The notes: generated by a model from the letters alone, not told the origin. DNA of 64,000 bases from Pseudanabaena sp. PCC 6802 (GCF_000332175.1 NZ_KB235914.1:317966-381965), one strand, 5' to 3'; shown: positions 1 to 64,000, counted from the stretch's first letter. Program-made: numbers and translations.

Positions 1-1363
1 CTTCTATGTTTTTAACTGCAACCCCTTCAACTGTCTCCTCATCTATCAAGCTAGCAATTCCCAACCAAAGAGCATCGGCAATTACTTCATTATTCTCCAT
101 ATATTCGTCAATGTCTTCCTCAACTGCTGCCATTTCATTATTGAAAGCCACCTCAATGGGATCTGGTGGCAATATTAGAGGGATGTCAGGAGATATTACG
201 TCTTTCTTGGTTGTAAAGTTCTCCGAACACCACATTAGCACTCTCCTGGCTGTGGGCTTTTCCTTGCCGATTTCTCTCAGTTCATCTACATCAAAAGGAT
301 AAACAGGATTTGGTGGCACTAATTCTTTCTCTTTATAAAATATAGCTAACCATTGAGAAACTAGATCTACCACGCTGTCAGGATTAAGATATTCCAGTTC
401 TAAAACTCGATCTGCTGTGCGATCGAAAGCTGCCCCTGCTACAGGTAACTGTTTGATCTGATCTCGGAAAGTATCAGGATATGTTGCCATCAGTAGCACG
501 CACCGTTTAATGCGGTTGCGTAGATCTTTCGCTAAGGCATACACAACCTGTGCTCTAGTAAACCCCCTTTTGTTATCGCCGGGGTCATCTAGCTCATCAA
601 AGCAGAACACAACAGTAATGTAGTCGCTGATCAGATCTAAGATTTGGCAGGCAAAGTTAAAAGATTCTACTTCTTGCTTCTGATTAGGAGAGTTGGGTAA
701 TCCCATCTCCACCGCTTTCCCATCAGCTAGGTCTTCTCCTGCTAACCAGTTAACTGCATAAGATTTATGGTGTTCAGAGAGCGTCCAAAGGATTGCCTTT
801 AACAAATAGGGGTTGTCAACGTCTGGCTTCTTTGGCAAAAGTGCTTTATGCAAACGGTCGATCCATGTAGGATCTTTAGCTAATTCCTTTGTAACACCAA
901 TTACCGCTTGCCTGGATGAGTAAGCTTTTTTAGACGTAACTTCTCGTAACAAGTTTACTGCAAGTTCTTGCCATTGCGAGACCTCCTGAGAACCTATTTT
1001 TTTGAGGCTTGAAACTAAGGTTTGTAAAAACTCATGCTTAATACAATCCGGGTTGCCATAATTACCCATATAGACGAAAAAAGCTTTACCATCTGCTTGA
1101 AGGAGATGACGAATACGGCTAATGATGTGGGTTTTACCTGTACCTTTCTCAGCAGTAATAGTAATACCAACCGAAGGAAGCTCACCTCTATCGACTTTAG
1201 TAATTGCCTCAAATACAACATCAGAAACCATAGCATTGATAGATGTTGCATCTGGGAAGCTTTTGCCCCATACATGCTGATGATCGGCAAATTTAATTGC
1301 AAAAAGATTAGAACCCTCGATTGCTTTACTGAGATCCTCAACTGACGATGATGAAGTTGTCAT
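1..1363 (-). CDS. P-loop AAA-type ATPase, 3' end beyond the window
   Basis: An uninterrupted frame of 454 codons starts at the ATG ending at 1363 and is still open at base 1, so the C-terminus is missing. Residues about 71-78 form a Walker A motif (AEKGTGKT). Near residue 255 a hydrophobic strand ends in FDELDD, a Walker B motif. A later segment (about residues 385-400, with ARRVL) looks like the lid or winged-helix part of STAND/ORC-like ATPases. The gene lies 56 bp downstream of the winged-helix-like gene on the same strand, so the two are probably co-transcribed. It contains no GCGATCGC octamer, unlike most genes here, which suggests recent acquisition. I do not recognise the family. A role in anti-phage defence or a mobile element is only an inference from the ATPase plus small DNA-binding-like partner. 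Confidence 0.7.
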   Translation of the reverse strand, partial: MTTSSSSVEDLSKAIEGSNLFAIKFADHQHVWGKSFPDATSINAMVSDVVFEAITKVDRGELPSVGITITAEKGTGKTHIISRIRHLLQADGKAFFVYMGNYGNPDCIKHEFLQTLVSSLKKIGSQEVSQWQELAVNLLREVTSKKAYSSRQAVIGVTKELAKDPTWIDRLHKALLPKKPDVDNPYLLKAILWTLSEHHKSYAVNWLAGEDLADGKAVEMGLPNSPNQKQEVESFNFACQILDLISDYITVVFCFDELDDPGDNKRGFTRAQVVYALAKDLRNRIKRCVLLMATYPDTFRDQIKQLPVAGAAFDRTADRVLELEYLNPDSVVDLVSQWLAIFYKEKELVPPNPVYPFDVDELREIGKEKPTARRVLMWCSENFTTKKDVISPDIPLILPPDPIEVAFNNEMAAVEEDIDEYMENNEVIADALWLGIASLIDEETVEGVAVKNIE

Positions 1364-1419
1364 AGAAATTAAGTTTGGTAAATGTGTGAGTAAATTAATA
1401 GTTTGAATAAGGCAGCTAA

Positions 1420-2112
1420 TCAGTGTGATTGGGTTAATATTTTGGCATAGCACCTCATACCACCAACTTTAGTCATGATCGAGTCCTCTAGCTTGTCAGT
1501 TGCACCATCTTCTAGCGCTCCACCTTGAAGCTGAAAAATATCATTAGTTTGCATTTCCAGCATCCAGTCATTAAATTGCGAACGGGTAACGCGATCGCCT
1601 ATTTCCCGCCTAATCCGATAAATCGGTACAAGACGATCGTAGTTGTAATCGCGGTTGAGGCGATCGTAAACCTCTAGGGCTAAAGCCTTAAACTCGTCAT
1701 AGGTGGCGATCGCTACTGCATTTGTTTGGCGATCGCCGATCTGGTTGCCAGCACCAGGTAAAGCATCGCCCAAATGCCGAATCCACTTCAGCAAAGCATT
1801 GGCAACGCTACTACCAACTTGGTTTTTCCCAAACGAAAAGTTCTCGTCTTTGAGACCAGAAGCAAGGACTTCCTGCCCGTAAGCGGTTATAGAAATCCGC
1901 GTAGCCCGTTTTTCTGTGGCAATTAAGATCGCATTTTCCTGTGACAAATTATCCAGAATTACTTGATAATCCTTAGATTTCTCACCGGATTTAACAATTT
2001 GCCGCATTAGGTCGCCTTTTTTAACCCCCTGTGCGCCCATATCCCACAAACCGAGCAGTAATCGTGTTTTAGCCAGTGCTGCATTAAACTTTGAGCTTTG
2101 CTGTTGTGACAT
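1420..2112 (-). CDS. Winged-helix-like protein, partner of the ATPase
   Basis: The protein has 230 residues with an ATG start at 2112. Residues about 10-80 have the pattern of a winged helix: an amphipathic start, a GVKKGDLMRQIVKSG helix, then a strand-rich part ending in TEKRATRISITAYGQEVLAS. A second helical unit near residues 150-200 (RLVPIYRIRREIGDRVTRSQFNDWM) looks like another winged helix. No catalytic motif is visible. It sits just upstream of the P-loop ATPase on the same strand with a 56-bp gap, so it may be that enzyme's specificity or DNA-binding subunit. I do not recognise the family; the DNA-binding reading is inference from the sequence pattern. Confidence 0.6.
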   Translation of the reverse strand: MSQQQSSKFNAALAKTRLLLGLWDMGAQGVKKGDLMRQIVKSGEKSKDYQVILDNLSQENAILIATEKRATRISITAYGQEVLASGLKDENFSFGKNQVGSSVANALLKWIRHLGDALPGAGNQIGDRQTNAVAIATYDEFKALALEVYDRLNRDYNYDRLVPIYRIRREIGDRVTRSQFNDWMLEMQTNDIFQLQGGALEDGATDKLEDSIMTKVGGMRCYAKILTQSH

Positions 2113-2390
2113 ATTGATATCTCATTAGATATGATTATTAAACCAGATAATTAGGGCAACTAGACCGCGATGTTAGCCAGAAATTATCAAGCATTATTTA
2201 GCTTAACCAAGTTTATTGGTATGGTTTTCAGCTACCATCTCAAGCCCACCAAAGATGTCAAACCTGGACATCCTGACCGATCGCACCCCAAAAACTTGCC
2301 AAATTACGATCTCTTTGCGATGTTTTGCGATCGCGGCAAAGCATCATCCGCAATTCCCCCATCAGACCTATCAATTCAGTGAAGGTGTAA

Positions 2391-3590
2391 TTATCGACTT
2401 CTTGACGCGGAAATGTCGTGGGAAGCTGCCCATTGGCTGATATCTTGACGGTTAATTGCTGCTGCCATCAAATCTGGGAATAGATCGGGGGTACAGGCGA
2501 AAGAAGGTACGCCAAATCCAGCGATCGCGGCTGTGTTGCGATGGTCGTAGGCAGGCGAACCATCATCGCTCAACGCCAACAAAGTAATGAACTGTACCCC
2601 CGACGCAACTAGAGTAGCAATGCGTTTGAGCATTTCCTCATTATTCCCACCCTCATATAGATCGCTAATCAAAACCAGAATGGTTTCCTGGGGTTGGCGT
2701 ACCAATCCTTGACAGTAGGCTAAAGCCCGATTGATATCCGTACCGCCGCCTAGCTGGGTACCAAATAAGACTTCGACCGGATCCTGTAGCATTTCAGTTA
2801 AATCGACTACTGCTGTATCGAAGACTACCATACTGGTTTTGACGGCTGGCAATGTCGCTAAGACAGCACTAAAAATGCCCGCATATACCACAGACGTAGC
2901 CATAGAGCCGCTCTGATCGACGCATAGAATGATATCGCGCAAAGAAGAGCGTTTGCGTCCATAGCCAATCTTAGTTTCAGGAATGATGGTGCGATAGTCC
3001 GGTTGATAATTTTTGAGATTGGTGCGAATTGTGCGATTCCAATCGATTTCATGATGACGGGGGCGGCGGTTGCGTGCGGCGCGGTTTAAGCTGCCCATTA
3101 CCGCCTGCCGCGTCGGGTTCTCTAGCTTGCGTTGTAATTCTTCAACGACTCGCCGCACCACAATGCGCGCAGTTTCCTTTGTCTTACTAGGCATAATGCC
3201 ACTGAGCGATAGCAAATTTGCTACTAGATGCACGTCTGGTTCGACTGCTTCTAGCATCTCTGGTTCCAGTAACATGCGCTGCAAGTTCAGTCGTTCCAAA
3301 GCATCCTGTTGCATCACTCTCACCACAGAAGCAGGGAAGTAGGAGCGAATGTCGCCCAACCAGCGCGCCACCTTTGGCGACGAGCTACCTAAGCCACCGG
3401 AGCGATCGCTGTCATAGAGGGCACTCAAGGCACCATCAATCGCCGCGTCCTGGCTGTTAAGACTAAAGCCTAACCCATCAGATCCTGCGCAAATACCATC
3501 AGCCGCTCCGCCACCGAGGATAAGTCTCCAGCGACGCAGGCGGGTTTCGGGGAATGGGTTATGGGGGTTGGGGAGAGAGGATTGAGACAT
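2391..3590 (-). CDS. VWA (MIDAS) domain protein, YehP-like
   Basis: The protein has 399 residues from the ATG at 3590; the frame continues upstream to 3641, but only to a non-ATG start that would add a poor leader. A VWA domain occupies about residues 215-375, with a complete MIDAS start DQSGS at residues 225-229 and GGGTD downstream. The N-terminal half is helical and carries no metal site. VWA proteins of this kind work with MoxR-type AAA+ ATPases in metal insertion or complex remodelling. Here the MoxR, DUF5682, DUF5691 and SWIM genes lie upstream on the same strand, which matches the E. coli yehL-yehM-yehP-yehQ set. A toxin-antitoxin pair separates this gene from the others. The N-terminal codons overlap a G-rich heptamer-like stretch. 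Confidence 0.85.
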   Translation of the reverse strand: MSQSSLPNPHNPFPETRLRRWRLILGGGAADGICAGSDGLGFSLNSQDAAIDGALSALYDSDRSGGLGSSSPKVARWLGDIRSYFPASVVRVMQQDALERLNLQRMLLEPEMLEAVEPDVHLVANLLSLSGIMPSKTKETARIVVRRVVEELQRKLENPTRQAVMGSLNRAARNRRPRHHEIDWNRTIRTNLKNYQPDYRTIIPETKIGYGRKRSSLRDIILCVDQSGSMATSVVYAGIFSAVLATLPAVKTSMVVFDTAVVDLTEMLQDPVEVLFGTQLGGGTDINRALAYCQGLVRQPQETILVLISDLYEGGNNEEMLKRIATLVASGVQFITLLALSDDGSPAYDHRNTAAIAGFGVPSFACTPDLFPDLMAAAINRQDISQWAASHDISASRSR

Positions 3591-3646
3591 GAATATATAG
3601 TTTTTTAGAATCTTGGGTTTGAGAACAAACTGCAATAACAATAGAT

Positions 3647-3910
3647 TTACCGATCGTAAATCTCTCGACGATGACCAATTTGATGGATAGTAACAACCTC
3701 TTCAGCAGCATTCGTAGAATAGATGATACGATAATCTCCAACTCTCAGCTTACAATATCCTGCTAGATCGCCCGCAAGACCTATGGGAGAGACTTGCTCA
3801 AAATTTGTAGCTAGCCATTTGATTTTCCGAGTAATACGAAGTTGAATAGCTCGATCGAGCGTAGCAAGATCGTTGAGTCCATCAGAAGTAAATGTTACTC
3901 TATAGCTCAT
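3647..3910 (-). CDS. RelE/ParE-family toxin
   Basis: The protein has 87 residues from the ATG at 3910; a TTG start at 3925 is also possible but lies further inside the antitoxin gene. The pattern is that of RelE/ParE toxins: an N-terminal strand (YRVTFTSDG), a long basic helix (RAIQLRITRKIKWL), then CKLRVGDYRIIYS and a C-terminal IHQIGHRREIY strand. Known members cleave ribosome-bound mRNA or inhibit gyrase. The start codon lies inside the upstream antitoxin gene, so translation is probably coupled. The pair sits between two genes of a MoxR-VWA cluster, which is unusual. Confidence 0.85.
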   Translation of the reverse strand: MSYRVTFTSDGLNDLATLDRAIQLRITRKIKWLATNFEQVSPIGLAGDLAGYCKLRVGDYRIIYSTNAAEEVVTIHQIGHRREIYDR

Positions 3911-4112
3911 CCCAGTCGATTCCAATTGTTTTCAAGGCATCTTCAGCAGAAATAGTTAGTTGGGGATGCTGGTTATGCCTCAATAGGCGCTCGACAACTT
4001 CTGGCCGTAAATTTTTTCCCCAATCTGGATCCCTATACTCCTCTAATACCTCGGTTACTACTTCCCGAATTAATGCTCGAAACTGCTCGGTAGTCAGGTC
4101 TTTTACTTGCAT
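3900..4112 (-). CDS. Antitoxin of the RelE/ParE pair
   Basis: This is a 70-residue acidic protein with an ATG at 4112. It starts MQVKDLTTEQFRALIREVV, a helical segment typical of small cyanobacterial antitoxins, and ends in an extended acidic tail (ALKTIGIDWDEL) that would wrap around the toxin. Its last codons overlap the toxin start by 11 bases. No DNA-binding fold is obvious in so short a protein. Assignment as antitoxin rests mainly on size, acidity, order and overlap with a clear RelE/ParE-type gene. Confidence 0.75.
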   Translation of the reverse strand: MQVKDLTTEQFRALIREVVTEVLEEYRDPDWGKNLRPEVVERLLRHNQHPQLTISAEDALKTIGIDWDEL

Positions 4113-4154
4113 AATTTTTTCGCTTATTGTCTTAAATTCTAGTGTAACCTTAGT

Positions 4155-6593
4155 TCACAGTTCTTTGACACCAAGTAGCTGAGCTACAAGCGGGAGGACG
4201 GTATCAGCGCGATCGCGATCTAGGTCTATAGCGCTGCTGCCAGTAATTGCTGTGCTGGAGTCTCCACGTTTGACGCGCTCTCCCATTTGGCGACGTTCGG
4301 GGGCGGGAAAAGTAGAGAAGGTGCGGCGGAGGAGCGGTAGCAGGATGGTAAACGTGTCGTCAGTCAAGCTGGCGACCCAGGCATCCAAAACTTGCCACAG
4401 GCGATCGTCGTGCAGGAGAATGAGACCGCTGCCTTTTAGAAATCCTTCCACCCAGGCGGCAGCGATCGCGGGTTCGCTGGCGGTGGAGAGCGCGAGTCCC
4501 ATGCGAGTTCCCACCGATTCTGTGGTAAAAATGCCCGCATCGAGTAAGATGCGACAGCAACGTCCCGCTAGAAGCCCGTGCAATCCCTGTCGATCTGCCA
4601 TCTGTGCCAATACTGCTTGCCACGATTCGAGCATCTCAGGGTTTTGTAGTAACATCACCGCACTATTCACTTCAACGATGCGATCGTACATAGCAGTCGC
4701 AGCTTCATCATTCAAAGAGGAGCAGGCAAAGGGTAATCCCACACAAATGCGAGCGACTAAGCCATCAACTACGTATTTGATAATCTCCGTATCAATTTGG
4801 CGCACGTTGCCATAGCGCAATACATTTGCTAGCGGCGGCAAAGCTGCCATCAGGTGAGCGATATCTGTGGCGATCGCTGCTTCTGCTTGCAGGCGCACCA
4901 TCAGGTAGCTGGCAGCATCAATTAGATTCGCCAGTAGGGTCTTATCCACCAGATCGGTGAGAGTAGGAAGATCGATGGCTCGATTCGCCAGATCGCGCGT
5001 ACGGGCGATTGCAGCTTCCTCAATGGTTTTACCCCAAATACTAGCTTCAATTAGCTGTACGGCCAGTTCTGGCTGCCACTGCAAGCGCCACTGTTCTTTG
5101 AAAGTGCCCTTACCTGAGGTGTATTGCTGGCTCCCCCAAGGGATATCGAGCAAAAGGAGGCGATGGAGTAGTTGCGATCGCTCAAGGTCGTTAGCGTTGC
5201 GTAAATCCAGATCGAGTTGGCGAGCAGAGGCTTCGGCCTTTAGGCGCAAACGCTTCTGCTGTTTGAGCAAGTCCTGCTGCAAAGGCACCATCGGTGTATC
5301 GTCCGGCACTTCGCCCATCCGTTCCCCGACGATTAGTTTTTCGCGAATCAGTTGCATTGGTAGAGGATCGCCAAAACATAAAACGGCTTGTACCGCTTCA
5401 TTGAGTTCGGGAAGTCCTGGAAGGGGGCGATCGCGCAGTGCCGCCAGAGATTCTGCCAGCCGCACGGCTTCGATAACGCTGGCGGAGGAGGCATCGATAT
5501 CTTGCGATCGTAGAAGTCGAGCAACATTGACAATCCAACGGGTGGTGATTTGGGGGTTAGATGATAGGAGTTGGGGGTTGGGGGTTGGGGGTTGATGCAG
5601 GGGTTTAGCATTTGCCGTGAGTTCTTGTGTTTGATGCGAAGACTGTTGGACAAATGCTAAACCTTTACTGGATTCCCAGAGGTGGTGATACCAGCCGGGG
5701 GAGTCGATGCCTGCGCCGTAGCCACTGGTGAAACAGAGTCGCCCGTAAGTCCAGGGCACCCAGGTTACTTCTACCTTGATTTTGGGGAGTCCTTTCAGTA
5801 AGGCAGCATCTGTTTTGGCTGGAGGCATCTGGGCGAGGGAGGGAGCGTGCCAAGCTCCACAGACGACAGCGATTCGCTCCTTACCTTCGGCTTGGGCAGC
5901 GCGGATGCATTGTCGCATGTAGGCTTCGCGCTGTCGCTCGATCGAGCGATCGGGAAGTTCTAGGGCTTGGCTGATTTCTCGATTTTCTCGATCTAGTTCC
6001 TGCTTAAGTTCTTTGCCAGGATCTAGATCTAGCTCCTGTCTGAGTGCTGTCATCGCTTCCAGGATGCCAGCAAACAGATCGGTGCTATCTCTGCGGTGCT
6101 CTACCATGTATTCCCACCACCGCTCGCCATCGTTGAATCCTGCTGCTTCGGCGAGATATTTGAGAGGATCTTGAGCGATCGCACGTTCGGGATTGTCAGG
6201 CGGTGATTCCAGAGTGGAGGGATTAGGAAGATCGGCGGGATCTAGAGAGTTGGAAGTTGGGAGTTGAGAATTAGCTATGGCAAGGCGATGGATTTGCGGG
6301 AGGTCGATGAAGCGAACGGGGATATTGCGCGTTAGTCCGTAATGGAGAGCCTGCCATTCTGGGGAAAAGATGGCGAAGGGGTAATAAACAGCTTGCTGTA
6401 ATTGTTCGGGAGCGTAGATCAGCAGGGCAACTGGTGGCTTCATGTCCGCATGTGTTAGTAGCGGCAGAATAGGCTGAGCTTCAGGTGGACCTTCTACTAA
6501 AATCGCATCGGGTTGTAGTTGCTCTAAAGCATAAACTAAGCTGCGCGCCGAGCCTGGCCCGTGGTGGCGGATGCCGAAAACATGGATTCCCAT
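4155..6593 (-). CDS. DUF5682 protein, YehM-like, with repeat-derived insertions
   Basis: The protein has 812 residues with an ATG at 6593 that overlaps the stop of the MoxR gene (TAATG). The N-terminus HVFGIRHHGPGSARS (residues 4-18) and VVCGAWHAPSL near residue 250 are typical of DUF5682 (E. coli YehM). The family's biochemical role is unknown; it is genetically linked to MoxR ATPases and VWA proteins. Two stretches look inserted. One is a heptamer-encoded run at residues about 109-115 (6248-6268). The other is a 65-bp palindromic element plus GGTTGGG heptamers at residues about 310-342 (5569-5664), read in frame as KGLAFV...NAKPLH. These should lie in surface loops if the protein is functional, since no frameshift results. 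Confidence 0.85.
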   Translation of the reverse strand: MGIHVFGIRHHGPGSARSLVYALEQLQPDAILVEGPPEAQPILPLLTHADMKPPVALLIYAPEQLQQAVYYPFAIFSPEWQALHYGLTRNIPVRFIDLPQIHRLAIANSQLPTSNSLDPADLPNPSTLESPPDNPERAIAQDPLKYLAEAAGFNDGERWWEYMVEHRRDSTDLFAGILEAMTALRQELDLDPGKELKQELDRENREISQALELPDRSIERQREAYMRQCIRAAQAEGKERIAVVCGAWHAPSLAQMPPAKTDAALLKGLPKIKVEVTWVPWTYGRLCFTSGYGAGIDSPGWYHHLWESSKGLAFVQQSSHQTQELTANAKPLHQPPTPNPQLLSSNPQITTRWIVNVARLLRSQDIDASSASVIEAVRLAESLAALRDRPLPGLPELNEAVQAVLCFGDPLPMQLIREKLIVGERMGEVPDDTPMVPLQQDLLKQQKRLRLKAEASARQLDLDLRNANDLERSQLLHRLLLLDIPWGSQQYTSGKGTFKEQWRLQWQPELAVQLIEASIWGKTIEEAAIARTRDLANRAIDLPTLTDLVDKTLLANLIDAASYLMVRLQAEAAIATDIAHLMAALPPLANVLRYGNVRQIDTEIIKYVVDGLVARICVGLPFACSSLNDEAATAMYDRIVEVNSAVMLLQNPEMLESWQAVLAQMADRQGLHGLLAGRCCRILLDAGIFTTESVGTRMGLALSTASEPAIAAAWVEGFLKGSGLILLHDDRLWQVLDAWVASLTDDTFTILLPLLRRTFSTFPAPERRQMGERVKRGDSSTAITGSSAIDLDRDRADTVLPLVAQLLGVKEL
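5569..5596. repeat. Heptanucleotide tandem repeat (GGTTGGG) in a coding sequence
   Basis: Four consecutive heptamers (AGTTGGG, GGTTGGG twice, GGTTGAT) are present. On the coding strand they read as a Pro/Asn/Thr-rich peptide. A second degenerate run of three heptamers (AGTTGGA, AGTTGGG, AGTTGAG) lies in the same gene at 6248-6268. Such short tandem heptamers are known as STRR sequences in cyanobacteria, usually between genes. Confidence 0.75.
5600..5664. repeat. 65-bp palindromic element, copy 1 (inside a coding sequence)
   Basis: The left arm GGGGTTTAGCATTTG (5600-5614) and the right arm CAAATGCTAAACC (5651-5663) form an inverted repeat around a 36-bp variable centre. The same arms with the same 65-bp total length occur at 9386-9450 and 36728-36792. 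This copy lies inside the DUF5682 gene and is translated in frame, contributing about 22 residues. It directly adjoins GGTTGGG heptamers at 5569-5596. Confidence 0.85.
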
Positions 6594-7759
6594 TACTCTG
6601 CCTCCCTACCCGCCCGATAGATATCCTTCCAGCCATCTCGCTCTTTGATTACGGTTTCCAGATATTCTCTCCAGACAATCTGGTCTTGCACGGGGTCTTT
6701 GATGACGGCACCGAGCAACCCGGAAATTAAATCGCCCGATCGCAGATATCCATCGCCGAAATGTGCGGCTAGTGCCAGACCGCTATTCACGACAGAAATT
6801 GCTTCGGCGGTACTGAGCGTACCGCTGGGAGACTTAAGCTTGGTTTTACCATCCTGGGTAACGCCGTTGCGCAATTCGCGGAAGATGGTGACGACGCGAC
6901 GGATTTCCTCAAGGGCAGGTGGTTCGGCGGGGAGTTCCAGGGCGCGACCGAGACTCTCGACGCGGCGCTGGACGATTTCGACTTCCTCGGCTTCAGTATC
7001 GGGGACAGGGAGAATGACGGTATTGAAACGGCGCTTGAGGGCGCTGGACAATTCGTTAACGCCGCGATCGCGATTGTTCGCCGTGGCAATTACATTGAAT
7101 CCTTTACTTGCCTGTACTTCCGAATTGAGTTCGGGGATGGGAAGGGTTTTCTCGGAGAGAATGGTAATGAGAGTATCCTGCACGTCGGAGGGAATGCGGG
7201 TTAATTCCTCTACGCGAGCAATTTTGCCATCGTTCATGGCTCGCATCATGGGACTATCTACCAATGCCTGTCGTGAGGGGCCTTCAGCCAGGAGTCTGGC
7301 ATAGTTCCAACCGTAGCGAATCGCTTCTTCGCTCGTGCCTGCAGTGCCTTGAATCAGGAGAGTGGAATCTCCAGCGATCGCCGCAGCCAGATGCTCGGAT
7401 ACCCAGGATTTCGCAGTACCGGGTACGCCGTATAGAAGTAGAGCGCGATCGGTGGTCAAGGTGGCGATCGCGATTTCCATTAAGCGTTTATTGCCGATAT
7501 ATTTGGGCGATACCTCGAACCCGTTGTCGAGTTTACCACCTAAGAGATAGGTCGATACTGCCCAAGGTGAAAGCTTCCAATTGGGGGGACGTTGCTTGGT
7601 ATCCGCTTTGGCTAATTCCTCTAGTTCGTGGGCAAACTGCTGTTCGGCGTGTTGGCGCAGTAGCGCACCATCAAGTTCTACGCTTGCTTGCGCCTTTGGG
7701 GGAGTCTCCTTTGACTTGGCAGTTTTCGAGGTTTTGACAGGTTGTTTCTCATCGCTCAT
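6593..7759 (-). CDS. MoxR-type AAA+ ATPase, YehL-like
   Basis: The protein has 388 residues with an ATG at 7759. The Walker A motif is GVPGTAKS at residues 111-118. A Walker B-like LTRIPSDVQDTLITILSE region and a sensor motif (NVIATANNRDRGVNELSSAL) follow, then the Arg-rich segment ALKRRF. This order is characteristic of MoxR AAA+ proteins, ring ATPases that act as chaperones together with VWA proteins. The first 60 residues are charged and of low complexity. The stop overlaps the start of the DUF5682 gene, and the DUF5691 gene ends 15 bp upstream, so the genes are one transcription unit. The neighbour set places it in the YehL branch of MoxR proteins. Confidence 0.9.
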   Translation of the reverse strand: MSDEKQPVKTSKTAKSKETPPKAQASVELDGALLRQHAEQQFAHELEELAKADTKQRPPNWKLSPWAVSTYLLGGKLDNGFEVSPKYIGNKRLMEIAIATLTTDRALLLYGVPGTAKSWVSEHLAAAIAGDSTLLIQGTAGTSEEAIRYGWNYARLLAEGPSRQALVDSPMMRAMNDGKIARVEELTRIPSDVQDTLITILSEKTLPIPELNSEVQASKGFNVIATANNRDRGVNELSSALKRRFNTVILPVPDTEAEEVEIVQRRVESLGRALELPAEPPALEEIRRVVTIFRELRNGVTQDGKTKLKSPSGTLSTAEAISVVNSGLALAAHFGDGYLRSGDLISGLLGAVIKDPVQDQIVWREYLETVIKERDGWKDIYRAGREAE

Positions 7760-7774
7760 AAGAGTTAATTCCTA

Positions 7775-9334
7775 TTATCCATTATTAATTGCTTCTAACA
7801 TTTCTTGTCGTAGTTTGACAATCCCTAGAGACTCATCTATAGTTCTTAATATAGAGTTTTTGACATAATCATTATATTCAGTGGTTTCACTTTGTTCGAC
7901 TTGCTGACGCGTGTCGCTCAATAAAGCTACTAACTGGTGAATTTGAGTCGGTGCCATGTATCTAGCGCATCCCCATAGAAATGGATCGAGTCTTCTATCA
8001 TATCGATTGTTATTCTGTTCGATTTCCTGCTTGAAGCTATCTAAAGCTACCTGAGTTACTCCCCCGCTCCAAATTGCCTTATCCTTAAATAGCAAAATTC
8101 CAGCTAGATTGGAGGTAACACCTTGCGATTTTATAGCTTCCAGCGCGATCGCCTCCTGTCGCTCGTATGGTAGAGATTTAAACATCTGGTAGATATTCGG
8201 CATTAAAGGTTGCAGAATTGATGCAGCGTTGGATGTAAATATAGCTTCGATCCAGGCAATATCTTTTTGACGCGATGCTGCTAGCGCCAGCCCCCTTAAT
8301 ACTATCTCATCCGATCGCTTGTGTTGCGCAACTTCCATTAGTTCTGAGGGAGTCTTAGACCAGATTTGTGCCCAAAGCGATAGCGGGGTAGATGCTAGCA
8401 TTTGTTGCAACCACCACGATTTATCTCCTAATTTACTATCTTGACTTTTTGGTTCGATTCCGTCACGGATCGTACTTTTGTCACCCACTTCAGATAAAGT
8501 TACCTGAAAAAATGACTCGCCCTTTTTACTCACAATCTCAAGTGCAGATTTAACCCGCTCAGTCATGCGCTGGCATAGACGCGACTCGGGTAGGCAAGAT
8601 AAATGCTCCGCAGCAACGCGGCGGACTTCCTTACTGCGATCGTCGAGGGCAGATTCTAGAAATGGTTCATCCACCATGCTTAAGCCGATCTCCAAAGTTT
8701 CCAAAAACTTGGAGCGATCGCCTGCGGTCTCGCTTTTCCACGTACCTTCCAAATATTCCCTAGCGCGATTAGCATCCCGCTGGCGCTGAACTCTGAACCA
8801 GATTAATCTCTCTTTGAGATTGCCTGTTTCCCATACAGTTTCGCGATCGTCAACTGTTACATAGTTCCATTCAGGGTTTTGCGCCGCCAACCATATGCCC
8901 CGCTTACCCAACACAGGGACGATCGCAGCATGTAAATCTCCCAAAGCCTTACCCAAAGATAGCAAGCGCTCCAGACTAGTTTCCGGTACCCGTTGTCCCA
9001 TCTTTGCTACTGCTCTTACGAATTCGGGTAAGATCTCCAGATTTGCTCTATTTGTATCGCTGAGGATTAACTGTAAGTAGTAAGCAGCGCGATCGCTACA
9101 GCATGGTAAATCTTCAAGATCGCAGGGCTGTGGTAATGGAATATCAGTAGTTTTAAGTTTCTGTCCCAGTTTGTGATGCAGCGTAATTGCTGCGGCTACA
9201 CTTAGCAAAGCAGTTTCTGGGTTGGCAGGATCGATTTTGGCTATCAATTCGCCAAGTTTTCCGTCTGCAATTGGAGGTGTAAAAGGTTGGCGTTCGGTAC
9301 CGATTAGGGCTGTGGCGACGATGTTTTGGAGCAT
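7775..9334 (-). CDS. DUF5691 protein of the MoxR-VWA cluster
   Basis: I chose the ATG at 9334, giving 519 residues that begin MLQNIVATALIGTERQPF, a typical opening of this family. The longer frame to 9430 would translate the 65-bp palindromic element and G-rich heptamers and is probably not real. The protein is largely helical, with HEAT-like segments (LDDRSKEVRRVAAEHLSCL) around residues 230-280. No catalytic motif is visible. Its place between the SWIM and MoxR genes is the usual one for this family; its role is unknown, and a scaffold function is only an inference from the helical repeats. Confidence 0.8.
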   Translation of the reverse strand: MLQNIVATALIGTERQPFTPPIADGKLGELIAKIDPANPETALLSVAAAITLHHKLGQKLKTTDIPLPQPCDLEDLPCCSDRAAYYLQLILSDTNRANLEILPEFVRAVAKMGQRVPETSLERLLSLGKALGDLHAAIVPVLGKRGIWLAAQNPEWNYVTVDDRETVWETGNLKERLIWFRVQRQRDANRAREYLEGTWKSETAGDRSKFLETLEIGLSMVDEPFLESALDDRSKEVRRVAAEHLSCLPESRLCQRMTERVKSALEIVSKKGESFFQVTLSEVGDKSTIRDGIEPKSQDSKLGDKSWWLQQMLASTPLSLWAQIWSKTPSELMEVAQHKRSDEIVLRGLALAASRQKDIAWIEAIFTSNAASILQPLMPNIYQMFKSLPYERQEAIALEAIKSQGVTSNLAGILLFKDKAIWSGGVTQVALDSFKQEIEQNNNRYDRRLDPFLWGCARYMAPTQIHQLVALLSDTRQQVEQSETTEYNDYVKNSILRTIDESLGIVKLRQEMLEAINNG

Positions 9335-9385
9335 GGTGGGGGTTGGGTGATAGGGGTTGAGGGTTTGGTGATAGGCGTTAACGCA

Positions 9386-9450
9386 GGGGTTTAGCATTTG
9401 TCCCATAATCTTCGCATCGATCGCAAGCATTCATCACAAATGCTAAACCC
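9386..9450. repeat. 65-bp palindromic element, copy 2
   Basis: GGGGTTTAGCATTTG (9386-9400) and CAAATGCTAAACCC (9437-9450) flank a 36-bp centre that differs from the other copies. It lies between the SWIM gene and the DUF5691 gene. It is flanked by GGTTGGG and TGATAGG heptamers at about 9340-9380 and by further G-rich heptamers on the other side (9457-9483). Confidence 0.85.
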
Positions 9451-9483
9451 TTACAGGATTGGGTTGGATTATGGGGATTGGGG

Positions 9484-10920
9484 TTAGAATAGGTGGAATT
9501 TTTGGAATGCATAGGTGCTGAGAGGGAGGAATTTTCTCCCGTTCCACTCGCCGAATATGGTGATGGGATGCCCTCCACTAACTGCGTGCATTGACCAATT
9601 AGATGAGGAAACATAGATTGGCAATATCTTTCCATTGCGATCGCGAATCGACCAATTATCAGATTCCATAGGCATGAGCGTAACTTGTGCGATTGTCAAG
9701 GGGAATTTCTCTAACCAAATATGACAAGATAAGGCATGATGATAGGCAGCGATCGCGTCGTCAATGCTTTGATAACCGGGCATCCGATCGAGCGAGCTAA
9801 CTGATTCATAGCGAGTTTTAATTAACGCCCGCAGGGGATATGCACTTTCATAAAACGCCAGCTCTGCCTCGAACGCAGTACCAGGCATAATCTGTAGCTC
9901 GAACGGCTGCGTGCCGTAGGCAAATTGCAGGATTAGGGCGGGGCGATCGCTCTGTTTCCCCCATAACCAACTGCGACTTACCCTTAATTTTTCCTCCTCT
10001 TCTATACTCTGTCCCATTACCAACCAATAATCTCTCACAACTCTTTCAACTTTTCTATCCTCTCTCTTTTCGTTGTATTTCTCTGGTGGAACCGATAGGT
10101 TTAGGTCAGGCATGGGGGGGCTGCCCCTACTACGACTGGAATCGCCATTTCCATCTTCCACTTCCGCCAACAGCTCCGCTTGACTTTGACTCCAGCCCAT
10201 CTGCGTCCGAATATCCGCCTGCACGCCACTGGGCAAAGTCTCCAGGCGTTGGAAGCCTTCGAGCAGTAAATGCAATTTGCTAAGTTGCTCTAATAGTCTT
10301 TCCGCCCAATCTGCACCTGAGTAGGGAATTCCAGCCATGTCCTTGATTAAACGGGCGATGCCGGGGGCTTGGGCATCAACCGCTCGCGCGGCGGCTTGCT
10401 CCCAGTAACTATAGGGTTTGGCTTGCACCGTCGCTAGACCCTGGCGAATTAAATCTGCCAGCCAAAGTTGCAATTCTTTGACTCCCGCCGTAACTTTGCG
10501 ATATCTTTCCGCAGTGCGCTTAGCTTGGGCTGCAGGATCGGCAGGTTGGGCTGCCTGCTCCTGCTTTTGCTTCTGCTTCTCCTCTCGCTTTGCGCGAGAA
10601 TTCAGCCAATCTGTTACCCATTCCGGCGGCTCGCTATCCTGGAAAGTATCAGGTTGCTCTGCCAAAAGCAAAAATAAACCTATTCCGTGTTTGCAGGGAA
10701 ACTTACGGCTGGGGCAGGAGCACTTAAATGCAGGTTCGCTCAGATCGACCTGCGTGCGGTAGGGGTCTTTGCCGCTACCCTGACACTCGCCCCAAATCAC
10801 CTGTGAGGTTTTGCCAAGCGATCGCCACTTACTCAGAGTCGCCAGACCCATACCATTTTTAGCAGATGCCGGATCTGGTGCTAATGCTATTACCTGTTCT
10901 GATGTCCAAGTTGCAACCAT
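9484..10920 (-). CDS. SWIM zinc-finger protein, YehQ-like
   Basis: The protein has 478 residues with an ATG at 10920. The SWIM signature CxCx6CxH is present at C67, C69, C76 and H78 (KCSCPSRKFPCKHG). Residues about 115-135 form a Lys/Gln-rich coiled segment. The rest is helical without a recognisable enzyme motif. SWIM domains bind zinc and nucleic acid or protein partners. It is the first gene of the leftward MoxR-VWA cluster and the counterpart of E. coli YehQ. The distance to the next gene is enlarged by the 65-bp palindromic element. Confidence 0.85.
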   Translation of the reverse strand: MVATWTSEQVIALAPDPASAKNGMGLATLSKWRSLGKTSQVIWGECQGSGKDPYRTQVDLSEPAFKCSCPSRKFPCKHGIGLFLLLAEQPDTFQDSEPPEWVTDWLNSRAKREEKQKQKQEQAAQPADPAAQAKRTAERYRKVTAGVKELQLWLADLIRQGLATVQAKPYSYWEQAAARAVDAQAPGIARLIKDMAGIPYSGADWAERLLEQLSKLHLLLEGFQRLETLPSGVQADIRTQMGWSQSQAELLAEVEDGNGDSSRSRGSPPMPDLNLSVPPEKYNEKREDRKVERVVRDYWLVMGQSIEEEEKLRVSRSWLWGKQSDRPALILQFAYGTQPFELQIMPGTAFEAELAFYESAYPLRALIKTRYESVSSLDRMPGYQSIDDAIAAYHHALSCHIWLEKFPLTIAQVTLMPMESDNWSIRDRNGKILPIYVSSSNWSMHAVSGGHPITIFGEWNGRKFLPLSTYAFQKFHLF

Positions 10921-10989
10921 AATTGAGAGTGCAGGAATCCAGAGAATATCTTATGGCAACCGCATTATAGCACCAACTATCGCAACACA

Positions 10990-11826
10990 TTAGTATGCTC
11001 GTGCCAATCTCTCAATTAAATCCATCACCTTGACTTTTACTAAATCGCGGACTTCTCGAAATTTATCAATACCCTCTCCCTCAGGATCGTCAAGTTGCCA
11101 GTCTTCAAAAATATCGCGTAGCACCCATGCTTCCGGTAGATTTACACCGCATCCACATAGCGAGATTACGGCATCATAATTTGCTGGGTCGAAATCGCTT
11201 AAGGGTTTAGATGTCTGCAAGCTAATATCAATGCCTATCTCTGACATCACTTGCATGGTTATAGGATCGACCTGGCTGGATTCCAAGCCGGAGCTAGTTA
11301 CCTCAACTTTGCCAGATCCAAATATCCGAGTAAATCCCTCTGCCATTTGCGATCGCCGCGAATTTTTTTTGCAAACAAACATGACCTTCGGTAGAGAAAG
11401 TACTTTCCTCAAACAGATGGCTGTAGTTGGACAAAGGCTAACAAACTGGCTTGTATTTTGAATTATCGGCGGCACTGCATCGCGATCGACTTGCTCGAAT
11501 CCCATCTTAGTAAAGAAACCCGATTCCAATGTTGTTAACAGATAAACCTGCCTGACTCCCTTAGACTGAGCGTATGCCATTAGCTGTTCGGCGATCGCGC
11601 GACCGTAGCCCTTTTTTCTATAAGCTAGCGCGATCGCTAGCGACCGCAACAACCCATACACACCGTATAGTTCTATGCCGCCGATACCCACTATTTCTGA
11701 GTCAACCTGACCTAGAAACATAGAATCTAATTTGCTTGGGATATCTGCGATTGGTAGACCGTTAACTGCAAGTAGTTGCTCGATATACTCTAGATTTGCT
11801 GTAGTTGCTGGCTTGAGGGTTATCAT
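10990..11826 (-). CDS. ArsN-type acetyltransferase fused to LMW-PTP-type arsenate reductase
   Basis: The protein has 278 residues from the ATG at 11826, which overlaps the aquaporin stop (ATGA). Residues 1-140 are a GNAT acetyltransferase with the acetyl-CoA loop RKKGYG at about 70-75, like ArsN2 proteins. Residues 145-278 are a low-molecular-weight phosphatase-type arsenate reductase with the CX5R loop at C152-R158 (CKKNSRRS). The usual third-position cysteine of the NSCRS motif is arginine here. The resolving cysteines are replaced by a close pair, C224 and C226 (LCGCG). Arsenate reduction and acetylation of an arsenical or related compound are inferred from the two domain families. It is the last gene of the arsR-aquaporin operon. 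Confidence 0.85.
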   Translation of the reverse strand: MITLKPATTANLEYIEQLLAVNGLPIADIPSKLDSMFLGQVDSEIVGIGGIELYGVYGLLRSLAIALAYRKKGYGRAIAEQLMAYAQSKGVRQVYLLTTLESGFFTKMGFEQVDRDAVPPIIQNTSQFVSLCPTTAICLRKVLSLPKVMFVCKKNSRRSQMAEGFTRIFGSGKVEVTSSGLESSQVDPITMQVMSEIGIDISLQTSKPLSDFDPANYDAVISLCGCGVNLPEAWVLRDIFEDWQLDDPEGEGIDKFREVRDLVKVKVMDLIERLARAY

Positions 11827-12545
11827 TGCTTTGACTCTAATTTTAGACTTTGTACCGTATCTCGAAAGTTGTGAGAAAGATGCCTGTAGGTCACGACAGC
11901 TAGTTGTGCCCCTACAATGGGAGCAATCCAGTATAACCAGTGATGCTGCCAAACCCACCCAACGAGAGCTGGCCCGAGCGATCGCGCTGGATTCATACTC
12001 GCTCCTGTAATTGGTCCCATAAACGCCGCCTCTAAACCAACAGTGAGTCCGATTGCGACACCCGCAAAACCTGAGGGAGCGCGCCGATCTAGTCCCGACC
12101 CTAAGATTACAAGCATGAGAATAAAGGTGAGGACAAACTCCAAAATTGATGACTGCAACCAGTTGTCATGCAATGGGAGCGTAGCACCCATATTTGCCAC
12201 AGATCCTAAAGAAAGGAACAGGATTGATGATGCGGCGATCGCGCCTCCACATTGAGCCAGAATGTAAGGCAATACTCGATTCTGTGGGAAAAAGCCACTT
12301 GTCCAAAAAGCAAGCGTGACAGCGGGATTAAAGTGCGCGCCGCTAATATGACTGAGGGCATAAATTAGAGCTGCCACCACTGCGCCAAATACAAAGCTAA
12401 TTCCCAGGTGCGTAATTGCACCATGACTGAGTTCGTTGACCATCACTGCTCCAGTGCCCGCAAACACTAAAATGAACGTGCCAATACTCTCAGCGGCAAT
12501 TTCTGAATAGCAAGCAACAAACTGCTTTTGCAATACTTCCTTCAC
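11823..12545 (-). CDS. Aquaglyceroporin-like MIP channel of the ars operon
   Basis: The protein has 240 residues with six hydrophobic segments. Both NPA motifs are intact: HFNPAVT near residue 73 and SMNPARS near residue 183. The start is a GTG at 12545; no clear ribosome-binding site precedes it, so the start is tentative. MIP channels encoded in ars operons (AqpS type) export arsenite along its gradient. It lies between arsR and the arsN-arsC fusion on the same strand and overlaps the latter by four bases. A TCAA-N6-TTGA motif lies about 57 bp upstream of its start. Confidence 0.9.
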   Translation of the reverse strand: MKEVLQKQFVACYSEIAAESIGTFILVFAGTGAVMVNELSHGAITHLGISFVFGAVVAALIYALSHISGAHFNPAVTLAFWTSGFFPQNRVLPYILAQCGGAIAASSILFLSLGSVANMGATLPLHDNWLQSSILEFVLTFILMLVILGSGLDRRAPSGFAGVAIGLTVGLEAAFMGPITGASMNPARSLGPALVGWVWQHHWLYWIAPIVGAQLAVVTYRHLSHNFRDTVQSLKLESKQ

Positions 12546-12601
12546 TGGTTTTGATAATAGTGCTTAAATTTAGCGATTATTCGCAGACAATCCAAGCATA
12601 T

Positions 12602-12618
12602 TTCAAAAAAAATTGATA
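12602..12618. promoter_or_regulatory. Putative ArsR operator between arsR and the aquaporin gene
   Basis: The sequence TCAA-AAAAAA-TTGA (12604-12617) has the dyad ATCAA-N6-TTGAT layout reported for cyanobacterial ArsR operators. It lies just 3' of arsR and about 57 bp before the aquaporin GTG, so it could serve an internal promoter. An A-rich run makes a chance match possible. Confidence 0.35.
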
Positions 12619-12620
12619 TG

Positions 12621-12962
12621 TCAAGCCGAAGGATCGCAGCGCCGAGCTGGCAGAATTTCGCTAAAACGACGGAATTCAGCTAAATATTGTTCTAAAATAA
12701 CAAACTGAGATAGATTAAGGCTGTAATAAATCCAACGACCGTCGTGACGAGCGCGTACTAACCCTGCCTCTTTTAAAGCTTTGAGGTGGAATGATAGCTT
12801 TGATTGAGCAATACCAAGATATTCGCAAAGCTCGCAACCGCAAAGTTCTTTATTGCGCAGCAGTTCTACAATATTTACTCTTAACGGATCTGACAGTGCA
12901 TGAAATCCTGCAATAATTTGAGTAGAGACTTGAGGTGAAGTAGAGGCTGATGTATTTAGCAT
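12621..12962 (-). CDS. arsR: ArsR-family transcriptional repressor
   Basis: The protein has 113 residues from the ATG at 12962 (a TTG one codon earlier is also in frame). It is a winged helix-turn-helix protein of the ArsR/SmtB family: FHALSDPLRVNIVELL at the start, then ELCGCELCEYLGIAQSKLSFHLKALKEAGLVRAR and the wing GRWIYYSLN. The ELCxCEL(C) segment in helix 3 is the typical As(III)-binding cysteine pair, with an extra cysteine. It heads an operon with an aquaporin and an arsenate reductase fusion, so it is probably an arsenite-released repressor of its own operon. Confidence 0.93.
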   Translation of the reverse strand: MLNTSASTSPQVSTQIIAGFHALSDPLRVNIVELLRNKELCGCELCEYLGIAQSKLSFHLKALKEAGLVRARHDGRWIYYSLNLSQFVILEQYLAEFRRFSEILPARRCDPSA

Positions 12963-12976
12963 CAAGTTTTATTGAA
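12960..12976. promoter_or_regulatory. Putative ArsR operator at the arsR start
   Basis: ATCAA-GTTTTA-TTGAA at 12961-12976 matches the ATCAA-N6-TTGAT pattern reported for cyanobacterial ArsR, with one mismatch. It overlaps the arsR start codon. Binding there would block transcription elongation or a promoter just upstream. Confidence 0.5.
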
Positions 12977-13044
12977 ATATTATTTTTATAGGATACTATA
13001 AGCGCGATACTTTTGTTTTACATTAAAAGAGGTTGGAATTTGTC

Positions 13045-13230
13045 ATGACAGATCGATACCCTTATCCCAACGAAGAAACTAAAGAAACCTGTCTCGATCG
13101 CTTGCGAGAAAACAACCGCCAGCTAGAGCTATATAATTTATTCTTGGACGATGCAATCTCTCAAGTTGACTCGGAATTACGCCAACAAAAGCGAGAAAGA
13201 TTATTGCCGAAAATACAACCTATCGAATAA
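13045..13230 (+). CDS. Small conserved protein, copy 1 of a duplicated gene
   Basis: A 61-residue protein starts at the ATG at 13045. It begins MTDRYPYPNEETKETCLDRL and continues as a charged helix ending in RQQKRERLLPKIQP. A near-identical gene lies at 14153-14338, about 1.1 kb away in the same orientation, and the match includes the bases just after the stop. I do not recognise the family. Amphipathic heptads suggest a short coiled coil. Conservation of the protein between the copies supports real coding. Confidence 0.65.
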   Translation: MTDRYPYPNEETKETCLDRLRENNRQLELYNLFLDDAISQVDSELRQQKRERLLPKIQPIE

Positions 13231-13249
13231 GGCGATCGCAGATCCAAAT

Positions 13250-13618
13250 TTACATCTCAGGTTGCTTAAAAAGCAACCTCATTCTAATCTTGTCATCTTC
13301 AACAACACTAAAATGGCCGTACCAATCGTCGCGTAGAGCGATCGCTTTCGCAACTTTTTGAGCTACTACAGCACTCGATGGCATCTTAACCCGAAATAGA
13401 ACAATCCCAGTTGTGGCAGGCAATTGCGATCGAAAAGCCAGTTCTCCAAAATCTTTGTCAAATGTTAAGAGAATACGGTTCTCTATTTGAGCGCGACTTA
13501 GCACTTCGCGATCGGAGATGCCAGGTGAGTCAACTCTAATCCAGGCTACATCATGTCCATTTTGTCGCAGCGCTTCAACAGCATCAAGGGGAAAGTTTTC
13601 GTTAGCAAGGAAGCGCAT
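13250..13618 (-). CDS. DUF5615 PIN-like toxin
   Basis: The protein has 122 residues with an ATG at 13618. It starts MRFLANENFPLDAVEALRQNGHDV, the usual opening of DUF5615 PIN-like proteins, with the acidic residues of the nuclease core replaced by N/E at the start and LLTFDKDFGELAF around residue 50. DUF5615 proteins are typically found with DUF433 antitoxins, as here, where the DUF433 gene ends 3 bp upstream. RNase activity is inferred from the fold family. Confidence 0.85.
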   Translation of the reverse strand: MRFLANENFPLDAVEALRQNGHDVAWIRVDSPGISDREVLSRAQIENRILLTFDKDFGELAFRSQLPATTGIVLFRVKMPSSAVVAQKVAKAIALRDDWYGHFSVVEDDKIRMRLLFKQPEM

Positions 13619-13621
13619 AAG

Positions 13622-13852
13622 CTAGACGGGAATGGCGTAAACCTTTTCGGATTTCAAAGAAGCACTGGCATAGCTAAGACAAGCCTGGATATCTGCAAGA
13701 GTAATACCTGGGTAATTACGCAAAATTTCGTCCGTACTCCAGCCTTGTGCAAGGAGATCGATAATGAATTCAACTGCAAGTCGAGTTCCTTTGATAATAG
13801 GTTTACCAACTAAGACATTTGGGTTGAGAATAATTCGAGATTGCCAATCCAT
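13622..13852 (-). CDS. DUF433 antitoxin
   Basis: The protein has 76 residues with an ATG at 13852. It has the family hallmarks: RIILNPNVLVGKPIIKGTRLAVEFIIDLLAQGWS followed by EILRNYPGITLADIQACLSYA. This winged-helix-like family is the usual antitoxin of DUF5615 toxins. It precedes the toxin gene by 3 bp on the same strand, so the pair is an operon. Confidence 0.88.
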   Translation of the reverse strand: MDWQSRIILNPNVLVGKPIIKGTRLAVEFIIDLLAQGWSTDEILRNYPGITLADIQACLSYASASLKSEKVYAIPV

Positions 13853-14152
13853 AGTTAATAATGGTTCAAGTACGTAGACAAAGGACTGATGCAGTAGTCA
13901 TTGGCTCTAGTATAGCTCATATCGCTTTTAGCTTCCCCTCAATAACCCAGCATATTGGCGATCGCAGCCACAGGTGCCCCCCGATTGCTTCGCAATACTT
14001 TTGTTTTGCGTTTGTTGCATGGGGGAGGCTATCTCCAATATTAAGTTATTCGTGGCAAGTAACGGTAGTAGTTGAAAAGCTGAGATAATTATGATTGGCT
14101 TCCGAATATTTGCTCGAAATCGATAGTAAAGCTATCTGACGAAACCTTAACT
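13853..14152. other. 300-bp non-coding gap between DUF433 and the duplicated small gene
   Basis: No convincing gene is seen. The stretch holds one HIP1-containing segment near 13960, G/C-rich imperfect inverted repeats around 13970-14035, and presumably the promoters of the divergent DUF433 and small-protein genes. Confidence 0.5.
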
Positions 14153-14338
14153 ATGACAAATCGATATCCTTATCCTAATGAAGAAACCAAAAGAAACTGC
14201 CTCGATCGCCTGCGGGAAACTAATCGACAGCTAGAGCTATATAATTTGTTCTTAGACGATGCGATTTCTCAAATTGATTCGGAATTGCGCCAACAAAAGA
14301 GAGAAAGATTATTGACGAAAATACAACCTGTCGAATAA
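14153..14338 (+). CDS. Small conserved protein, copy 2 of a duplicated gene
   Basis: This 61-residue protein starts at the ATG at 14153 and differs from the protein at 13045 at only a handful of positions (for example MTNRYPYPNEETKRNC against MTDRYPYPNEETKETC). Both copies keep the length and end in KIQP(I/V)E. The copies flank the DUF5615/DUF433 pair. The function is unknown; substitutions that preserve the frame suggest that both are, or recently were, under selection. Confidence 0.65.
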   Translation: MTNRYPYPNEETKRNCLDRLRETNRQLELYNLFLDDAISQIDSELRQQKRERLLTKIQPVE

Positions 14339-14369
14339 GGCGATCGCTGAGTGCCTACCCCTAGATATC

Positions 14370-14395
14370 GGGGCAACCACGGGGGGATTGCCCCT
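14370..14395. repeat. Short intergenic palindrome
   Basis: GGGGCAA (14370-14376) pairs with TTGCCCC (14389-14395) around a C/G-rich loop. Hairpins of this kind are common between cyanobacterial genes. It follows the second small-protein gene and could act as a terminator-like structure. The rest of 14339-14600 shows no gene. Confidence 0.6.
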
Positions 14396-14549
14396 ACCAC
14401 AATAAATGGTTGATATTGACAAAATAGCGAATTTGCAGGGTTTCGGGCAATATTTTTGTCTGTTTCAGTGCCATTCAATAGTATAATCTTTCGCGATGCT
14501 TTATGGAAGTTGCGTTGGATAGACCCTCAAGAATGGGAGTTTCCCATCA

Positions 14550-14561
14550 AAAAATGTAGGT
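14550..14561. repeat. 12-bp direct repeat, left copy
   Basis: AAAAAATGTAGG at 14550-14561 is repeated exactly at 17221-17232. The two copies bracket the AT-rich two-gene module at 14601-17107. They may mark the ends of an inserted segment. Confidence 0.5.
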
Positions 14562-14600
14562 ATTACTTTCTCTAATAGCTATCAGTTCTTACATCCAAAA

Positions 14601-16091
14601 TTATGGAAATAAAAAAGATAATCTCTCGCTACATAATAAAATCACCATAAGCAAGATTAGTAACGTAGCGATCCACAAAAAAGAATAAACTCTTCTCCGT
14701 TTTTTAATAAACTCTTTTTCTTTTCTAAACTCAACATCATCATTTAAAATCCTATTTATATCCTCTTGGACTAAAAGGTCTAAAAATCTTCCTTTGAGAT
14801 TCTTATATCTTAGTTCGAGCCTTTCAATTTCCTGATCTAGGCTCCATATTGAAAATAGAAGGTATAAGAAAGATATAGCAAGAAATGCCAAGGAGATATT
14901 TGTGGTATCATCATCAAATATCTTGTTGAGTTTACCAGGTTTATTAGAACTAAGAAATTTTAATAGAAAAACAGATATAAAATATGAGATAAAAGTAATT
15001 ATACTCTTTTTAAAGTCACCAAGATAGTTTTCAATGATATTATTAGATTTTTCAGTGATGGCAATTAGTTGATCGCTAATTTTATTTCTTATCTCTATAT
15101 ATCTATTTAAATTTTGTTGAAGATAAGTCTTAAATCCCGACTGAATAGAAAAAAATACATCATTGGAAATTTCAATTGGTTTTTCACTTTTTAAATAAAT
15201 TGACAATATATTCCTGGACAGGTTTATTTTGTCAGCTACATTTCCTGAGTTGGAATATATCCAATCGAAGATCTTCATATATTCAATAATTGAAGAAGTA
15301 TTAGTTTCGTCAATTTTAAAGTTTCCCTGAAGTGTTTTAAAGCCATTAAGTTTATATTCAAAAATATTTTTTTCCTTAATTGAAGTAATATCAAATATGC
15401 TCGCAATAGAGAATATAACAGTAAGCCTATCAAGTTTTTCCGTAATACTATTGGGACTAGTAGGTCTTTGCTCTAAATAGAAGTAAGTTGGCAAAAAAGG
15501 ATACTCAGCATAATTTGCGAAATTGCAAACTTCTCTAAGTTGATTTGCTTTATCTGGCAAATCTTTGAAGCTGTTGAATTCTGAACTACTGAATTCAATC
15601 CTTTGTGAATAAAAGTTTTCAATATCCTCTCCAACAATAAAAAAGCACAACTTCTTCCGGAGAATATTATCCTTAATAGTATCTAAGAACTGTATTGTAG
15701 TTCTCCCTTTAACAAAATCACAAAAACTACTAAAATCATATATGTTGGCTGTATAATTAACATTTTTTTTGATTTCAAATTTTAAAGTAATTTGCTCATC
15801 TTCAACATCATTGAGTACTTTTCTTAGTTCATCGTTGAAACTCTGATAGTTTTTAGTAGATGAAGCTAGAGTAACTGAGGAATTGAAATTGTCTATTGAA
15901 AGGCTTAGTTGCCAATCATCATTATTAGGTATTTTATCTAAAACCCCTGCTATTTTAGTATCTATATCTAGAGTTAAATTTTTTGAAGTAAGGTATTCAA
16001 TACGATACGAAGTAAACTTATCTTCTATAAGTACAGAAGTATTATTATCTAATGGTTCGAAGATGCTTTGTATCGATTGAGATAATTTCAT
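14601..16091 (-). CDS. Uncharacterised protein with three C-terminal membrane segments
   Basis: The protein has 496 residues from the ATG at 16091, which overlaps the preceding stop by four bases (ATGA); a longer non-ATG start at 16112 is less likely. The first 350 residues are soluble, strand- and helix-rich, with no motif I recognise. Membrane segments are clear at about residues 355-375 (ITFISYFISVFLL), 400-420 (ISLAFLAISFLYLLFSIW) and 470-490 (FLWIATLLILLMVILL). A charged coiled segment lies between the last two. The gene is AT-rich and contains no GCGATCGC site. With its partner it forms a closed two-gene unit near toxin-antitoxin genes, a setting typical of defence modules, but function is unproven. 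Confidence 0.7.
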   Translation of the reverse strand: MKLSQSIQSIFEPLDNNTSVLIEDKFTSYRIEYLTSKNLTLDIDTKIAGVLDKIPNNDDWQLSLSIDNFNSSVTLASSTKNYQSFNDELRKVLNDVEDEQITLKFEIKKNVNYTANIYDFSSFCDFVKGRTTIQFLDTIKDNILRKKLCFFIVGEDIENFYSQRIEFSSSEFNSFKDLPDKANQLREVCNFANYAEYPFLPTYFYLEQRPTSPNSITEKLDRLTVIFSIASIFDITSIKEKNIFEYKLNGFKTLQGNFKIDETNTSSIIEYMKIFDWIYSNSGNVADKINLSRNILSIYLKSEKPIEISNDVFFSIQSGFKTYLQQNLNRYIEIRNKISDQLIAITEKSNNIIENYLGDFKKSIITFISYFISVFLLKFLSSNKPGKLNKIFDDDTTNISLAFLAISFLYLLFSIWSLDQEIERLELRYKNLKGRFLDLLVQEDINRILNDDVEFRKEKEFIKKRRRVYSFLWIATLLILLMVILLCSERLSFLFP

Positions 16092-17107
16092 TTTTGTAAC
16101 CTTGCAAACCACTTGTATCCTTCTTCGGTCTTTATTTTAATAAACTTGTTACCCTCACTATCTTCTTCAGCGATAATTGTCTCAGTAATATTTTCAACAT
16201 GATCGTTAATCCAAAGTTCAATACTAGAAGATAATTTTATTTTTTCGGAAATTCTTCTTTTTGTAATTTTTTCTTTAATTATAGGAAAGCGACGATCAAA
16301 TTTAAAGTTCTCAGGCAGGCTTTTTAACTTATCAACTATTGTTTCTGTTTTTAGTTTATCATCTATTGGCTCATAGCCTGTTAACATATCAACAATCTCA
16401 GTTAAGTTAAATTCATCGTGAGTTCTCATGTAACCTACAAAAAAGTTTCGTATAATTTGATAATCTTCAGGATGTTTATCTTTTATGGGTTCGATTGTCT
16501 TCTTAAATATAATATCAACTGACCTTTCAGTATTATATGCAGGTGTGTAAGTCTCGCTAAGCTCTAAATAGTCTTGCCACCAATACTTTGACATAGTTGA
16601 ATTAGTGTCAAAGATTCGTACTTTCTCAATTTGGTGAGTGCCGTTATAGGCAACCATAACTGCCTTATACAGTTGCTTTTTTAGGGGAAAACCACTTTTT
16701 ATTCTTAAATCCGCCTCATCCAAAATTTCTTCATGCTCGGCCTTGCAAATAATTATATGTTTTTGATTATCAATTTCTAACAATGCCTGAAAAAGACTCC
16801 CTTTTTGTACTTCATGTTTTAGGTGGGTGATCCTCTGCTGAGTTTCCTTTTCAATTCTTAATAACCTTTTAGCATTGCCTTCTGCCGCTTCTAGGAATGA
16901 ATTGTTTAACATTTTATCCAAGGACGCTCTAACTTCTGTAGTTTCCGACAAAAACTTGAACTCCCTATTTGAGAAAGACAATTGAACTTTTTCGATCAAC
17001 TTTTCAATATACTCTTGAATCTCGTCTCCTCCCTGCTCAGTGTTACGCAACTTAACCTTCTCTTGGACATGATCGAAAGAGTAAAGTGCAGCTTTGATAA
17101 TGTTCAT
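16088..17107 (-). CDS. Uncharacterised protein, possibly NdpA/YejK-like
   Basis: The protein has 339 residues with an ATG at 17107. The layout faintly recalls 37-kDa nucleoid-associated proteins (NdpA/YejK): a helical N-terminus, a central LKKQLYKAVMVAYN strand region and a C-terminal FKFDRRFPIIKEKI...IKLSSSIEL...KFIKIKTEEG pattern. DUF4868 (KwaB of the Kiwa defence system) is an alternative I considered but cannot support. The stop overlaps the start of the membrane-protein gene (ATGA), so the two are translationally coupled. Base composition is AT-rich and HIP1 is absent. The family assignment is tentative. Confidence 0.6.
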   Translation of the reverse strand: MNIIKAALYSFDHVQEKVKLRNTEQGGDEIQEYIEKLIEKVQLSFSNREFKFLSETTEVRASLDKMLNNSFLEAAEGNAKRLLRIEKETQQRITHLKHEVQKGSLFQALLEIDNQKHIIICKAEHEEILDEADLRIKSGFPLKKQLYKAVMVAYNGTHQIEKVRIFDTNSTMSKYWWQDYLELSETYTPAYNTERSVDIIFKKTIEPIKDKHPEDYQIIRNFFVGYMRTHDEFNLTEIVDMLTGYEPIDDKLKTETIVDKLKSLPENFKFDRRFPIIKEKITKRRISEKIKLSSSIELWINDHVENITETIIAEEDSEGNKFIKIKTEEGYKWFARLQK

Positions 17108-17218
17108 GTGGAATGCTTCTGACTATATACCCATGTAATTGATTTCAAATCTTATCACAATTATTGCTCTGGTAACCTGAGATATTACAGGAGATATGGT
17201 TGTTTCAAGGGTCACTAC

Positions 17219-17344
17219 CTAAAAAATGTAGGCTGTACTATTGCCGTGGCAACAAATGGTATCGATGCCATTGATATCGATACCAGCATTACGTAACAAT
17301 ACTGCCGCAGAGAGTGGCAATCCCTGGTCAAGCAACAGTTTCAT
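17219..17344 (-). pseudogene. Truncated DUF5615 toxin
   Basis: An ATG at 17344 opens a 41-residue frame, MKLLLDQGLPLSAAVLLRNAGID and onward, which is the typical start of a DUF5615 PIN-like toxin normally of about 110-120 residues. Homology ends near HGNSTA and the frame stops in the 12-bp repeat AAAAAATGTAGG. It overlaps the end of the intact DUF433 gene by 17 bases, as expected for the original toxin-antitoxin pair. The toxin is therefore broken, probably by the arrival of the neighbouring module. Confidence 0.7.
17221..17232. repeat. 12-bp direct repeat, right copy
   Basis: An exact second copy of AAAAAATGTAGG (first at 14550-14561). It sits at the point where the DUF5615 remnant loses homology. 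Confidence 0.5.
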
Positions 17345-17570
17345 AGCGATTGGGTAGCTCAATGATGCGATCGTCTAAGTAGGAAGAGGCAAAAATTAGG
17401 GATTGGCGAATATCCTCATCTTCTAATTCAGGAAACTCTCGATGTAATTCTTCGCGATCGCTATAGAGCGCTAGTAGCTCAATTACTCGACGAACAGTAA
17501 GGCGAAGGTTGCGAATGCAGGGTTGTCCATTCATGCGTTTCGGATTGCTCGTAATACGATCTAATTTCAT
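17328..17570 (-). CDS. DUF433 antitoxin beside a broken toxin
   Basis: The protein has 80 residues from the ATG at 17570. It shows RITSNPKRMNGQPCIRNLRLTVRRVIELLALY and EFPELEDEDIRQSLIFASSYL, a second DUF433 subtype distinct from the one at 13622. The toxin gene that should follow is cut short after about 38 codons, so this is an orphan antitoxin. It may persist because it silences a homologous toxin elsewhere, or simply because loss is harmless. Confidence 0.85.
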   Translation of the reverse strand: MKLDRITSNPKRMNGQPCIRNLRLTVRRVIELLALYSDREELHREFPELEDEDIRQSLIFASSYLDDRIIELPNRYETVA

Positions 17571-17613
17571 AAAGCCTAATTCCAATGTTTTACAATCATC
17601 TTAACACTTTGAG

Positions 17614-19272
17614 TTACAAGCCATCCATGGCGCTGAGGGCTTTACCCAAGCGCACAAGCCCCTGACAGCAGTCCATGCGATCGAGATGGACTTCAATGAA
17701 AGACAGGCGATCGCTATTTGCCAGAGCCTTATCCAAGGCTATCTCTAACTCCCCTTCCGTGCGTACTTCACAACTCCAACTATCACCAAATACTTCCGCT
17801 AGGCGATGATACTTCCAAGGTTGAATGTCGTTATAGGGACCTTCATGAATGACGCGCTCGACGGTGTAGCCGTCATTGTTAATTAAGAAAATAATGGGAT
17901 TTAGTCCGTACCTAATTATGGTTGATATCTCTTGACAGGTCATTTGAAACGCGCCATCCCCAATGAATGCAACTACGCGACGATCTGGAGACGCTAGTGC
18001 CGCTCCCAAACACGCAGGTGTAGCATAGCCAATTGAGGTGTAGAACGCTTGAGCGATGAAGTCATTGTTACTATGCATGACCAGATCGATAGTGGCAACG
18101 AGAGCATCGCCTGTCTCCGCGATCGCAATGGAATTATCTGCGAGGAAATGATTCATGCGCTCGTAAAAGCGGATATTGGATATTTTGCGCTCTGGTTCTG
18201 GAGTAAAACTGGCGGAGAGAAGCGAGGAGGCGGGTTTGATATCAAGCGATTCGTATGGCTTGTGCTGTAACTTTACCGTTAAGGCATCGACAAAATCCCC
18301 CAGACAGACAGGGCTGTAGTGATGGTATTTGATTCTGACCTTGTCGGAGTTAGCATTGATTAACTTGTTTTCATCCAGGTGAGCAGTAAAGCCACCTAAA
18401 TTCATATCCGACATCAGGGCACCCAAGCATAAAATACAGTCCGCTTCTTCCACTCGTTGCCTGACATAGTCGCGACTCAGCGCTCCGGCATAATTGCCAA
18501 TAAATTGGGGATGCATCTCAGAAATGATGGATTTGCCCAAAATTGTAGTAGCAATGGGATAGCCCGATCGCTCTAGCAATCGCGATAGTTTCGATTCGAT
18601 ATTAAATCGATGAAATTCGATCCCAGCAAAGATGACCGGACGCTCCGCCACTGATAGTAGCGATACGGCTTCTTCTACAGCTTCTTTGAGGGCGTGAGAG
18701 TTGCTGGTGGGAATGTCCGGGATATCTATCGAAACTAAAGGCATACAGGGTTGATGCACCATGTCCGCCGGGACTTCGATATATACGGGTCGTTTGTAAC
18801 GCAGACAAGCAGCGATCGCGCTGTCGATTTGGGCGGCTGCCTGGCTGGGGTTAGAGATCGTTACTGCAGCCACGGTGACGTTACTGAAAATGGCGTGTTG
18901 CAGTTTGTAATCGCCAGTGGTGTGATGCATGAGTAGGTGATGATGGCGCTGTGACGTGTGGGGCGCGCCACTAATGACGATGAGGGGCACCAATTCGGCG
19001 TAGGCTCCTACTACGGCATTCAGCAAACTCAGGCCACCCACATCGTAGGTAACGCAGACAGCCCCCACCCCATTTAGTCGGGCGTAAGCATCCGCTGCAT
19101 AGCCAGCATTGAGTTCGTTACAAGTACCGATTATTTGTAAGGAATTTTCCAGGAACACATCCATCAGCCCCAACACGTAGTCGCCAGGTATGCCAAAGAT
19201 ATGCTTAACCCCAACTGCAGCAAGACGCTGCGCTAAATATTCACCCACCGTTACCCCATGCACCTCAGACAT
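17614..19272 (-). CDS. ThDP-dependent 2-oxoacid decarboxylase (pyruvate/indolepyruvate decarboxylase family)
   Basis: The protein has 552 residues from the ATG at 19272, preceded by AGGAG at a good distance; an ATG six codons upstream lacks such a site. The thiamine diphosphate motif GDG...NND lies at residues 438-468, followed by GYTVERVIH, as in pyruvate and indolepyruvate decarboxylases. The activating glutamate is E53 and a histidine-rich loop (QRHHHLLMHH) corresponds to the paired histidines of the active site. It would convert a 2-oxoacid to an aldehyde and CO2. The substrate cannot be told from sequence: pyruvate, indolepyruvate and branched-chain oxoacids are all possible. The gene stands alone, divergent from psaE. 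Confidence 0.88.
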   Translation of the reverse strand: MSEVHGVTVGEYLAQRLAAVGVKHIFGIPGDYVLGLMDVFLENSLQIIGTCNELNAGYAADAYARLNGVGAVCVTYDVGGLSLLNAVVGAYAELVPLIVISGAPHTSQRHHHLLMHHTTGDYKLQHAIFSNVTVAAVTISNPSQAAAQIDSAIAACLRYKRPVYIEVPADMVHQPCMPLVSIDIPDIPTSNSHALKEAVEEAVSLLSVAERPVIFAGIEFHRFNIESKLSRLLERSGYPIATTILGKSIISEMHPQFIGNYAGALSRDYVRQRVEEADCILCLGALMSDMNLGGFTAHLDENKLINANSDKVRIKYHHYSPVCLGDFVDALTVKLQHKPYESLDIKPASSLLSASFTPEPERKISNIRFYERMNHFLADNSIAIAETGDALVATIDLVMHSNNDFIAQAFYTSIGYATPACLGAALASPDRRVVAFIGDGAFQMTCQEISTIIRYGLNPIIFLINNDGYTVERVIHEGPYNDIQPWKYHRLAEVFGDSWSCEVRTEGELEIALDKALANSDRLSFIEVHLDRMDCCQGLVRLGKALSAMDGL

Positions 19273-19494
19273 AAGTAACCGCTCCTGCATTAGTTTGAGT
19301 AAATCTATGCCTCGATCTTAGCTAGATTCATCGTGGGTTGGGCATTTGAGCTAGTTCAACCCATAGGTTTTTGGTCGTTTCATACACAAAACTTAATGAA
19401 TAAAAAATAGACAGCAGCGATCGCGGCACAGTAACCTAGAGTTCATTAATTGTAATTTTGCATAAATTATCCATAAACAAACAAAGGAAAGCTT

Positions 19495-19686
19495 ATGGCA
19501 ATTCAACGCGGATCTAAGGTTCGTATTTTGCGGAAAGAATCCTACTGGTACCGCGATGTTGGTACCGTGGCCTCCGTAGACAAAAGCGGCATTATCTATC
19601 CCGTAATCGTACGCTTTGACAAAGTCAACTATTCCAACGTTGCCACTAACAACTTCGCCATTGACGAAGTTGAAGAGGTAAGCTAA
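19495..19686 (+). CDS. psaE: Photosystem I reaction centre subunit IV
   Basis: The protein has 63 residues with an ATG at 19495 behind AAAGGAAAGC. It begins [19 protein letters not shown] and contains GTVASVD...YPVIVRF and [10 protein letters not shown], the conserved SH3-like core of PsaE. The subunit sits on the stromal/cytoplasmic face of photosystem I and supports ferredoxin docking and cyclic electron flow. mutM follows after 52 bp in the same direction, a familiar cyanobacterial neighbourhood. This gene fixes the organism as an oxygenic phototroph. Confidence 0.97.
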
Positions 19687-19738
19687 GGGGTTCGCGCATA
19701 GATGGCTGAATTTAGACTTCTAAATTATATAGCTACCT

Positions 19739-20581
19739 ATGCCTGAGTTACCTGAGGTTGAAACGATTCGGATCGGACTAGATCGAACAACAATTGGCCG
19801 ACAAATCGAAGGTGGAGAAGTATTGTTGCCCCGCACGATCGCCCACCCCGAAGAGTCGGCTAATTTTGTGTCTGCGCTCACCGGCCAGGCATTTGTGGAA
19901 TGGCAGCGGCGCGGTAAGTATTTACTGGCAAAACTAAGCGATCGCAGCTATCTAGGCGTACACCTGCGCATGACAGGTCGCATGTTATGGCTAGATCGGA
20001 GCGCGCCAGTCCACAAGCACACGCGCGTAAGGCTATTTTGCGGCGATTGGGAATTGCGATTTGACGATCAGCGCACGTTCGGACAAATGTGGTGGGTGCC
20101 GCCCAGGACGAAAGTAGAAAAGATTATTACAGGTTTGCAAAGTTTGGGGGTCGAACCGTTTGACCCAAAATTTACCCCCGCTTATTTAGCTGCAAAATTG
20201 AGCAAGAGCGAGCGTCCCATTAAAAACGCTTTACTCGATCAGGCGATCGTGGCAGGTATCGGCAATATTTACGCCGACGAGTCTCTGTTTCTCAGCAATA
20301 TTCATCCACAGTACCCAGCGCGACAGTTACAAGCTACTCAGATCGCGGCACTGCATGCTGCGATTATCAAGGTATTAAGCGATGGCATCACGAATGGCGG
20401 CAGCACGTTTAGCAACTTCCAGGATGTCACGGGCAGTAAAGGGAACTATATCGATATGGCATGGGTATTTCGTCGTACTGACCAGGCTTGTAAGGTATGC
20501 GGCACGGCGATCGCGCGGATTAAATTAGCGGGGCGATCGTCGCATTTTTGTCCCCACTGTCAACCGCAATTTCTTCCCTAG
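19739..20581 (+). CDS. mutM: Formamidopyrimidine-DNA glycosylase
   Basis: The protein has 280 residues. It opens MPELPEVETI, with the catalytic N-terminal proline and adjacent glutamate. A lysine in RRGKYLL, the helix-two-turn-helix NALLDQAIVAGIGNIYADE and the C-terminal zinc finger (CKVCG...CPHC) are all intact. The enzyme removes 8-oxoguanine and other oxidised purines from DNA and nicks the strand. In a phototroph it protects against reactive oxygen. Length and motifs are complete. Confidence 0.97.
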   Translation: MPELPEVETIRIGLDRTTIGRQIEGGEVLLPRTIAHPEESANFVSALTGQAFVEWQRRGKYLLAKLSDRSYLGVHLRMTGRMLWLDRSAPVHKHTRVRLFCGDWELRFDDQRTFGQMWWVPPRTKVEKIITGLQSLGVEPFDPKFTPAYLAAKLSKSERPIKNALLDQAIVAGIGNIYADESLFLSNIHPQYPARQLQATQIAALHAAIIKVLSDGITNGGSTFSNFQDVTGSKGNYIDMAWVFRRTDQACKVCGTAIARIKLAGRSSHFCPHCQPQFLP

Positions 20582-20594
20582 ATCGATCCTCGAA

Positions 20595-21011
20595 CTATTT
20601 TCTTCCGCGCTTTCTATTGGAAAGCTTTGCCAAAGTTGCTCTCCACAAAATAGAGAAAAATGCTGCCGACATAACTGACATAGCTATGAAAAATATAAAA
20701 TAAACAGCAAAAGATATCCAAGCACCTGACGTAAAAGCTACGACTATAGCAACAACTGCTCCGTAAGCATATATCCATGCTAGACTACCAAAACATATCC
20801 AAGCCAAAATCAAAACCCACCATGGGAATCGACCTCTAACCAAACCTCTAAACACTCGACCTATAAGCTCGATCTGGCCTATGGGTTCGTAGCCAGATGG
20901 AACTCTATCGTATTCTACTGGTCTAGAATTGGGAGGGACTTCATTGGAAGGTTTGCCTTTATCCAGATCGTAGTCTGGTAGGAGCCGATCAGAATCATCT
21001 CTTCTGGTCAT
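20595..21011 (-). CDS. Predicted membrane protein
   Basis: The protein has 138 residues with an ATG at 21011 behind a strong GGAGG. The first 55 residues are polar and proline-rich. Two or three hydrophobic segments follow: FPWWVLILAWICFGSLAWIYAYGAVVAIVVAF and WISFAVYFIFFIAMSVMSAAFF. The C-terminus is basic. I do not recognise a family. It lies between mutM (convergent) and the RNA methyltransferase gene without clear operon partners. Confidence 0.65.
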   Translation of the reverse strand: MTRRDDSDRLLPDYDLDKGKPSNEVPPNSRPVEYDRVPSGYEPIGQIELIGRVFRGLVRGRFPWWVLILAWICFGSLAWIYAYGAVVAIVVAFTSGAWISFAVYFIFFIAMSVMSAAFFSILWRATLAKLSNRKRGRK

Positions 21012-21125
21012 TTGCGCCTCCAGGATATTAGATACCTGACTTAAAGATTATAGCCGCAGTTTAGCCTTGGTGTATTGACGCTGTCAATGGATGCGTTAGC
21101 GATTTGCGTAACGCATCCTAGGCAG

Positions 21126-21929
21126 CTAAACTACTAATCTCGATCGATACATTTCGTACATCATCAAGCTGCCCGCGATCGCTAAGTTCAGTGAGTCTGC
21201 CGTACCCACCATTGGAATTCGCACGAGTTGCTGGCAAAACTGGCGCTGCGCTTGAGTTAAACCTCGCCGCTCTTCTCCTAGAAAGAGTAAAGTAGGATGC
21301 GGATACTGTAACTGATGCATATCCATCGTGCCATCGGGCGAAGCGCCGATTACGGCGCACTGGTGCCGCTCTCCCCATGCCTGCAAAGTTGAAAGATTCG
21401 TACGTACGAACACCTGTCGAAATACGGCACCCATCGATGCTCGTACCACATCCAGCGCAAAGGGATCTATGCGATTTCCAATCAGGATAAATCCCGCTCC
21501 TCCAAATGCCTCGGAAGTGCGGATCAAAGTGCCTAAATTACCAGGCGATCGCACTGTTTCCAGAACCACCCAGCACAAGCCAGATTGTGGCGAGATTTCC
21601 GCTAGCCTTGACCAGGGCTGGATCGCGATCGCGGCAATTCCCGAAGCCCGCTCTGCTCTGGACATTTGGCGAAATTGTTCGGGTGTCAGAGGTAGGCAAG
21701 GTACGCCGGAACGTCGCGCTTGTCGCACCTGCTTTCTGGCGATTGGTGCCGTCAGCAGCTTTTCGCTATACAAAATTTGAGATATCTTTAAGTGATTGTC
21801 GATCGCCCAGATGAAGTTCCGTACACCTTCAATATAGAACGATTGACTGGCATCGCGGTAAGCGCGATCGCATTGTAGTTTTTGAATTTCAGCTAATAGA
21901 TCGTTTCGAGAAGTTTTTTCATGAATCAT
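21126..21929 (-). CDS. TrmH/SpoU-family RNA 2'-O-methyltransferase
   Basis: I chose the ATG at 21929 (267 residues); the frame reaches 22064 only through a TTG. All three SpoU motifs are present: ETVRSPGNLGTLIRTSEAFG, FLGEERRGLT and IPMVGTADSLNLAIAG. An N-terminal substrate-binding part (YIEGVRNF...) precedes them. Members methylate ribose in rRNA or tRNA with S-adenosylmethionine; the target here is unknown. A perfect AAGGAGG abuts the ATG with no spacer and would fit better an out-of-frame ATG seven bases on, so the true start deserves a check. Confidence 0.88.
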   Translation of the reverse strand: MIHEKTSRNDLLAEIQKLQCDRAYRDASQSFYIEGVRNFIWAIDNHLKISQILYSEKLLTAPIARKQVRQARRSGVPCLPLTPEQFRQMSRAERASGIAAIAIQPWSRLAEISPQSGLCWVVLETVRSPGNLGTLIRTSEAFGGAGFILIGNRIDPFALDVVRASMGAVFRQVFVRTNLSTLQAWGERHQCAVIGASPDGTMDMHQLQYPHPTLLFLGEERRGLTQAQRQFCQQLVRIPMVGTADSLNLAIAGSLMMYEMYRSRLVV

Positions 21930-22052
21930 CCTCCTTGCGAGCAACCTGGCTCGCAGCGTATTGGACACGCACACGATCCTAGCACGTCCAAGATCTCGTG
22001 CGCTTAGAGGTAATGCTAAAATTGGGGCATTAAGTTTCACCAAAGATTCTCT

Positions 22053-22667
22053 ATGAGTTTTCAACTACTAGAAAAATCTCAAATTCAGCCGATCGCAGAG
22101 CAGCGGGTAGTCCTTGAGGGCGTAAGCTGGCAGCAATACGAATCCCTGTTGGCAACCTTAGGAGATGAATTTCCAGGCTTAAGATTGTCCTACCTAGAAG
22201 GTACATTAGAAATCATGACTACTTCTGCCGAGCATGAAGAATTAAAAACCATCATAGCTATGTTGATGGAAACCTACTTTCAAGTAACACGCACGCGGTT
22301 TCATGGCATAGGAGCGGCAACGTTTCGCAAGGTTGCGAAGCAAAGAGGTTTAGAGCCTGATGAATGCTACTGTTTGGCGCAGAAAAAGGAATTCCCAGAT
22401 ATCGCGATCGAAGTAGTTTTGAGTAGCGGCTCTGTGGATAAACTGGAAATTTACCGAGGGCTAGAAGTACCAGAGGTATGGTTTTGGCAGAATGGTCGAT
22501 TTGCGATTTATCACCTGCGATCGCACGGTTATGAATTAGTCAACCAGAGCGAGCTTTTACCAGATTTAGATCTGGCTTTGCTATCTAGCTACGTCAGACC
22601 AGCTGAGCAATTTGATGCTGTAATGGAATATCGCACCGCACTCCAAACTAGCCAAACTGATGGCTGA
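22053..22667 (+). CDS. Uma2-family putative endonuclease (1)
   Basis: The protein has 204 residues with an ATG at 22053. The Uma2 (DUF820) core is visible: SYLEGTLEIMT, then EFPDIAIEVVLSSGSVDKLEIYRGLEVPEVWFW, which holds the D/E...E residues of the PD-(D/E)XK fold. Five members occur in this window. Their activity in the cell is not established; a nuclease role is inferred from the fold. It runs into the oppositely oriented LOG-like gene, overlapping it by 20 bases at the 3' ends. Confidence 0.85.
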   Translation: MSFQLLEKSQIQPIAEQRVVLEGVSWQQYESLLATLGDEFPGLRLSYLEGTLEIMTTSAEHEELKTIIAMLMETYFQVTRTRFHGIGAATFRKVAKQRGLEPDECYCLAQKKEFPDIAIEVVLSSGSVDKLEIYRGLEVPEVWFWQNGRFAIYHLRSHGYELVNQSELLPDLDLALLSSYVRPAEQFDAVMEYRTALQTSQTDG

Positions 22668-23148
22668 GAAAGGCTTTTGTCAGTGAGATTGCCTGCTCTG
22701 GACTGGAAGCGATCGCTACATCCCCCGCACCCAGCTTTTGCCAAAAGTCATTGCCGTCACCAGTTTCGTTAAGCAAAATTACTTTTTTCCCAGCTCTGAG
22801 GGCGAGGGCAACCTCCGATGCCGTACCCGCGCTCATCCCACACGCAATTACCACATCGCTGGACAGCACGTTGATATTATTGCGGGCGCTACCCATGCCC
22901 GTGACAATCGCAAGATCGATGTTCTCAGACATCCCTCGGCGATCGGCTCCAGGTAAAATCCCAATCGTAAACCCACCGGCTGACTTTGCTCCTTCATTCA
23001 CCGCTGCCATCACGCCTAGATTTAGCCCACCAGATAAGATCGCCCATTGTTCCTGCGCGATTAACTTCCCTAGCTCGTAGGCATGGCACAGATCGGCTTC
23101 AGTGGCACTCGCGCCCGGGCCCATCACCCCGATCGTAATTTTAGGCAT
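22648..23148 (-). CDS. TIGR00725-type LOG/SLOG-fold protein
   Basis: The protein has 166 residues with an ATG at 23148. It shows the Rossmann-like pattern of the LOG/molybdopterin carrier superfamily: ITIGVMGPGASA at the start, LSGGLNLGVMAAVNEGAKSAGG in the middle, then ACGMSAGTASEVALALRAGKKVILL. This combination is typical of TIGR00725 proteins. A nucleotide- or cofactor-binding role is likely; the specific ligand is unknown. Confidence 0.85.
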   Translation of the reverse strand: MPKITIGVMGPGASATEADLCHAYELGKLIAQEQWAILSGGLNLGVMAAVNEGAKSAGGFTIGILPGADRRGMSENIDLAIVTGMGSARNNINVLSSDVVIACGMSAGTASEVALALRAGKKVILLNETGDGNDFWQKLGAGDVAIASSPEQAISLTKAFLSHQFG

Positions 23149-23294
23149 AGCATTGATTATGTTTGATGTGCTTAGTGCATAAGGGTTTTAGAAGCTATTA
23201 GCTGTTAGCTAAATAGCTACTCAACTGCGTATTTATGACTATTAGGATGCTAGTATGTTAAAGAATAGCAATATTAGTTAACAAAAGATTAATT

Positions 23295-23507
23295 ATGCCA
23301 CGCTCTGCTTTTACCAAAAACGAACAAGGAATCATGAACAACTGGGCGATCGAGCCTAAGATGTATGTCGATCAGGGAGAAGAGCGGTTTGGCCTGACCG
23401 AATATGCGGAAGTAGTTAACGGTCGCCTAGCAATGGTAGGCATAGTTGGCTTGATTGTATTGGAATTTATTACAGGCAAAGGTTTTTTAGCTCTGCTCGG
23501 TTTCTAA
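23295..23507 (+). CDS. High-light-inducible one-helix protein (HLIP)
   Basis: The protein has 70 residues with an ATG at 23295. It carries the chlorophyll-binding motif EVVNGRLAMVGIVGL in a single membrane helix, the hallmark of HLIP/Scp proteins. These sit in the thylakoid membrane, bind chlorophyll and carotenoid, and protect photosystem assembly under excess light. The promoter region (23160-23290) is AT-rich, but I could not place a definite HLR1 site. Confidence 0.95.
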   Translation: MPRSAFTKNEQGIMNNWAIEPKMYVDQGEERFGLTEYAEVVNGRLAMVGIVGLIVLEFITGKGFLALLGF

Positions 23508-23647
23508 ATTTGGCAGTGGCACTGATGCCATGGAAATCTTCTTAGATGTTTTGGTGCTGCTCTGAGTTTCGAGACTAGAATAGTTGAGATCGCCTTAAGG
23601 TATAGATCTGCAAACTTTTCTAGGGGGCTGCAACGCCAAGCACGAAC

Positions 23648-24355
23648 ATGAGCGACCAAATTCAAGACCGACCGATTAGCCGCGTGGGTAGATCGCCCTG
23701 GCGCAATTTATCGCTAGTTGCCACTGGTGGGTTTATTGCCGTTCTGACATTTTCTCTAGTCGGTCTGTGGCGCGTGGGCGATCGCTTTTTTGCCGAGATG
23801 GCATCGATGTTTAGCTTCAAAATATCCTCGGCGGAAGTAGATTTGCGCCCGATCGTAATCCAGCAAATACGCGGGGCTAGCGAGCTAACCACGTCGATCT
23901 TCGTGATGGAAACAGTGGTGCCTACTCGTCAAAGTTTGCTTTTGGGTAGCGTACCGCTAGGAACGACAAAGCTGCTCTATATCGCACATGGCGAGGTGAG
24001 AGCGGGGGTAGATTTGAGCGCGATCGCGCCGCAAGACGTAACCGTAACTCCGAACAGCATTACGATCGCCCTGCCACCGCCTAAAATTTTAGACAGCAAG
24101 ATCGATGTCAAGCGCTCCAGCGTGTACGAGTACGATCGCGGCTTTTTAGGTCTAGGGCCGGATGTGGGTCCCAATTTACAGACCCTTGCCCAGCAAGAAA
24201 CCCTTCGTCGGATTGAGAAAGCTGCTTGCGATAACGGCATTTTGACTGCAGCAAATCAAAGAGCAGAGCTTGTGGTGAGTCAGTTAGTAAAGCTAACAGG
24301 TGATGCTAAAGTCACGGTCAAAACGCAAGCACCCACGGCGGGGTCATGTTCCTGA
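23648..24355 (+). CDS. DUF4230 membrane-anchored protein
   Basis: The protein has 235 residues with an ATG at 23648. A single membrane anchor lies at residues 21-43 (LSLVATGGFIAVLTFSLVGLW). The exposed part has the DUF4230 pattern: IRGASELTTSIFVMETVV, GTTKLLYIAHGEVRAGVDLS, then SITIALPPPKILDSKIDVKRS. The family is widespread in bacteria without a known role. It precedes the bacterioferritin-like gene by 72 bp. Confidence 0.85.
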   Translation: MSDQIQDRPISRVGRSPWRNLSLVATGGFIAVLTFSLVGLWRVGDRFFAEMASMFSFKISSAEVDLRPIVIQQIRGASELTTSIFVMETVVPTRQSLLLGSVPLGTTKLLYIAHGEVRAGVDLSAIAPQDVTVTPNSITIALPPPKILDSKIDVKRSSVYEYDRGFLGLGPDVGPNLQTLAQQETLRRIEKAACDNGILTAANQRAELVVSQLVKLTGDAKVTVKTQAPTAGSCS

Positions 24356-24427
24356 GGATATAGTCGCTAGGCGGGAACGCAACCAGCTAAAATAGCTTTT
24401 GTAGTCTTAAGTTTCTAAATTACGGGC

Positions 24428-24865
24428 ATGAAAGACCTCGATCTCGAAAAAACAATTGACAAGCTCAATGAGATTATGGAGTTCGAGTTGTCGGGGGTAG
24501 TGCGCTACACGCATTATTCCTTGATGATTACTGGCCCTAATCGCATTCCCATCGTCACTTTTTTTAAAGCGCAGGCAAACGAGTCTTTACTCCATGCTCA
24601 GCTAGTTGGCGAAATTCTCACTGGTCTTGAGGGGCATCCCAGCCTCCGCATAACCCCTCTCGAAGAAACTAATACCCACTCTGTCAAGGCGATTTTGTCT
24701 GAGAGCTTATATCACGAGCGTCAGGCAGTACGTTTTTACAAAGAATTACTAGAAATCGTCCAGGATCGCAGTGTTTATCTCGAAGAGTTTGCCCGCAGCA
24801 TGATCGGTAAAGAAGAGTTGCATAACCTGGAACTAAGGAAAATGCTCCGGGATTTTGGGGGCTGA
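24428..24865 (+). CDS. Bacterioferritin-like diiron protein
   Basis: The protein has 145 residues, a four-helix bundle of the ferritin superfamily. Potential iron ligands appear as E near residue 18 (IMEFELSGVVRYTHY), the E..H pair in ANESLLHAQ, the E...E/H pattern in SESLYHERQAVRFY, and KEELHNLEL near the end. It lacks the methionine haem ligand in an obvious position. Storage or detoxification of iron is the likely role. It lies 56 bp before gltX. Confidence 0.85.
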   Translation: MKDLDLEKTIDKLNEIMEFELSGVVRYTHYSLMITGPNRIPIVTFFKAQANESLLHAQLVGEILTGLEGHPSLRITPLEETNTHSVKAILSESLYHERQAVRFYKELLEIVQDRSVYLEEFARSMIGKEELHNLELRKMLRDFGG

Positions 24866-24921
24866 ACCGAACTTTAGCCACCAAAATAACTTAATTCGTC
24901 CACAACTAAGAAATTAAACTA

Positions 24922-26370
24922 ATGACGGTTCGCGTTCGCATTGCCCCTAGCCCCACTGGTAATCTCCATATCGGCACGGCTCGAACAGCCCTATTTAACT
25001 GGCTGTATGCCCGTCGTCATGGCGGAAAATTCATTTTGCGTATCGAGGATACAGATCGCGAGCGATCGCGGGATGAATACACGCAAAATATCCTGAGCGG
25101 CTTAGCCTGGTTAGGTATTGACTTTGATGAGGGACCTTTTTATCAAACCCAACGCCTGGAACATTACAAAGAGGCGGTTCGTGCATTGCTGGATCGGGGT
25201 TTAGCTTACTTCTGCTATGCCAGTGCCGAAGAGCTAGAACAAATGCGAGCGGAGCAGAAAGCCAAGAAACAGGCTCCCCGCTACGATAATCGCCATCGCA
25301 ACTTGACCTCCGAACAGCAGGCAGCGTACGTGGCAGAAGGTCGCCGACCCGTAGTGCGCTTCAAGATCGAGGAGCCGCGTGAAGTGACATGGCATGACAT
25401 GGTACGCGGTGAGGTGACGTGGAATACCCGCGATCTGGGCGGCGATATGGTCATTGCCAGAACTGACGACCAGGGACAGGTTTCTCTACCGCTGTATAAC
25501 TTTGCGGTCGTGATCGACGATATCGAAATGGATATCACCCATGTGATTAGAGGTGAAGATCACATTGCCAATACTGCCAAACAAATCTTGCTATATGAAG
25601 CAATGGGCGCAAGTATGCCAGAGTTTGCCCATTTGCCTCTAATCCTGAATAAGGATGGAGCTAAGATTTCCAAGCGCGACGGTGCCACATCTGTAGATGA
25701 ATTCCGTGCTATGGGATACATACCTGAAGCATTTAATAACTACATGGTTTTATTGGGTTGGTCTAAGCCTGATGCCCAGGATATCTTTACCATGCAGGAT
25801 GCAGCCCCCTTATTCGGCTTCGATCGCGTCAACAAAGCGGGCGCGAGATTTGACTGGGATAAGCTCAACTGGCTTAACAGTCAATACCTGCACGATATGC
25901 CCGTGGAGGATTTGTGCGATCGCCTGATTCCCTTTTGGCAGCAGGCAGGTTTCAATCGCGAGGTTGACTTTGCGGCAGAACGCGGTTGGCTATTGGAACT
26001 GGTAACGCTAATTGCCCCCAGCTTAACTCGTCTCACCGATGCCGTGGAGATGACACGCTTTTTATTCGAGTCCGAACTTAAATTTACGGATGCCGCGATC
26101 GCGGCTTTGCAACCGGAAGCGGTGAAGCCAGTCATTACAGCGCTATTGGGGCAGCTTAAAGATACTCCCGTACTGACTGCTGATGCCGCAAATAGCCTGA
26201 TTCAAACGGTGACCAAATTGCAAAATGTCAAAAAAGGTATGGTGATGAAGCCATTGCGCTGCGCGCTTACCGGCGACGTTCGCGGCCCAGAGTTAATTCC
26301 ATCATTCCTGTTATTACACCAACGCGGTTTGGCGATACCGCGCCTACAGCAAGCCTTGTCAATAACGTAG
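24922..26370 (+). CDS. gltX: Glutamyl-tRNA synthetase
   Basis: The protein has 482 residues with an ATG at 24922. The class I signatures are present: [20 protein letters not shown] (HIGH-type motif at residues 16-19) and [11 protein letters not shown] (KMSKS-type motif near residue 248). It charges tRNA-Glu, needed for translation and for tetrapyrrole (chlorophyll, phycobilin) synthesis. In most cyanobacteria it is non-discriminating and also charges tRNA-Gln. Full length for the family. Confidence 0.97.
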
Positions 26371-26389
26371 TTAAACGGATCGGGTAAAT

Positions 26390-26581
26390 ATGGACGCAAA
26401 ACACGATGAAGTTAAACAAATTGCCTCGCAATTGCTAGCTGGGATGCTTGCCAATCCGCATATATATCCCAATATCAGCGATGAGGGAGGTAGAGGACAG
26501 CTAGAGCAAAATCTGATAGTTGTAGCGCTGGAGATGGCTGAAAGCTTAATCGAGCATGTTGAGAGCAAACATCAGCATTGA
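26390..26581 (+). CDS. Small conserved hypothetical protein
   Basis: The protein has 63 residues with an ATG at 26390, 19 bp after gltX and probably co-transcribed with it. It reads MDAKHDEVKQIASQLLAGMLANPHIYP and ends in a second helix LIVVALEMAESLIEHVESK. No motif is recognised. Compact amphipathic helices and the operon position support a real gene. Confidence 0.6.
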   Translation: MDAKHDEVKQIASQLLAGMLANPHIYPNISDEGGRGQLEQNLIVVALEMAESLIEHVESKHQH

Positions 26582-26635
26582 ACGAATCTTTACGGTTAGC
26601 CTGCACGGTCGATACTAGGCCTTGGGGTATTCCCC

Positions 26636-26669
26636 GTACTTGAAGTCTGCCTGCGCGGACTTCAAGTAC
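26636..26669. terminator. Perfect 12-bp hairpin between convergent genes
   Basis: GTACTTGAAGTC (26636-26647) pairs exactly with GACTTCAAGTAC (26658-26669) around a 10-base loop. It lies between the convergent ends of the small gene at 26581 and the L,D-transpeptidase gene, so a two-way terminator is plausible, although no clear T-run follows. Confidence 0.55.
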
Positions 26670-26696
26670 AAGGGGGTAATTAAACAGGATTTGGTA

Positions 26697-27341
26697 TTAC
26701 CAGTATTCTGTTGCCAATTGCTCGTCCAGGGTTTTGTCGGGTAGCTCGGGTGATTTGGCGGGTTCTTTAGCTGGCGCGTCTAGTGGGTTTTTCACTGGCG
26801 GCTTGTCTGCTGGTGGTTTTGGAGCTGTTGTGCCGCTATGTACGACTACAGGCGTGCCTACTGAAGCCCAATTAAATAACCATTTGGCATGGTCTAGCGC
26901 TACGTTCGTACAGCCATGGCTGACGGGCGTACCAAAATTACGATGCCAATAAGCTCCGTGGATGGCATAGCTGCCAGAGTAATACATGGTATTTGGTACG
27001 TCGGGTACGTCGTAGTCAGCTCCTTGCATCCTCGCGATCGATTGCTTTGTTTGAATGGCAAACGTACCGACTGGTGTTTCGTGTCCGGGCTTACCCGTAG
27101 ATACAATCACAGCATATACGGGTTTATCGCCTTCCCAGGCAATTAAACGCTGCGAACCCAGTCTGATCTCGATCCATTTCTTATCTGATACCATTAGTTC
27201 TTTCATTGCCCGAGCAATCGTGTCAGACGGCTTGGATGGCTCGGCGATCGCGGGTATAACGCTGCTGAAGCTGGCTAAAAGGGCTGCCGTAGTGGCAAGC
27301 CCCCACCGCAGCAATAACGAGCCAGTAAAAATGGCTTTCAT
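26697..27341 (-). CDS. Secreted L,D-transpeptidase (YkuD domain)
   Basis: The protein has 214 residues. A signal peptide covers residues 1 to about 33 (basic start, [19 protein letters not shown]). The YkuD catalytic motif is intact: H128 in YAIHGA and SHGCTN with catalytic C144. A proline/lysine-rich tail from residue 170 on suggests a linker to the wall or an extended end. The enzyme forms 3-3 cross-links in peptidoglycan or anchors proteins. The tail is of low complexity and variable in such proteins. Confidence 0.92.
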
Positions 27342-27566
27342 GGATCGACTTCTCCTCAGTTTATGTCAAAAGCTTCCTACCTCTATTTTGCGCAAAAATC
27401 GTTGGTAAATGTCAGAAATTTCAAGAAATCTCAATAAAAAGCCATGAAAGTTAAAGTGGGTTATGTTGCAACTGTGAGTCAAAACGTTACAGTAAGAGAC
27501 TTGTAGACCATAACACCACATTTGTTAGAATTTCGTGGTGAGCTAGAGGCATTATTCGTAAATTAA

Positions 27567-28862
<1,296 letters not shown>

Positions 28863-28893
28863 TTCGATATCCCATCAAGAATTTGCGCGTATC

Positions 28894-29538
28894 ATGCCTC
28901 CGCCTTGCTTAGATTGCGCTCCTCCTGACCTGTGCGCGATCGTGCTGGCGGGGGGGCGAAGTTCTCGTATGGGTCAAGATAAGGCTCTGATACCGATTAA
29001 TGGCATTCCCTTACTGCAACGTACGTGCGATGTAGCAGCAGCCTGTTGCGATCGCGCGTACGTTGTTACAGGGCGATCGCAAGATTATCAACATCTGCCA
29101 TTAGCACGGCAATGCCAATTTCTGAGCGAATCCAATCCAGAGGGGCCACTGGTTGGTTTTTACGTTGGTTTGCGCCAATTAGATACGCAAGCAGTCTTAA
29201 CCAACTGCGATTGGATACTCTTACTTGCCTGCGATTTACCTAATCTACAAGCGAGCGAATTGCAAAGGTGGGCGAGTCAACTGCCCCAGCTATCAGAGAC
29301 CGTAATGGCGTATCTTCCCAAATATTCTGCTTCTGGCACCAATCCATCCCATAAACAATGGGAACCGCTGTGTGGATTTTATCGTCGGGACTGTTTGCCT
29401 AGCCTCAAGGGATTTATCGCCGATGGTGGCAGGTCGTTTCAGCGATGGCTAGATCGCATTCAGGTTGCCGAAATTCTCAACGTAAATCCACTCGTACTAT
29501 TTAACTGCAATACACCTCAAGATTTCTCAGAACTATAG
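28894..29538 (+). CDS. mobA: Molybdenum cofactor guanylyltransferase
   Basis: The protein has 214 residues with an ATG at 28894. The nucleotide-binding signature LAGGRSSRMGQDKALIPING lies at about residues 17-36, followed by LACDLPNL with a metal-binding aspartate. MobA adds GMP to molybdopterin, giving the form used by nitrate reductase and similar enzymes. The last codon TAG lies inside the TATAGCGG terminus of the repeat element that starts at 29534. Confidence 0.92.
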   Translation: MPPPCLDCAPPDLCAIVLAGGRSSRMGQDKALIPINGIPLLQRTCDVAAACCDRAYVVTGRSQDYQHLPLARQCQFLSESNPEGPLVGFYVGLRQLDTQAVLTNCDWILLLACDLPNLQASELQRWASQLPQLSETVMAYLPKYSASGTNPSHKQWEPLCGFYRRDCLPSLKGFIADGGRSFQRWLDRIQVAEILNVNPLVLFNCNTPQDFSEL

Positions 29539-29646
29539 CGGTTTTCAAATGAAAACGAGAAGGGGGGTTGGGGGCGTTGCCCCCAAGAAGGGGTTCCACC
29601 CCTTCACCCCGTCAATAAAACCTGTTCTCAATTAAAAACCGCTATA
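29534..29646. repeat. Double-hairpin repeat element 1 (TATAGCGG ends)
   Basis: Ends TATAGCGGTTTTCA and AAAAACCGCTATA are inverted repeats. Inside are two nested palindromes, GGGGGCGTTGCCCCC and AGGGGTTCCACCCCT. Similar units lie at 29645, 38298, 39961, 47404, 52631, 54287 and 60412. Size and ends suggest a non-autonomous mobile element (MITE-like). Confidence 0.85.
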
Positions 29647-29712
29647 TAGCGGTTTTCAGATCGGCGGTGAGTAGGGGGTGTGGGGGCACAGTCCCCACGC
29701 AGGGGTGGAGCT
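29645..29712. repeat. Double-hairpin repeat element 2, half copy
   Basis: TATAGCGGTTTTCA begins two bases inside the end of element 1, so the two share the TATA. GGGGCACAGTCCCC and CGCAGGGG follow, then homology stops at the Uma2 stop codon. It is a truncated, tandem second copy. Confidence 0.7.
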
Positions 29713-30285
29713 TTACGATGCAAACGTAATATCTTCAAATAGTTCCTCGATCGCGAATTTCAGATTAATGCTCTCCAACTCGATGACATCACCGGGTTCG
29801 TATGCTGTTAATTCCCATTTGCCGCGATCGTTCGGTCGATAGATATCCACTGCGATCGCTTCAGAACTAACTAAAACGTACTCCTTTAAGCTAGCTGAAC
29901 GGCGATACAGCGCAAATTTATTGCCTCGATCGTAAGCTTCTGTACTAGAAGATAAAACTTCCACAATCAAGCAGGGGTAACTGAGGAATTTAGTATTGCT
30001 GCGATCGCGATCGTCGCAAGTCACGCTCAGATCGGGATAGAGAAACAAATCCAGGTTAAACACTTCTACCTTAGCATCAGAATTAAATACTTGACATCTT
30101 TTGCCGCGCAAATAATTGCTAACCAGAGCGATAAAATTAACTGCGATTTTACTATGGTTGAGAGTGCCGCCAGTCATGGCGTAGACTTCACCATAAACGT
30201 ACTCATAACGCAGTTCTTGTTTCTCTTCCCACTCCAAATATTCAGCGGGTGTAAATCTGTGCGAATAGTCAGAGGCAGCAACCAT
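29713..30285 (-). CDS. Uma2-family putative endonuclease (2)
   Basis: The protein has 190 residues with an ATG at 30285. Core segments: FTPAEYLEWEEKQELRYEYV, LYPDLSVTCDD with the catalytic-type aspartate, and YPCLIVEVLSSSTEAYDRGNKFALYR, with E and K in PD-(D/E)XK order. Its 3' end abuts the truncated repeat element at 29645-29712. It is a distinct subtype from the tandem pair at 34514 and 35152. Confidence 0.87.
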   Translation of the reverse strand: MVAASDYSHRFTPAEYLEWEEKQELRYEYVYGEVYAMTGGTLNHSKIAVNFIALVSNYLRGKRCQVFNSDAKVEVFNLDLFLYPDLSVTCDDRDRSNTKFLSYPCLIVEVLSSSTEAYDRGNKFALYRRSASLKEYVLVSSEAIAVDIYRPNDRGKWELTAYEPGDVIELESINLKFAIEELFEDITFAS

Positions 30286-30453
30286 AAGCTATCTTTCATT
30301 ACTTCCTAGAAAATATTTTAGCATTTGGAACTGTTCTCACCCTCCGGTGTCGGTTAACTTGATGACCAATTTCGATTAATCCGATTAGATTTGGGTGGCA
30401 GCATATTTGGGTTTACGTGTTACTATTTCTTGGGGCTATTCAGGATAAAGCGC

Positions 30454-31509
30454 ATGCAAAAACTATCTCGATCGCATTTAACTCTAATAACCATGTTGTG
30501 CCTTTCCTTCGGCGCAGTTGCACCTGTTAGCCAGGTGCAAGCAAAGGATAAGTCGGAAGTTTCCCCCGATATTGTCGTACCCAGTGTGGAAGAGAGCGCG
30601 CCAGCCACCACTACGCCAAGCGCTCCTCAAGTATCCGAGCCTGCTCCTGCTGTGGATGCGATCGCTCCTCCAGAGCCGCAAGCACCAGCCCAGGTCGAAG
30701 TTCAGACTACTCAAGAAGTTAAGTCCAGCCCCGTACGCTCCGAACCCATCACAGTTGAGGTACAGTCTCGGACGAGTAAGCCAGACGTTGCTATATCTAC
30801 GCCCAAATCCTCGCCAGAGCGCGTGGATATTATTATGGAAAGCCGTAATTCTGGTTGCCGATCTGTAGTTAGCAGTACCAGGAATTTGCAACCCGATCTG
30901 TGCGCGCCACAGATCGATCGCAGAGATTACCAAGCGATCGCCACTCACCCCAGTTTTGTCTACGAATCATCCTCGGGCTTTAGGACAGAGGTGCGGCAAC
31001 TCACCCCCCGTGAAATTAAAGCCATGAGTCGGCCCAGTAATGGCGACAAGCGGATGCAGTTTCCGCTGGCGATTCCAGCTTTTATCAGCTCTTCGTTTGG
31101 GTTTCGCATCCACCCCATCACCGGACAAGGACGGTTTCACCAGGGTACAGATATCGCCGCTGCGGAAGGCACGCCCGTACTGGCTGCCTACAGCGGTAGG
31201 GTAGAAGTAGCAGGCTGGCTTGGCGGTTATGGCTATGTGGTAGCGATCGGTCACAGCGACACCCACGAAACCCGTTACGCTCATTTATCAGAAGTCCTGG
31301 TGAAGCCCGGTCAATACGTTAAACAGGGCACGGTAATCGGTTTAGTTGGCAGCACGGGGTTTTCCACTGGTCCCCACTTACACTTCGAGCTATGGGAAAG
31401 AAGAAAAGACGATTGGGTAGTCGTCGATCCTACCGACCAACTCGTTTTAGCTTTAGATGAACTGAATCGCTATCTTGCGCAGCTAGTTAAGTCAACCGCC
31501 AAGGGTTAA
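30454..31509 (+). CDS. Secreted M23 (LytM-type) metallopeptidase
   Basis: The protein has 351 residues from the ATG at 30454; the frame opens earlier only at a TTG. A signal peptide covers about residues 1-30 (SHLTLITMLCLSFGAVAPVSQVQA). A Pro/Glu-rich linker follows to about residue 100. The M23 domain is complete: RFHQGTDIAAAEGTPV with the H...D zinc ligands and GPHLHFEL with the HxH motif. It should cleave peptide bridges in peptidoglycan or regulate amidases. A terminator-type hairpin follows at 31619. Confidence 0.92.
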   Translation: MQKLSRSHLTLITMLCLSFGAVAPVSQVQAKDKSEVSPDIVVPSVEESAPATTTPSAPQVSEPAPAVDAIAPPEPQAPAQVEVQTTQEVKSSPVRSEPITVEVQSRTSKPDVAISTPKSSPERVDIIMESRNSGCRSVVSSTRNLQPDLCAPQIDRRDYQAIATHPSFVYESSSGFRTEVRQLTPREIKAMSRPSNGDKRMQFPLAIPAFISSSFGFRIHPITGQGRFHQGTDIAAAEGTPVLAAYSGRVEVAGWLGGYGYVVAIGHSDTHETRYAHLSEVLVKPGQYVKQGTVIGLVGSTGFSTGPHLHFELWERRKDDWVVVDPTDQLVLALDELNRYLAQLVKSTAKG

Positions 31510-31618
31510 TTTGACTTACTGCGGCCTTGCTGTATATTGATACAGGATTAGTGCCGCTGGAATAGCCGATCGAGTCAGGCATCTTGAGAATACCTATAGC
31601 AATTAGAAAATTCATTTT

Positions 31619-31650
31619 AAAGCCTTCTGGAACCACCTAGGAGGCTTTTG
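31619..31650 (+). terminator. Rho-independent-type hairpin upstream of gyrB
   Basis: AAAGCCTTCT (31619-31628) pairs with AGGAGGCTTT (31639-31648) with one G-U pair and a 10-base loop, followed by T. It lies between the M23 gene and gyrB. A -10-like TATAAT follows at about 31655, so it separates the two transcription units. Confidence 0.65.
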
Positions 31651-31691
31651 AGCTATAATGGTATAGTGTTTTGACGTTAGAGACTAAATAA

Positions 31692-33662
<1,971 letters not shown>

Positions 33663-33736
33663 GAAAGGAACAATCTAGATTACGTCGATGCGATCGCATC
33701 GGAAATCTCTGGCCTGACTATTTTGCCCGCTCCTTA

Positions 33737-33763
33737 GTTTGCTAGGATAATGGTAGTAATATA
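33737..33763 (+). promoter_or_regulatory. Repeated promoter-like block, copy 1
   Basis: TTTGCTAGGATAATGGTAGTAATA contains a -10-like TAGGATAAT and lies directly before the GTG at 33764. An almost identical block occurs at 34460-34484 before the first tandem Uma2 gene. Confidence 0.5.
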
Positions 33764-34105
33764 GTGAAACTTAGAGATGTTGTTGAGCGTTTGGAGATCG
33801 ATCCACGTAAACTCACAGACTATGCTTTGAATCCTGATAACCCGGTTGGGGCAGATAAAGCTTTGATGTTTCTTCGTCGTCTAGGATATACCAAGAGCAA
33901 TTTTGAAATGCTCTTACAACAAATTCAATCTCAGGCTCTGAATGCTGAGGCAATTCTCACCCAAACGGATGCGCACGGACAGAGGTATCGGGTAGATCTG
34001 GAAATTACTGGTGTAGAAAACCAGCGAGAAGTTGTTCGCACAGGCTGGATTGTAGAACCTGATGCAGATTTTGCAAGATTGGTCACTTTGTTTGTAAAAA
34101 AGTAA
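33764..34105 (+). CDS. DUF6883-like protein
   Basis: The protein has 113 residues with a GTG start at 33764. It reads LTDYALNPDNPVGADKALMFLRRLGYTKSNFEMLLQQI, then GQRYRVDLEITGVENQREVVRTGWIVE and RLVTLF, the pattern of DUF6883. The family is usually found next to DUF4926 genes, as here with a 3-bp gap. A toxin-antitoxin-like relation is often suspected but not shown. Confidence 0.75.
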   Translation: MKLRDVVERLEIDPRKLTDYALNPDNPVGADKALMFLRRLGYTKSNFEMLLQQIQSQALNAEAILTQTDAHGQRYRVDLEITGVENQREVVRTGWIVEPDADFARLVTLFVKK

Positions 34106-34108
34106 ATT

Positions 34109-34441
34109 ATGGTAAAGCCCAAACTGTTTGATGTAATTGAGTTATTAAGAAATCTTCCTGAGACAAGCCTACAGGCAGGCTATCGGGGAGCGATCGTAGA
34201 TATATATGCGGACGGACAGTATGAAGTAGAGTTCAGCAATGAAGCAGGTGAAACGCTAGCCCTTGTAACTTTATTTGCAGATCAGTTCATTGTAGTTTGG
34301 CGGTCAGCAACCAAAACTTGGGTGCCAATTGCAGAAAAAATCGAAGCTTTGGTGGCAGGTCTACCAGAAGATATTCGTGAAGAGGTTTTCGATTTTGCGC
34401 GGTTTATGTATAGTCGCAAATCAACTGTGCCCCATAGCTAG
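34109..34441 (+). CDS. DUF4926 protein with a DUF2281-like tail
   Basis: The protein has 110 residues with an ATG at 34109. Residues 1 to about 60 match DUF4926 (LFDVIELLRNLPETSLQAGYRGAIVDIYADGQYEVEF, GETLALVTL). The tail IAEKIEALVAGLPEDIREEVFDFARFM resembles DUF2281 antitoxin helices. It follows the DUF6883 gene by 3 bp, so both are co-transcribed. The combination of domains in one short protein is unusual. Confidence 0.75.
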   Translation: MVKPKLFDVIELLRNLPETSLQAGYRGAIVDIYADGQYEVEFSNEAGETLALVTLFADQFIVVWRSATKTWVPIAEKIEALVAGLPEDIREEVFDFARFMYSRKSTVPHS

Positions 34442-34459
34442 CAGAGATTTAGCGATCGC

Positions 34460-34484
34460 TTTGCTAGGATAATGGCAATAATAG
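34460..34484 (+). promoter_or_regulatory. Repeated promoter-like block, copy 2
   Basis: TTTGCTAGGATAATGGCAATAATAG repeats the block at 33737-33763 with two changes. It lies about 30 bp before the ATG of the first tandem Uma2 gene, whose ribosome-binding site is AAAGGAGG. Confidence 0.5.
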
Positions 34485-34513
34485 CGATCGCAGTGCAAAG
34501 GAGGTGTAGCTCT

Positions 34514-35095
34514 ATGACTCTGGCGACAAAGAAGAAATTAACGTTTGAGGAATATCTAGCCTATGACGACGGTACGGATACGCGGTACGAGCTGGTGAAT
34601 GGGGAGTTAGTTGCCATGCCTGCGGAAAGCGACTTGAATCAGCGGATTGGTATGTTCCTACTCACCTGCTTTGCACAAATGGGTATACCCTTTTACTGTT
34701 TGCGCATGGGGTTAGAGATCGCGGTAATGGGAATGCGGACAATGGTGCGAATTCCCGATCTAGTAGTTTTGTCTGAAGACCTGGCAGAAGCTTTAAAAGG
34801 AGCATCCCGCGCGATCGTGTTGCCAGATATGCCACCGCCGCGTTTAGTAGTCGAAGTGGTATCGCCAGGCCAGGAAAGTATAGACCGCGATTATCGCTAT
34901 AAACGTTCCGAGTATGCCGCAAGGGGAATTGATGAGTATTGGATCGTCGATCCGGGGCAACAAATAGTAACGGTGCTGACATTGGTAAGCGGACTGTACG
35001 AAGCGCAGGAATTTCGAGGGGGCGATCGCTTGTCTTCGCCAACGTTTCCAGAGTTAGCGCTGACTGCCGCACAAATTATAGAATCGGGTAGTTGA
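34514..35095 (+). CDS. Uma2-family putative endonuclease (3), tandem copy A
   Basis: The protein has 193 residues from the ATG at 34514 behind AAAGGAGG; an earlier non-ATG start is unlikely. It contains FEEYLAYDDGTDTRYELVNGELVAM, RIPDLVVLSE and PPRLVVEVVSPGQESIDRDYRYKRSEYAARGIDEYW, a full Uma2 core. It is paired with a tandem copy at 35152: the first 36 residues and the last 85 are almost the same, while residues about 40-105 differ strongly. Confidence 0.9.
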   Translation: MTLATKKKLTFEEYLAYDDGTDTRYELVNGELVAMPAESDLNQRIGMFLLTCFAQMGIPFYCLRMGLEIAVMGMRTMVRIPDLVVLSEDLAEALKGASRAIVLPDMPPPRLVVEVVSPGQESIDRDYRYKRSEYAARGIDEYWIVDPGQQIVTVLTLVSGLYEAQEFRGGDRLSSPTFPELALTAAQIIESGS

Positions 35096-35151
35096 AATAG
35101 TGGTTCGATCGAGGCTGTATCGAGCATGACAAAGACGGGAGGTTTAGCTCT

Positions 35152-35730
35152 ATGACTCTGGCGACAAAGAAGAAATTAACGTTTGAGGAATATCTAGCCT
35201 ATGACGATGGTACGGATACGCGGTACGAGTTGGTGAATGGGGAGTTAGTTGCAATGCCACCGGAATCACGGCTGAATGCTCGGATTGCCATGTTTTTAAT
35301 TTCTGTGTTCCTCAAATTCGTGCCATTTCGCCTGCTCTGCTGTAAAGATACGGAAATCGAAGTTAACGGTAGATTTGCCCAAACTCGTCTGCCCGATATC
35401 ATGATTCTGTCGGAAGAATTGGATGAGGTTTTGGGAGATGCTCGCAGCACGATTACTCGCGATATGCCGCCGCCTCGCCTGGTTGTCGAAGTGGTATCGC
35501 CAGGACAGGAAAGCATAGATCGCGATTATCGCTATAAACGCTCTGAGTATGCCGCAAGGGGAATTGATGAGTATTGGATAGTCGATCCGGGGCAGCAAAT
35601 GGTAACGGTGCTGACATTGGTAAGCGGACTATACGAAGCGCAGGAATTTCGAGGGGGCGATCGCTTGTCTTCGCCAACTTTTCCGGAGTTAGAGCTGACT
35701 GCCGCGCAAATTATAGGGGCGGGCGGTTGA
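35152..35730 (+). CDS. Uma2-family putative endonuclease (4), tandem copy B
   Basis: The protein has 192 residues with an ATG at 35152 behind GGGAGG. Its ends are almost identical to copy A, down to the DNA level around the start codon, but the central part (FVPFRLLCCKDTEIEVNGRFAQTRLPDIMIL) is of another lineage. This looks like a duplication followed by divergence with gene conversion of the ends, or a domain swap. The catalytic-type residues are kept in both copies. Confidence 0.9.
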   Translation: MTLATKKKLTFEEYLAYDDGTDTRYELVNGELVAMPPESRLNARIAMFLISVFLKFVPFRLLCCKDTEIEVNGRFAQTRLPDIMILSEELDEVLGDARSTITRDMPPPRLVVEVVSPGQESIDRDYRYKRSEYAARGIDEYWIVDPGQQMVTVLTLVSGLYEAQEFRGGDRLSSPTFPELELTAAQIIGAGG

Positions 35731-35789
35731 TGGGGTCTGATCGCCTGGATATGGCCGGATGGGGGTTGGGTTTGGCAAAAGTTGTGAAG

Positions 35790-36686
35790 TTAAAACTGTC
35801 CCAGAAACTTAACTTCGGGTTCGAGGAGCAGCGACCACTTCTCCTGGACGCGCTCCTGGATATAACCGATCAAGCGGGCAATATCGCTGGCGGTCGCGCC
35901 ACCGCGATTGACGATGAAGTTAGCGTGGAGTTGCGCCACTTGCGCGTTACCAATCTGATATCCCTTCAGTCCCGTTTGTTCGATTAACCACGCCGCTGCC
36001 TTGGGATAAGGGTTGCGAAATACACTACCACAGCTAGGCAAATGATAGGGCTGAGTGGCATGTCTGGCTCTCAAATGCTCTTCCGTCGATGCCTTGATCT
36101 TTTCCGGATCGAAACCAGGTTTTAATTGCAAAGTTGCACCTGTAACAATGCTGCTGCCACCTTGCAAAACTGAGGTGCGGTAGCTGAATCCTAATGCGTC
36201 GGGTTTAAGGGCATAGGCTGCGCCATTGGCTGACATCATTTGTGCTTCTAGCAGCACATCCGCCGCACAGCCTCCCTGTGCGCCCGCATTCATCACAACC
36301 AGACCGCCAACCGTGCCAGGAATGCCCACTGCCCATTCAAATCCCGACCAGCCCCTGGCGGCTGCTAGCGTAGCCAGCCGCGCTACAGGTTCGCCAGCCG
36401 CAGCAGTAAGTCGCCCAGTGCGATCGTCAAACTCGATGCCGCGCAGATGGCGCAGGCAAATTACCAACCCTGACAACCCCCGATCGCCGATCAAGAGATT
36501 GCTACCCGCACCGAGAAATGTTAGCGGTAATTGCCGATCGCTACCCCACATCAAGCCGTCGCGCAGATCGTCAATGGAATGAGGATCGAGAAACCACTCT
36601 GCCTTACCGCCTACTTTAAACGAGGTCATATTCGCTAAGGAAACTGAGGCGCGAATCTTGGTGTCAGGGGTGGAATCGGCAATCAT
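35790..36686 (-). CDS. murB: UDP-N-acetylenolpyruvoylglucosamine reductase
   Basis: The protein has 298 residues with an ATG at 36686. The FAD-binding part (NMTSFKVGGKAEWF, LGAGSNLLIGDRGLSG) and the catalytic region (FSYRTSVLQ, PYHLPSCGSVFRNP with the catalytic serine, AAWLIEQTGLKGYQIG) are intact. It reduces UDP-GlcNAc-enolpyruvate to UDP-MurNAc. murC lies upstream on the same strand, and the 65-bp palindromic element sits between them. Confidence 0.95.
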   Translation of the reverse strand: MIADSTPDTKIRASVSLANMTSFKVGGKAEWFLDPHSIDDLRDGLMWGSDRQLPLTFLGAGSNLLIGDRGLSGLVICLRHLRGIEFDDRTGRLTAAAGEPVARLATLAAARGWSGFEWAVGIPGTVGGLVVMNAGAQGGCAADVLLEAQMMSANGAAYALKPDALGFSYRTSVLQGGSSIVTGATLQLKPGFDPEKIKASTEEHLRARHATQPYHLPSCGSVFRNPYPKAAAWLIEQTGLKGYQIGNAQVAQLHANFIVNRGGATASDIARLIGYIQERVQEKWSLLLEPEVKFLGQF

Positions 36687-36727
36687 TTTCGTAAGGGGTT
36701 GGGTGATAGGGGTTGGGTGATATCGCA

Positions 36728-36792
36728 GGGGTTTAGCATTTGCCTGTTAATCTCTGCCTTAAGCGAAAATATTTGTTACAAATGCTAAACCC
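36728..36792. repeat. 65-bp palindromic element, copy 3
   Basis: GGGGTTTAGCATTTG (36728-36742) and CAAATGCTAAACCC (36779-36792) with a 36-bp centre. It sits in the murC-murB spacer. The left flank carries GGTTGGGTGATAGG, the same 14-mer as beside copy 2, and G-rich heptamers follow on the right. Confidence 0.85.
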
Positions 36793-36811
36793 GTACAGGG
36801 GTTGGGTAATT

Positions 36812-38191
36812 CTAAGACTGTACGTAGCAGTTTGCCATTGCTTCAATTGTAGGTGCAATAATTCCGTTGAGGTTGCCAGCACCTAAAAATAGAGCTAGAT
36901 CGCCAGATTTAAGCTGTTTAGTCAGAAAAGACTGTACTGCCACTAAGGTCGGACGATAATGTACGTTAGGGTGATGCTGGGCGATCGCCTCGGCCACTTG
37001 CTCGCCAGTAATGCCATCCTGATTTGGCTCGCCCGCAGCGTAGATATCTGTTACTACCACAGTATCCGCATCTGTAAATGCTGTAGCAAACTCAGATAGA
37101 AACCTGACGGTGCGACTGTAGCGGTGAGGTTGGAAGATAGCTACAACTTGCTTATGTTCCTGCTGTCTGGCAGAGACCAGCGTTGCTCTAATTTCGCTGG
37201 GGTGATGGGCGTAGTCATCCACAAAAATAATGCCATCATGCTTGCCTTTAACCTCAAAGCGACGACCAGCACCGACAAACTCTGGTAATGCAGCTTGAAT
37301 TACAGGCCAATCTATACCGATGTGGCGGCATACAGCGATCGCGGCTAAGGCATTGGCAAGATTGTGAGAGCCTAGCAAACCCATCTCAATTTCGCCTGAC
37401 GGCTTGCCTTTTTCTAGAATCATTGCCCTAGTTGCATCTGAATCGTACCTAACTTTAGTGGCACTATAGTCAGCGCTGGTGTCGTTCAAACTGTAAGTAA
37501 TCTGAGGTTGCAGGTGCTGCTTGATATTAGCGCAGTCAGTACAGGCAACTACAACTTGGCAGCGATCGGTAAATATTTGAAATGTGGATATAACTTGTTC
37601 TAGGCTGTGGTAGTGATCGGGGTGATCTAACTCGATGTTAGTGACTACACCCAAGTAAGGAGAGAACTTAACCAGAGAACCATCTGACTCGTCGGCTTCC
37701 GCGACCAGGTATTCTCCTTGACCTAGTCTGGCGTTGCCCTGCCAGTCCTGCACTTCACCACCTATGACAATTGTGGGGTCAACGCCTGCCCGTAGTAGTA
37801 AGAAGGAAATCAAGCTACTTGTAGTAGTCTTGCCGTGAGTACCTGATACTGCAATGCTTTTAAACTGGTCGATCAGCGCCGCCAATACGTCAGAGCGGTG
37901 CAGAATTGGTAACCCCAATGCTTTAGCTGCCTGAAATTCGGGATTCTGCTGGCTAATCGCGGTCGAGCAAATAATCTGGGGGCGACTAATTGCATTGATA
38001 TTGTCAGCGCAGTGTCCGCGATATACCTCCACGCCCATCTGCTTAAGTCGATCGGTAATCCGATTTTCGCTGAGATCCGATCCTGAAACCTGGTGCCCCT
38101 GTCTAACCAAAATATGGGCTAGGGCAGACATACCAATACCACCAATACCGATAAAGTGAAATGGCTTTCCGCTGAAGTTAACCAGATTCAC
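36812..38191 (-). CDS. murC: UDP-N-acetylmuramate-L-alanine ligase
   Basis: The protein has 459 residues and starts with GTG at 38191 behind AAGGAG. The nucleotide-binding N-terminus FHFIGIGGIGMSALAHILV, the Mur ligase P-loop SGTHGKTTTSSLIS and the metal-binding EADESDGSL region are all present, and the C-terminus carries DDYAHHPSEIRAT and FQPHRYSRT. It joins L-alanine to UDP-MurNAc. It probably forms an operon with murB. Confidence 0.96.
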   Translation of the reverse strand: MNLVNFSGKPFHFIGIGGIGMSALAHILVRQGHQVSGSDLSENRITDRLKQMGVEVYRGHCADNINAISRPQIICSTAISQQNPEFQAAKALGLPILHRSDVLAALIDQFKSIAVSGTHGKTTTSSLISFLLLRAGVDPTIVIGGEVQDWQGNARLGQGEYLVAEADESDGSLVKFSPYLGVVTNIELDHPDHYHSLEQVISTFQIFTDRCQVVVACTDCANIKQHLQPQITYSLNDTSADYSATKVRYDSDATRAMILEKGKPSGEIEMGLLGSHNLANALAAIAVCRHIGIDWPVIQAALPEFVGAGRRFEVKGKHDGIIFVDDYAHHPSEIRATLVSARQQEHKQVVAIFQPHRYSRTVRFLSEFATAFTDADTVVVTDIYAAGEPNQDGITGEQVAEAIAQHHPNVHYRPTLVAVQSFLTKQLKSGDLALFLGAGNLNGIIAPTIEAMANCYVQS

Positions 38192-38297
38192 AATTTTTCT
38201 CCTTGCTCACCACACCTATTCAATGTGCGACATCATACCAAATAATTCTGAAATAGAGCCACCAATCGCAGACATAAAGCTAAAATTTGCTGACTTT

Positions 38298-38406
38298 ATA
38301 TAGAGCTATAACCAATAGGCTATAGGACGGGGTGCAGGGGTTCCACCCCTGCGTGGGGGCACAGCCCTCACACCCCCTGCAATTACTAATCTGTCTGCGG
38401 CTATAG
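38298..38406. repeat. Double-hairpin repeat element 3 (TATAG(A)GCTATA ends)
   Basis: Left end TATAGAGCTATAACC, inner CAGGGGTTCCACCCCTG and GTGGGGGCACAGCCCTCAC, right end GCGGCTATAG. It belongs to the subfamily with TATAGCC-type ends. It lies downstream of the Crp ghost. Confidence 0.75.
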
Positions 38407-38440
38407 TTTCAACATTTTCGGTACGAGGCGCGATCGCTCC

Positions 38441-38608
38441 AACCATGACGGCTTCTAGCCCTTTCATGTCCAGAATGTAAAGTATGGTCTTTTTGCGATC
38501 GTGGCAAGCAAATTTCTCTTCTCCAGCTTGCGTATCGAAACTGTCAACAGTTTCGCGTGCCAATCCGCCCGTGCTACTTAATTCTCGATGGGGCAGATTG
38601 GGGATATC
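38441..38608 (-). pseudogene. Ghost copy of the Crp DNA-binding domain
   Basis: A 56-codon stretch aligns without gaps with the last 56 residues of the intact regulator just upstream: DIPNLPHRELSSTGGLARETV against EIPNLPHRELSSLSGLARETV, ending LEAVMV against LETIMV. The recognition helix half (VDSFDTQAGEEKF) has lost its likeness, and the frame runs on into the repeat element. It lies 25 bp after the intact stop codon. It is a decayed tandem partial duplication. Confidence 0.75.
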
Positions 38609-38633
38609 AAGGCGAAATTAAGTTGCTGGCGTG

Positions 38634-39329
38634 CTAAACCATAATGGTTTCCAGGCTCTTGAGGTTAGGAATGCAAAGGACATCTCTTTCCGGATCTCTT
38701 TTAATCAGATTTTTCTTCTCTAATTTGCCCAATACCCTGGTCACGGTTTCTCTGGCTAGACCGCTCAAGCTACTCAGCTCGCGATGCGGCAAGTTGGGGA
38801 TTTCAATCCCTCCGCTAGCCCCTTTTGTACCTTGCCCCTCAGCCAGAAATATTAAAACATCGGCTACGCGAGACGTGCTGTCAGACTCGCGCAAGCGCAG
38901 GCGACGGTTGACCTGACGCAAGCGCTTTGCCATCAGGCGAGCTAAGTGAATGCCTGCTTTTGGCTCAGTTTCAACCAGGTGGACAAAATCTGCGGCAGGC
39001 AAACTGGCAATAGTAGTGGGTGTCAGCGTAATTACATCGGTCGATCGCGGCACCTGATCGAGGGGAGCCATCTCTCCAAACATTTCCCCTTGGCCGAGGA
39101 TATTGAGCGTTACTTCCCTGCCGTCAAGGTTATAGGTGCGAATTTTCACCCAACCCTTCAGCACGAAGTAGACCGAACTACCCCAATCGTTTTCCAGCAA
39201 GATCACCTGGTGTACGGGATGTTCTCTGGTCACTACCTTAGCGATCGCTTGTTCGATCGCCTCTTTTGGTAAGCCAGCAAAAAATGGAGATGCTGAGATT
39301 ATTTGCCGATAGTCAGATCGATCTTGCAT
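38634..39329 (-). CDS. Crp/Fnr-family transcriptional regulator
   Basis: The protein has 231 residues with an ATG at 39329. A cyclic-nucleotide-binding-like beta barrel covers residues 15-130 (VYFVLKGWVKIRT, ILGQGEMFGEMAPLDQVPRSTDV). A dimerisation helix follows, then a winged helix-turn-helix (HRELSSLSGLARETVTRVLGKLEKKNLIKRD). No FeS cysteines of the Fnr kind are present at the N-terminus. The cNMP pocket has PRSTDV where R and S/T usually bind cAMP, so cAMP binding is possible. The TerB-like gene ends 1 bp upstream. Confidence 0.9.
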   Translation of the reverse strand: MQDRSDYRQIISASPFFAGLPKEAIEQAIAKVVTREHPVHQVILLENDWGSSVYFVLKGWVKIRTYNLDGREVTLNILGQGEMFGEMAPLDQVPRSTDVITLTPTTIASLPAADFVHLVETEPKAGIHLARLMAKRLRQVNRRLRLRESDSTSRVADVLIFLAEGQGTKGASGGIEIPNLPHRELSSLSGLARETVTRVLGKLEKKNLIKRDPERDVLCIPNLKSLETIMV

Positions 39330-39330
39330 G

Positions 39331-39831
39331 TTAGCCCTTAATAAGTTTATGAAGACTGGCAGCTATACTTTGAATGACTCCACCATGTCGATCGTCGTAT
39401 GGTATAACCTCTGCTTCAATATCCATTACGTCATCTTCGGGTAAGTCCAGTAACCGCAATAGGCGCTGATAGGCCGCTGCTTCATCGAGATTGACTTTAG
39501 GCTCGCCCGGTTTGCGCCGACTGACTGTAATTACTTGAAATGCTAGCTTGAGCACCATCTTGCGATCTTCGTAGGTTTTAAAATTAGGAACTATTTCTTC
39601 GAGAGGAAGGTTTTGGCCTAGATATTCGCGCAAACTCTGCTTGAGCGAACGTTGCTCTGCCTCCGTTTTAGCAAACATGGTGGCAAATTTGTCCAAAATC
39701 AGGCGAACTTCATCTGGTTCTAACTGACCGTCAGACCATGCCATCGCAGTGGCGACACGCAATATATCCATCTGACGCGGATTGATCGGAGGTGGTACTT
39801 GTTGTGCTGGCATAACTGCGATCGTCTCCAT
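39331..39831 (-). CDS. TerB-like helical protein
   Basis: The protein has 166 residues from the ATG at 39831. It resembles TerB/DjlA-type helical domains: PRQMDILRVATAMAWSDGQLEPDEVRLILDKF, then a second helical block ending LLRLLDLPEDDV. The acidic S/DGxL(E)xxE motif that can bind a metal is present. It is in tight operon with the Crp regulator (1-bp gap). Its role is unknown. Confidence 0.75.
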   Translation of the reverse strand: METIAVMPAQQVPPPINPRQMDILRVATAMAWSDGQLEPDEVRLILDKFATMFAKTEAEQRSLKQSLREYLGQNLPLEEIVPNFKTYEDRKMVLKLAFQVITVSRRKPGEPKVNLDEAAAYQRLLRLLDLPEDDVMDIEAEVIPYDDRHGGVIQSIAASLHKLIKG

Positions 39832-39960
39832 AAAACTAGCCAATTATGAACAAATGATACGCCAACCACAGGGCGATCGTTTAGGAAAAGACAATTAGCT
39901 TAACTTTTTCGTCATAATCTCTGTCGATGGCAGTGCTACATTTTATGCAGTGCTACATTT

Positions 39961-40069
39961 TATAGCTATAGCCAATAAATTAGGCTTAGGACGGGGTGCA
40001 GGGGTGGAACCCCGGCGTGGGGCGCAGCCCCCACACTCCCTGTAATAACCTATCTGTCTATGGCTATAG
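39961..40069. repeat. Double-hairpin repeat element 4 (TATAGCTATAGCC ends)
   Basis: Left end TATAGCTATAGCCAAT, inner GGGGTGGAACCCC and GGGGCGCAGCCCC, right end ATGGCTATAGG. Same orientation as the element at 38298. Confidence 0.85.
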
Positions 40070-40114
40070 GTAATTGGAGCGCTAAAGTTTAAACGCGGAT
40101 TAGGAATTAAGTTT

Positions 40115-40297
40115 ATGTTTGGTCTTGGATTACCCGAGGTAGTAGTAATCTCAGTTGTAGTAGTTGCACTGTTCGGGGCGAAAAAAATCCCGGAGCTAGG
40201 CAGCAGTCTCGGCAAAACCATTAAGGGATTTCGCGAAGAAATGAAGTCTGCCCCTGACAAGCCCGATTCCACTGACACGCCAAAACCAGGAGAATAA
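40115..40297 (+). CDS. tatA: Sec-independent translocase protein TatA/E
   Basis: The protein has 60 residues with an ATG at 40115. One N-terminal membrane helix (PEVVVISVVVVALFG) is followed by the amphipathic helix KKIPELGSSLGKTIKGFREEM and a Pro-rich acidic tail. This is the complete TatA layout. TatA forms the pore of twin-arginine export, needed for folded cofactor proteins such as the msrP-like enzyme at 53259, whose leader carries a twin-arginine-type RRRF. Confidence 0.93.
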   Translation: MFGLGLPEVVVISVVVVALFGAKKIPELGSSLGKTIKGFREEMKSAPDKPDSTDTPKPGE

Positions 40298-40567
40298 CAA
40301 CCGAATCTAAAGCCAAGAGCTAAAAGCTAATTGCCACACAACCAGATACAAAAATAGGGAACAACTCCTCTAGCTGCTCCCTAGTAACCCAATAAATTAC
40401 AGATCCTTTAAAGTGTCTTAAACATGAGTACCCGTATATTAGCTCTACAGGACTGGCGCGCACAGTGTGAAAAAGTGTGAAAAAGTGAGGAGTTTATTCA
40501 GGTATTTTGGGGCAAGGCTGGTAATAACCTCGAAGTTCCTTTGCCGAGCCGCCCCGCGCAATTGGCA

Positions 40568-41314
40568 CTACCCAAGTAATGCTTTCATTTCCCTGACGGC
40601 GCGATCGAGCCCCACGAGTGCCGCACGACTAATGATGCTGTGCCCGATGTTTAGTTCTTCCATGCCTGGGATTTGCGCTACAGCGCTAGTGTTCCAGTAG
40701 GTTAAACCGTGCCCCGCATTTAGGCGCAATCCAAGTGCGATCGCGACTTTACCCCCCTTAGTCAGAATTTCCAGTTCTTGATGCTGTTGCGCTTCATCGA
40801 TCGCGTTGGCATAGTTACCCGTGTGCAACTCCACAAACTTAGCGCCAGATTTAGCCGATGCTTTTAGTTGATTGGCATCGGCATCAATAAATAGACTGAC
40901 GGGAATGGCAGCACTTTGGAGCTGATGCACGATCTCTACAAGGCGATCGCCCATGCCAACTACATCCAGGCCACCCTCAGTGGTAATTTCCTCGCGTTTT
41001 TCGGGTACGAGCGTAACGTAGTCGGGCTTAATATCCAGAGCAATTTTTACCATATCAGGCGTGGCAGCCATCTCTAGATTCAGGTGCGTGCGCACCGTTT
41101 GACGCAGGATGCGGACATCGCGTTCTTGAATATGCCGCCGATCTTCGCGCAGGTGTACGGTAATGCCATCCGCCCCCGCTAGCTCGGCGATCGCCGCCGC
41201 CGCGACGGGATCTGGCTCCACACCGCGTCGAGCCTGGCGAATGGTGGCAATGTGGTCTATGTTTACACCAAGAGTAGGCAAGGTAACATCTATATACTCT
41301 ACAAGCGCACCCAC
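40568..41314 (-). CDS. pdxJ: Pyridoxine 5'-phosphate synthase
   Basis: The protein has 248 residues from a GTG at 41314; a TTG start at [10 protein letters not shown] would be closer to the usual length. PdxJ motifs: [36 protein letters not shown] and [11 protein letters not shown]. It condenses 1-deoxyxylulose-5-phosphate with aminoacetone-phosphate in vitamin B6 synthesis. It is not clearly in an operon. The gap to tatA (40298-40567) contains no gene; it holds an imperfect hairpin near 40357 and a short GTGTGAAAAA direct repeat near 40470. Confidence 0.95.
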
Positions 41315-41354
41315 TATATCACAAACTCTGTCCGCGATTAGGGATACGCTTGCA

Positions 41355-42584
41355 TCAGAATTTGACGGCTAATGTCTCAAATCCCTTAAATACCAGGCTT
41401 GTATGTTTTATTACTGCAGAAAGATCGCGATCGAAGTGGAGGTTGGGCATACGTCTGAACAGGGTAGAAAAACAAATCGATAGTTCCATACGAGCCAGGA
41501 CTGCGCCCAAGCAGAAGTGAACCCCTTGACCAAAACCGATATGTTCGTTGGGCGATCGCGTAATATCAAAAATTTCGGGTGACTGGAATTTTGCGGGGTC
41601 GTGATTAGCCGCTCCCAGCCCAAGGGCTACGACGCTGCCAGCCGGAATTTTTTTCCCACCTACAGTCAGGGTTTCCTTGGCAATCCGAAATAAGAATGGC
41701 GCAGGCGTATCAAAGCGAATCATTTCTTCGATCGCAGAGTTAAGTAGTGCCGGATTGTCTTTCAGTTTTTGCAACTGTTCGGGATGGCTCAACAAGGCAT
41801 TAACACCATTGGGAATCAGATCGGTGGTGGTTAAATGTCCGGCATTTAAAATCAAAATGCATAGAGAAGGGATTTGTTCGAGATTCATGCCATTTTCGGT
41901 ATAGGCAGAAATCAGGAGACTGATCATATCGGTGCCGAGATTGTGCTGGCGTTCGGCAATAATCTCTTGCATCAATTCTGTAAATAAAACAGCGCTGCGA
42001 TCTGCTTTGCGTGCCACTGCTCCAATATTGTCGGTGGCTGGCGCTCCCCAAAAAGTACCGATATCCACAGCCCATTCGATCAGATTCCCTCTATCTTTTT
42101 CCGGTACGCCAAAGATATCGGCAATAATCAAGGCTGGCAGAGGTACGGACAAGTCTGCTACGATATCCATTTGGTGTCGATCTTGAACTCGATCCAAAAG
42201 GCGATCGGTTGTATCCTGGATAATCGAACGCCAACTTTCTAAGGCGCGCGCCGTAAACCCCTGATTGGCAATTTTGCGCATCCGCGTATGTTCGGGTGGG
42301 TCTTTCTCGATCATGAAATTCCCAGTTAATTTCAGGAAATTCTGAATTATGCCCAGATCCAGCCCCCCCAACTGGCTGGCAAACAAAGAACTGCGATCGG
42401 CACTCAGGCGATCGTCCCGCAGCGCATCCTCAACATCACTGTACCGCGTCAGTACCCAGAAGCCATTAGCCTCGGAGTAATATACCGGATCGGTCTCGCG
42501 CATCTGCTTGTACAGGGGATAGGGATTTGCCAGGGATGCGGGAGCCAAAAGGTCGAAAGCAGTGGTTTGGTGTTCTGCCAACAT
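41355..42584 (-). CDS. Cytochrome P450
   Basis: The protein has 409 residues with an ATG at 42584. The haem-binding loop [10 protein letters not shown] has its cysteine ligand at residue 358, the K-helix ExxR motif is EMIR, and the I-helix has [10 protein letters not shown] with the usual A/G-x-x-T. It is a soluble bacterial class P450. The substrate is unknown; the gene has no redox partner or biosynthetic gene beside it. The I-helix carries H instead of the common acidic residue before the threonine, a variation seen in some peroxygenase-like or specialised members. Confidence 0.9.
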
Positions 42585-42712
42585 AGTTGCGTTTCCTCGG
42601 TGTACTTTTACGTATTCACCCTATTTACGCCAACTAATTCAAATTGGATCTGCGATCGTCATTTAATTTAATCGGGACTGATGTCAAACGCCCTGAGATA
42701 TGCTGCTTGCCA

Positions 42713-43132
42713 TCAACCAGTCGGCAAAATAACTACAATCTCCTGGTTTCGATTCTTACGATAAATTCTAAAATCACTATCTAAAGTAAATAGATTGCTA
42801 TTCGGATATAACTCTGTCATCCTTACCAAACAGGCATCAGCTAAAGCCATTGGTACAGAATGATATTGTTTCATTAGTTCCCTAACAGCTACAACCTCAT
42901 CTTCCAGTCGAAAAGGAACTTGAATAATCCCATCACTAATCATAGAAGTAACTGTTTCCTGCCCAGCATAAGTATCTCTCAAAAGGAAACAAGTCTCTAC
43001 AATCACCGCTTCACATGTTAACAATGGCAATTTCAGTTTTTTCCACTCTGCTACTGCCCAGTCATGAAAACTATCTTGTCGTTTCAGAAAAGCTACCAAA
43101 GGCCCCGTATCAATTAAAGTACATCGGCTCAT
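42713..43132 (-). CDS. PIN-domain toxin (VapC-like)
   Basis: The protein has 139 residues with an ATG at 43132 overlapping the antitoxin stop (ATGA). The PIN acidic quartet is visible: D8 in LIDTGPLVAF, E in CEAVIVETCF, D in ALADACLVRM and D in LFTLDSDFRIYR. It should be an RNase toxin. It lies between the P450 and galT-like genes with no other link. Confidence 0.9.
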   Translation of the reverse strand: MSRCTLIDTGPLVAFLKRQDSFHDWAVAEWKKLKLPLLTCEAVIVETCFLLRDTYAGQETVTSMISDGIIQVPFRLEDEVVAVRELMKQYHSVPMALADACLVRMTELYPNSNLFTLDSDFRIYRKNRNQEIVVILPTG

Positions 43133-43392
43133 TTCTTCCCTAGTTCTTCTAAGTATTTCTTGTTAGAAGAAAGATCGCTAGGACCACCATCTAAACACCC
43201 AGCATACTTTTCAATCAATGCTTGAGACATTGACAAGGAACTTTCCATTTGAGTAGTTACCTGATTTTGTTGTCGCTTAGCTTGCAAAAACTCCACAAAA
43301 TCAAGAACCTCCTGCTGAGTTTCAACAGACAGGGTTCTAACCTGCTTCATAATTAACTGTTCAACATTAACAGCTTCTGGTAAGTTGCTCAT
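43129..43392 (-). CDS. Antitoxin of the PIN pair (DUF2281-like)
   Basis: The protein has 87 residues with an ATG at 43392. Residues about 10-40 (IMKQVRTLSVETQQEVLDFVEFLQAKR) match the DUF2281 antitoxin helix pair. The rest is polar and probably disordered until it binds the toxin. It precedes the toxin with a four-base overlap. Confidence 0.85.
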   Translation of the reverse strand: MSNLPEAVNVEQLIMKQVRTLSVETQQEVLDFVEFLQAKRQQNQVTTQMESSLSMSQALIEKYAGCLDGGPSDLSSNKKYLEELGKK

Positions 43393-43636
43393 AGCTCAAT
43401 CCCCTCGTTCCTTGATACGATTTAGCAATTCATGTAGGTATATTACGAATTGTAATTGTTGCCATAGTATTTCTTTCCCTGAGGATAACCATTTTATACT
43501 CATGCTAGCAGATTGCGGTAACCTTGCTTGTTAGGATGCTTATGGTTTACGCTATGAGTCATTTCTGCTCAATCCACATCGATCGTGTTTAAATTTAAGT
43601 ATGCTGAGTATGTAATCGCTTTGCCGAGAGTGCGAT

Positions 43637-44641
43637 ATGCCTGAACTCAGACAAAATGTTATTACAAAAGATTGGGCGATCTTCGCGACGGAAAGAGCGA
43701 AACGACCGCATGAGTTTATCCGACCCGATCGCCAGAACGATCGCCTGCCCGCCCATAAACCCGACTGTCCTTTTTGTCCCGGCAATGAGGATTTTCTGGG
43801 GGCGGAGCCATTCTGCATTCGCGATGGAGATCGCTGGCGCGTGCGCGTTGTGCCAAATAAATATCCGGCTCTGTCCGCCACGGGAGAACGCATTCGCAAG
43901 GTAGAGGGCATCCACAGAATTATCTCAGGGGTTGGTATTCATGAAGTGATTGTCGAGCATCCCCGCCACGATCTCACACCTGCTTTAATGTCAATTGAGG
44001 ACGTGCGCAATATTCTGATTGCCTATCGGCAGCGTTATATCGATATCCGTAAAGATCCGCGCATTGAAGCGATCGTCATCTTTAAAAATCACGGGGAATC
44101 GGCTGGTACATCTATCGAACATCCCCACTCGCAGATTGCCGCAATTCCAGTTGTCCCCCATCAGTTCCGCGTACGCATTGATGAAGCAATTCGCTACTTT
44201 GACGATACGGGTGAATGCATATTCTGTCGCAATTTGCGCGATGAATTGGAATCTCAAGAGCGCATCGTGCTAGAGAGCGAGCATTTCGTCGCTTTTATTC
44301 CCTACGCGGCACTCTCCCCGTTTCACCTCTGGATTTATCCTCGCCGCCACGTTTCCTCTTTTGACCAGAGCACCGATGCCGAGCTAGCCGATCTCGCCTA
44401 TACGCTCAAAACCGTATTAGCAAAACTCTATTATGGCTTAAACAATCCCGACTTCAACTATACAATTCGCTCCATTCCTACCGATGAAACCTATACTGAT
44501 TATTTTCACTGGTACCTGGCGATCGTGCCGCGCGTATCCAAATCCGCCGGTTTTGAAATTGGCAGCGGCATGTATATCAATACCTCTATGCCGGAGGACA
44601 GCGCTCAATTCCTGCGCGATGTCGATATTCCCGTTCTGTAG
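43637..44641 (+). CDS. Galactose-1-phosphate uridylyltransferase-like (HIT fold)
   Basis: The protein has 334 residues with an ATG at 43637. A zinc pair C44/C47 (CPFCPG) and a second CxxC (CIFCRN) are kept. The active-site motif is HPHSQ with H162 and H164, where GalT enzymes have HPHGQ. GalT transfers UMP between hexose phosphates; the HPHSQ form also occurs in ADP-glucose phosphorylase-like members, so the nucleotide and sugar are not certain. Its stop codon lies inside a palindrome that also ends the convergent aminotransferase. Confidence 0.85.
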   Translation: MPELRQNVITKDWAIFATERAKRPHEFIRPDRQNDRLPAHKPDCPFCPGNEDFLGAEPFCIRDGDRWRVRVVPNKYPALSATGERIRKVEGIHRIISGVGIHEVIVEHPRHDLTPALMSIEDVRNILIAYRQRYIDIRKDPRIEAIVIFKNHGESAGTSIEHPHSQIAAIPVVPHQFRVRIDEAIRYFDDTGECIFCRNLRDELESQERIVLESEHFVAFIPYAALSPFHLWIYPRRHVSSFDQSTDAELADLAYTLKTVLAKLYYGLNNPDFNYTIRSIPTDETYTDYFHWYLAIVPRVSKSAGFEIGSGMYINTSMPEDSAQFLRDVDIPVL

Positions 44642-44666
44642 GGGCGAACGGCCATTCGCCCCTACA
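44638..44666. repeat. Palindrome giving stop codons to two convergent genes
   Basis: GTAGGGGCGAA...TTCGCCCCTAC forms a hairpin in the 20-bp gap between the galT-like and aminotransferase genes. The CTGTAG at each end supplies the last Leu codon and TAG stop of both genes, one per strand. Similar GTAGGGGCGAAC palindromes are common in cyanobacteria. Confidence 0.85.
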
Positions 44667-45843
44667 GTCGGAATTTTTGCATTTGGGCGATCGCTGCTGC
44701 CAACGTACTATCCTTTTTCGCAAAGCAGAAGCGCAGCCCATTTACGTGCTGTCGCTTGGGATTGCTAAAGCAATTTCCCGGTACTGCTGCCACCTTTGCC
44801 TCCTGCGCGAGGCGAAATGCTGCTCGATCGGCATCTTCTGCAAGGGCCGAGCTATCAGTCCAGATGTAGTAAGCACCCCTCGGCAAAACAGGTGAGAGTC
44901 CCATTGCCTCCAGGGCTGAATAAAGCAAATCTCGCTTGCGCTTGTAGTCCGCTGCCATTTGAATGTAATAATCGCGACCAAAACTCAAGGCAACTAGAGC
45001 AGCTTGCTGTAGAGGGGCAGGCGCGCAAATCGTGAGAAAATCATGGATGCGCCGCATGGCTGCGGTCAGAGCCTCGGAGGCAACTGTATAACCCAGTCTC
45101 CACCCCGTGACGCAGAAAGTTTTAGAGAATCCATTCACGACGATCGTTCGTTCTGCCATCCCCGGCAAGCTAAACATACTGACGTGTTCGCCTTCGTACA
45201 GGATGTATTCGTAGATTTCATCCGTAATGACGTAAACTCCATAGCGATCGCAAAACGTTGCCAGCAATTCCAGTTCCGCGCGCGTCCATACTTTCCCAGT
45301 AGGATTTGCTGGTGTATTGACAATGACTGCCTTCAGCCCCTTTTGAAAGTACGGCTCTAACATCTCTGCCGTAATTTCCCACTGCGGCGGCTGTAACACC
45401 AACATCTCTGGGATGCCGCCCACTGTCGCCAAATTCGGGATGTAGTTCTCATAGAACGGCTCGAAAATCAGCACCCGATCGCCCGGATCGATAATACTCA
45501 TCAAGGCAATATTCAAACCCTCAGTCGCACCGCAACAGACCGTCACCTGCGTGTCAGGATCGACCGCGATGCCATTATCCCGTTGTAGTTTGGCCGCGAT
45601 CGCTACGCGCAGCGCCTCTAAACCCCAGGTGTCGGCATATTGATTGATGTCAGCGGCGATCGCGTCCTGGGCTGCTTGTTTCAGAGCTTCTGGTGCCGCA
45701 AAGTCTGGTAAACCCTGCGCCAGATTGATCGCGCCAAACTGAGCGCAGTAGCGAGATGCCTCCCGAATTTGCGATTCTTTGGTTTGAGTTGCTCTCTGCG
45801 AGAGGGATAAAGTTGTTGAAGAATTTATAGCGGTTGCGGACAT
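44662..45843 (-). CDS. Class I aminotransferase (PLP)
   Basis: The protein has 393 residues from the ATG at 45843; the frame further upstream covers insertion-sequence debris and is not used. PLP motifs: TPANPTGKVW, ITDEIYEYI with the ring-binding aspartate, and NGFSKTFCVTGWRLGY with catalytic K241. It resembles kynurenine/glutamine/methionine aminotransferases, which fits the Gly/Leu-rich NLAQGLPDFAAPEAL opening. Substrate specificity cannot be read from sequence. Confidence 0.9.
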   Translation of the reverse strand: MSATAINSSTTLSLSQRATQTKESQIREASRYCAQFGAINLAQGLPDFAAPEALKQAAQDAIAADINQYADTWGLEALRVAIAAKLQRDNGIAVDPDTQVTVCCGATEGLNIALMSIIDPGDRVLIFEPFYENYIPNLATVGGIPEMLVLQPPQWEITAEMLEPYFQKGLKAVIVNTPANPTGKVWTRAELELLATFCDRYGVYVITDEIYEYILYEGEHVSMFSLPGMAERTIVVNGFSKTFCVTGWRLGYTVASEALTAAMRRIHDFLTICAPAPLQQAALVALSFGRDYYIQMAADYKRKRDLLYSALEAMGLSPVLPRGAYYIWTDSSALAEDADRAAFRLAQEAKVAAVPGNCFSNPKRQHVNGLRFCFAKKDSTLAAAIAQMQKFRL

Positions 45844-45870
45844 AATCTTGCAGCGATCGTACCCGATCAA

Positions 45871-46066
45871 CTTATCATTTTTTTTGACAACTCCTCTGTC
45901 TGAAGGCGAGGGGATTTTTGGCTCATCGGGACTGCTCAGGTAGCTTGCCCTTCCCAAAATTTACGGCGACGCGCTCCACCACTGTACGGCCATGTTGCGG
46001 GACGGCTTGTGCCACCGCTACATAGCAATTGGTTTCACAGCCGCATTCAGGGCATTCTATGGACAT
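45871..46066 (-). pseudogene. IS200/IS605-type tnpB remnant with right end
   Basis: From an ATG at 46066 a 47-residue frame reads SIECPECGCETNCYVAVAQAV and then ERVAVNFGKGKLPEQSR, the zinc-ribbon and tail pattern of TnpB proteins of the IS1341 type. The conserved R-D of that segment is replaced by C-Y, so the catalytic aspartate is gone. A CCTC...GAGG hairpin at about 45885-45905 looks like the element's right end. The rest of the transposase is absent. Confidence 0.6.
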
Positions 46067-46085
46067 GTTCAAATAATAGTTTTTT

Positions 46086-46122
46086 GCATTTTTGTGTACT
46101 GCAAGTAGGTACACAAAAATGC
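46086..46122. promoter_or_regulatory. Perfect 14-bp inverted repeat, possible HxlR operator
   Basis: GCATTTTTGTGTAC (46086-46099) and GTACACAAAAATGC (46109-46122) are exact inverted repeats around a 9-bp spacer. It lies 15 bp before the start of the HxlR remnant. HxlR regulators bind palindromes in their own promoter, so this may be the operator of a lost regulator; an IS end is the alternative. Confidence 0.45.
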
Positions 46123-46136
46123 TATACACGCAAATT

Positions 46137-46256
46137 ATGAATATAGCTGTACGAAAGAAGAACTATGTCCCGGATGTACGCCCCTATCTAGGGCAAGCCC
46201 TAGATTTGATTGCCAATAAGTGGCTCGTTGCCGATCTTTACGTTCTTTTAGTCTAA
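46137..46256 (+). pseudogene. Truncated HxlR-family regulator
   Basis: The frame from the ATG at 46137 gives 39 residues, including YVPDVRPYLGQALDLIANKW, the start of an HxlR winged helix (normally about 100-130 residues). It ends at a TAA in the middle of the first helices, and the rest is not found downstream. The dyad upstream is intact. Confidence 0.6.
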
Positions 46257-46328
46257 CTGAAAATTTATTGAAATTAAATAAGTTTTCCCTCAGTTTGGTA
46301 GTCTGAATACAGCCTTCTGCCTAATAGT

Positions 46329-47402
46329 ATGACCTTAACACCTGACCCGATGGAAACCCTCAAACGAAATGCCATGAACCTCATACTATGGGTTATGGCT
46401 TTAGGTGGAGCGATCGCTACGCTGCTTCATCTACTTGAGGGCAAAGCTCATATTATTTCATTAATACTTCCCCCCATGACAGTTGTCGTTTGCCTGAGTC
46501 TCTTGCTATATCTCAATAGATATCCTCAGGCTATCTATCTGACTATAAAGATCGCTTTGGGGTGGGTTGGTTTTATTATCTTATTCCCAGAATATTTTTT
46601 TGTAATTGAAGCCTTAGTAAATCCTGAGAAGAAGTTAGTTGATATTTTGCCACCGATTACTTCAGGAATTTTTCTCCTCACGACAGGCATGGTTGTTTTC
46701 TTGCGATCGCGCAGTTTAGCTAGACAAGCGTTTTGGCTTTGGATAGTTACTGCAGCCCCTGTTGTGAGCTACCTAATATTTCACCCCCAAGAATTACAAA
46801 CACCTAGAGGCATGGATCTAATGCTCGCGCTCGCACCTGCGATGGCAATTAATCTATCCTTAATTCTATTTTACGTGCGGCTACAGGATGCTATTGATAA
46901 ACTGCACATTGAGCGATTGCATCTTACAGAAGTTTCAGAGAAAGATGCGCTCACTAAAGCTTTTAATCGAGGAGCTGGAGAGCGCATATTGCAAACCCTT
47001 ATAGATAAACCAGCCCAGAAGATTGGTATTATTCTATGCGATATCGATCGCTTTAAACGAATTAACGATACATACGGTCATTTATTGGGCGATCGCGTGC
47101 TTCAGCTATTTGCTCAATCTTGTCAAGCTAACTTGCGCAAGCAGGATACTCTGATTCGGTGGGGTGGGGAGGAATTCCTGATCGTGGTGTCGGGAGATGA
47201 TGAGCTAGAGCTAGAACAATTGGCAGAACGTTTGCGGCAGGTCATCGCCGAGTTGCAAATACCCGAAGTGGGGAAAATCACCGCTTCATTTGGGATTGCC
47301 TCCCTAAGATCGCAGGAAAATATTATCGATCTATTCGCGCGGGCAGATCGGGCACTCTATCAAGCTAAAGGGCTAGGCAGAGATCGAGTAGTTCGATCGT
47401 AA
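46329..47402 (+). CDS. Membrane diguanylate cyclase (GGDEF)
   Basis: The protein has 357 residues with an ATG at 46329. About six membrane segments cover residues 20-185. The catalytic domain has GGEEF at 279-283, and the inhibitory I-site RKQD lies at 270-273 with the usual five-residue spacing. It makes cyclic di-GMP and should be subject to product inhibition. The membrane part carries no recognised sensor domain. It is followed directly by a repeat element at 47404. The PAS-EAL gene at 63024 is the opposing activity in this window. Confidence 0.9.
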   Translation: MTLTPDPMETLKRNAMNLILWVMALGGAIATLLHLLEGKAHIISLILPPMTVVVCLSLLLYLNRYPQAIYLTIKIALGWVGFIILFPEYFFVIEALVNPEKKLVDILPPITSGIFLLTTGMVVFLRSRSLARQAFWLWIVTAAPVVSYLIFHPQELQTPRGMDLMLALAPAMAINLSLILFYVRLQDAIDKLHIERLHLTEVSEKDALTKAFNRGAGERILQTLIDKPAQKIGIILCDIDRFKRINDTYGHLLGDRVLQLFAQSCQANLRKQDTLIRWGGEEFLIVVSGDDELELEQLAERLRQVIAELQIPEVGKITASFGIASLRSQENIIDLFARADRALYQAKGLGRDRVVRS

Positions 47403-47403
47403 A

Positions 47404-47517
47404 CATAGCCGTAGACAGATCTGTTAGGACAGGGGGTGTGGGGGCTGCGCCCCCACGCAGGGGTTCCACCCCTGCACCCCGTCCTAAGCCTATTGGCTAT
47501 AGCTATACTAAATTTAT
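47404..47517. repeat. Double-hairpin repeat element 5 (inverted orientation)
   Basis: The element reads CATAGCC...GTGGGGGCTGCGCCCCCAC...AGGGGTTCCACCCCT...GGCTATAGCTATA. It is the reverse orientation of the elements at 38298 and 39961. It begins two bases after the diguanylate cyclase stop. Confidence 0.85.
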
Positions 47518-47579
47518 GTTAAAAGTGGGCAATATTTAGTTAGGAATCCTACCACATAATTTTGCAGGGAGAATAACGT

Positions 47580-47996
47580 ATGTTGAATATGAGCGATCCT
47601 GGTCTTCAGACCGAGATGCAAACTGGGCTTCAGGAATTGATCGAATTGCAAGGGGCGCTAGTCGTAGCACTGGGGAATTGGCGAACTGGACAATGCTTTG
47701 CGCAGAAAGGGATAGACAGTCCCTTATTCCCAAACTCCAAAATCGGATTGGCTGTGGAAGGCAATGCTAAAGTCATTCAGGCAAAGATGCAGGTGTCCCA
47801 GGCATTAAAATTTCAAGATAAAATCGATCAAATCTTAATTGCTCTTTCTACTCAGTGGCACCTTATGAAGGTTCTGTCCGCAGATGGCTATTTTATCTAT
47901 ATAGCTCTAGAACGTGCATCCTCTAATATGGCAGTTGCTGGGTTCAAGTTAATGCAGCTTGACAAGAAGATATCGCCACTGCTCAACTCAAACTAG
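47580..47996 (+). CDS. Small soluble protein, possibly roadblock/LC7-like
   Basis: The protein has 138 residues with an ATG at 47580 behind AGGGAG. The pattern LQELIELQGALVVALGNWRTGQCFAQKG then IDQILIALSTQWHLMKVLSADGYFIYIALER suggests the alpha/beta fold of roadblock/LC7 proteins, which accompany small GTPases. The match is weak and rests on secondary-structure rhythm, so the family is uncertain. Confidence 0.6.
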   Translation: MLNMSDPGLQTEMQTGLQELIELQGALVVALGNWRTGQCFAQKGIDSPLFPNSKIGLAVEGNAKVIQAKMQVSQALKFQDKIDQILIALSTQWHLMKVLSADGYFIYIALERASSNMAVAGFKLMQLDKKISPLLNSN

Positions 47997-48023
47997 GATA
48001 GCAAACCTGCCATCTTCCTTCTA

Positions 48024-50552
48024 CTATGTATCAATGCTGATGGCAATTTGCTTGGGAGATAGATATGGATACGGAATTTTTCCTTCCTGCTCTAACTTCT
48101 TGTTTCTTTCATCAATTTCTGCTGCGATCGCATTGAGTTTTGCAATAAACGCAGCATGAATCTCGGGAAAGAAATTCTCCTCTAACGGTAAGTTAGATAA
48201 AGGATGCAGAGAAGGAGTTGAGAGGAAATTGGAGAAAAAGACTTGGAAGTGAGCAGTTGCAAAGCTTTGCAAGGAACTCAAAATGTATTCCATAGTAATA
48301 TCACCCTCAGTGTCGGGCATGCCCTTAAACATAACATTGGGACGACCGGGGACGTATCCCAGGTATTGATACTGGGAGAAATTGATCGCCGAATGTTGGG
48401 CGCTGGCAAGGAAGATAATGTTGGTGAGCGCGTTCGCAAGCAAGGCGCGGGTTGTAATAGTAGCAGGGAAGCCAGGTACTGCTGCCTTTTTGGGATCTGC
48501 GGTTTCGGCAGCCCAAGCCTGGATATCCTTATCTGCTGCTACAGCAGCGTCGTTTGCATATACAGTTTCTACGACATTACCAACATACTCAGATAAGGCA
48601 TTCCAAATCTTGAACCCATCGTCGCGGAAGAAGAAATCTTCTACCCCATCCGAGCCGCGTTCGTCGAATCCTCGTTCTAAAAGCTGTTGGGGGAAACTCA
48701 TCCCGAAAAAGTCCCATCGTCTCCATGCCTTCAGCACTAGCTGTAACCCTCCTGCGGTACCTGTGGCAAAGGTGCGATCGGTAAATGGAACGACTTTGGA
48801 GATCAGAGTTTGACGAGCTAGATAGTTAATCCCGATTGTCTCTTGTAAGTGAGGTTTCAGAAGCTTGGCTATAGGGTGCTCCGTGGGCAGGGCATTGTGA
48901 TGGCTGATGGCAAAGGGTTCTACCGCCAGATGCGTCAAGCCTAAATGAACGACAAACTGGTGAAATTGATCGTCAGCGCAGGCTGTATGAATCTTAGCGA
49001 ACAGATATCTATGCGGATGCGGAGAGCTAGGGGTGTAAACTTCATTTTGGCGGTCTTTATAACGGGTTAGCTGTATGCCGACCATATTCAGGCGAGACTT
49101 CCCACCTTCTAGTAGTTCTCGGAATACCAACACAAAGGGAGCGTAAAACACCTTACCTTGCAGTTGGGGAACGTCCTCTATATCGGCGTAATCCAGCATG
49201 AACAAGCGCTTTTCCGCGATCAACTCGGGAATTGTTTTCCCTTGAGCGGTCAGACTGAGCATATCCTTCGGGATCGCCGCTGCGTCTTTGCAAAGGGTAA
49301 TGTACATCGGGTTTACCCCTTGAATCATTTGGCGACAGAATTCGACATCATCTTGCCAAATTTTGGGGATTTGGATGGGAGAGGTAATCCATTTATCATA
49401 ATATGCTGTCCAGGGATCTCCGCCTGCTTGAACGGTTTGCTGCAACCTTTGAAAAAATCCGATCTCGGAATAAACATACTCGGCAATCCGCTTGGCAAAT
49501 AATCCCAACTTTTCGGGAGGAAGTTCCTGTGTAGGCGGTAAACCCTTAACCAGGGGAGGGAATTCTTCTAGGGGTAGATCGGGTGCATCCGTACGACGGG
49601 GATATTTCAGATATTCATACTTTTGTGCTTCTCCCAATGCCTGCTGCTGCATTATTAGTAGAGCCTGGTTTTTGATATCTTCCAGTACTTGCTGCAAGAA
49701 AGCGATCGCTTCTTCCTGCTCCATTTCTTTTGTGGGTGGAAGTTTCTTTCCCGAGTCAAGCGTTAGCAGTAAAGAGATGGTGACCTCTCCTCGATCTACA
49801 CCCTGGAGCTTGAGAGTTTTTCTCGCTGACTGCCCGGACACCAGATCGTGGATATCAACTTCGGCATGACCCATAAAATCATCCCTACCGAGTTTTGCAT
49901 CCCAAACGCTCAACTGGAGCTTACCTTCAGTAGTTTTGACATCAAAAGAGAACTTCTCTTGCCATAGTGGATCGAAGGTGTTAAGGCAGACCTTTGATTT
50001 TTGTGGTTTCCCTTCATCAAAAACAATTACGACGTAAGGATCGGTAAAGAACAAACTAGTTTTGATCAGATCGATCCCGTTAATCAGATCGACTTCTAGT
50101 TTTCCTATATTTGGATGGAAATAGCTATCTAGAAAAGCGATCGCTTCGGTGTAGGCTTGTTCCTGAGCGCTGGCGATCGTGCCAGCAAAAGCTTGACTGA
50201 CATCAACTACAGCCGACCAATGGACGACAGTTTCCGTGTCACTTTTGGCAGACATTTCTACCGTGGTCAGGATGCTCTTCAGTGTGGGTATAGAAGGTTT
50301 TGCTTCCACCAGGGAATACTGCAATACGTGTTTCTGGTCGTCGCGAACTTCGAGACGCTCTTTGTATTCTCGTCCCGTGAGAGTTTTAAAAGAGCGCACA
50401 GCTCCTACTTCGTCTTTGCCAGGCGGTTCGAGTTGCATCCATTCATAAATGTGCCACCACTTCATGTTTTCTGCACCAAATGGTTTGAATAGCTCCCATA
50501 CCTTATCAATTGGTGCTCGGACGATACCCGTGACATTTGCGCCACTGCTCAT
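48024..50552 (-). CDS. Lipoxygenase with N-terminal SRPBCC and C2 domains
   Basis: The protein has 842 residues with an ATG at 50552 behind GGAG. Residues 1-150 form an SRPBCC (Bet v1-like) domain, residues about 150-275 a C2 domain (LEVDLINGIDLIK, SDPYVV-like, FMGHAEVDIHDL), and the rest a lipoxygenase. Iron ligands are in place: H536 and H541 (HxxxxH), H720 and N724 (QHSAIN). The protein ends ISIDT: the usual C-terminal isoleucine (I840) is followed by D841 and T842, so the terminal carboxylate ligand is displaced. It should oxygenate polyunsaturated fatty acids to hydroperoxides if this end still works. It is the last gene of a three-gene operon. Confidence 0.88.
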   Translation of the reverse strand: MSSGANVTGIVRAPIDKVWELFKPFGAENMKWWHIYEWMQLEPPGKDEVGAVRSFKTLTGREYKERLEVRDDQKHVLQYSLVEAKPSIPTLKSILTTVEMSAKSDTETVVHWSAVVDVSQAFAGTIASAQEQAYTEAIAFLDSYFHPNIGKLEVDLINGIDLIKTSLFFTDPYVVIVFDEGKPQKSKVCLNTFDPLWQEKFSFDVKTTEGKLQLSVWDAKLGRDDFMGHAEVDIHDLVSGQSARKTLKLQGVDRGEVTISLLLTLDSGKKLPPTKEMEQEEAIAFLQQVLEDIKNQALLIMQQQALGEAQKYEYLKYPRRTDAPDLPLEEFPPLVKGLPPTQELPPEKLGLFAKRIAEYVYSEIGFFQRLQQTVQAGGDPWTAYYDKWITSPIQIPKIWQDDVEFCRQMIQGVNPMYITLCKDAAAIPKDMLSLTAQGKTIPELIAEKRLFMLDYADIEDVPQLQGKVFYAPFVLVFRELLEGGKSRLNMVGIQLTRYKDRQNEVYTPSSPHPHRYLFAKIHTACADDQFHQFVVHLGLTHLAVEPFAISHHNALPTEHPIAKLLKPHLQETIGINYLARQTLISKVVPFTDRTFATGTAGGLQLVLKAWRRWDFFGMSFPQQLLERGFDERGSDGVEDFFFRDDGFKIWNALSEYVGNVVETVYANDAAVAADKDIQAWAAETADPKKAAVPGFPATITTRALLANALTNIIFLASAQHSAINFSQYQYLGYVPGRPNVMFKGMPDTEGDITMEYILSSLQSFATAHFQVFFSNFLSTPSLHPLSNLPLEENFFPEIHAAFIAKLNAIAAEIDERNKKLEQEGKIPYPYLSPKQIAISIDT

Positions 50553-50573
50553 GATATTTCTCCGTAATTTGTG

Positions 50574-51488
50574 CTAATTTTGGTTGTCAAATTTCGATTT
50601 AAACCATGCAAGCCGTGCATTGAAAATCTGCTCGATTTCTGTTTTGACTTGCTGGGGATCCTTGCCTTCAACTGGGATGAAGACATTGTCATAGTTTACC
50701 CGTGTAGTAGTTGCATTTATCTCAGTCAGCTTAACCGTACCCCTGTAAAGGCTCACGGGCATCCCACTCTGAGTCACCTGGTAGACTAACGTACGCTCGG
50801 CATCGTCAGCGTATACGAGTTGCTCTTCCACAACATTATTATTTGGGAAGATAACCTGCCTCCCACCCACAGGAATCATTTTGACATCTGTGGCGTACTG
50901 AACCCATGAAACATCTTCCCAATTGCCAATCACACTCCATAGCTTAGCGGCTGGGCAGTTAACCTCAAGCTCAAAAGCACATCTCAAACCATCCCTCTGA
51001 AGCACGAAATTATTAATTTCATCAATCCGCTGCGGTTGTGCCGAGTTAGCCATAACCTGGAGGATCTGAGTTCGCTCTTCCGGAGTCTTACCCTGTAGGG
51101 CAAAGTCAATAGTCAGCGTTACTTCTGCACCCTTTTCTGCCTCATAAACCCTGGCAGTAGCCTCATAGAACGAAAAGACTGAATTGGGTTCCGGTATATT
51201 GATTTTCCAAATATATTTTTCGGTATCGTAAACGATGAGGGTTTCCCTTGTTACAGAACCTTTATACTCAAATCGAATAGTAGCTCCTACACCATTAGTT
51301 GGCTTGCCATTGTCAGTTTCCAGGGTTGTGTCTGGATGTCCGCTGAGAGCTTGCTGTAAGGTGAGATAGTCTTCAAAAGCAGACCAAAATTGCTTTGCTG
51401 ATAGTGAGGTTGGGTTAATACTCGTGCGAGAGAGGCGCTTCCCAGAAGCTAGGTACTCAACTTCAACAGGGCTGAAGAATAAAGGCAT
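50574..51488 (-). CDS. Double SRPBCC-domain protein of the lipoxygenase operon
   Basis: The protein has 304 residues with an ATG at 51488. Two SRPBCC (START-like) domains follow one another: about residues 1-160 (KQFWSAFEDY, ATIRFEYKGSVTRETLIVYD) and 170-304 (ELEVNCPAAKLWSVIGNWEDVSWV, LVYADDAERTLVYQVTQSG). Such domains bind hydrophobic ligands; several are cyclases or lipid carriers. It lies 21 bp upstream of the lipoxygenase gene and 41 bp after the hydrolase gene, so a role in passing or converting the lipid product is likely but inferred. No HIP1 octamer is seen in this gene. Confidence 0.8.
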   Translation of the reverse strand: MPLFFSPVEVEYLASGKRLSRTSINPTSLSAKQFWSAFEDYLTLQQALSGHPDTTLETDNGKPTNGVGATIRFEYKGSVTRETLIVYDTEKYIWKINIPEPNSVFSFYEATARVYEAEKGAEVTLTIDFALQGKTPEERTQILQVMANSAQPQRIDEINNFVLQRDGLRCAFELEVNCPAAKLWSVIGNWEDVSWVQYATDVKMIPVGGRQVIFPNNNVVEEQLVYADDAERTLVYQVTQSGMPVSLYRGTVKLTEINATTTRVNYDNVFIPVEGKDPQQVKTEIEQIFNARLAWFKSKFDNQN

Positions 51489-51529
51489 GATAATTTCTCC
51501 TTATATTATAACTTTAACAATGTTGTTCC

Positions 51530-52447
51530 CTATGCTGAAGTCGAGCTAATGATAACCTCAGCTATTTTCTTCGCTACTGCTTGACTGTGCCAGTAGCTGT
51601 CGTGTGCCGTGCCGCCTTGCACTAAAGCTAGTGGATTCTGACTAATTAATCTAAACAAGAGGCTGGTATTACGAGTGATGATATCTTCCACTTCAATAAA
51701 CTCACCGCTGCTATCGACCAGATCGGGTAGTAAGGGCGCGATGGGGAAGGCGATCGGATCGCCTGGATTCACAAAATTACACCAGCGTAATTTCTTGCCG
51801 CCGCGTTCTTCTTTGAGCCTGGATAATAGTTCCTCTAAGTGAGGAGTGATGTCATGGGTCGATCCATCTACATTCATCAGATAGAACAAAACAATTGGCG
51901 AACCCATTGTATAAACGCTGGCTAAGCGTATACCTTCATGCCGATTAGATCCCATGCCAAAAATTGCATTCCTGACTGTTTCAATGAAGGCATGACCGGG
52001 TGCATCCTCTTCATCCCAACGATCGGAAAATAACGCATCGAATAGAATAATCGTACCCCAACTGTGGGTGACCAGGTGCAATCGGTCTTCTTTTGCGTTG
52101 CATTTTGTGAGGGCTTGTATTGCCTGCTCGCTAATGGCCTTTATTACGGCAGACCCCATGTGACGGCTGATATAGAGAGCAGCGTCACCGACAAAGCGCA
52201 GCATCGGCCCCTCGCGAAATTTTCTAAACCATACCCTGTCCCAGACCGGAGACTTTTGTATTTGCTTCAACAGGCGATCGTCAGCTTTTTCTCCTATGTC
52301 ACCCCAGTAGAGAGGAACGAATCTAACTGTGCGATTGGGTTCTAAATGCTGTTTGAGCATTTGAGTCATTTCATCGGCGTAGTTGGGTTGAACTCCCTCA
52401 TCACGGGTATTCAAGCCGTGGATGAATATAATATAGTCGGTTGCCAT
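51530..52447 (-). CDS. Alpha/beta hydrolase (lipase-like), first gene of the lipoxygenase operon
   Basis: The protein has 305 residues with an ATG at 52447. It shows an oxyanion HGLN at 10-13 and the nucleophile elbow THSWGT with S129. A late His (HDSYWHSQ near residue 283) can complete the triad, with an acid in between. It has no signal peptide, so it is cytoplasmic. As the first gene before a double SRPBCC protein and a lipoxygenase, it could release fatty acid from membrane lipid. That role is inference; proteins of this build also act on other esters. Confidence 0.8.
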   Translation of the reverse strand: MATDYIIFIHGLNTRDEGVQPNYADEMTQMLKQHLEPNRTVRFVPLYWGDIGEKADDRLLKQIQKSPVWDRVWFRKFREGPMLRFVGDAALYISRHMGSAVIKAISEQAIQALTKCNAKEDRLHLVTHSWGTIILFDALFSDRWDEEDAPGHAFIETVRNAIFGMGSNRHEGIRLASVYTMGSPIVLFYLMNVDGSTHDITPHLEELLSRLKEERGGKKLRWCNFVNPGDPIAFPIAPLLPDLVDSSGEFIEVEDIITRNTSLLFRLISQNPLALVQGGTAHDSYWHSQAVAKKIAEVIISSTSA

Positions 52448-52630
52448 ATTAGCGTCTCGTGTTTATTTCAGAAGGAATCTATTGATTGTCTACCTGAAAA
52501 TTCAAACTCAGCAAAACAGTCTGAAAGATGCAATTTCAACTCTCATTTAAGACTGATGTCTTTCTCTCCTGAGCGTTAGGAATGCGATTTCAGAGACAAG
52601 AGTGAAATATCGCAATCAAATCTCTGGCTT

Positions 52631-52745
52631 TATAGCGCTTTTCAATTGAGAAAGGGATTTAGTTTATGGGGTGAAGTGGTTCCACCCTTTCTTGGGGGCA
52701 ACGCCCCCACCCCCCCTTCTATTTTTCATCTAAAAACCGCTATAG
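52631..52745. repeat. Double-hairpin repeat element 6 (TATAGCG ends)
   Basis: Left end TATAGCGCTTTTCAATTGAG, inner GGTTCCACC and GGGGGCAACGCCCCC, right end AAAAACCGCTATA. It belongs to the TATAGCGG subfamily. Confidence 0.85.
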
Positions 52746-52827
52746 TAAAAAAGCCTGCTTAGGCATCATCAACCTGCTTGAAAGATATCTAGAGCGTGTA
52801 GGGACTAGATGTTGTCACTGTATAGAT

Positions 52828-52914
52828 TTACAAAATAACATTAAGTATTTTGCATTGTAATTTTTTACAAATATTTCTTACAAAGATCTTACACACCTAT
52901 TCTAATTTCTTACA
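52828..52914. promoter_or_regulatory. Cluster of TTACA words
   Basis: TTACA occurs at 52828, 52865, 52878, 52889 and 52910, with steps of 13, 11 and 21 bp for the last four. RpaB-type HLR1 sites are pairs of TTACA-like words; these spacings are only approximate matches. Regulation by light stress is therefore a guess. Confidence 0.3.
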
Positions 52915-53258
52915 CAGCCCCCTATCATACTAAGCATAAATCTCCCAGATAAATATTATTCTGACAAAATCTTAACTATGTCTTTAGATATCTCTTTTAC
53001 CTTTATAACTTTTATAAATTTACAATTTGATTCTTCAACTACGATTTTGAAGCACAACTTAAACGTAGCTCGTGTTACCAAATTGTGTCAATGGTAAAAA
53101 GTGTGAAAATGTGTGATCCTTGTGCGATCCTTGTGTGACCTAATGTTGACCTGGTTATATCCCCACTGTCGCATTGAATCTTGCCACGTAGACACTGGTG
53201 TGTTTCCCATATCTATACTTGATGGTGGTTTACTACGATCGAGTGCTTCGATCTAACT

Positions 53259-54236
53259 CTATCCCGATGCGTTTTTATACAATGATGCCACGTATTGTTC
53301 GTAGCCGTTGTAGATTAGCGTACGCCGTCTTTCACCCGTACCTAGCATGTGCTCTGTGGATTGAGACCAACGGGGATGCGGCACGTTGGGATTGACATTA
53401 GCCTGAAAGTCATACTCGTTACTGACCAGCGTGTTCCAGAAAGTAGCTGGTTGCGTATCCGTGAACTCAATGCGATCGATTGACTTGATACTCTTAAATC
53501 CATACTTCCACGGCACGACCAGGCGGATTGGCGCGCCATGCTGCTTGGGTAGTTCGTGCCCGTAGATACCCACAACCAGTAAGGTAAGCTCGTTCATGGC
53601 TTCCGCCATCGTCAAGCCCTCCGTGTACGGCCAGGGATAGCTTTGCAAATCCTGGCGCGGTACCTCCTTGGGGCGAAAGAATGTCGTCATTTTCACAAAC
53701 TTTGCCTGCGGCTTTGGTTCGACTAGATCGATTAATGCTTTCATCGGAAACCCAATCCAGGGAACCGCCATTGCCCAAGTTTCTACACAACGATGTCGGT
53801 AGAGGCGCTCTTCGATAGGCATTTTGCGAATCAGATCCTCGATCGCAATTTTCTGTGGTTTTGCCACCAAACCGGATATTTCAACCGTCCAGGGCGAAGT
53901 TTGCCATCCGTCAACGTACCGCCAAACCTCCTTGCCGCCGCTGAATTCGTAAAAGTTGTTGTATGTAGCAGCAACATACTCCTCCGTCAGGGGGCGATCG
54001 AGGCTAAAGCGAGGGTTACGGGTGGCGCTAATTGGCTGGAGATTTGCTTGCTTCAAGTTTTGCTGTACTGCCTCTTTTCTCTCAGTGCCTGAGGTACAGC
54101 CAGAGATGAGGGTCACAGCACCAATGCTTGCTAGACCCAGCTTTTGCACGAATCTACGACGATTCATAAACACCGACTCTGGCGTAGCTTCATTTTCTGG
54201 GATAAACCAGTCGGGCAGAATTTTGAACAAAACCAT
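53259..54236 (-). CDS. msrP: MsrP-type molybdopterin protein-methionine-sulfoxide reductase
   Basis: The protein has 325 residues with an ATG at 54236. The leader carries RRRF at residues 26-29 followed by a hydrophobic stretch and GC, a twin-arginine signal. The Moco-binding cysteine is C150 (YRHRCVETWAM). Segments such as PWKYGFKSIKSIDRIEF are typical of MsrP/YedY. It repairs oxidised methionine outside the cytoplasm. The guanylyltransferase MobA may not be needed, since MsrP uses molybdopterin without GMP. No msrQ gene is adjacent. Confidence 0.92.
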   Translation of the reverse strand: MVLFKILPDWFIPENEATPESVFMNRRRFVQKLGLASIGAVTLISGCTSGTERKEAVQQNLKQANLQPISATRNPRFSLDRPLTEEYVAATYNNFYEFSGGKEVWRYVDGWQTSPWTVEISGLVAKPQKIAIEDLIRKMPIEERLYRHRCVETWAMAVPWIGFPMKALIDLVEPKPQAKFVKMTTFFRPKEVPRQDLQSYPWPYTEGLTMAEAMNELTLLVVGIYGHELPKQHGAPIRLVVPWKYGFKSIKSIDRIEFTDTQPATFWNTLVSNEYDFQANVNPNVPHPRWSQSTEHMLGTGERRRTLIYNGYEQYVASLYKNASG

Positions 54237-54286
54237 AGGTAAAAACCGGCGATCGCTAATTCTAGTATGCCTGCAAAGCAGCCAAT

Positions 54287-54399
54287 TATCGCGTTTTTCA
54301 ATTGAGAACAGGTTTTATTGATGGGGTGAAGGGGTAGAACCCCTTCTTGGGGGCAACGCCCCCAACCCCCCTACTCTTTCCGATCTGAAAACCGCTATA
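54287..54399. repeat. Double-hairpin repeat element 7
   Basis: Left end TATCGCGTTTTTCAATTGAG, inner AGGGGTAGAACCCCT and GGGGGCAACGCCCCC, right end AAAACCGCTATA. It lies between msrP and the SH3-like gene. Confidence 0.85.
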
Positions 54400-54407
54400 T
54401 CGCCGTA

Positions 54408-55307
54408 TTATTTTAATGGAAAAGTCTGCGTTGGCGATGTGTAGGAAATGTCACTGCGATCGACCCAGCCAACTTTGCCATTCCAAGAGACTTTTTGCCA
54501 AGATACCCCACGAGCCTGCAAGCGCGTAACAAGCACGTTAGAACTTGAGAAAGTTGTATTGAGATCGAGCCGAACGCGCAGCGGTGAAGATGTATTGGAT
54601 GGCAATCGATCGCGCATTTGCTCTGGTTCCTCAACTAGATCCACTACCTCACGAGCATACAAAGACTGAATCACTTCTCCCTTCGCCTCAGGAGTTTTAC
54701 GCATAACTACGCAATCCCCTACAGTCCAGGCAATTCCTTTCCCCACAAAAACTTCTCGTTCGGGATGCCAAACTGAAACGGGCTTCCCATCTTGATACAT
54801 CACACCTAGATCGTAGATCCGACTCCAGCGATCCAAATCTCTGACTCCGGCATAAACGGCTTTGACTCGATCTGGCTTCATCAACAGCAACACTGTTTCG
54901 CTAGAAGTATCATCGCCAGCATAAAACACAAAATCTAAACTACCATCAGGATCTAAGTAACGTGCTTCACTAATATTGTGAACCCAATAGGTTGATAGAT
55001 TATTACCAATTTTGTATTCAAATATGGTCGATCGCTTTCCCTGTCGTTCCAATTGGAAATTCACAAACACGTTCTTTGTCACCCGTTCGGACTTCGGACT
55101 TGTTGGGCATTGCTGTCGCTCGATAACCGGGCGATCGAACTGTGTTTTATAAATTTTCTCAAGTCCAGGTGCGTCCCGATCGAAGTCCATCATCAGAACT
55201 AGTTCTGGAGCAGCAGAGTTCGATCTTTGCGCGGTCGTGGATGGAGCGATCGCAAGTGCTGCACAACTAACTGAAACAATGCCTAAAACTGCGATTGTTG
55301 ATTTCAT
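54408..55307 (-). CDS. Secreted protein with C-terminal SH3-like domain
   Basis: The protein has 299 residues. A signal peptide covers about residues 1-27 (IAVLGIVSVSCAALAIAPSTTA). The middle is strand-rich without a known motif (IFEYKIGNNLSTYWVHNISEARYLD). The last 70 residues (LRVRLDLNTTFSSSNVLVTRLQARGVSW...VSWNGKVGWV) form an SH3b-like repeat as in wall-binding proteins. Cell-envelope location is likely; function is unknown. Confidence 0.75.
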   Translation of the reverse strand: MKSTIAVLGIVSVSCAALAIAPSTTAQRSNSAAPELVLMMDFDRDAPGLEKIYKTQFDRPVIERQQCPTSPKSERVTKNVFVNFQLERQGKRSTIFEYKIGNNLSTYWVHNISEARYLDPDGSLDFVFYAGDDTSSETVLLLMKPDRVKAVYAGVRDLDRWSRIYDLGVMYQDGKPVSVWHPEREVFVGKGIAWTVGDCVVMRKTPEAKGEVIQSLYAREVVDLVEEPEQMRDRLPSNTSSPLRVRLDLNTTFSSSNVLVTRLQARGVSWQKVSWNGKVGWVDRSDISYTSPTQTFPLK

Positions 55308-55362
55308 AAAAAGCTATTGTATAGTTGAGTCATCAATTTAAATATGTGGAAGTGAGGTAAAT

Positions 55363-55845
55363 ATGCGCCATCTTTCAGGTTGTTGGCAGTATATCAGTCC
55401 GGTTGCGATCGCTAGCATTCTAGTGGCTTCCCCCCCAGCCTTTGCCGATCGAGAGAAATTTACAACTGTAAGCGAGTTGGATCGTTCCCAGACTCAAGCT
55501 AATGGTGTAGTTATTATGCCTACTCGTAATAGTTGCGTTCAGGAGTATCCCTCTGCACCCATAAAGGGCGATCGCGCCATGACTCGCAGTGAGGTAGCAG
55601 TTGGTTTGAATAATTGTTTGGATGACACCTACAAGCGTTATACCAATGGCGCGGCAAATCTTGCACCTAAAGACGATCTGACCAATCTGCAACAGCGACA
55701 GGAGCAACAACAGCAAGAAATGACTGGATTGCAAAAGCGGATCGGCGAACTGGAAAGTCAGTCACAGCAATTGGAGCCACAGCAGTTTACGGTGACGACC
55801 AAGCTATCGGGGCAAATTGGGTTTAGCCTCAGCACCACTCGCTAA
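55363..55845 (+). CDS. Truncated SLH/OprB-type porin (N-terminal part only)
   Basis: The protein has 160 residues with an ATG at 55363 and a signal peptide (VAIASILVASPPAFA). It keeps the partial SLH segment IKGDRAMTRSEVAVGLNNCLD, the coiled coil DDLTNLQQRQEQQQQEMTGLQKRIGELESQSQQL and the first strand QFTVTTKLSGQIGF of cyanobacterial outer-membrane porins, which are normally 500 residues or more. A TAA then ends the frame and no beta-barrel follows. It may be a pseudogene or a working periplasmic linker protein. Confidence 0.75.
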   Translation: MRHLSGCWQYISPVAIASILVASPPAFADREKFTTVSELDRSQTQANGVVIMPTRNSCVQEYPSAPIKGDRAMTRSEVAVGLNNCLDDTYKRYTNGAANLAPKDDLTNLQQRQEQQQQEMTGLQKRIGELESQSQQLEPQQFTVTTKLSGQIGFSLSTTR

Positions 55846-56001
55846 GAAAAAATCCATTGACTTAGGGGTAGGTTTGGCTACAAGTTGTTGATTTTATCAA
55901 TAGCGCTCTGGCAAAACCTTCCCCTACATGCAGGGCGCACACTTATCCGAATTCTGAACCATTAGAATGTTATTGTGCCGATTCATAAGGACATTTGAAT
56001 A

Positions 56002-56718
56002 ATGATTGCGATCGCGCCTCCTTCTTCCCAAAGCGAAATTATCTACCCCTCTAGTGACGGCGAACCCGTGGCGGAAACCTACGACCATCTCTATGCTTTG
56101 CTGACGACCTTAGAAGTACTAAAACAACACCTGCAAGCACAAAAGGCAACAGTATTGGCTAACCAATTTCTTTATTATGCCCAGGGCTTCCCCAAACTGC
56201 GTGTCGCTCCTGATGTCATGGTTATCTTTGATGTAGAACCAGGCGGACGGGACAATTACAAAATTTGGGAGGAAGGACAAGTACCTAAAGTGATTTTTGA
56301 GATGACCTCCAAGGGTACGCAGTCGCAGGACAGCGAATTTAAGAAAGACTTGTACGAGCGCATAGAAGTACAGGAATACTGGTTGTTCGATCCCAGGGGG
56401 GACTGGCTGGAGCCACAACTACAGGGGTATAGCTTGCAAGGCGATACCTACGTCCCCATTACCAATGGGCAAAGCGCCATACTGGGACTGCGTCTGGAAG
56501 TCGAAGATAAACTCATCGCATTTTACCAACTGGATACGGGCGCAAGGCTATTGTTACCTGGCGAACTAGCAAAAACTCTACAAGCAGAAATAAAACGACG
56601 TATGGAAGCAGAAATCCTTGCCGAGCAAGAACGCCAACGCGCCGAGCAAGAACGCCAACGCGCGGATGATTTGGAGGCTCTACTGGCTAAGTACCGATCG
56701 CAGTTTGGAGATTTATAG
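56002..56718 (+). CDS. Uma2-family putative endonuclease (5) with coiled-coil tail
   Basis: The protein has 238 residues with an ATG at 56002. The Uma2 core includes RVAPDVMVIFDVEPGGRDNYKIW, VIFEMTSKGTQSQDSEFKKDLYERIEVQEYWLFDP. After residue 195 comes a charged coiled coil with two exact AEQERQR repeats. It stands 33 bp before the SbcC-type gene, and co-transcription is possible. Confidence 0.88.
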   Translation: MIAIAPPSSQSEIIYPSSDGEPVAETYDHLYALLTTLEVLKQHLQAQKATVLANQFLYYAQGFPKLRVAPDVMVIFDVEPGGRDNYKIWEEGQVPKVIFEMTSKGTQSQDSEFKKDLYERIEVQEYWLFDPRGDWLEPQLQGYSLQGDTYVPITNGQSAILGLRLEVEDKLIAFYQLDTGARLLLPGELAKTLQAEIKRRMEAEILAEQERQRAEQERQRADDLEALLAKYRSQFGDL

Positions 56719-56751
56719 CAATTTGCACTTTTATCCATTCCAAAACTATTT

Positions 56752-59178
56752 ATGCGATTAATCTCTCTCAGGCTGGAAAATTTCCGCCAGCATAAATCGA
56801 CGGAAGTGCATTTCCCTAGCGGCTTGACGGGTATCCTGGGTGCCAATGGGTCGGGCAAGAGCACGATTCTCGAAGCGATCGCCTGGGTGCTGTATGGCAA
56901 CCAGGCAGGCGTAACCAGAGGCGAGACAGATACGTTGATCTGGCGATTGGCTCCTGGCAAAAGTAGCGCGATCGCGGAGTTGACCTTTGCATTTAACGGG
57001 CAGACCTATACAGTTAAGCGATCGCAATCCAGCAGCAAAAGTACGGCAGAATTACGCCACGACGGCAAAACGATTGCGAATTCGATTAAATCCGTCAATG
57101 AGAAGCTAACTCAACTTTTGGGCATGACCCATCAGGAATTTTTTAATAGCTACTTTACAGGGCAGAAGGATCTCAATTTCCTCGGTGCCATCAAAGGAGC
57201 CACAGAACGGGAACGCTTCATTGCTAAAATGCTGGGCTACGAGCGACTCAGCGAGGTACAGGGGGCAGCCGGTAAAAGCGGTACGTTACGCGATCGCAAG
57301 CGGCAACAGGAACGTCAGGTAGATATGCTAGCTGGCAGTCGCGGCGATTTAGAGGCGATCGCTGCGAAGATTAAGTCACAACAAGCGGGTTTAGCAGACG
57401 CACAAACTCAACTCGAACAATCCAATCGGGTTCTGATCGCCGCCGTAGATCGCAAGCAGGGTTTGGAACCGCAACTAATGGAATTAGAGCGCGATCGCGA
57501 TCGATTTCAGAGTCTCGATCGCCAGCGTCAAGTGCAGCAGGCAAATCTGGAGCAAATTAACCGACAGATTGCACAATTAAGTCAAGAGAGAGAACATCTC
57601 GCCGCTGATGCTCGGAGATACAACGAGCTTAGCTTAGAGGTGGCAGGTTACGAGCAGATGCAGGCGCAAGAGAAGCAACTCGCAGAATTAAAGCAGTCGG
57701 CTGCCAGGAAGGGAGAATTACAATCGCGGTTAGCAAAGTTGGCAGCAGAAATCTCTGATTTACACGCGCAATTAGAGCAACTAGAAAATATTCCAACATC
57801 CTTGCAAGAGCTGCAAGCAGCGATCGCAACTTTCCAAACTCAGCACCAAATCACAGCCAGCGAAATCCAAACCCAGACCCTAGCTTGGCAGGAGGAACAA
57901 GCAGATCTGCGAGCAAGAATAAAAGCCGAACGACAAAATCTCAAGCAGGTCGAATCCCAAAAAGGGGCGATCGCTCTGGCAGGTCATGAAGGCATCTGCC
58001 CCACTTGCGAACGCCCCCTGCATGAAGAATACGATACGGTTATAGAGCGCTTTCATACTCAGATTAGTCACACGCAGTCGCATATCAGCGCATGGCAATC
58101 TCAGTTAGATATTTTGCAATCGCCACCCGATCGCCTATCACAATTACAAGCTGCACAAATTCAGCTCGATCGAGATATATCTCAGGCGCAGGCGCAGGAA
58201 AAGCAACTGATGGCAGATTTAGCCAAACAGCAGGTGCTGGAGCAAAATCTCATTGACAAGCAAACAGAGTCATCCCACCTAAACTCAGAGATTCAGAATA
58301 TTCCCGATAGCTTTGACTCTACTGCTTACGGGCAACTCGTACAGGAGTTGCAACGCCTCAAGCCCAAGTACGAAGACTGGTTGCGTTCCGCTAACGCACC
58401 GCAAAGGCTCAGTCAAATTGATATCCAACTAGCGGATCGAGAACAGGAGAAAATTAGGATTTCGGAAGCGATCGCTCAAATCGATTGCGACCTTGCCGCT
58501 CTCAACTTTATCGAGTCAGAATATCAACAGGTTAAAGCAGCGATCGCTACAGTCACAGAAGAGTTAGATACAGCCCGCCAAAATTTCGCCCTTGCCCAAC
58601 AACAAGTCGTCCTGGCAACCCGAGATTTGGAAGTGTCGCAACAACAGGAAGTGGAGTTTCATCAGAAAGATCGCGAATATCAAGCTGCCAAACAGGAACT
58701 CATCCTGCTTGACGAACTAGATCGAGCCTTTACCGATCTGCGCCAATATCTCACCGAGCAAATTCGCCCGCAACTGGCTGACAGTGCCAGTATATTCCTC
58801 AATCAACTCACCGACGGTCGATATAATGCCATTGAAATCGATTCTAAATACAATGTTGTGGTGTTGGATGACGGCGATCGTAAGCCCGTGATTTCCGGGG
58901 GTGAAGAAGATATCGTGAATCTCTGCTTGCGCCTAGCAATTTCGCAAATGATTACCGAACGTAGCGGACAGCCATTCTCTTTATTAGTTTTAGATGAAGT
59001 ATTTGGTTCGCTGGATGATGGGCGACGAGATAATGTCTTGGGGTTATTACATGCTCTGGAGCAACATTTCGAGCAAGTATTGATTATTACCCACATCGAA
59101 TCAACTAAAGAAAGCCTCAACCATACAATTCGCCTGGAATTCGATTCTCAGCAGCAATGTTCGCGACTAGTTTCTTGA
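56752..59178 (+). CDS. sbcC: SbcC/Rad50-type ATPase
   Basis: The protein has 808 residues with an ATG at 56752. Walker A is GANGSGKST at 30-38. Two long coiled coils flank a zinc hook CPTC near residue 416. The ABC signature SGGEEDIVNLCLRLA lies near 713 and Walker B LLVLDEVFGSLD near 744. SbcC with SbcD processes DNA ends and hairpins. The nuclease subunit gene sbcD is not in this window on either side, so it must be elsewhere or missing. Palindrome-rich surroundings make the hairpin-cleaving role of interest. Confidence 0.93.
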   Translation: MRLISLRLENFRQHKSTEVHFPSGLTGILGANGSGKSTILEAIAWVLYGNQAGVTRGETDTLIWRLAPGKSSAIAELTFAFNGQTYTVKRSQSSSKSTAELRHDGKTIANSIKSVNEKLTQLLGMTHQEFFNSYFTGQKDLNFLGAIKGATERERFIAKMLGYERLSEVQGAAGKSGTLRDRKRQQERQVDMLAGSRGDLEAIAAKIKSQQAGLADAQTQLEQSNRVLIAAVDRKQGLEPQLMELERDRDRFQSLDRQRQVQQANLEQINRQIAQLSQEREHLAADARRYNELSLEVAGYEQMQAQEKQLAELKQSAARKGELQSRLAKLAAEISDLHAQLEQLENIPTSLQELQAAIATFQTQHQITASEIQTQTLAWQEEQADLRARIKAERQNLKQVESQKGAIALAGHEGICPTCERPLHEEYDTVIERFHTQISHTQSHISAWQSQLDILQSPPDRLSQLQAAQIQLDRDISQAQAQEKQLMADLAKQQVLEQNLIDKQTESSHLNSEIQNIPDSFDSTAYGQLVQELQRLKPKYEDWLRSANAPQRLSQIDIQLADREQEKIRISEAIAQIDCDLAALNFIESEYQQVKAAIATVTEELDTARQNFALAQQQVVLATRDLEVSQQQEVEFHQKDREYQAAKQELILLDELDRAFTDLRQYLTEQIRPQLADSASIFLNQLTDGRYNAIEIDSKYNVVVLDDGDRKPVISGGEEDIVNLCLRLAISQMITERSGQPFSLLVLDEVFGSLDDGRRDNVLGLLHALEQHFEQVLIITHIESTKESLNHTIRLEFDSQQQCSRLVS

Positions 59179-59244
59179 TATATTGCTCCGGCAATGAAAA
59201 AGAAAGCATAGGATAATAGAAGTAAAGGCACAAGGAGGTTTGAC

Positions 59245-60225
59245 ATGGATAAACCAGATGGCCGACACCTATCGATAGAGACGCAAAATTACCTTCGACA
59301 GCAAGCGATCCGGTTGCGAGAACAAGGGAAACGAGTATGTGATATTAGTGAGTACCTGGGGATTCATCGTAACACGATTACGGAGTGGTGGTGGGCGTAT
59401 CAAGATTACGGAGAAGCAGCCCTGTTTCAGCAACGACGAGGACGAGAGGTAGGGGAAGGGCGCAGTTTAAGTGCCTCAGAGGAAACAACGATTGAAGAAA
59501 TGCTGCGGGGACACAGCCCGGAGGAATACCAGATCGAGAGCGCCTTGTGGAGTAGACGAGCCGTAAAAGCCTTAATCGAGCAAGAATTAGGTGTGGAGAT
59601 GCCAATCCGCACAGTGGGGGAATACCTCAAACGATGGGGCTACAGCCCCCAGAAGCCGATCGAACGTGCCTATGAGCAAGACCCCGCTGCCGTGAAACAC
59701 TGGTTACAGGAAGAATATCCCGCGATTGAGCAACGGGCACAAGCAGAAGGTGCCGAAATCGAGTGGGGAGATGAATCGGGACTCAGTTCTGATGAGTATG
59801 GAGGGCGAGGTTATGCACCCAAGGGGCATCCCCCTGAAATTCGTCCTAGTAAACGCGAGCGGACACGGTTGAATTTCATTGCTAGCATCAGTAATCAAGG
59901 CACGATTCAATTTATGCTTTACACCTGTACCTTGACAGCCCCAGTATTTATTGAATTTCTGCAACGGTTGATTGACAAGCGTTCAAGCAAACTGTTTTGG
60001 ATCGTGGATCGCCATCCCGTCCATCGAGAGCGCCCCGTGCAGCAATGGTTAGAACAGCACTCCCAGGAGATCGAGTTGTTTTATTTGCCTTCCTATGCGC
60101 CGCAGTTGAATCCAGTAGAGTATTTCAATGGTGATGTGAAACAGGGAGTTCACGCCAAACCTCTGACGCGAAACCTGGGTCAATTAAAACGGGTGCGATC
60201 GGAATTTTGTGTATCGAGCCTCTGA
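59245..60225 (+). mobile_element. IS630-family transposase with altered 3' end
   Basis: The protein has 326 residues with an ATG at 59245 behind AAGGAGG. An N-terminal helix-turn-helix (KRVCDISEYLGIHRNTITEW) precedes the DDE domain: WGDESG, IVDRHPVHRERP and YAPQLNPVEYFN carry the D-D-E set. The usual end of this family, a basic segment after LKRxVRS, is lost: after KRVRS comes EFCVSSL, where an inverted repeat begins (60202-60269). The element's outer ends could not be identified, so it may be incomplete and inactive. Confidence 0.85.
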
Positions 60226-60269
60226 AACAGCGTAAATACGTACTTCAGGACTCAATTTACACAAAAATC
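60202..60269. repeat. Imperfect inverted repeat disrupting the IS630 3' end
   Basis: GAATTTTGTGTATCGAGCC-TCTGAA (60202-60226) is an imperfect inverse of TTCAGGACTCAATTTACACAAAAATC (60244-60269). About 26-bp arms around 17 bp resemble the joined ends of an insertion sequence whose body is gone, or a very short derivative. Confidence 0.5.
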
Positions 60270-60411
60270 TGAACACTCTCAATTAAAACATAGATTGCTA
60301 TCTCAACTGCAGAAATTGCAGAGATTGCCTGCCCACATTAGGAGTTACTTTAAGCATCCATCTATTATTTATGCTGCTCTATAGATTGCATTCTATTTTA
60401 TTGCCAAGGCA

Positions 60412-60512
60412 ATAGCTATAGCCAGTAGGCTTAGGACGAGGTGCAAGGGTGGAACCCTTGCTTGGGGGCAACGCCCCACCCCCCCTGCCTCTTCCGATCT
60501 GAAAACCGCTAT
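60412..60512. repeat. Double-hairpin repeat element 8 with mixed ends
   Basis: The left end ATAGCTATAGCCAGTAGGC belongs to the TATAGCC subfamily and the right end GATCTGAAAACCGCTATA to the TATAGCGG subfamily. Inner hairpins AAGGGTGGAACCCTT and GGGGGCAACGCCCC are kept. The terminal inverted repeat is therefore not matched. Confidence 0.8.
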
Positions 60513-60524
60513 AACTGATATGGC

Positions 60525-60914
60525 TCAGATGACTTTTGGGTAGAATAATTTAATCGTTAAAGTCACCAATAAAAATAGAATGCAGCACGATCCAGCTACT
60601 ATATTTTCTTGGATTTTAGGCGATACGAATACAATAAATCCTTGCCCTTTAATCAAAGCAGAGAAGCTGGAAACGCAAAACGGCATGAGATATAACCTGA
60701 AAGTTTGCCAAGGGTCTCTTTCTCCAATTTTACCAGAAGAAACACTTAGCACCAGACCCGTACCGATTACAGCACTTATCCCAACTGAATTAGTCCATAT
60801 TTTAGGTGAAGGATCGAAATAGAAGAAAACTACGACAACATACCAAATTAAATAACACCAGAGGATCGCTTTACCTAATTTGATTTTACAAAGATATTGA
60901 ATTAACCACATCAT
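60525..60914 (-). CDS. Small membrane protein
   Basis: The protein has 129 residues with an ATG at 60914 and four hydrophobic stretches: ILWCYLIWYVVVVFFYF, ISAVIGTGLVLSVSS, FRLYLMPFCVSSFSALI and GSCCILFLLVTLTIKLFY. No family is recognised. It is AT-rich for this window. Codon structure supports a real gene, but no operon partner is seen. Confidence 0.6.
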   Translation of the reverse strand: MMWLIQYLCKIKLGKAILWCYLIWYVVVVFFYFDPSPKIWTNSVGISAVIGTGLVLSVSSGKIGERDPWQTFRLYLMPFCVSSFSALIKGQGFIVFVSPKIQENIVAGSCCILFLLVTLTIKLFYPKVI

Positions 60915-61080
60915 ATAAGTTCAATAACTCTTTGTTCAATGGTTGGTGTTGCTTTCATCGTTTTGCCTTTTTACCTATCCTCTGACTTAATCCTAACCTG
61001 GCTGCAAAATCCTGCGATCGCCTTCCCATTTTAAGGGATTTGCAGCGATGTATTGCCTGATGTTATGCAAAATCGATCCC

Positions 61081-61383
61081 TTATCCGGGAATGCTATGCC
61101 CCCATTCCTTGAGATAAGGATAGACCGCGATCGCCCGCAGTTGTCCCCAGCGACTCCAGGTACAGGTGGCGATTAAAATCCAGATGCGGCGATCGTTAAT
61201 TGCGGCTAGGGATGCCGTCTTGAGAAATATAGCGGTTTTCACTGCGATCGTCGAAACGAAATAAGCGTATATCCTGGTAGTAGAGGTAGGCGAGTTTGTC
61301 ACCAGTGAAGAAGCAATGACCCAAATGAAACCTTGGCGCGAACCTGCCCCAAAATAGAGATTTATGTTGAAGATATTGAGATA
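61081..61383 (-). pseudogene. Decayed gene in two frames
   Basis: One frame reads KSLFWGRFAPRFHLGHCFFTGDK and on to LAYLYYQDIRLFRFDDRSENRYIS before a TAA. A shifted frame continues with NDRRIWILIATCTWSRWGQLRAIAVYPYLKEWG to a stop at 61081. Both look like protein and no start codon fits the first, so a frameshifted remnant is likely. The family is not recognised. The rest of 60915-61080 shows nothing. Confidence 0.4.
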
Positions 61384-61400
61384 GATATCAATAGGAATTA

Positions 61401-61784
61401 ATGACAAAGTCTCGATTAACTCGCGATCGCTGGTTTTGGATAATTGCAGCAGTTGGCTTTGCCTGTATCTTTTTAGGGATCTTGTTCTTTGCCTATAATG
61501 GCAAGCTACCGTCGATTTTGACCCAAAACGATAAGCCCGCTCATTTAATTTTATATGGCATGGCTACTTTTTTAGGGCATAAGGCCCTGAATTGCCGACA
61601 TATCAAGATTTACGATCGTTCTCTGCCCCTGTTTCCCAGTCTGTTTACGCTACTTGCGATCGCGGAAGAACTGGCACAAGCTTTTTCCCCCAACCGTAGT
61701 TTGGATGCGATCGATTTAGTCGCCGATTTTATTGGCATCGCGATCGGTTATTGGTTGGCAGAACGGGGTAGGCCAAGAACCTGA
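61401..61784 (+). CDS. VanZ-like membrane protein
   Basis: The protein has 127 residues with an ATG at 61401. It has four membrane segments, and the VanZ-like features DKPAHLILYGMATFLGHKAL and IAEELAQAFSPNRSLDAIDLVADFIGIAIGYWLAE are clear. The family is found in many bacteria, mostly without a known role. It converges on the DUF350 gene with a 1-bp gap. Confidence 0.85.
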   Translation: MTKSRLTRDRWFWIIAAVGFACIFLGILFFAYNGKLPSILTQNDKPAHLILYGMATFLGHKALNCRHIKIYDRSLPLFPSLFTLLAIAEELAQAFSPNRSLDAIDLVADFIGIAIGYWLAERGRPRT

Positions 61785-61785
61785 A

Positions 61786-62658
61786 TTAAAAACTCCAGGC
61801 AATCAGGAACGACCCCGCAATATAGGCAAATGCCTCGATTAACCCTGCCCCTAGATTAGGGATATCCTGATGCACGATCTCGTTAGAAATTTTTACCCCA
61901 GGCACCAGAATAATATCTGCTAATAAACGAATGCCTGCCAGCAAAATTAACCCTAATGGAATTGCTAACCCGTACAAAGCAAAGCTAATCGTCCAATTCT
62001 CAAATTCTGGGTAGTAGGCAGCGCGTACTACATTACCCACCGCGACGATGATGCCAGCGATCGCCACTCCCGCTGCCGGATTATTCCGCTTTTGAATTTC
62101 TGCAAATACGTCATAGGTGGCAATCCATGAATACACGGCACTGACCGATACGATTGCTGCAAGTCCTAAGCCCCAACAGGTTAAGCCCACCAACCACGTG
62201 CCGCTACTACCGCCCAGGGCAGTACTCAAAATCAGACCATTACCCACATGGCAGCTAGCCTCTAACATTGCCGCACCAACATTTTGCTCCTCGCGGATTT
62301 CTCTGGCACAATCGCAGCGTTTCAGGATGAGAAAATCGCAAACCCATGCCCCAGCCAGCATGAGCAAGATCGCGATCGCGCCATAGCTGACAAGAGTTTG
62401 TAAAGTTGGCAAAATATCCTGCCAAACTCCTGTAGATTTAGTCAGCACGCCACCCAGGGCAATCGTGATGCCGAGATAATAGCCTACCAGGGCGATCGCC
62501 ACCGCCGGATTATCCCGTACAAACAGTTCGCGGTTTAGCTCCATGCGCCGAAATAGCTTTTGATAGGCAAACTGCCCGACCCAAAAAAGCATAAACCCCA
62601 CCACGATTTCTAGTAAAACCAAGGGGGTACGACCTAGTTCTTGTATTACTCGTTCCAT
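61786..62658 (-). CDS. Tandem DUF350 membrane protein
   Basis: The protein has 290 residues with an ATG at 62658. Eight or so membrane segments form two DUF350 units: residues 1-140 (VRDNPAVAIALVGYYLGITIALGG) and 150-290 (QKRNNPAAGVAIAGIIVAVGNVVRA). Each has the conserved NPA-A-A-GY-like motif. The family has an unknown role in the inner membrane. Confidence 0.88.
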   Translation of the reverse strand: MERVIQELGRTPLVLLEIVVGFMLFWVGQFAYQKLFRRMELNRELFVRDNPAVAIALVGYYLGITIALGGVLTKSTGVWQDILPTLQTLVSYGAIAILLMLAGAWVCDFLILKRCDCAREIREEQNVGAAMLEASCHVGNGLILSTALGGSSGTWLVGLTCWGLGLAAIVSVSAVYSWIATYDVFAEIQKRNNPAAGVAIAGIIVAVGNVVRAAYYPEFENWTISFALYGLAIPLGLILLAGIRLLADIILVPGVKISNEIVHQDIPNLGAGLIEAFAYIAGSFLIAWSF

Positions 62659-63023
62659 AGGGCGATGAAATAATAGCCCGAATGTTTAATCGTGTGGGCG
62701 AAGTGGGTAAGCTAAAAGAAATCATAAATTCAATAGCACTGCCTAACAAGCCCCTAAGTAAATCTAAGGGATTATTGAAAAATTTGCGCAGGGTTTCTTC
62801 ATATAGCAACCTATAGCAATCCGAAATGATTTGTGAAAATTAGCGATCGGCGGTCAGCGGTCAGCGCAAGCGGTCAGCGCAGAAATTTTACACCTCAGGT
62901 AGGAGTGCTATACGCAATTGTAAGATTTCCTTGCAAAAGCTAGCTGCTGCTAGCTAGATAGCATAAATAAATTGCGATTGCAGATAGATTGGTCTTGTTA
63001 ATTTTGCCACTTGGGGAGTAGGG
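62659..63023. promoter_or_regulatory. Divergent promoter region, no gene
   Basis: The 365-bp region between DUF350 and the PAS-EAL gene holds three CGGTCAGCG repeats at about 62851-62879 and no open frame of note. The EAL gene has a GGGGAG ribosome-binding site before its ATG. Confidence 0.5.
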
Positions 63024-64000
63024 ATGTTAAGCAATAGCCATAGCAAGCTTACCGATAGTCTAGCGACTAACATTTGCGAAAGAGAGACATTTGCCAAGGC
63101 CTTTTGGTTTTCGTCCGCGATCGTTGCTATTAGTACGCTACCGGACGGAGAGTTAGTTGAAGTTAATGATAGCTTTTGTCGGGATTTGGGCTATACCAGG
63201 GAAGAAATACTCAGGCAAAATAGTCTAGCTCTAAGGCTCTGGGTGGATCCAGACGAACACGACTACATTTTTAGTATGGTTTGTGCTGAGGGGGGGATAT
63301 TTAACCATCAAGTAAAGTTTTATACGAGATCGGGTTTAATTAGAAACGTAGAACTATCGGCGGAATTAATCACCTGTAGCGGCCAACCCCACATTTTATT
63401 TGTCGGTAGTGATATTACCGAGCGCAAACAGGCAGAGATACGGAACAGTTACGCCCATACCCCTCAAGGCAGTCCCCAAATTAGCGAACAATTAATCTTA
63501 GAAAACCGTTTATATTACGCCCTAGAGCAAAAAGAGCTAACCGTCTACTATCAACCCAAAGTCAACATTAATACTGGTGAAGTTATTGGCACTGAGGCTT
63601 TATTGCGCTGGGCATCTCCAGAATTGGGGTGGATTGTCCCAAATAGATTTATTCCGATCGCCGAGCAAACCGGACTGATTATTCCCATTGGTGAGTGGGT
63701 GCTGCGTACGGCCTGCCTGCAAAATAGAGCGTGGATAGAGGCGGGATTGTCGAAATTTCGCGTAGCGGTCAATCTGTCATTGCGCCAGGTGCAGCAACCA
63801 GATTTTATTTCAAGCGTGGAAAAAGTATTAAAGGAAACCCGCTTATCTCCTCGTTTTCTGGAGTTGGAAATTACCGAGACTGCCATGATGCAGGATATCG
63901 ACCATACTCGCTGGGTTTTAGGGCAACTTAGAGAGATGGGTATAACAATTACCATCGATGATTTTGGTATGGGCTACACTTCGCTCAGCTATCTCAAAGA
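63024..64000 (+). CDS. PAS-EAL cyclic-di-GMP phosphodiesterase, 3' end beyond the window
   Basis: An open frame of 325 codons starts at the ATG at 63024 and is uninterrupted to the end. Residues about 30-145 form a PAS domain ending in the DITERKQAE linker. An EAL domain starts near residue 170: TEALLRW (about 190-196), VAVNLSLRQ, LELEITETAMM and DDFGMGYTSLSYL. All metal- and substrate-binding motifs seen so far are intact. There is no GGDEF domain between PAS and EAL, which is less common in cyanobacteria. It should hydrolyse cyclic di-GMP; the C-terminus is not visible. Confidence 0.9.
   Translation, partial: MLSNSHSKLTDSLATNICERETFAKAFWFSSAIVAISTLPDGELVEVNDSFCRDLGYTREEILRQNSLALRLWVDPDEHDYIFSMVCAEGGIFNHQVKFYTRSGLIRNVELSAELITCSGQPHILFVGSDITERKQAEIRNSYAHTPQGSPQISEQLILENRLYYALEQKELTVYYQPKVNINTGEVIGTEALLRWASPELGWIVPNRFIPIAEQTGLIIPIGEWVLRTACLQNRAWIEAGLSKFRVAVNLSLRQVQQPDFISSVEKVLKETRLSPRFLELEITETAMMQDIDHTRWVLGQLREMGITITIDDFGMGYTSLSYLK

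Follow-up and report, generated by a model that had tools for sequence, protein, structure and literature searches.

Bacterial lipoxygenases are rare, and the supply of their lipids, their targeting to membranes and the steps downstream of them are mostly obscure. The question raised by the locus described here is whether an alpha/beta hydrolase (HYD), a two-domain SRPBCC (START-like) protein (SRP2) and a SRPBCC-C2-lipoxygenase (LOX), encoded side by side in Pseudanabaena sp. PCC 6802, act together on membrane lipids.

Architecture of the gene trio

ORF calling showed that three adjacent minus-strand ORFs, separated by 21 and 41 bp, fill positions 48024-52447 of the analysed stretch of DNA (64,000 nt, hereafter the window; Table 1). 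Their co-transcription is likely. The gene downstream (47580-47996) is convergent, and the ~800 bp upstream are free of listed long ORFs. Promoter and terminator scans gave fewer matches than in shuffled sequences, an Rfam scan of 46000-55000 recovered no RNA element, and no NCBIfam profile matched HYD, SRP2 or LOX. The layout read by the initial annotation was fully recovered: the ORF coordinates agree with three same-strand genes so spaced, the THSWGT motif of the hydrolase lies at residues 127-132, the two START-like domains of the middle gene correspond to two stretches matched by Polyketide_cyc2 (E 5e-17), and Pfam places both a SRPBCC and a C2 domain in LOX.

Table 1. Positions of the genes, domains and candidate functional residues of the trio (window coordinates), and of the matching locus in genome G228
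Feature	Position	Strand	Basis
HYD, alpha/beta hydrolase, 305 aa, DDHD/phospholipase-A1-like	51530..52447	(-)	ORF, fold and family comparison
HYD S129, candidate triad	52061-52063	(-)	invariant in 12 family members
HYD D230, candidate triad	51758-51760	(-)	invariant in 12 family members
HYD H282, candidate triad	51602-51604	(-)	invariant in 12 family members
SRP2, two-domain SRPBCC (START-like) protein, 304 aa	50574..51488	(-)	Pfam Polyketide_cyc2
SRP2 domains, residues about 13-160 and 161-304	within 50574..51488	(-)	Pfam Polyketide_cyc2
LOX, SRPBCC-C2-lipoxygenase, 842 aa	48024..50552	(-)	Pfam; PDB lipoxygenases E 1.9e-56
LOX N-terminal SRPBCC domain, residues 10-139	50136..50525	(-)	Pfam Polyketide_cyc2 E 1e-8
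LOX C2 domain, residues 150-248	49809..50105	(-)	Pfam C2 (PF00168) E 1e-17
LOX catalytic domain, residues 397-842	48027..49364	(-)	alignment to human 5-LOX and cyanobacterial LOX
LOX H531, predicted Fe ligand	48960-48962	(-)	5-LOX alignment
LOX H536, predicted Fe ligand	48945-48947	(-)	5-LOX alignment
LOX H720, predicted Fe ligand	48393-48395	(-)	5-LOX alignment
LOX N724, predicted Fe ligand	48381-48383	(-)	5-LOX alignment
LOX C-terminal Thr842	48027-48029	(-)	alignment
G228 three-gene locus	L025: 6912-7919, 8279-9202, 9568-12153		whole-genome search

Nothing in Pfam matched HYD above its cut-off; the DDHD family (PF02862) gave a sub-threshold hit (E 0.039, 14.6 bits vs a cut-off of 28.3) and was matched by 10 of the 12 HYD family members at E <= 1 (best E 8e-6). 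The AlphaFold model of HYD (pLDDT 78.6), compared with the whole PDB by Foldseek, was closest to the DDHD domains of Nir2 and Nir1 (E 3e-6, probability 1.00, TM 0.52-0.54), followed in the ranking by monoglyceride lipase. As the window protein stays under the Pfam cut-off, its relation to DDHD is one of resemblance and not of family membership. The invariant residues of the candidate triad would comprise a Ser nucleophile, set in the lipase motif, with an Asp and a His. The same genome encodes a HYD paralogue (43% identity; L065 7748-9965, C5:2937747) whose neighbours are another alpha/beta hydrolase-like ORF and an ORF of 139 aa, with no LOX among them.

SRP2 reached 62.9 bits against Polyketide_cyc2 (PF10604, cut-off 27.4), and solved SRPBCC proteins match it in profile search (3cnw, E 6e-7). 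We set aside its origin as a recent duplicate of the SRPBCC domain in LOX, as the similarity of the two is only marginal (20%, E 0.05).

LOX itself is a clear member of the Pfam Lipoxygenase family (PF00305; E 4.3e-67, 227.5 bits vs a cut-off of 23.6), with an N-terminus scoring 35.9 bits against PF10604 (cut-off 27.4) and a C2 domain scoring 64.5 bits (cut-off 22). The C2 domain takes the position held by PLAT in most eukaryotic LOXs; Pfam found no PLAT match in LOX, and the SRPBCC domain lies N-terminal to the LOX domain. Judged by eye, the C2 loop acids are kept only in part (TDPYV, VWDAKLGRDD) and the calcium-loop set is incomplete. The SRPBCC domain is modelled as strands with a long C-terminal helix (pLDDT mostly 70-85); arguments from the fold of LOX were otherwise set aside, as the model is too poor (pLDDT 48.6) and its Foldseek matches only repeat the LOX homology.

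Alignment of the five closest LOXs showed conservation of all four Fe-ligand side chains. Four of the seven cyanobacterial SRPBCC-LOXs described below (those of the window, G228, Oscillatoria and Symploca) end in Thr, where Ile is usual. On the alignment, Thr842 reads as a departure from the usual residue and not as loss of a ligand, the terminal carboxylate still being placed at the aligned end; the substitution could alter metal binding. The LOX part might thus have diverged towards an isomerase/lyase-like or lipid-binding role in which oxygenation is minor or lost, a reading that the terminal Thr in four of seven proteins would favour, as would the Met found in place of the first Fe-ligand His in two relatives (G449 and G513, the rest of the site being kept). 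We consider it quite unlikely for the window protein, as its clade retains the three His and the Asn, the Tolypothrix LOX keeps the C-terminal Ile, and Thr842 may be tolerated because the C-terminal ligand is the main-chain carboxylate. The host carries two more LOX-family genes (583 and 476 aa); in the product of the shorter (L028 4321-5751, C5) Gln replaces the first Fe-ligand His, and the later His, the Asn and the C-terminal Ile are kept.

The Coffa site is occupied by Gly (Gly574), as in 7/7 SRPBCC-LOXs, vs Ala in almost every other cyanobacterial LOX of the comparison. By the Coffa-Brash rule Gly at this site marks R-type LOXs, and R-type oxygenation is thus predicted for LOX.

Relatives and conserved neighbourhood

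A contig scan with one protein recovered three relative loci (Tolypothrix FACHB-123, Oscillatoria PCC 10802 and Symploca SIO2C1), and whole-genome searches added G228, G449 and G513. With that of the window, these make up a single clade of seven cyanobacterial SRPBCC-LOXs (97/97), separate from the remaining cyanobacterial LOXs of the tree, and the window LOX is placed in a five-member subclade (99/99). The exact three-gene order recurs in G228, a cyanobacterium of another family, and in Tolypothrix FACHB-123 SRP2 and the SRPBCC-C2-LOX make up one 1160-aa ORF. Directly downstream of LOX both of these genomes encode an aldo/keto reductase (81% identical to each other), which the window lacks at this place. 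The SRPBCC-LOXs of Symploca, G449 and G513 have no C2 domain; since Symploca falls inside the C2-bearing subclade, its protein has probably lost it. In G513 an N-terminal remnant of SRP2 (68% identity) adjoins the SRPBCC-LOX. The Met of the sister LOXs (L033 4452-6710 in G449; L034 433-2649 in G513) lies in a QVMQF motif, vs Q-x-HQF, with the other ligands and the C-terminal Ile intact.

Oscillatoria PCC 10802 has a frameshift near the start of its LOX gene (near L020 8125). Just upstream stands an ORF (L020 6902-7879) that joins the C-terminal part of SRP2 to an N-terminus resembling an ECF sigma factor, and patatin-like phospholipases flank the SRPBCC-C2-LOX on both sides (L020 1898-3073 and 10804-11958), one of them co-oriented with LOX and ~270 bp downstream of it. 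In G132, a one-strand cluster (L026 4959-10631) encodes a MIF-like tautomerase, a divergent LOX-like protein (668 aa) adjoined by a single SRPBCC domain (31% identity to SRP2), a small SnoaL-looking protein (unmatched in Pfam) and an alpha/beta hydrolase of 536 aa with a SHSLGT motif.

SRP2 was present in 3 of the 386 sampled cyanobacterial genomes, single-sequence and profile searches agreeing, and adjoins a LOX-family gene in all three. The Tolypothrix fusion, and the fact that every two-domain SRPBCC homologue found adjoins a LOX-family gene, show that the link between SRP2 and LOX is not due to chance. Searches of viral contigs found no relative; on plasmids SRP2 was not found and LOX had distant matches only.

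HYD is less tightly bound to this neighbourhood. Its family occurs in 20 of 292 cyanobacterial genomes (E <= 1e-15), mostly away from LOX: HYD adjoins LOX at only 2/7 loci, and nine further neighbourhoods of the family held no LOX or SRP2 match. Beside LOX at so few loci, it is the member whose place in the neighbourhood is least conserved, and its identity between genomes is lower as well (53% vs 71-72%). HYD could hence be an unrelated neighbour, SRP2 and LOX working together alone, as both its rarity beside LOX and its lower identity would allow. We hold this to be very unlikely: the genomes that share its position and order belong to different families, the two operon copies group as sisters in the family tree (support 96/97), and the place beside LOX is taken by other lipid hydrolases in Oscillatoria (patatin) and G132 (the 536-aa hydrolase). 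The trio is a rare yet real conserved neighbourhood; the possibility raised beforehand, that the genes are rarely adjacent in relatives, does not apply to the SRPBCC-LOX association and is only partly answered for HYD.

Among 38 genomes of the order, the SRPBCC-C2-LOX was found only in that of the window, vs LOX copies at 67-75% identity in distant cyanobacteria, which argues for horizontal spread or repeated loss. This patchy distribution is better evidence than the one first offered, a lack of HIP1 octamers in the two upstream genes taken as a hint of recent arrival. The absence is true (0 observed vs 3.2 expected in HYD and SRP2; Poisson p = 0.04); as a sign of recent arrival it is weak, as the p value is marginal, the neighbouring genes (47580-47996 and 53259-54236) are likewise free of HIP1, the LOX gene has three octamers, and the G+C of the trio equals that of the window. 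GC-rich palindromes flanking the operon on both sides (47440 and 52694) were rejected as borders of an element, since the window and the genome hold similar copies at other places. These dispersed repeats (GGGGGC-N3-GCCCCC beside GGGGTTCCACCCC) lie at 52630-52744, 54286-54399, 47440, 29570, 38337 and 40001 in the window, with more elsewhere in the genome, and at least two of them represent a ~115-bp element (83-84% identity).

A putative route from membrane lipid to oxylipin

We moderately favour the view that HYD, SRP2 and LOX form a membrane-lipid oxylipin module. The order of the genes, their domains and the conservation of both linkage and catalytic residues are established above, and from them we infer its activity, order of steps, substrate, stereochemistry and the role of SRP2. 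HYD would act on glycerolipids of the membrane and set free polyunsaturated acyl chains or lyso-lipids; LOX, brought to the membrane by its own C2 domain, would take up the acyl chain with the help of its SRPBCC domain and oxygenate it to a hydroperoxide, of R type if the Coffa-site prediction holds; SRP2 would dock on LOX and carry the product off or steer its further conversion (e.g., cleavage). The 11 FA_desaturase-family genes of the host make polyunsaturated fatty acids plausible. Phospholipase A1 activity is a property of DDHD1 and DDHD2 (PMC9031518), and the affinity of HYD to such proteins supports acyl release from membrane lipid. In the Pyropia enzyme PhLOX, deletion of the SRPBCC part abolished hydroperoxide-lyase activity and changed the kinetics (PMC11507377), which suggests that SRP2 may influence the fate of the product. 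The aldo/keto reductase beside LOX in G228 and Tolypothrix would be expected if carbonyl products arise. Release of a lipid followed by its oxygenation, as first proposed, is thus supported by the DDHD affinity, the Oscillatoria patatins and the Tolypothrix fusion; the cyclisation proposed with it is not, the PhLOX data pointing to an effect on hydroperoxide cleavage.

HYD fits equally well before or after oxygenation, and LOX might instead oxygenate chains that are still esterified, which HYD would then remove, in a form of lipid editing that serves remodelling or stress and yields no free signal. Membrane action of this kind is favoured by the C2 and START-like domains, and an algal plastid LOX reportedly acts on membrane lipids. 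We nevertheless consider such editing rather unlikely, as the separate SRP2 carrier and the aldo/keto reductase in two relatives suggest a soluble product. Within the favoured module we propose, tentatively, an operon-encoded, lipase-coupled bacterial oxylipin pathway in which stand-alone SRPBCC domains could process the hydroperoxide, or hand on the product, as partner of a LOX that is targeted by its C2 domain.

Relation to known lipoxygenase systems

SRPBCC-LOX fusions are known from red algae and from Shewanella violacea (SvLOX), and a bacterial origin has been proposed for them (PMC4319731, PMC11507377). PhLOX and PhLOX2 (Pyropia haitanensis), PpLOX (Porphyra purpurea) and SvLOX resemble the window LOX in carrying an N-terminal SRPBCC domain in the place of PLAT and a C-terminal LOX domain, and the two-beta-barrel N-terminus of PhLOX recalls a separate or fused SRP2 (PMC4319731, PMC11507377). 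The window differs from this type by the C2 domain between SRPBCC and LOX, the C-terminal Thr, the separate two-domain SRPBCC partner and the neighbouring lipase. Asn575, needed for the AOS activity of PhLOX (PMC4319731, PMC11507377), would be replaced by Thr523 (eight residues before the first Fe-ligand His), a place counted from the published numbering and not aligned; its equivalent is Ala in three relatives and Met in the sister clade.

Among cyanobacterial systems, the mini-LOX CspLOX2 of Cyanothece and the catalase/AOS-LOX fusions of Anabaena PCC 7120 and Acaryochloris marina share the coupling of LOX to a partner by fusion or operon, but lack SRPBCC and C2 domains, the fusion partner being a haem catalase-like enzyme (PMC11507377, PMC11719350). 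The other cyanobacterial LOXs compared are ~27-34% identical to the window LOX over the catalytic domain. The animal 5-, 8R- and 11R-lipoxygenases likewise place a membrane-targeting beta sandwich (a Ca-binding, C2-like PLAT) before the LOX domain, and human 5-LOX is the best PDB sequence match; the window LOX differs from them by a true C2 (PF00168) instead of PLAT, by its SRPBCC domain and by an identity of ~27%. HYD shares with the DDHD domains of the intracellular phospholipases A1 DDHD1/DDHD2 and of the PI-transfer proteins Nir1/Nir2 the fold match, a serine-hydrolase motif and a DDHD-like segment, but is a small, stand-alone bacterial protein of predicted function.

The initial annotation was aware of no described bacterial system with this exact composition. 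The SRPBCC-LOX fusion itself is known; what is new is a lipase and a separate SRPBCC partner beside a LOX that has C2 in the place of PLAT and unusual metal-site residues. The exact arrangement was not found in the open literature: among open full-text papers on lipoxygenase and SRPBCC the work on point concerned red algae, and titles and abstract beginnings of open full-text papers on LOX with C2/PLAT, or on LOX, cyanobacteria and operons, did not describe the trio.

The locus unites an enzyme resembling lipases, a partner that binds lipid and a LOX targeted to membranes in one genetic unit, so that the three steps can be tested together. SRP2 may be the free-standing equivalent of the two-barrel SRPBCC region in the red-algal LOXs, and among the relatives of the trio the metal site of lipoxygenase varies naturally. 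If the proposed pathway is true, it would represent a bacterial counterpart of the eicosanoid-type machinery (phospholipase, membrane-targeted 5-LOX and lipid carrier), built around an unusual metal site that is Thr-terminal here and has Met for His in the sister clade.
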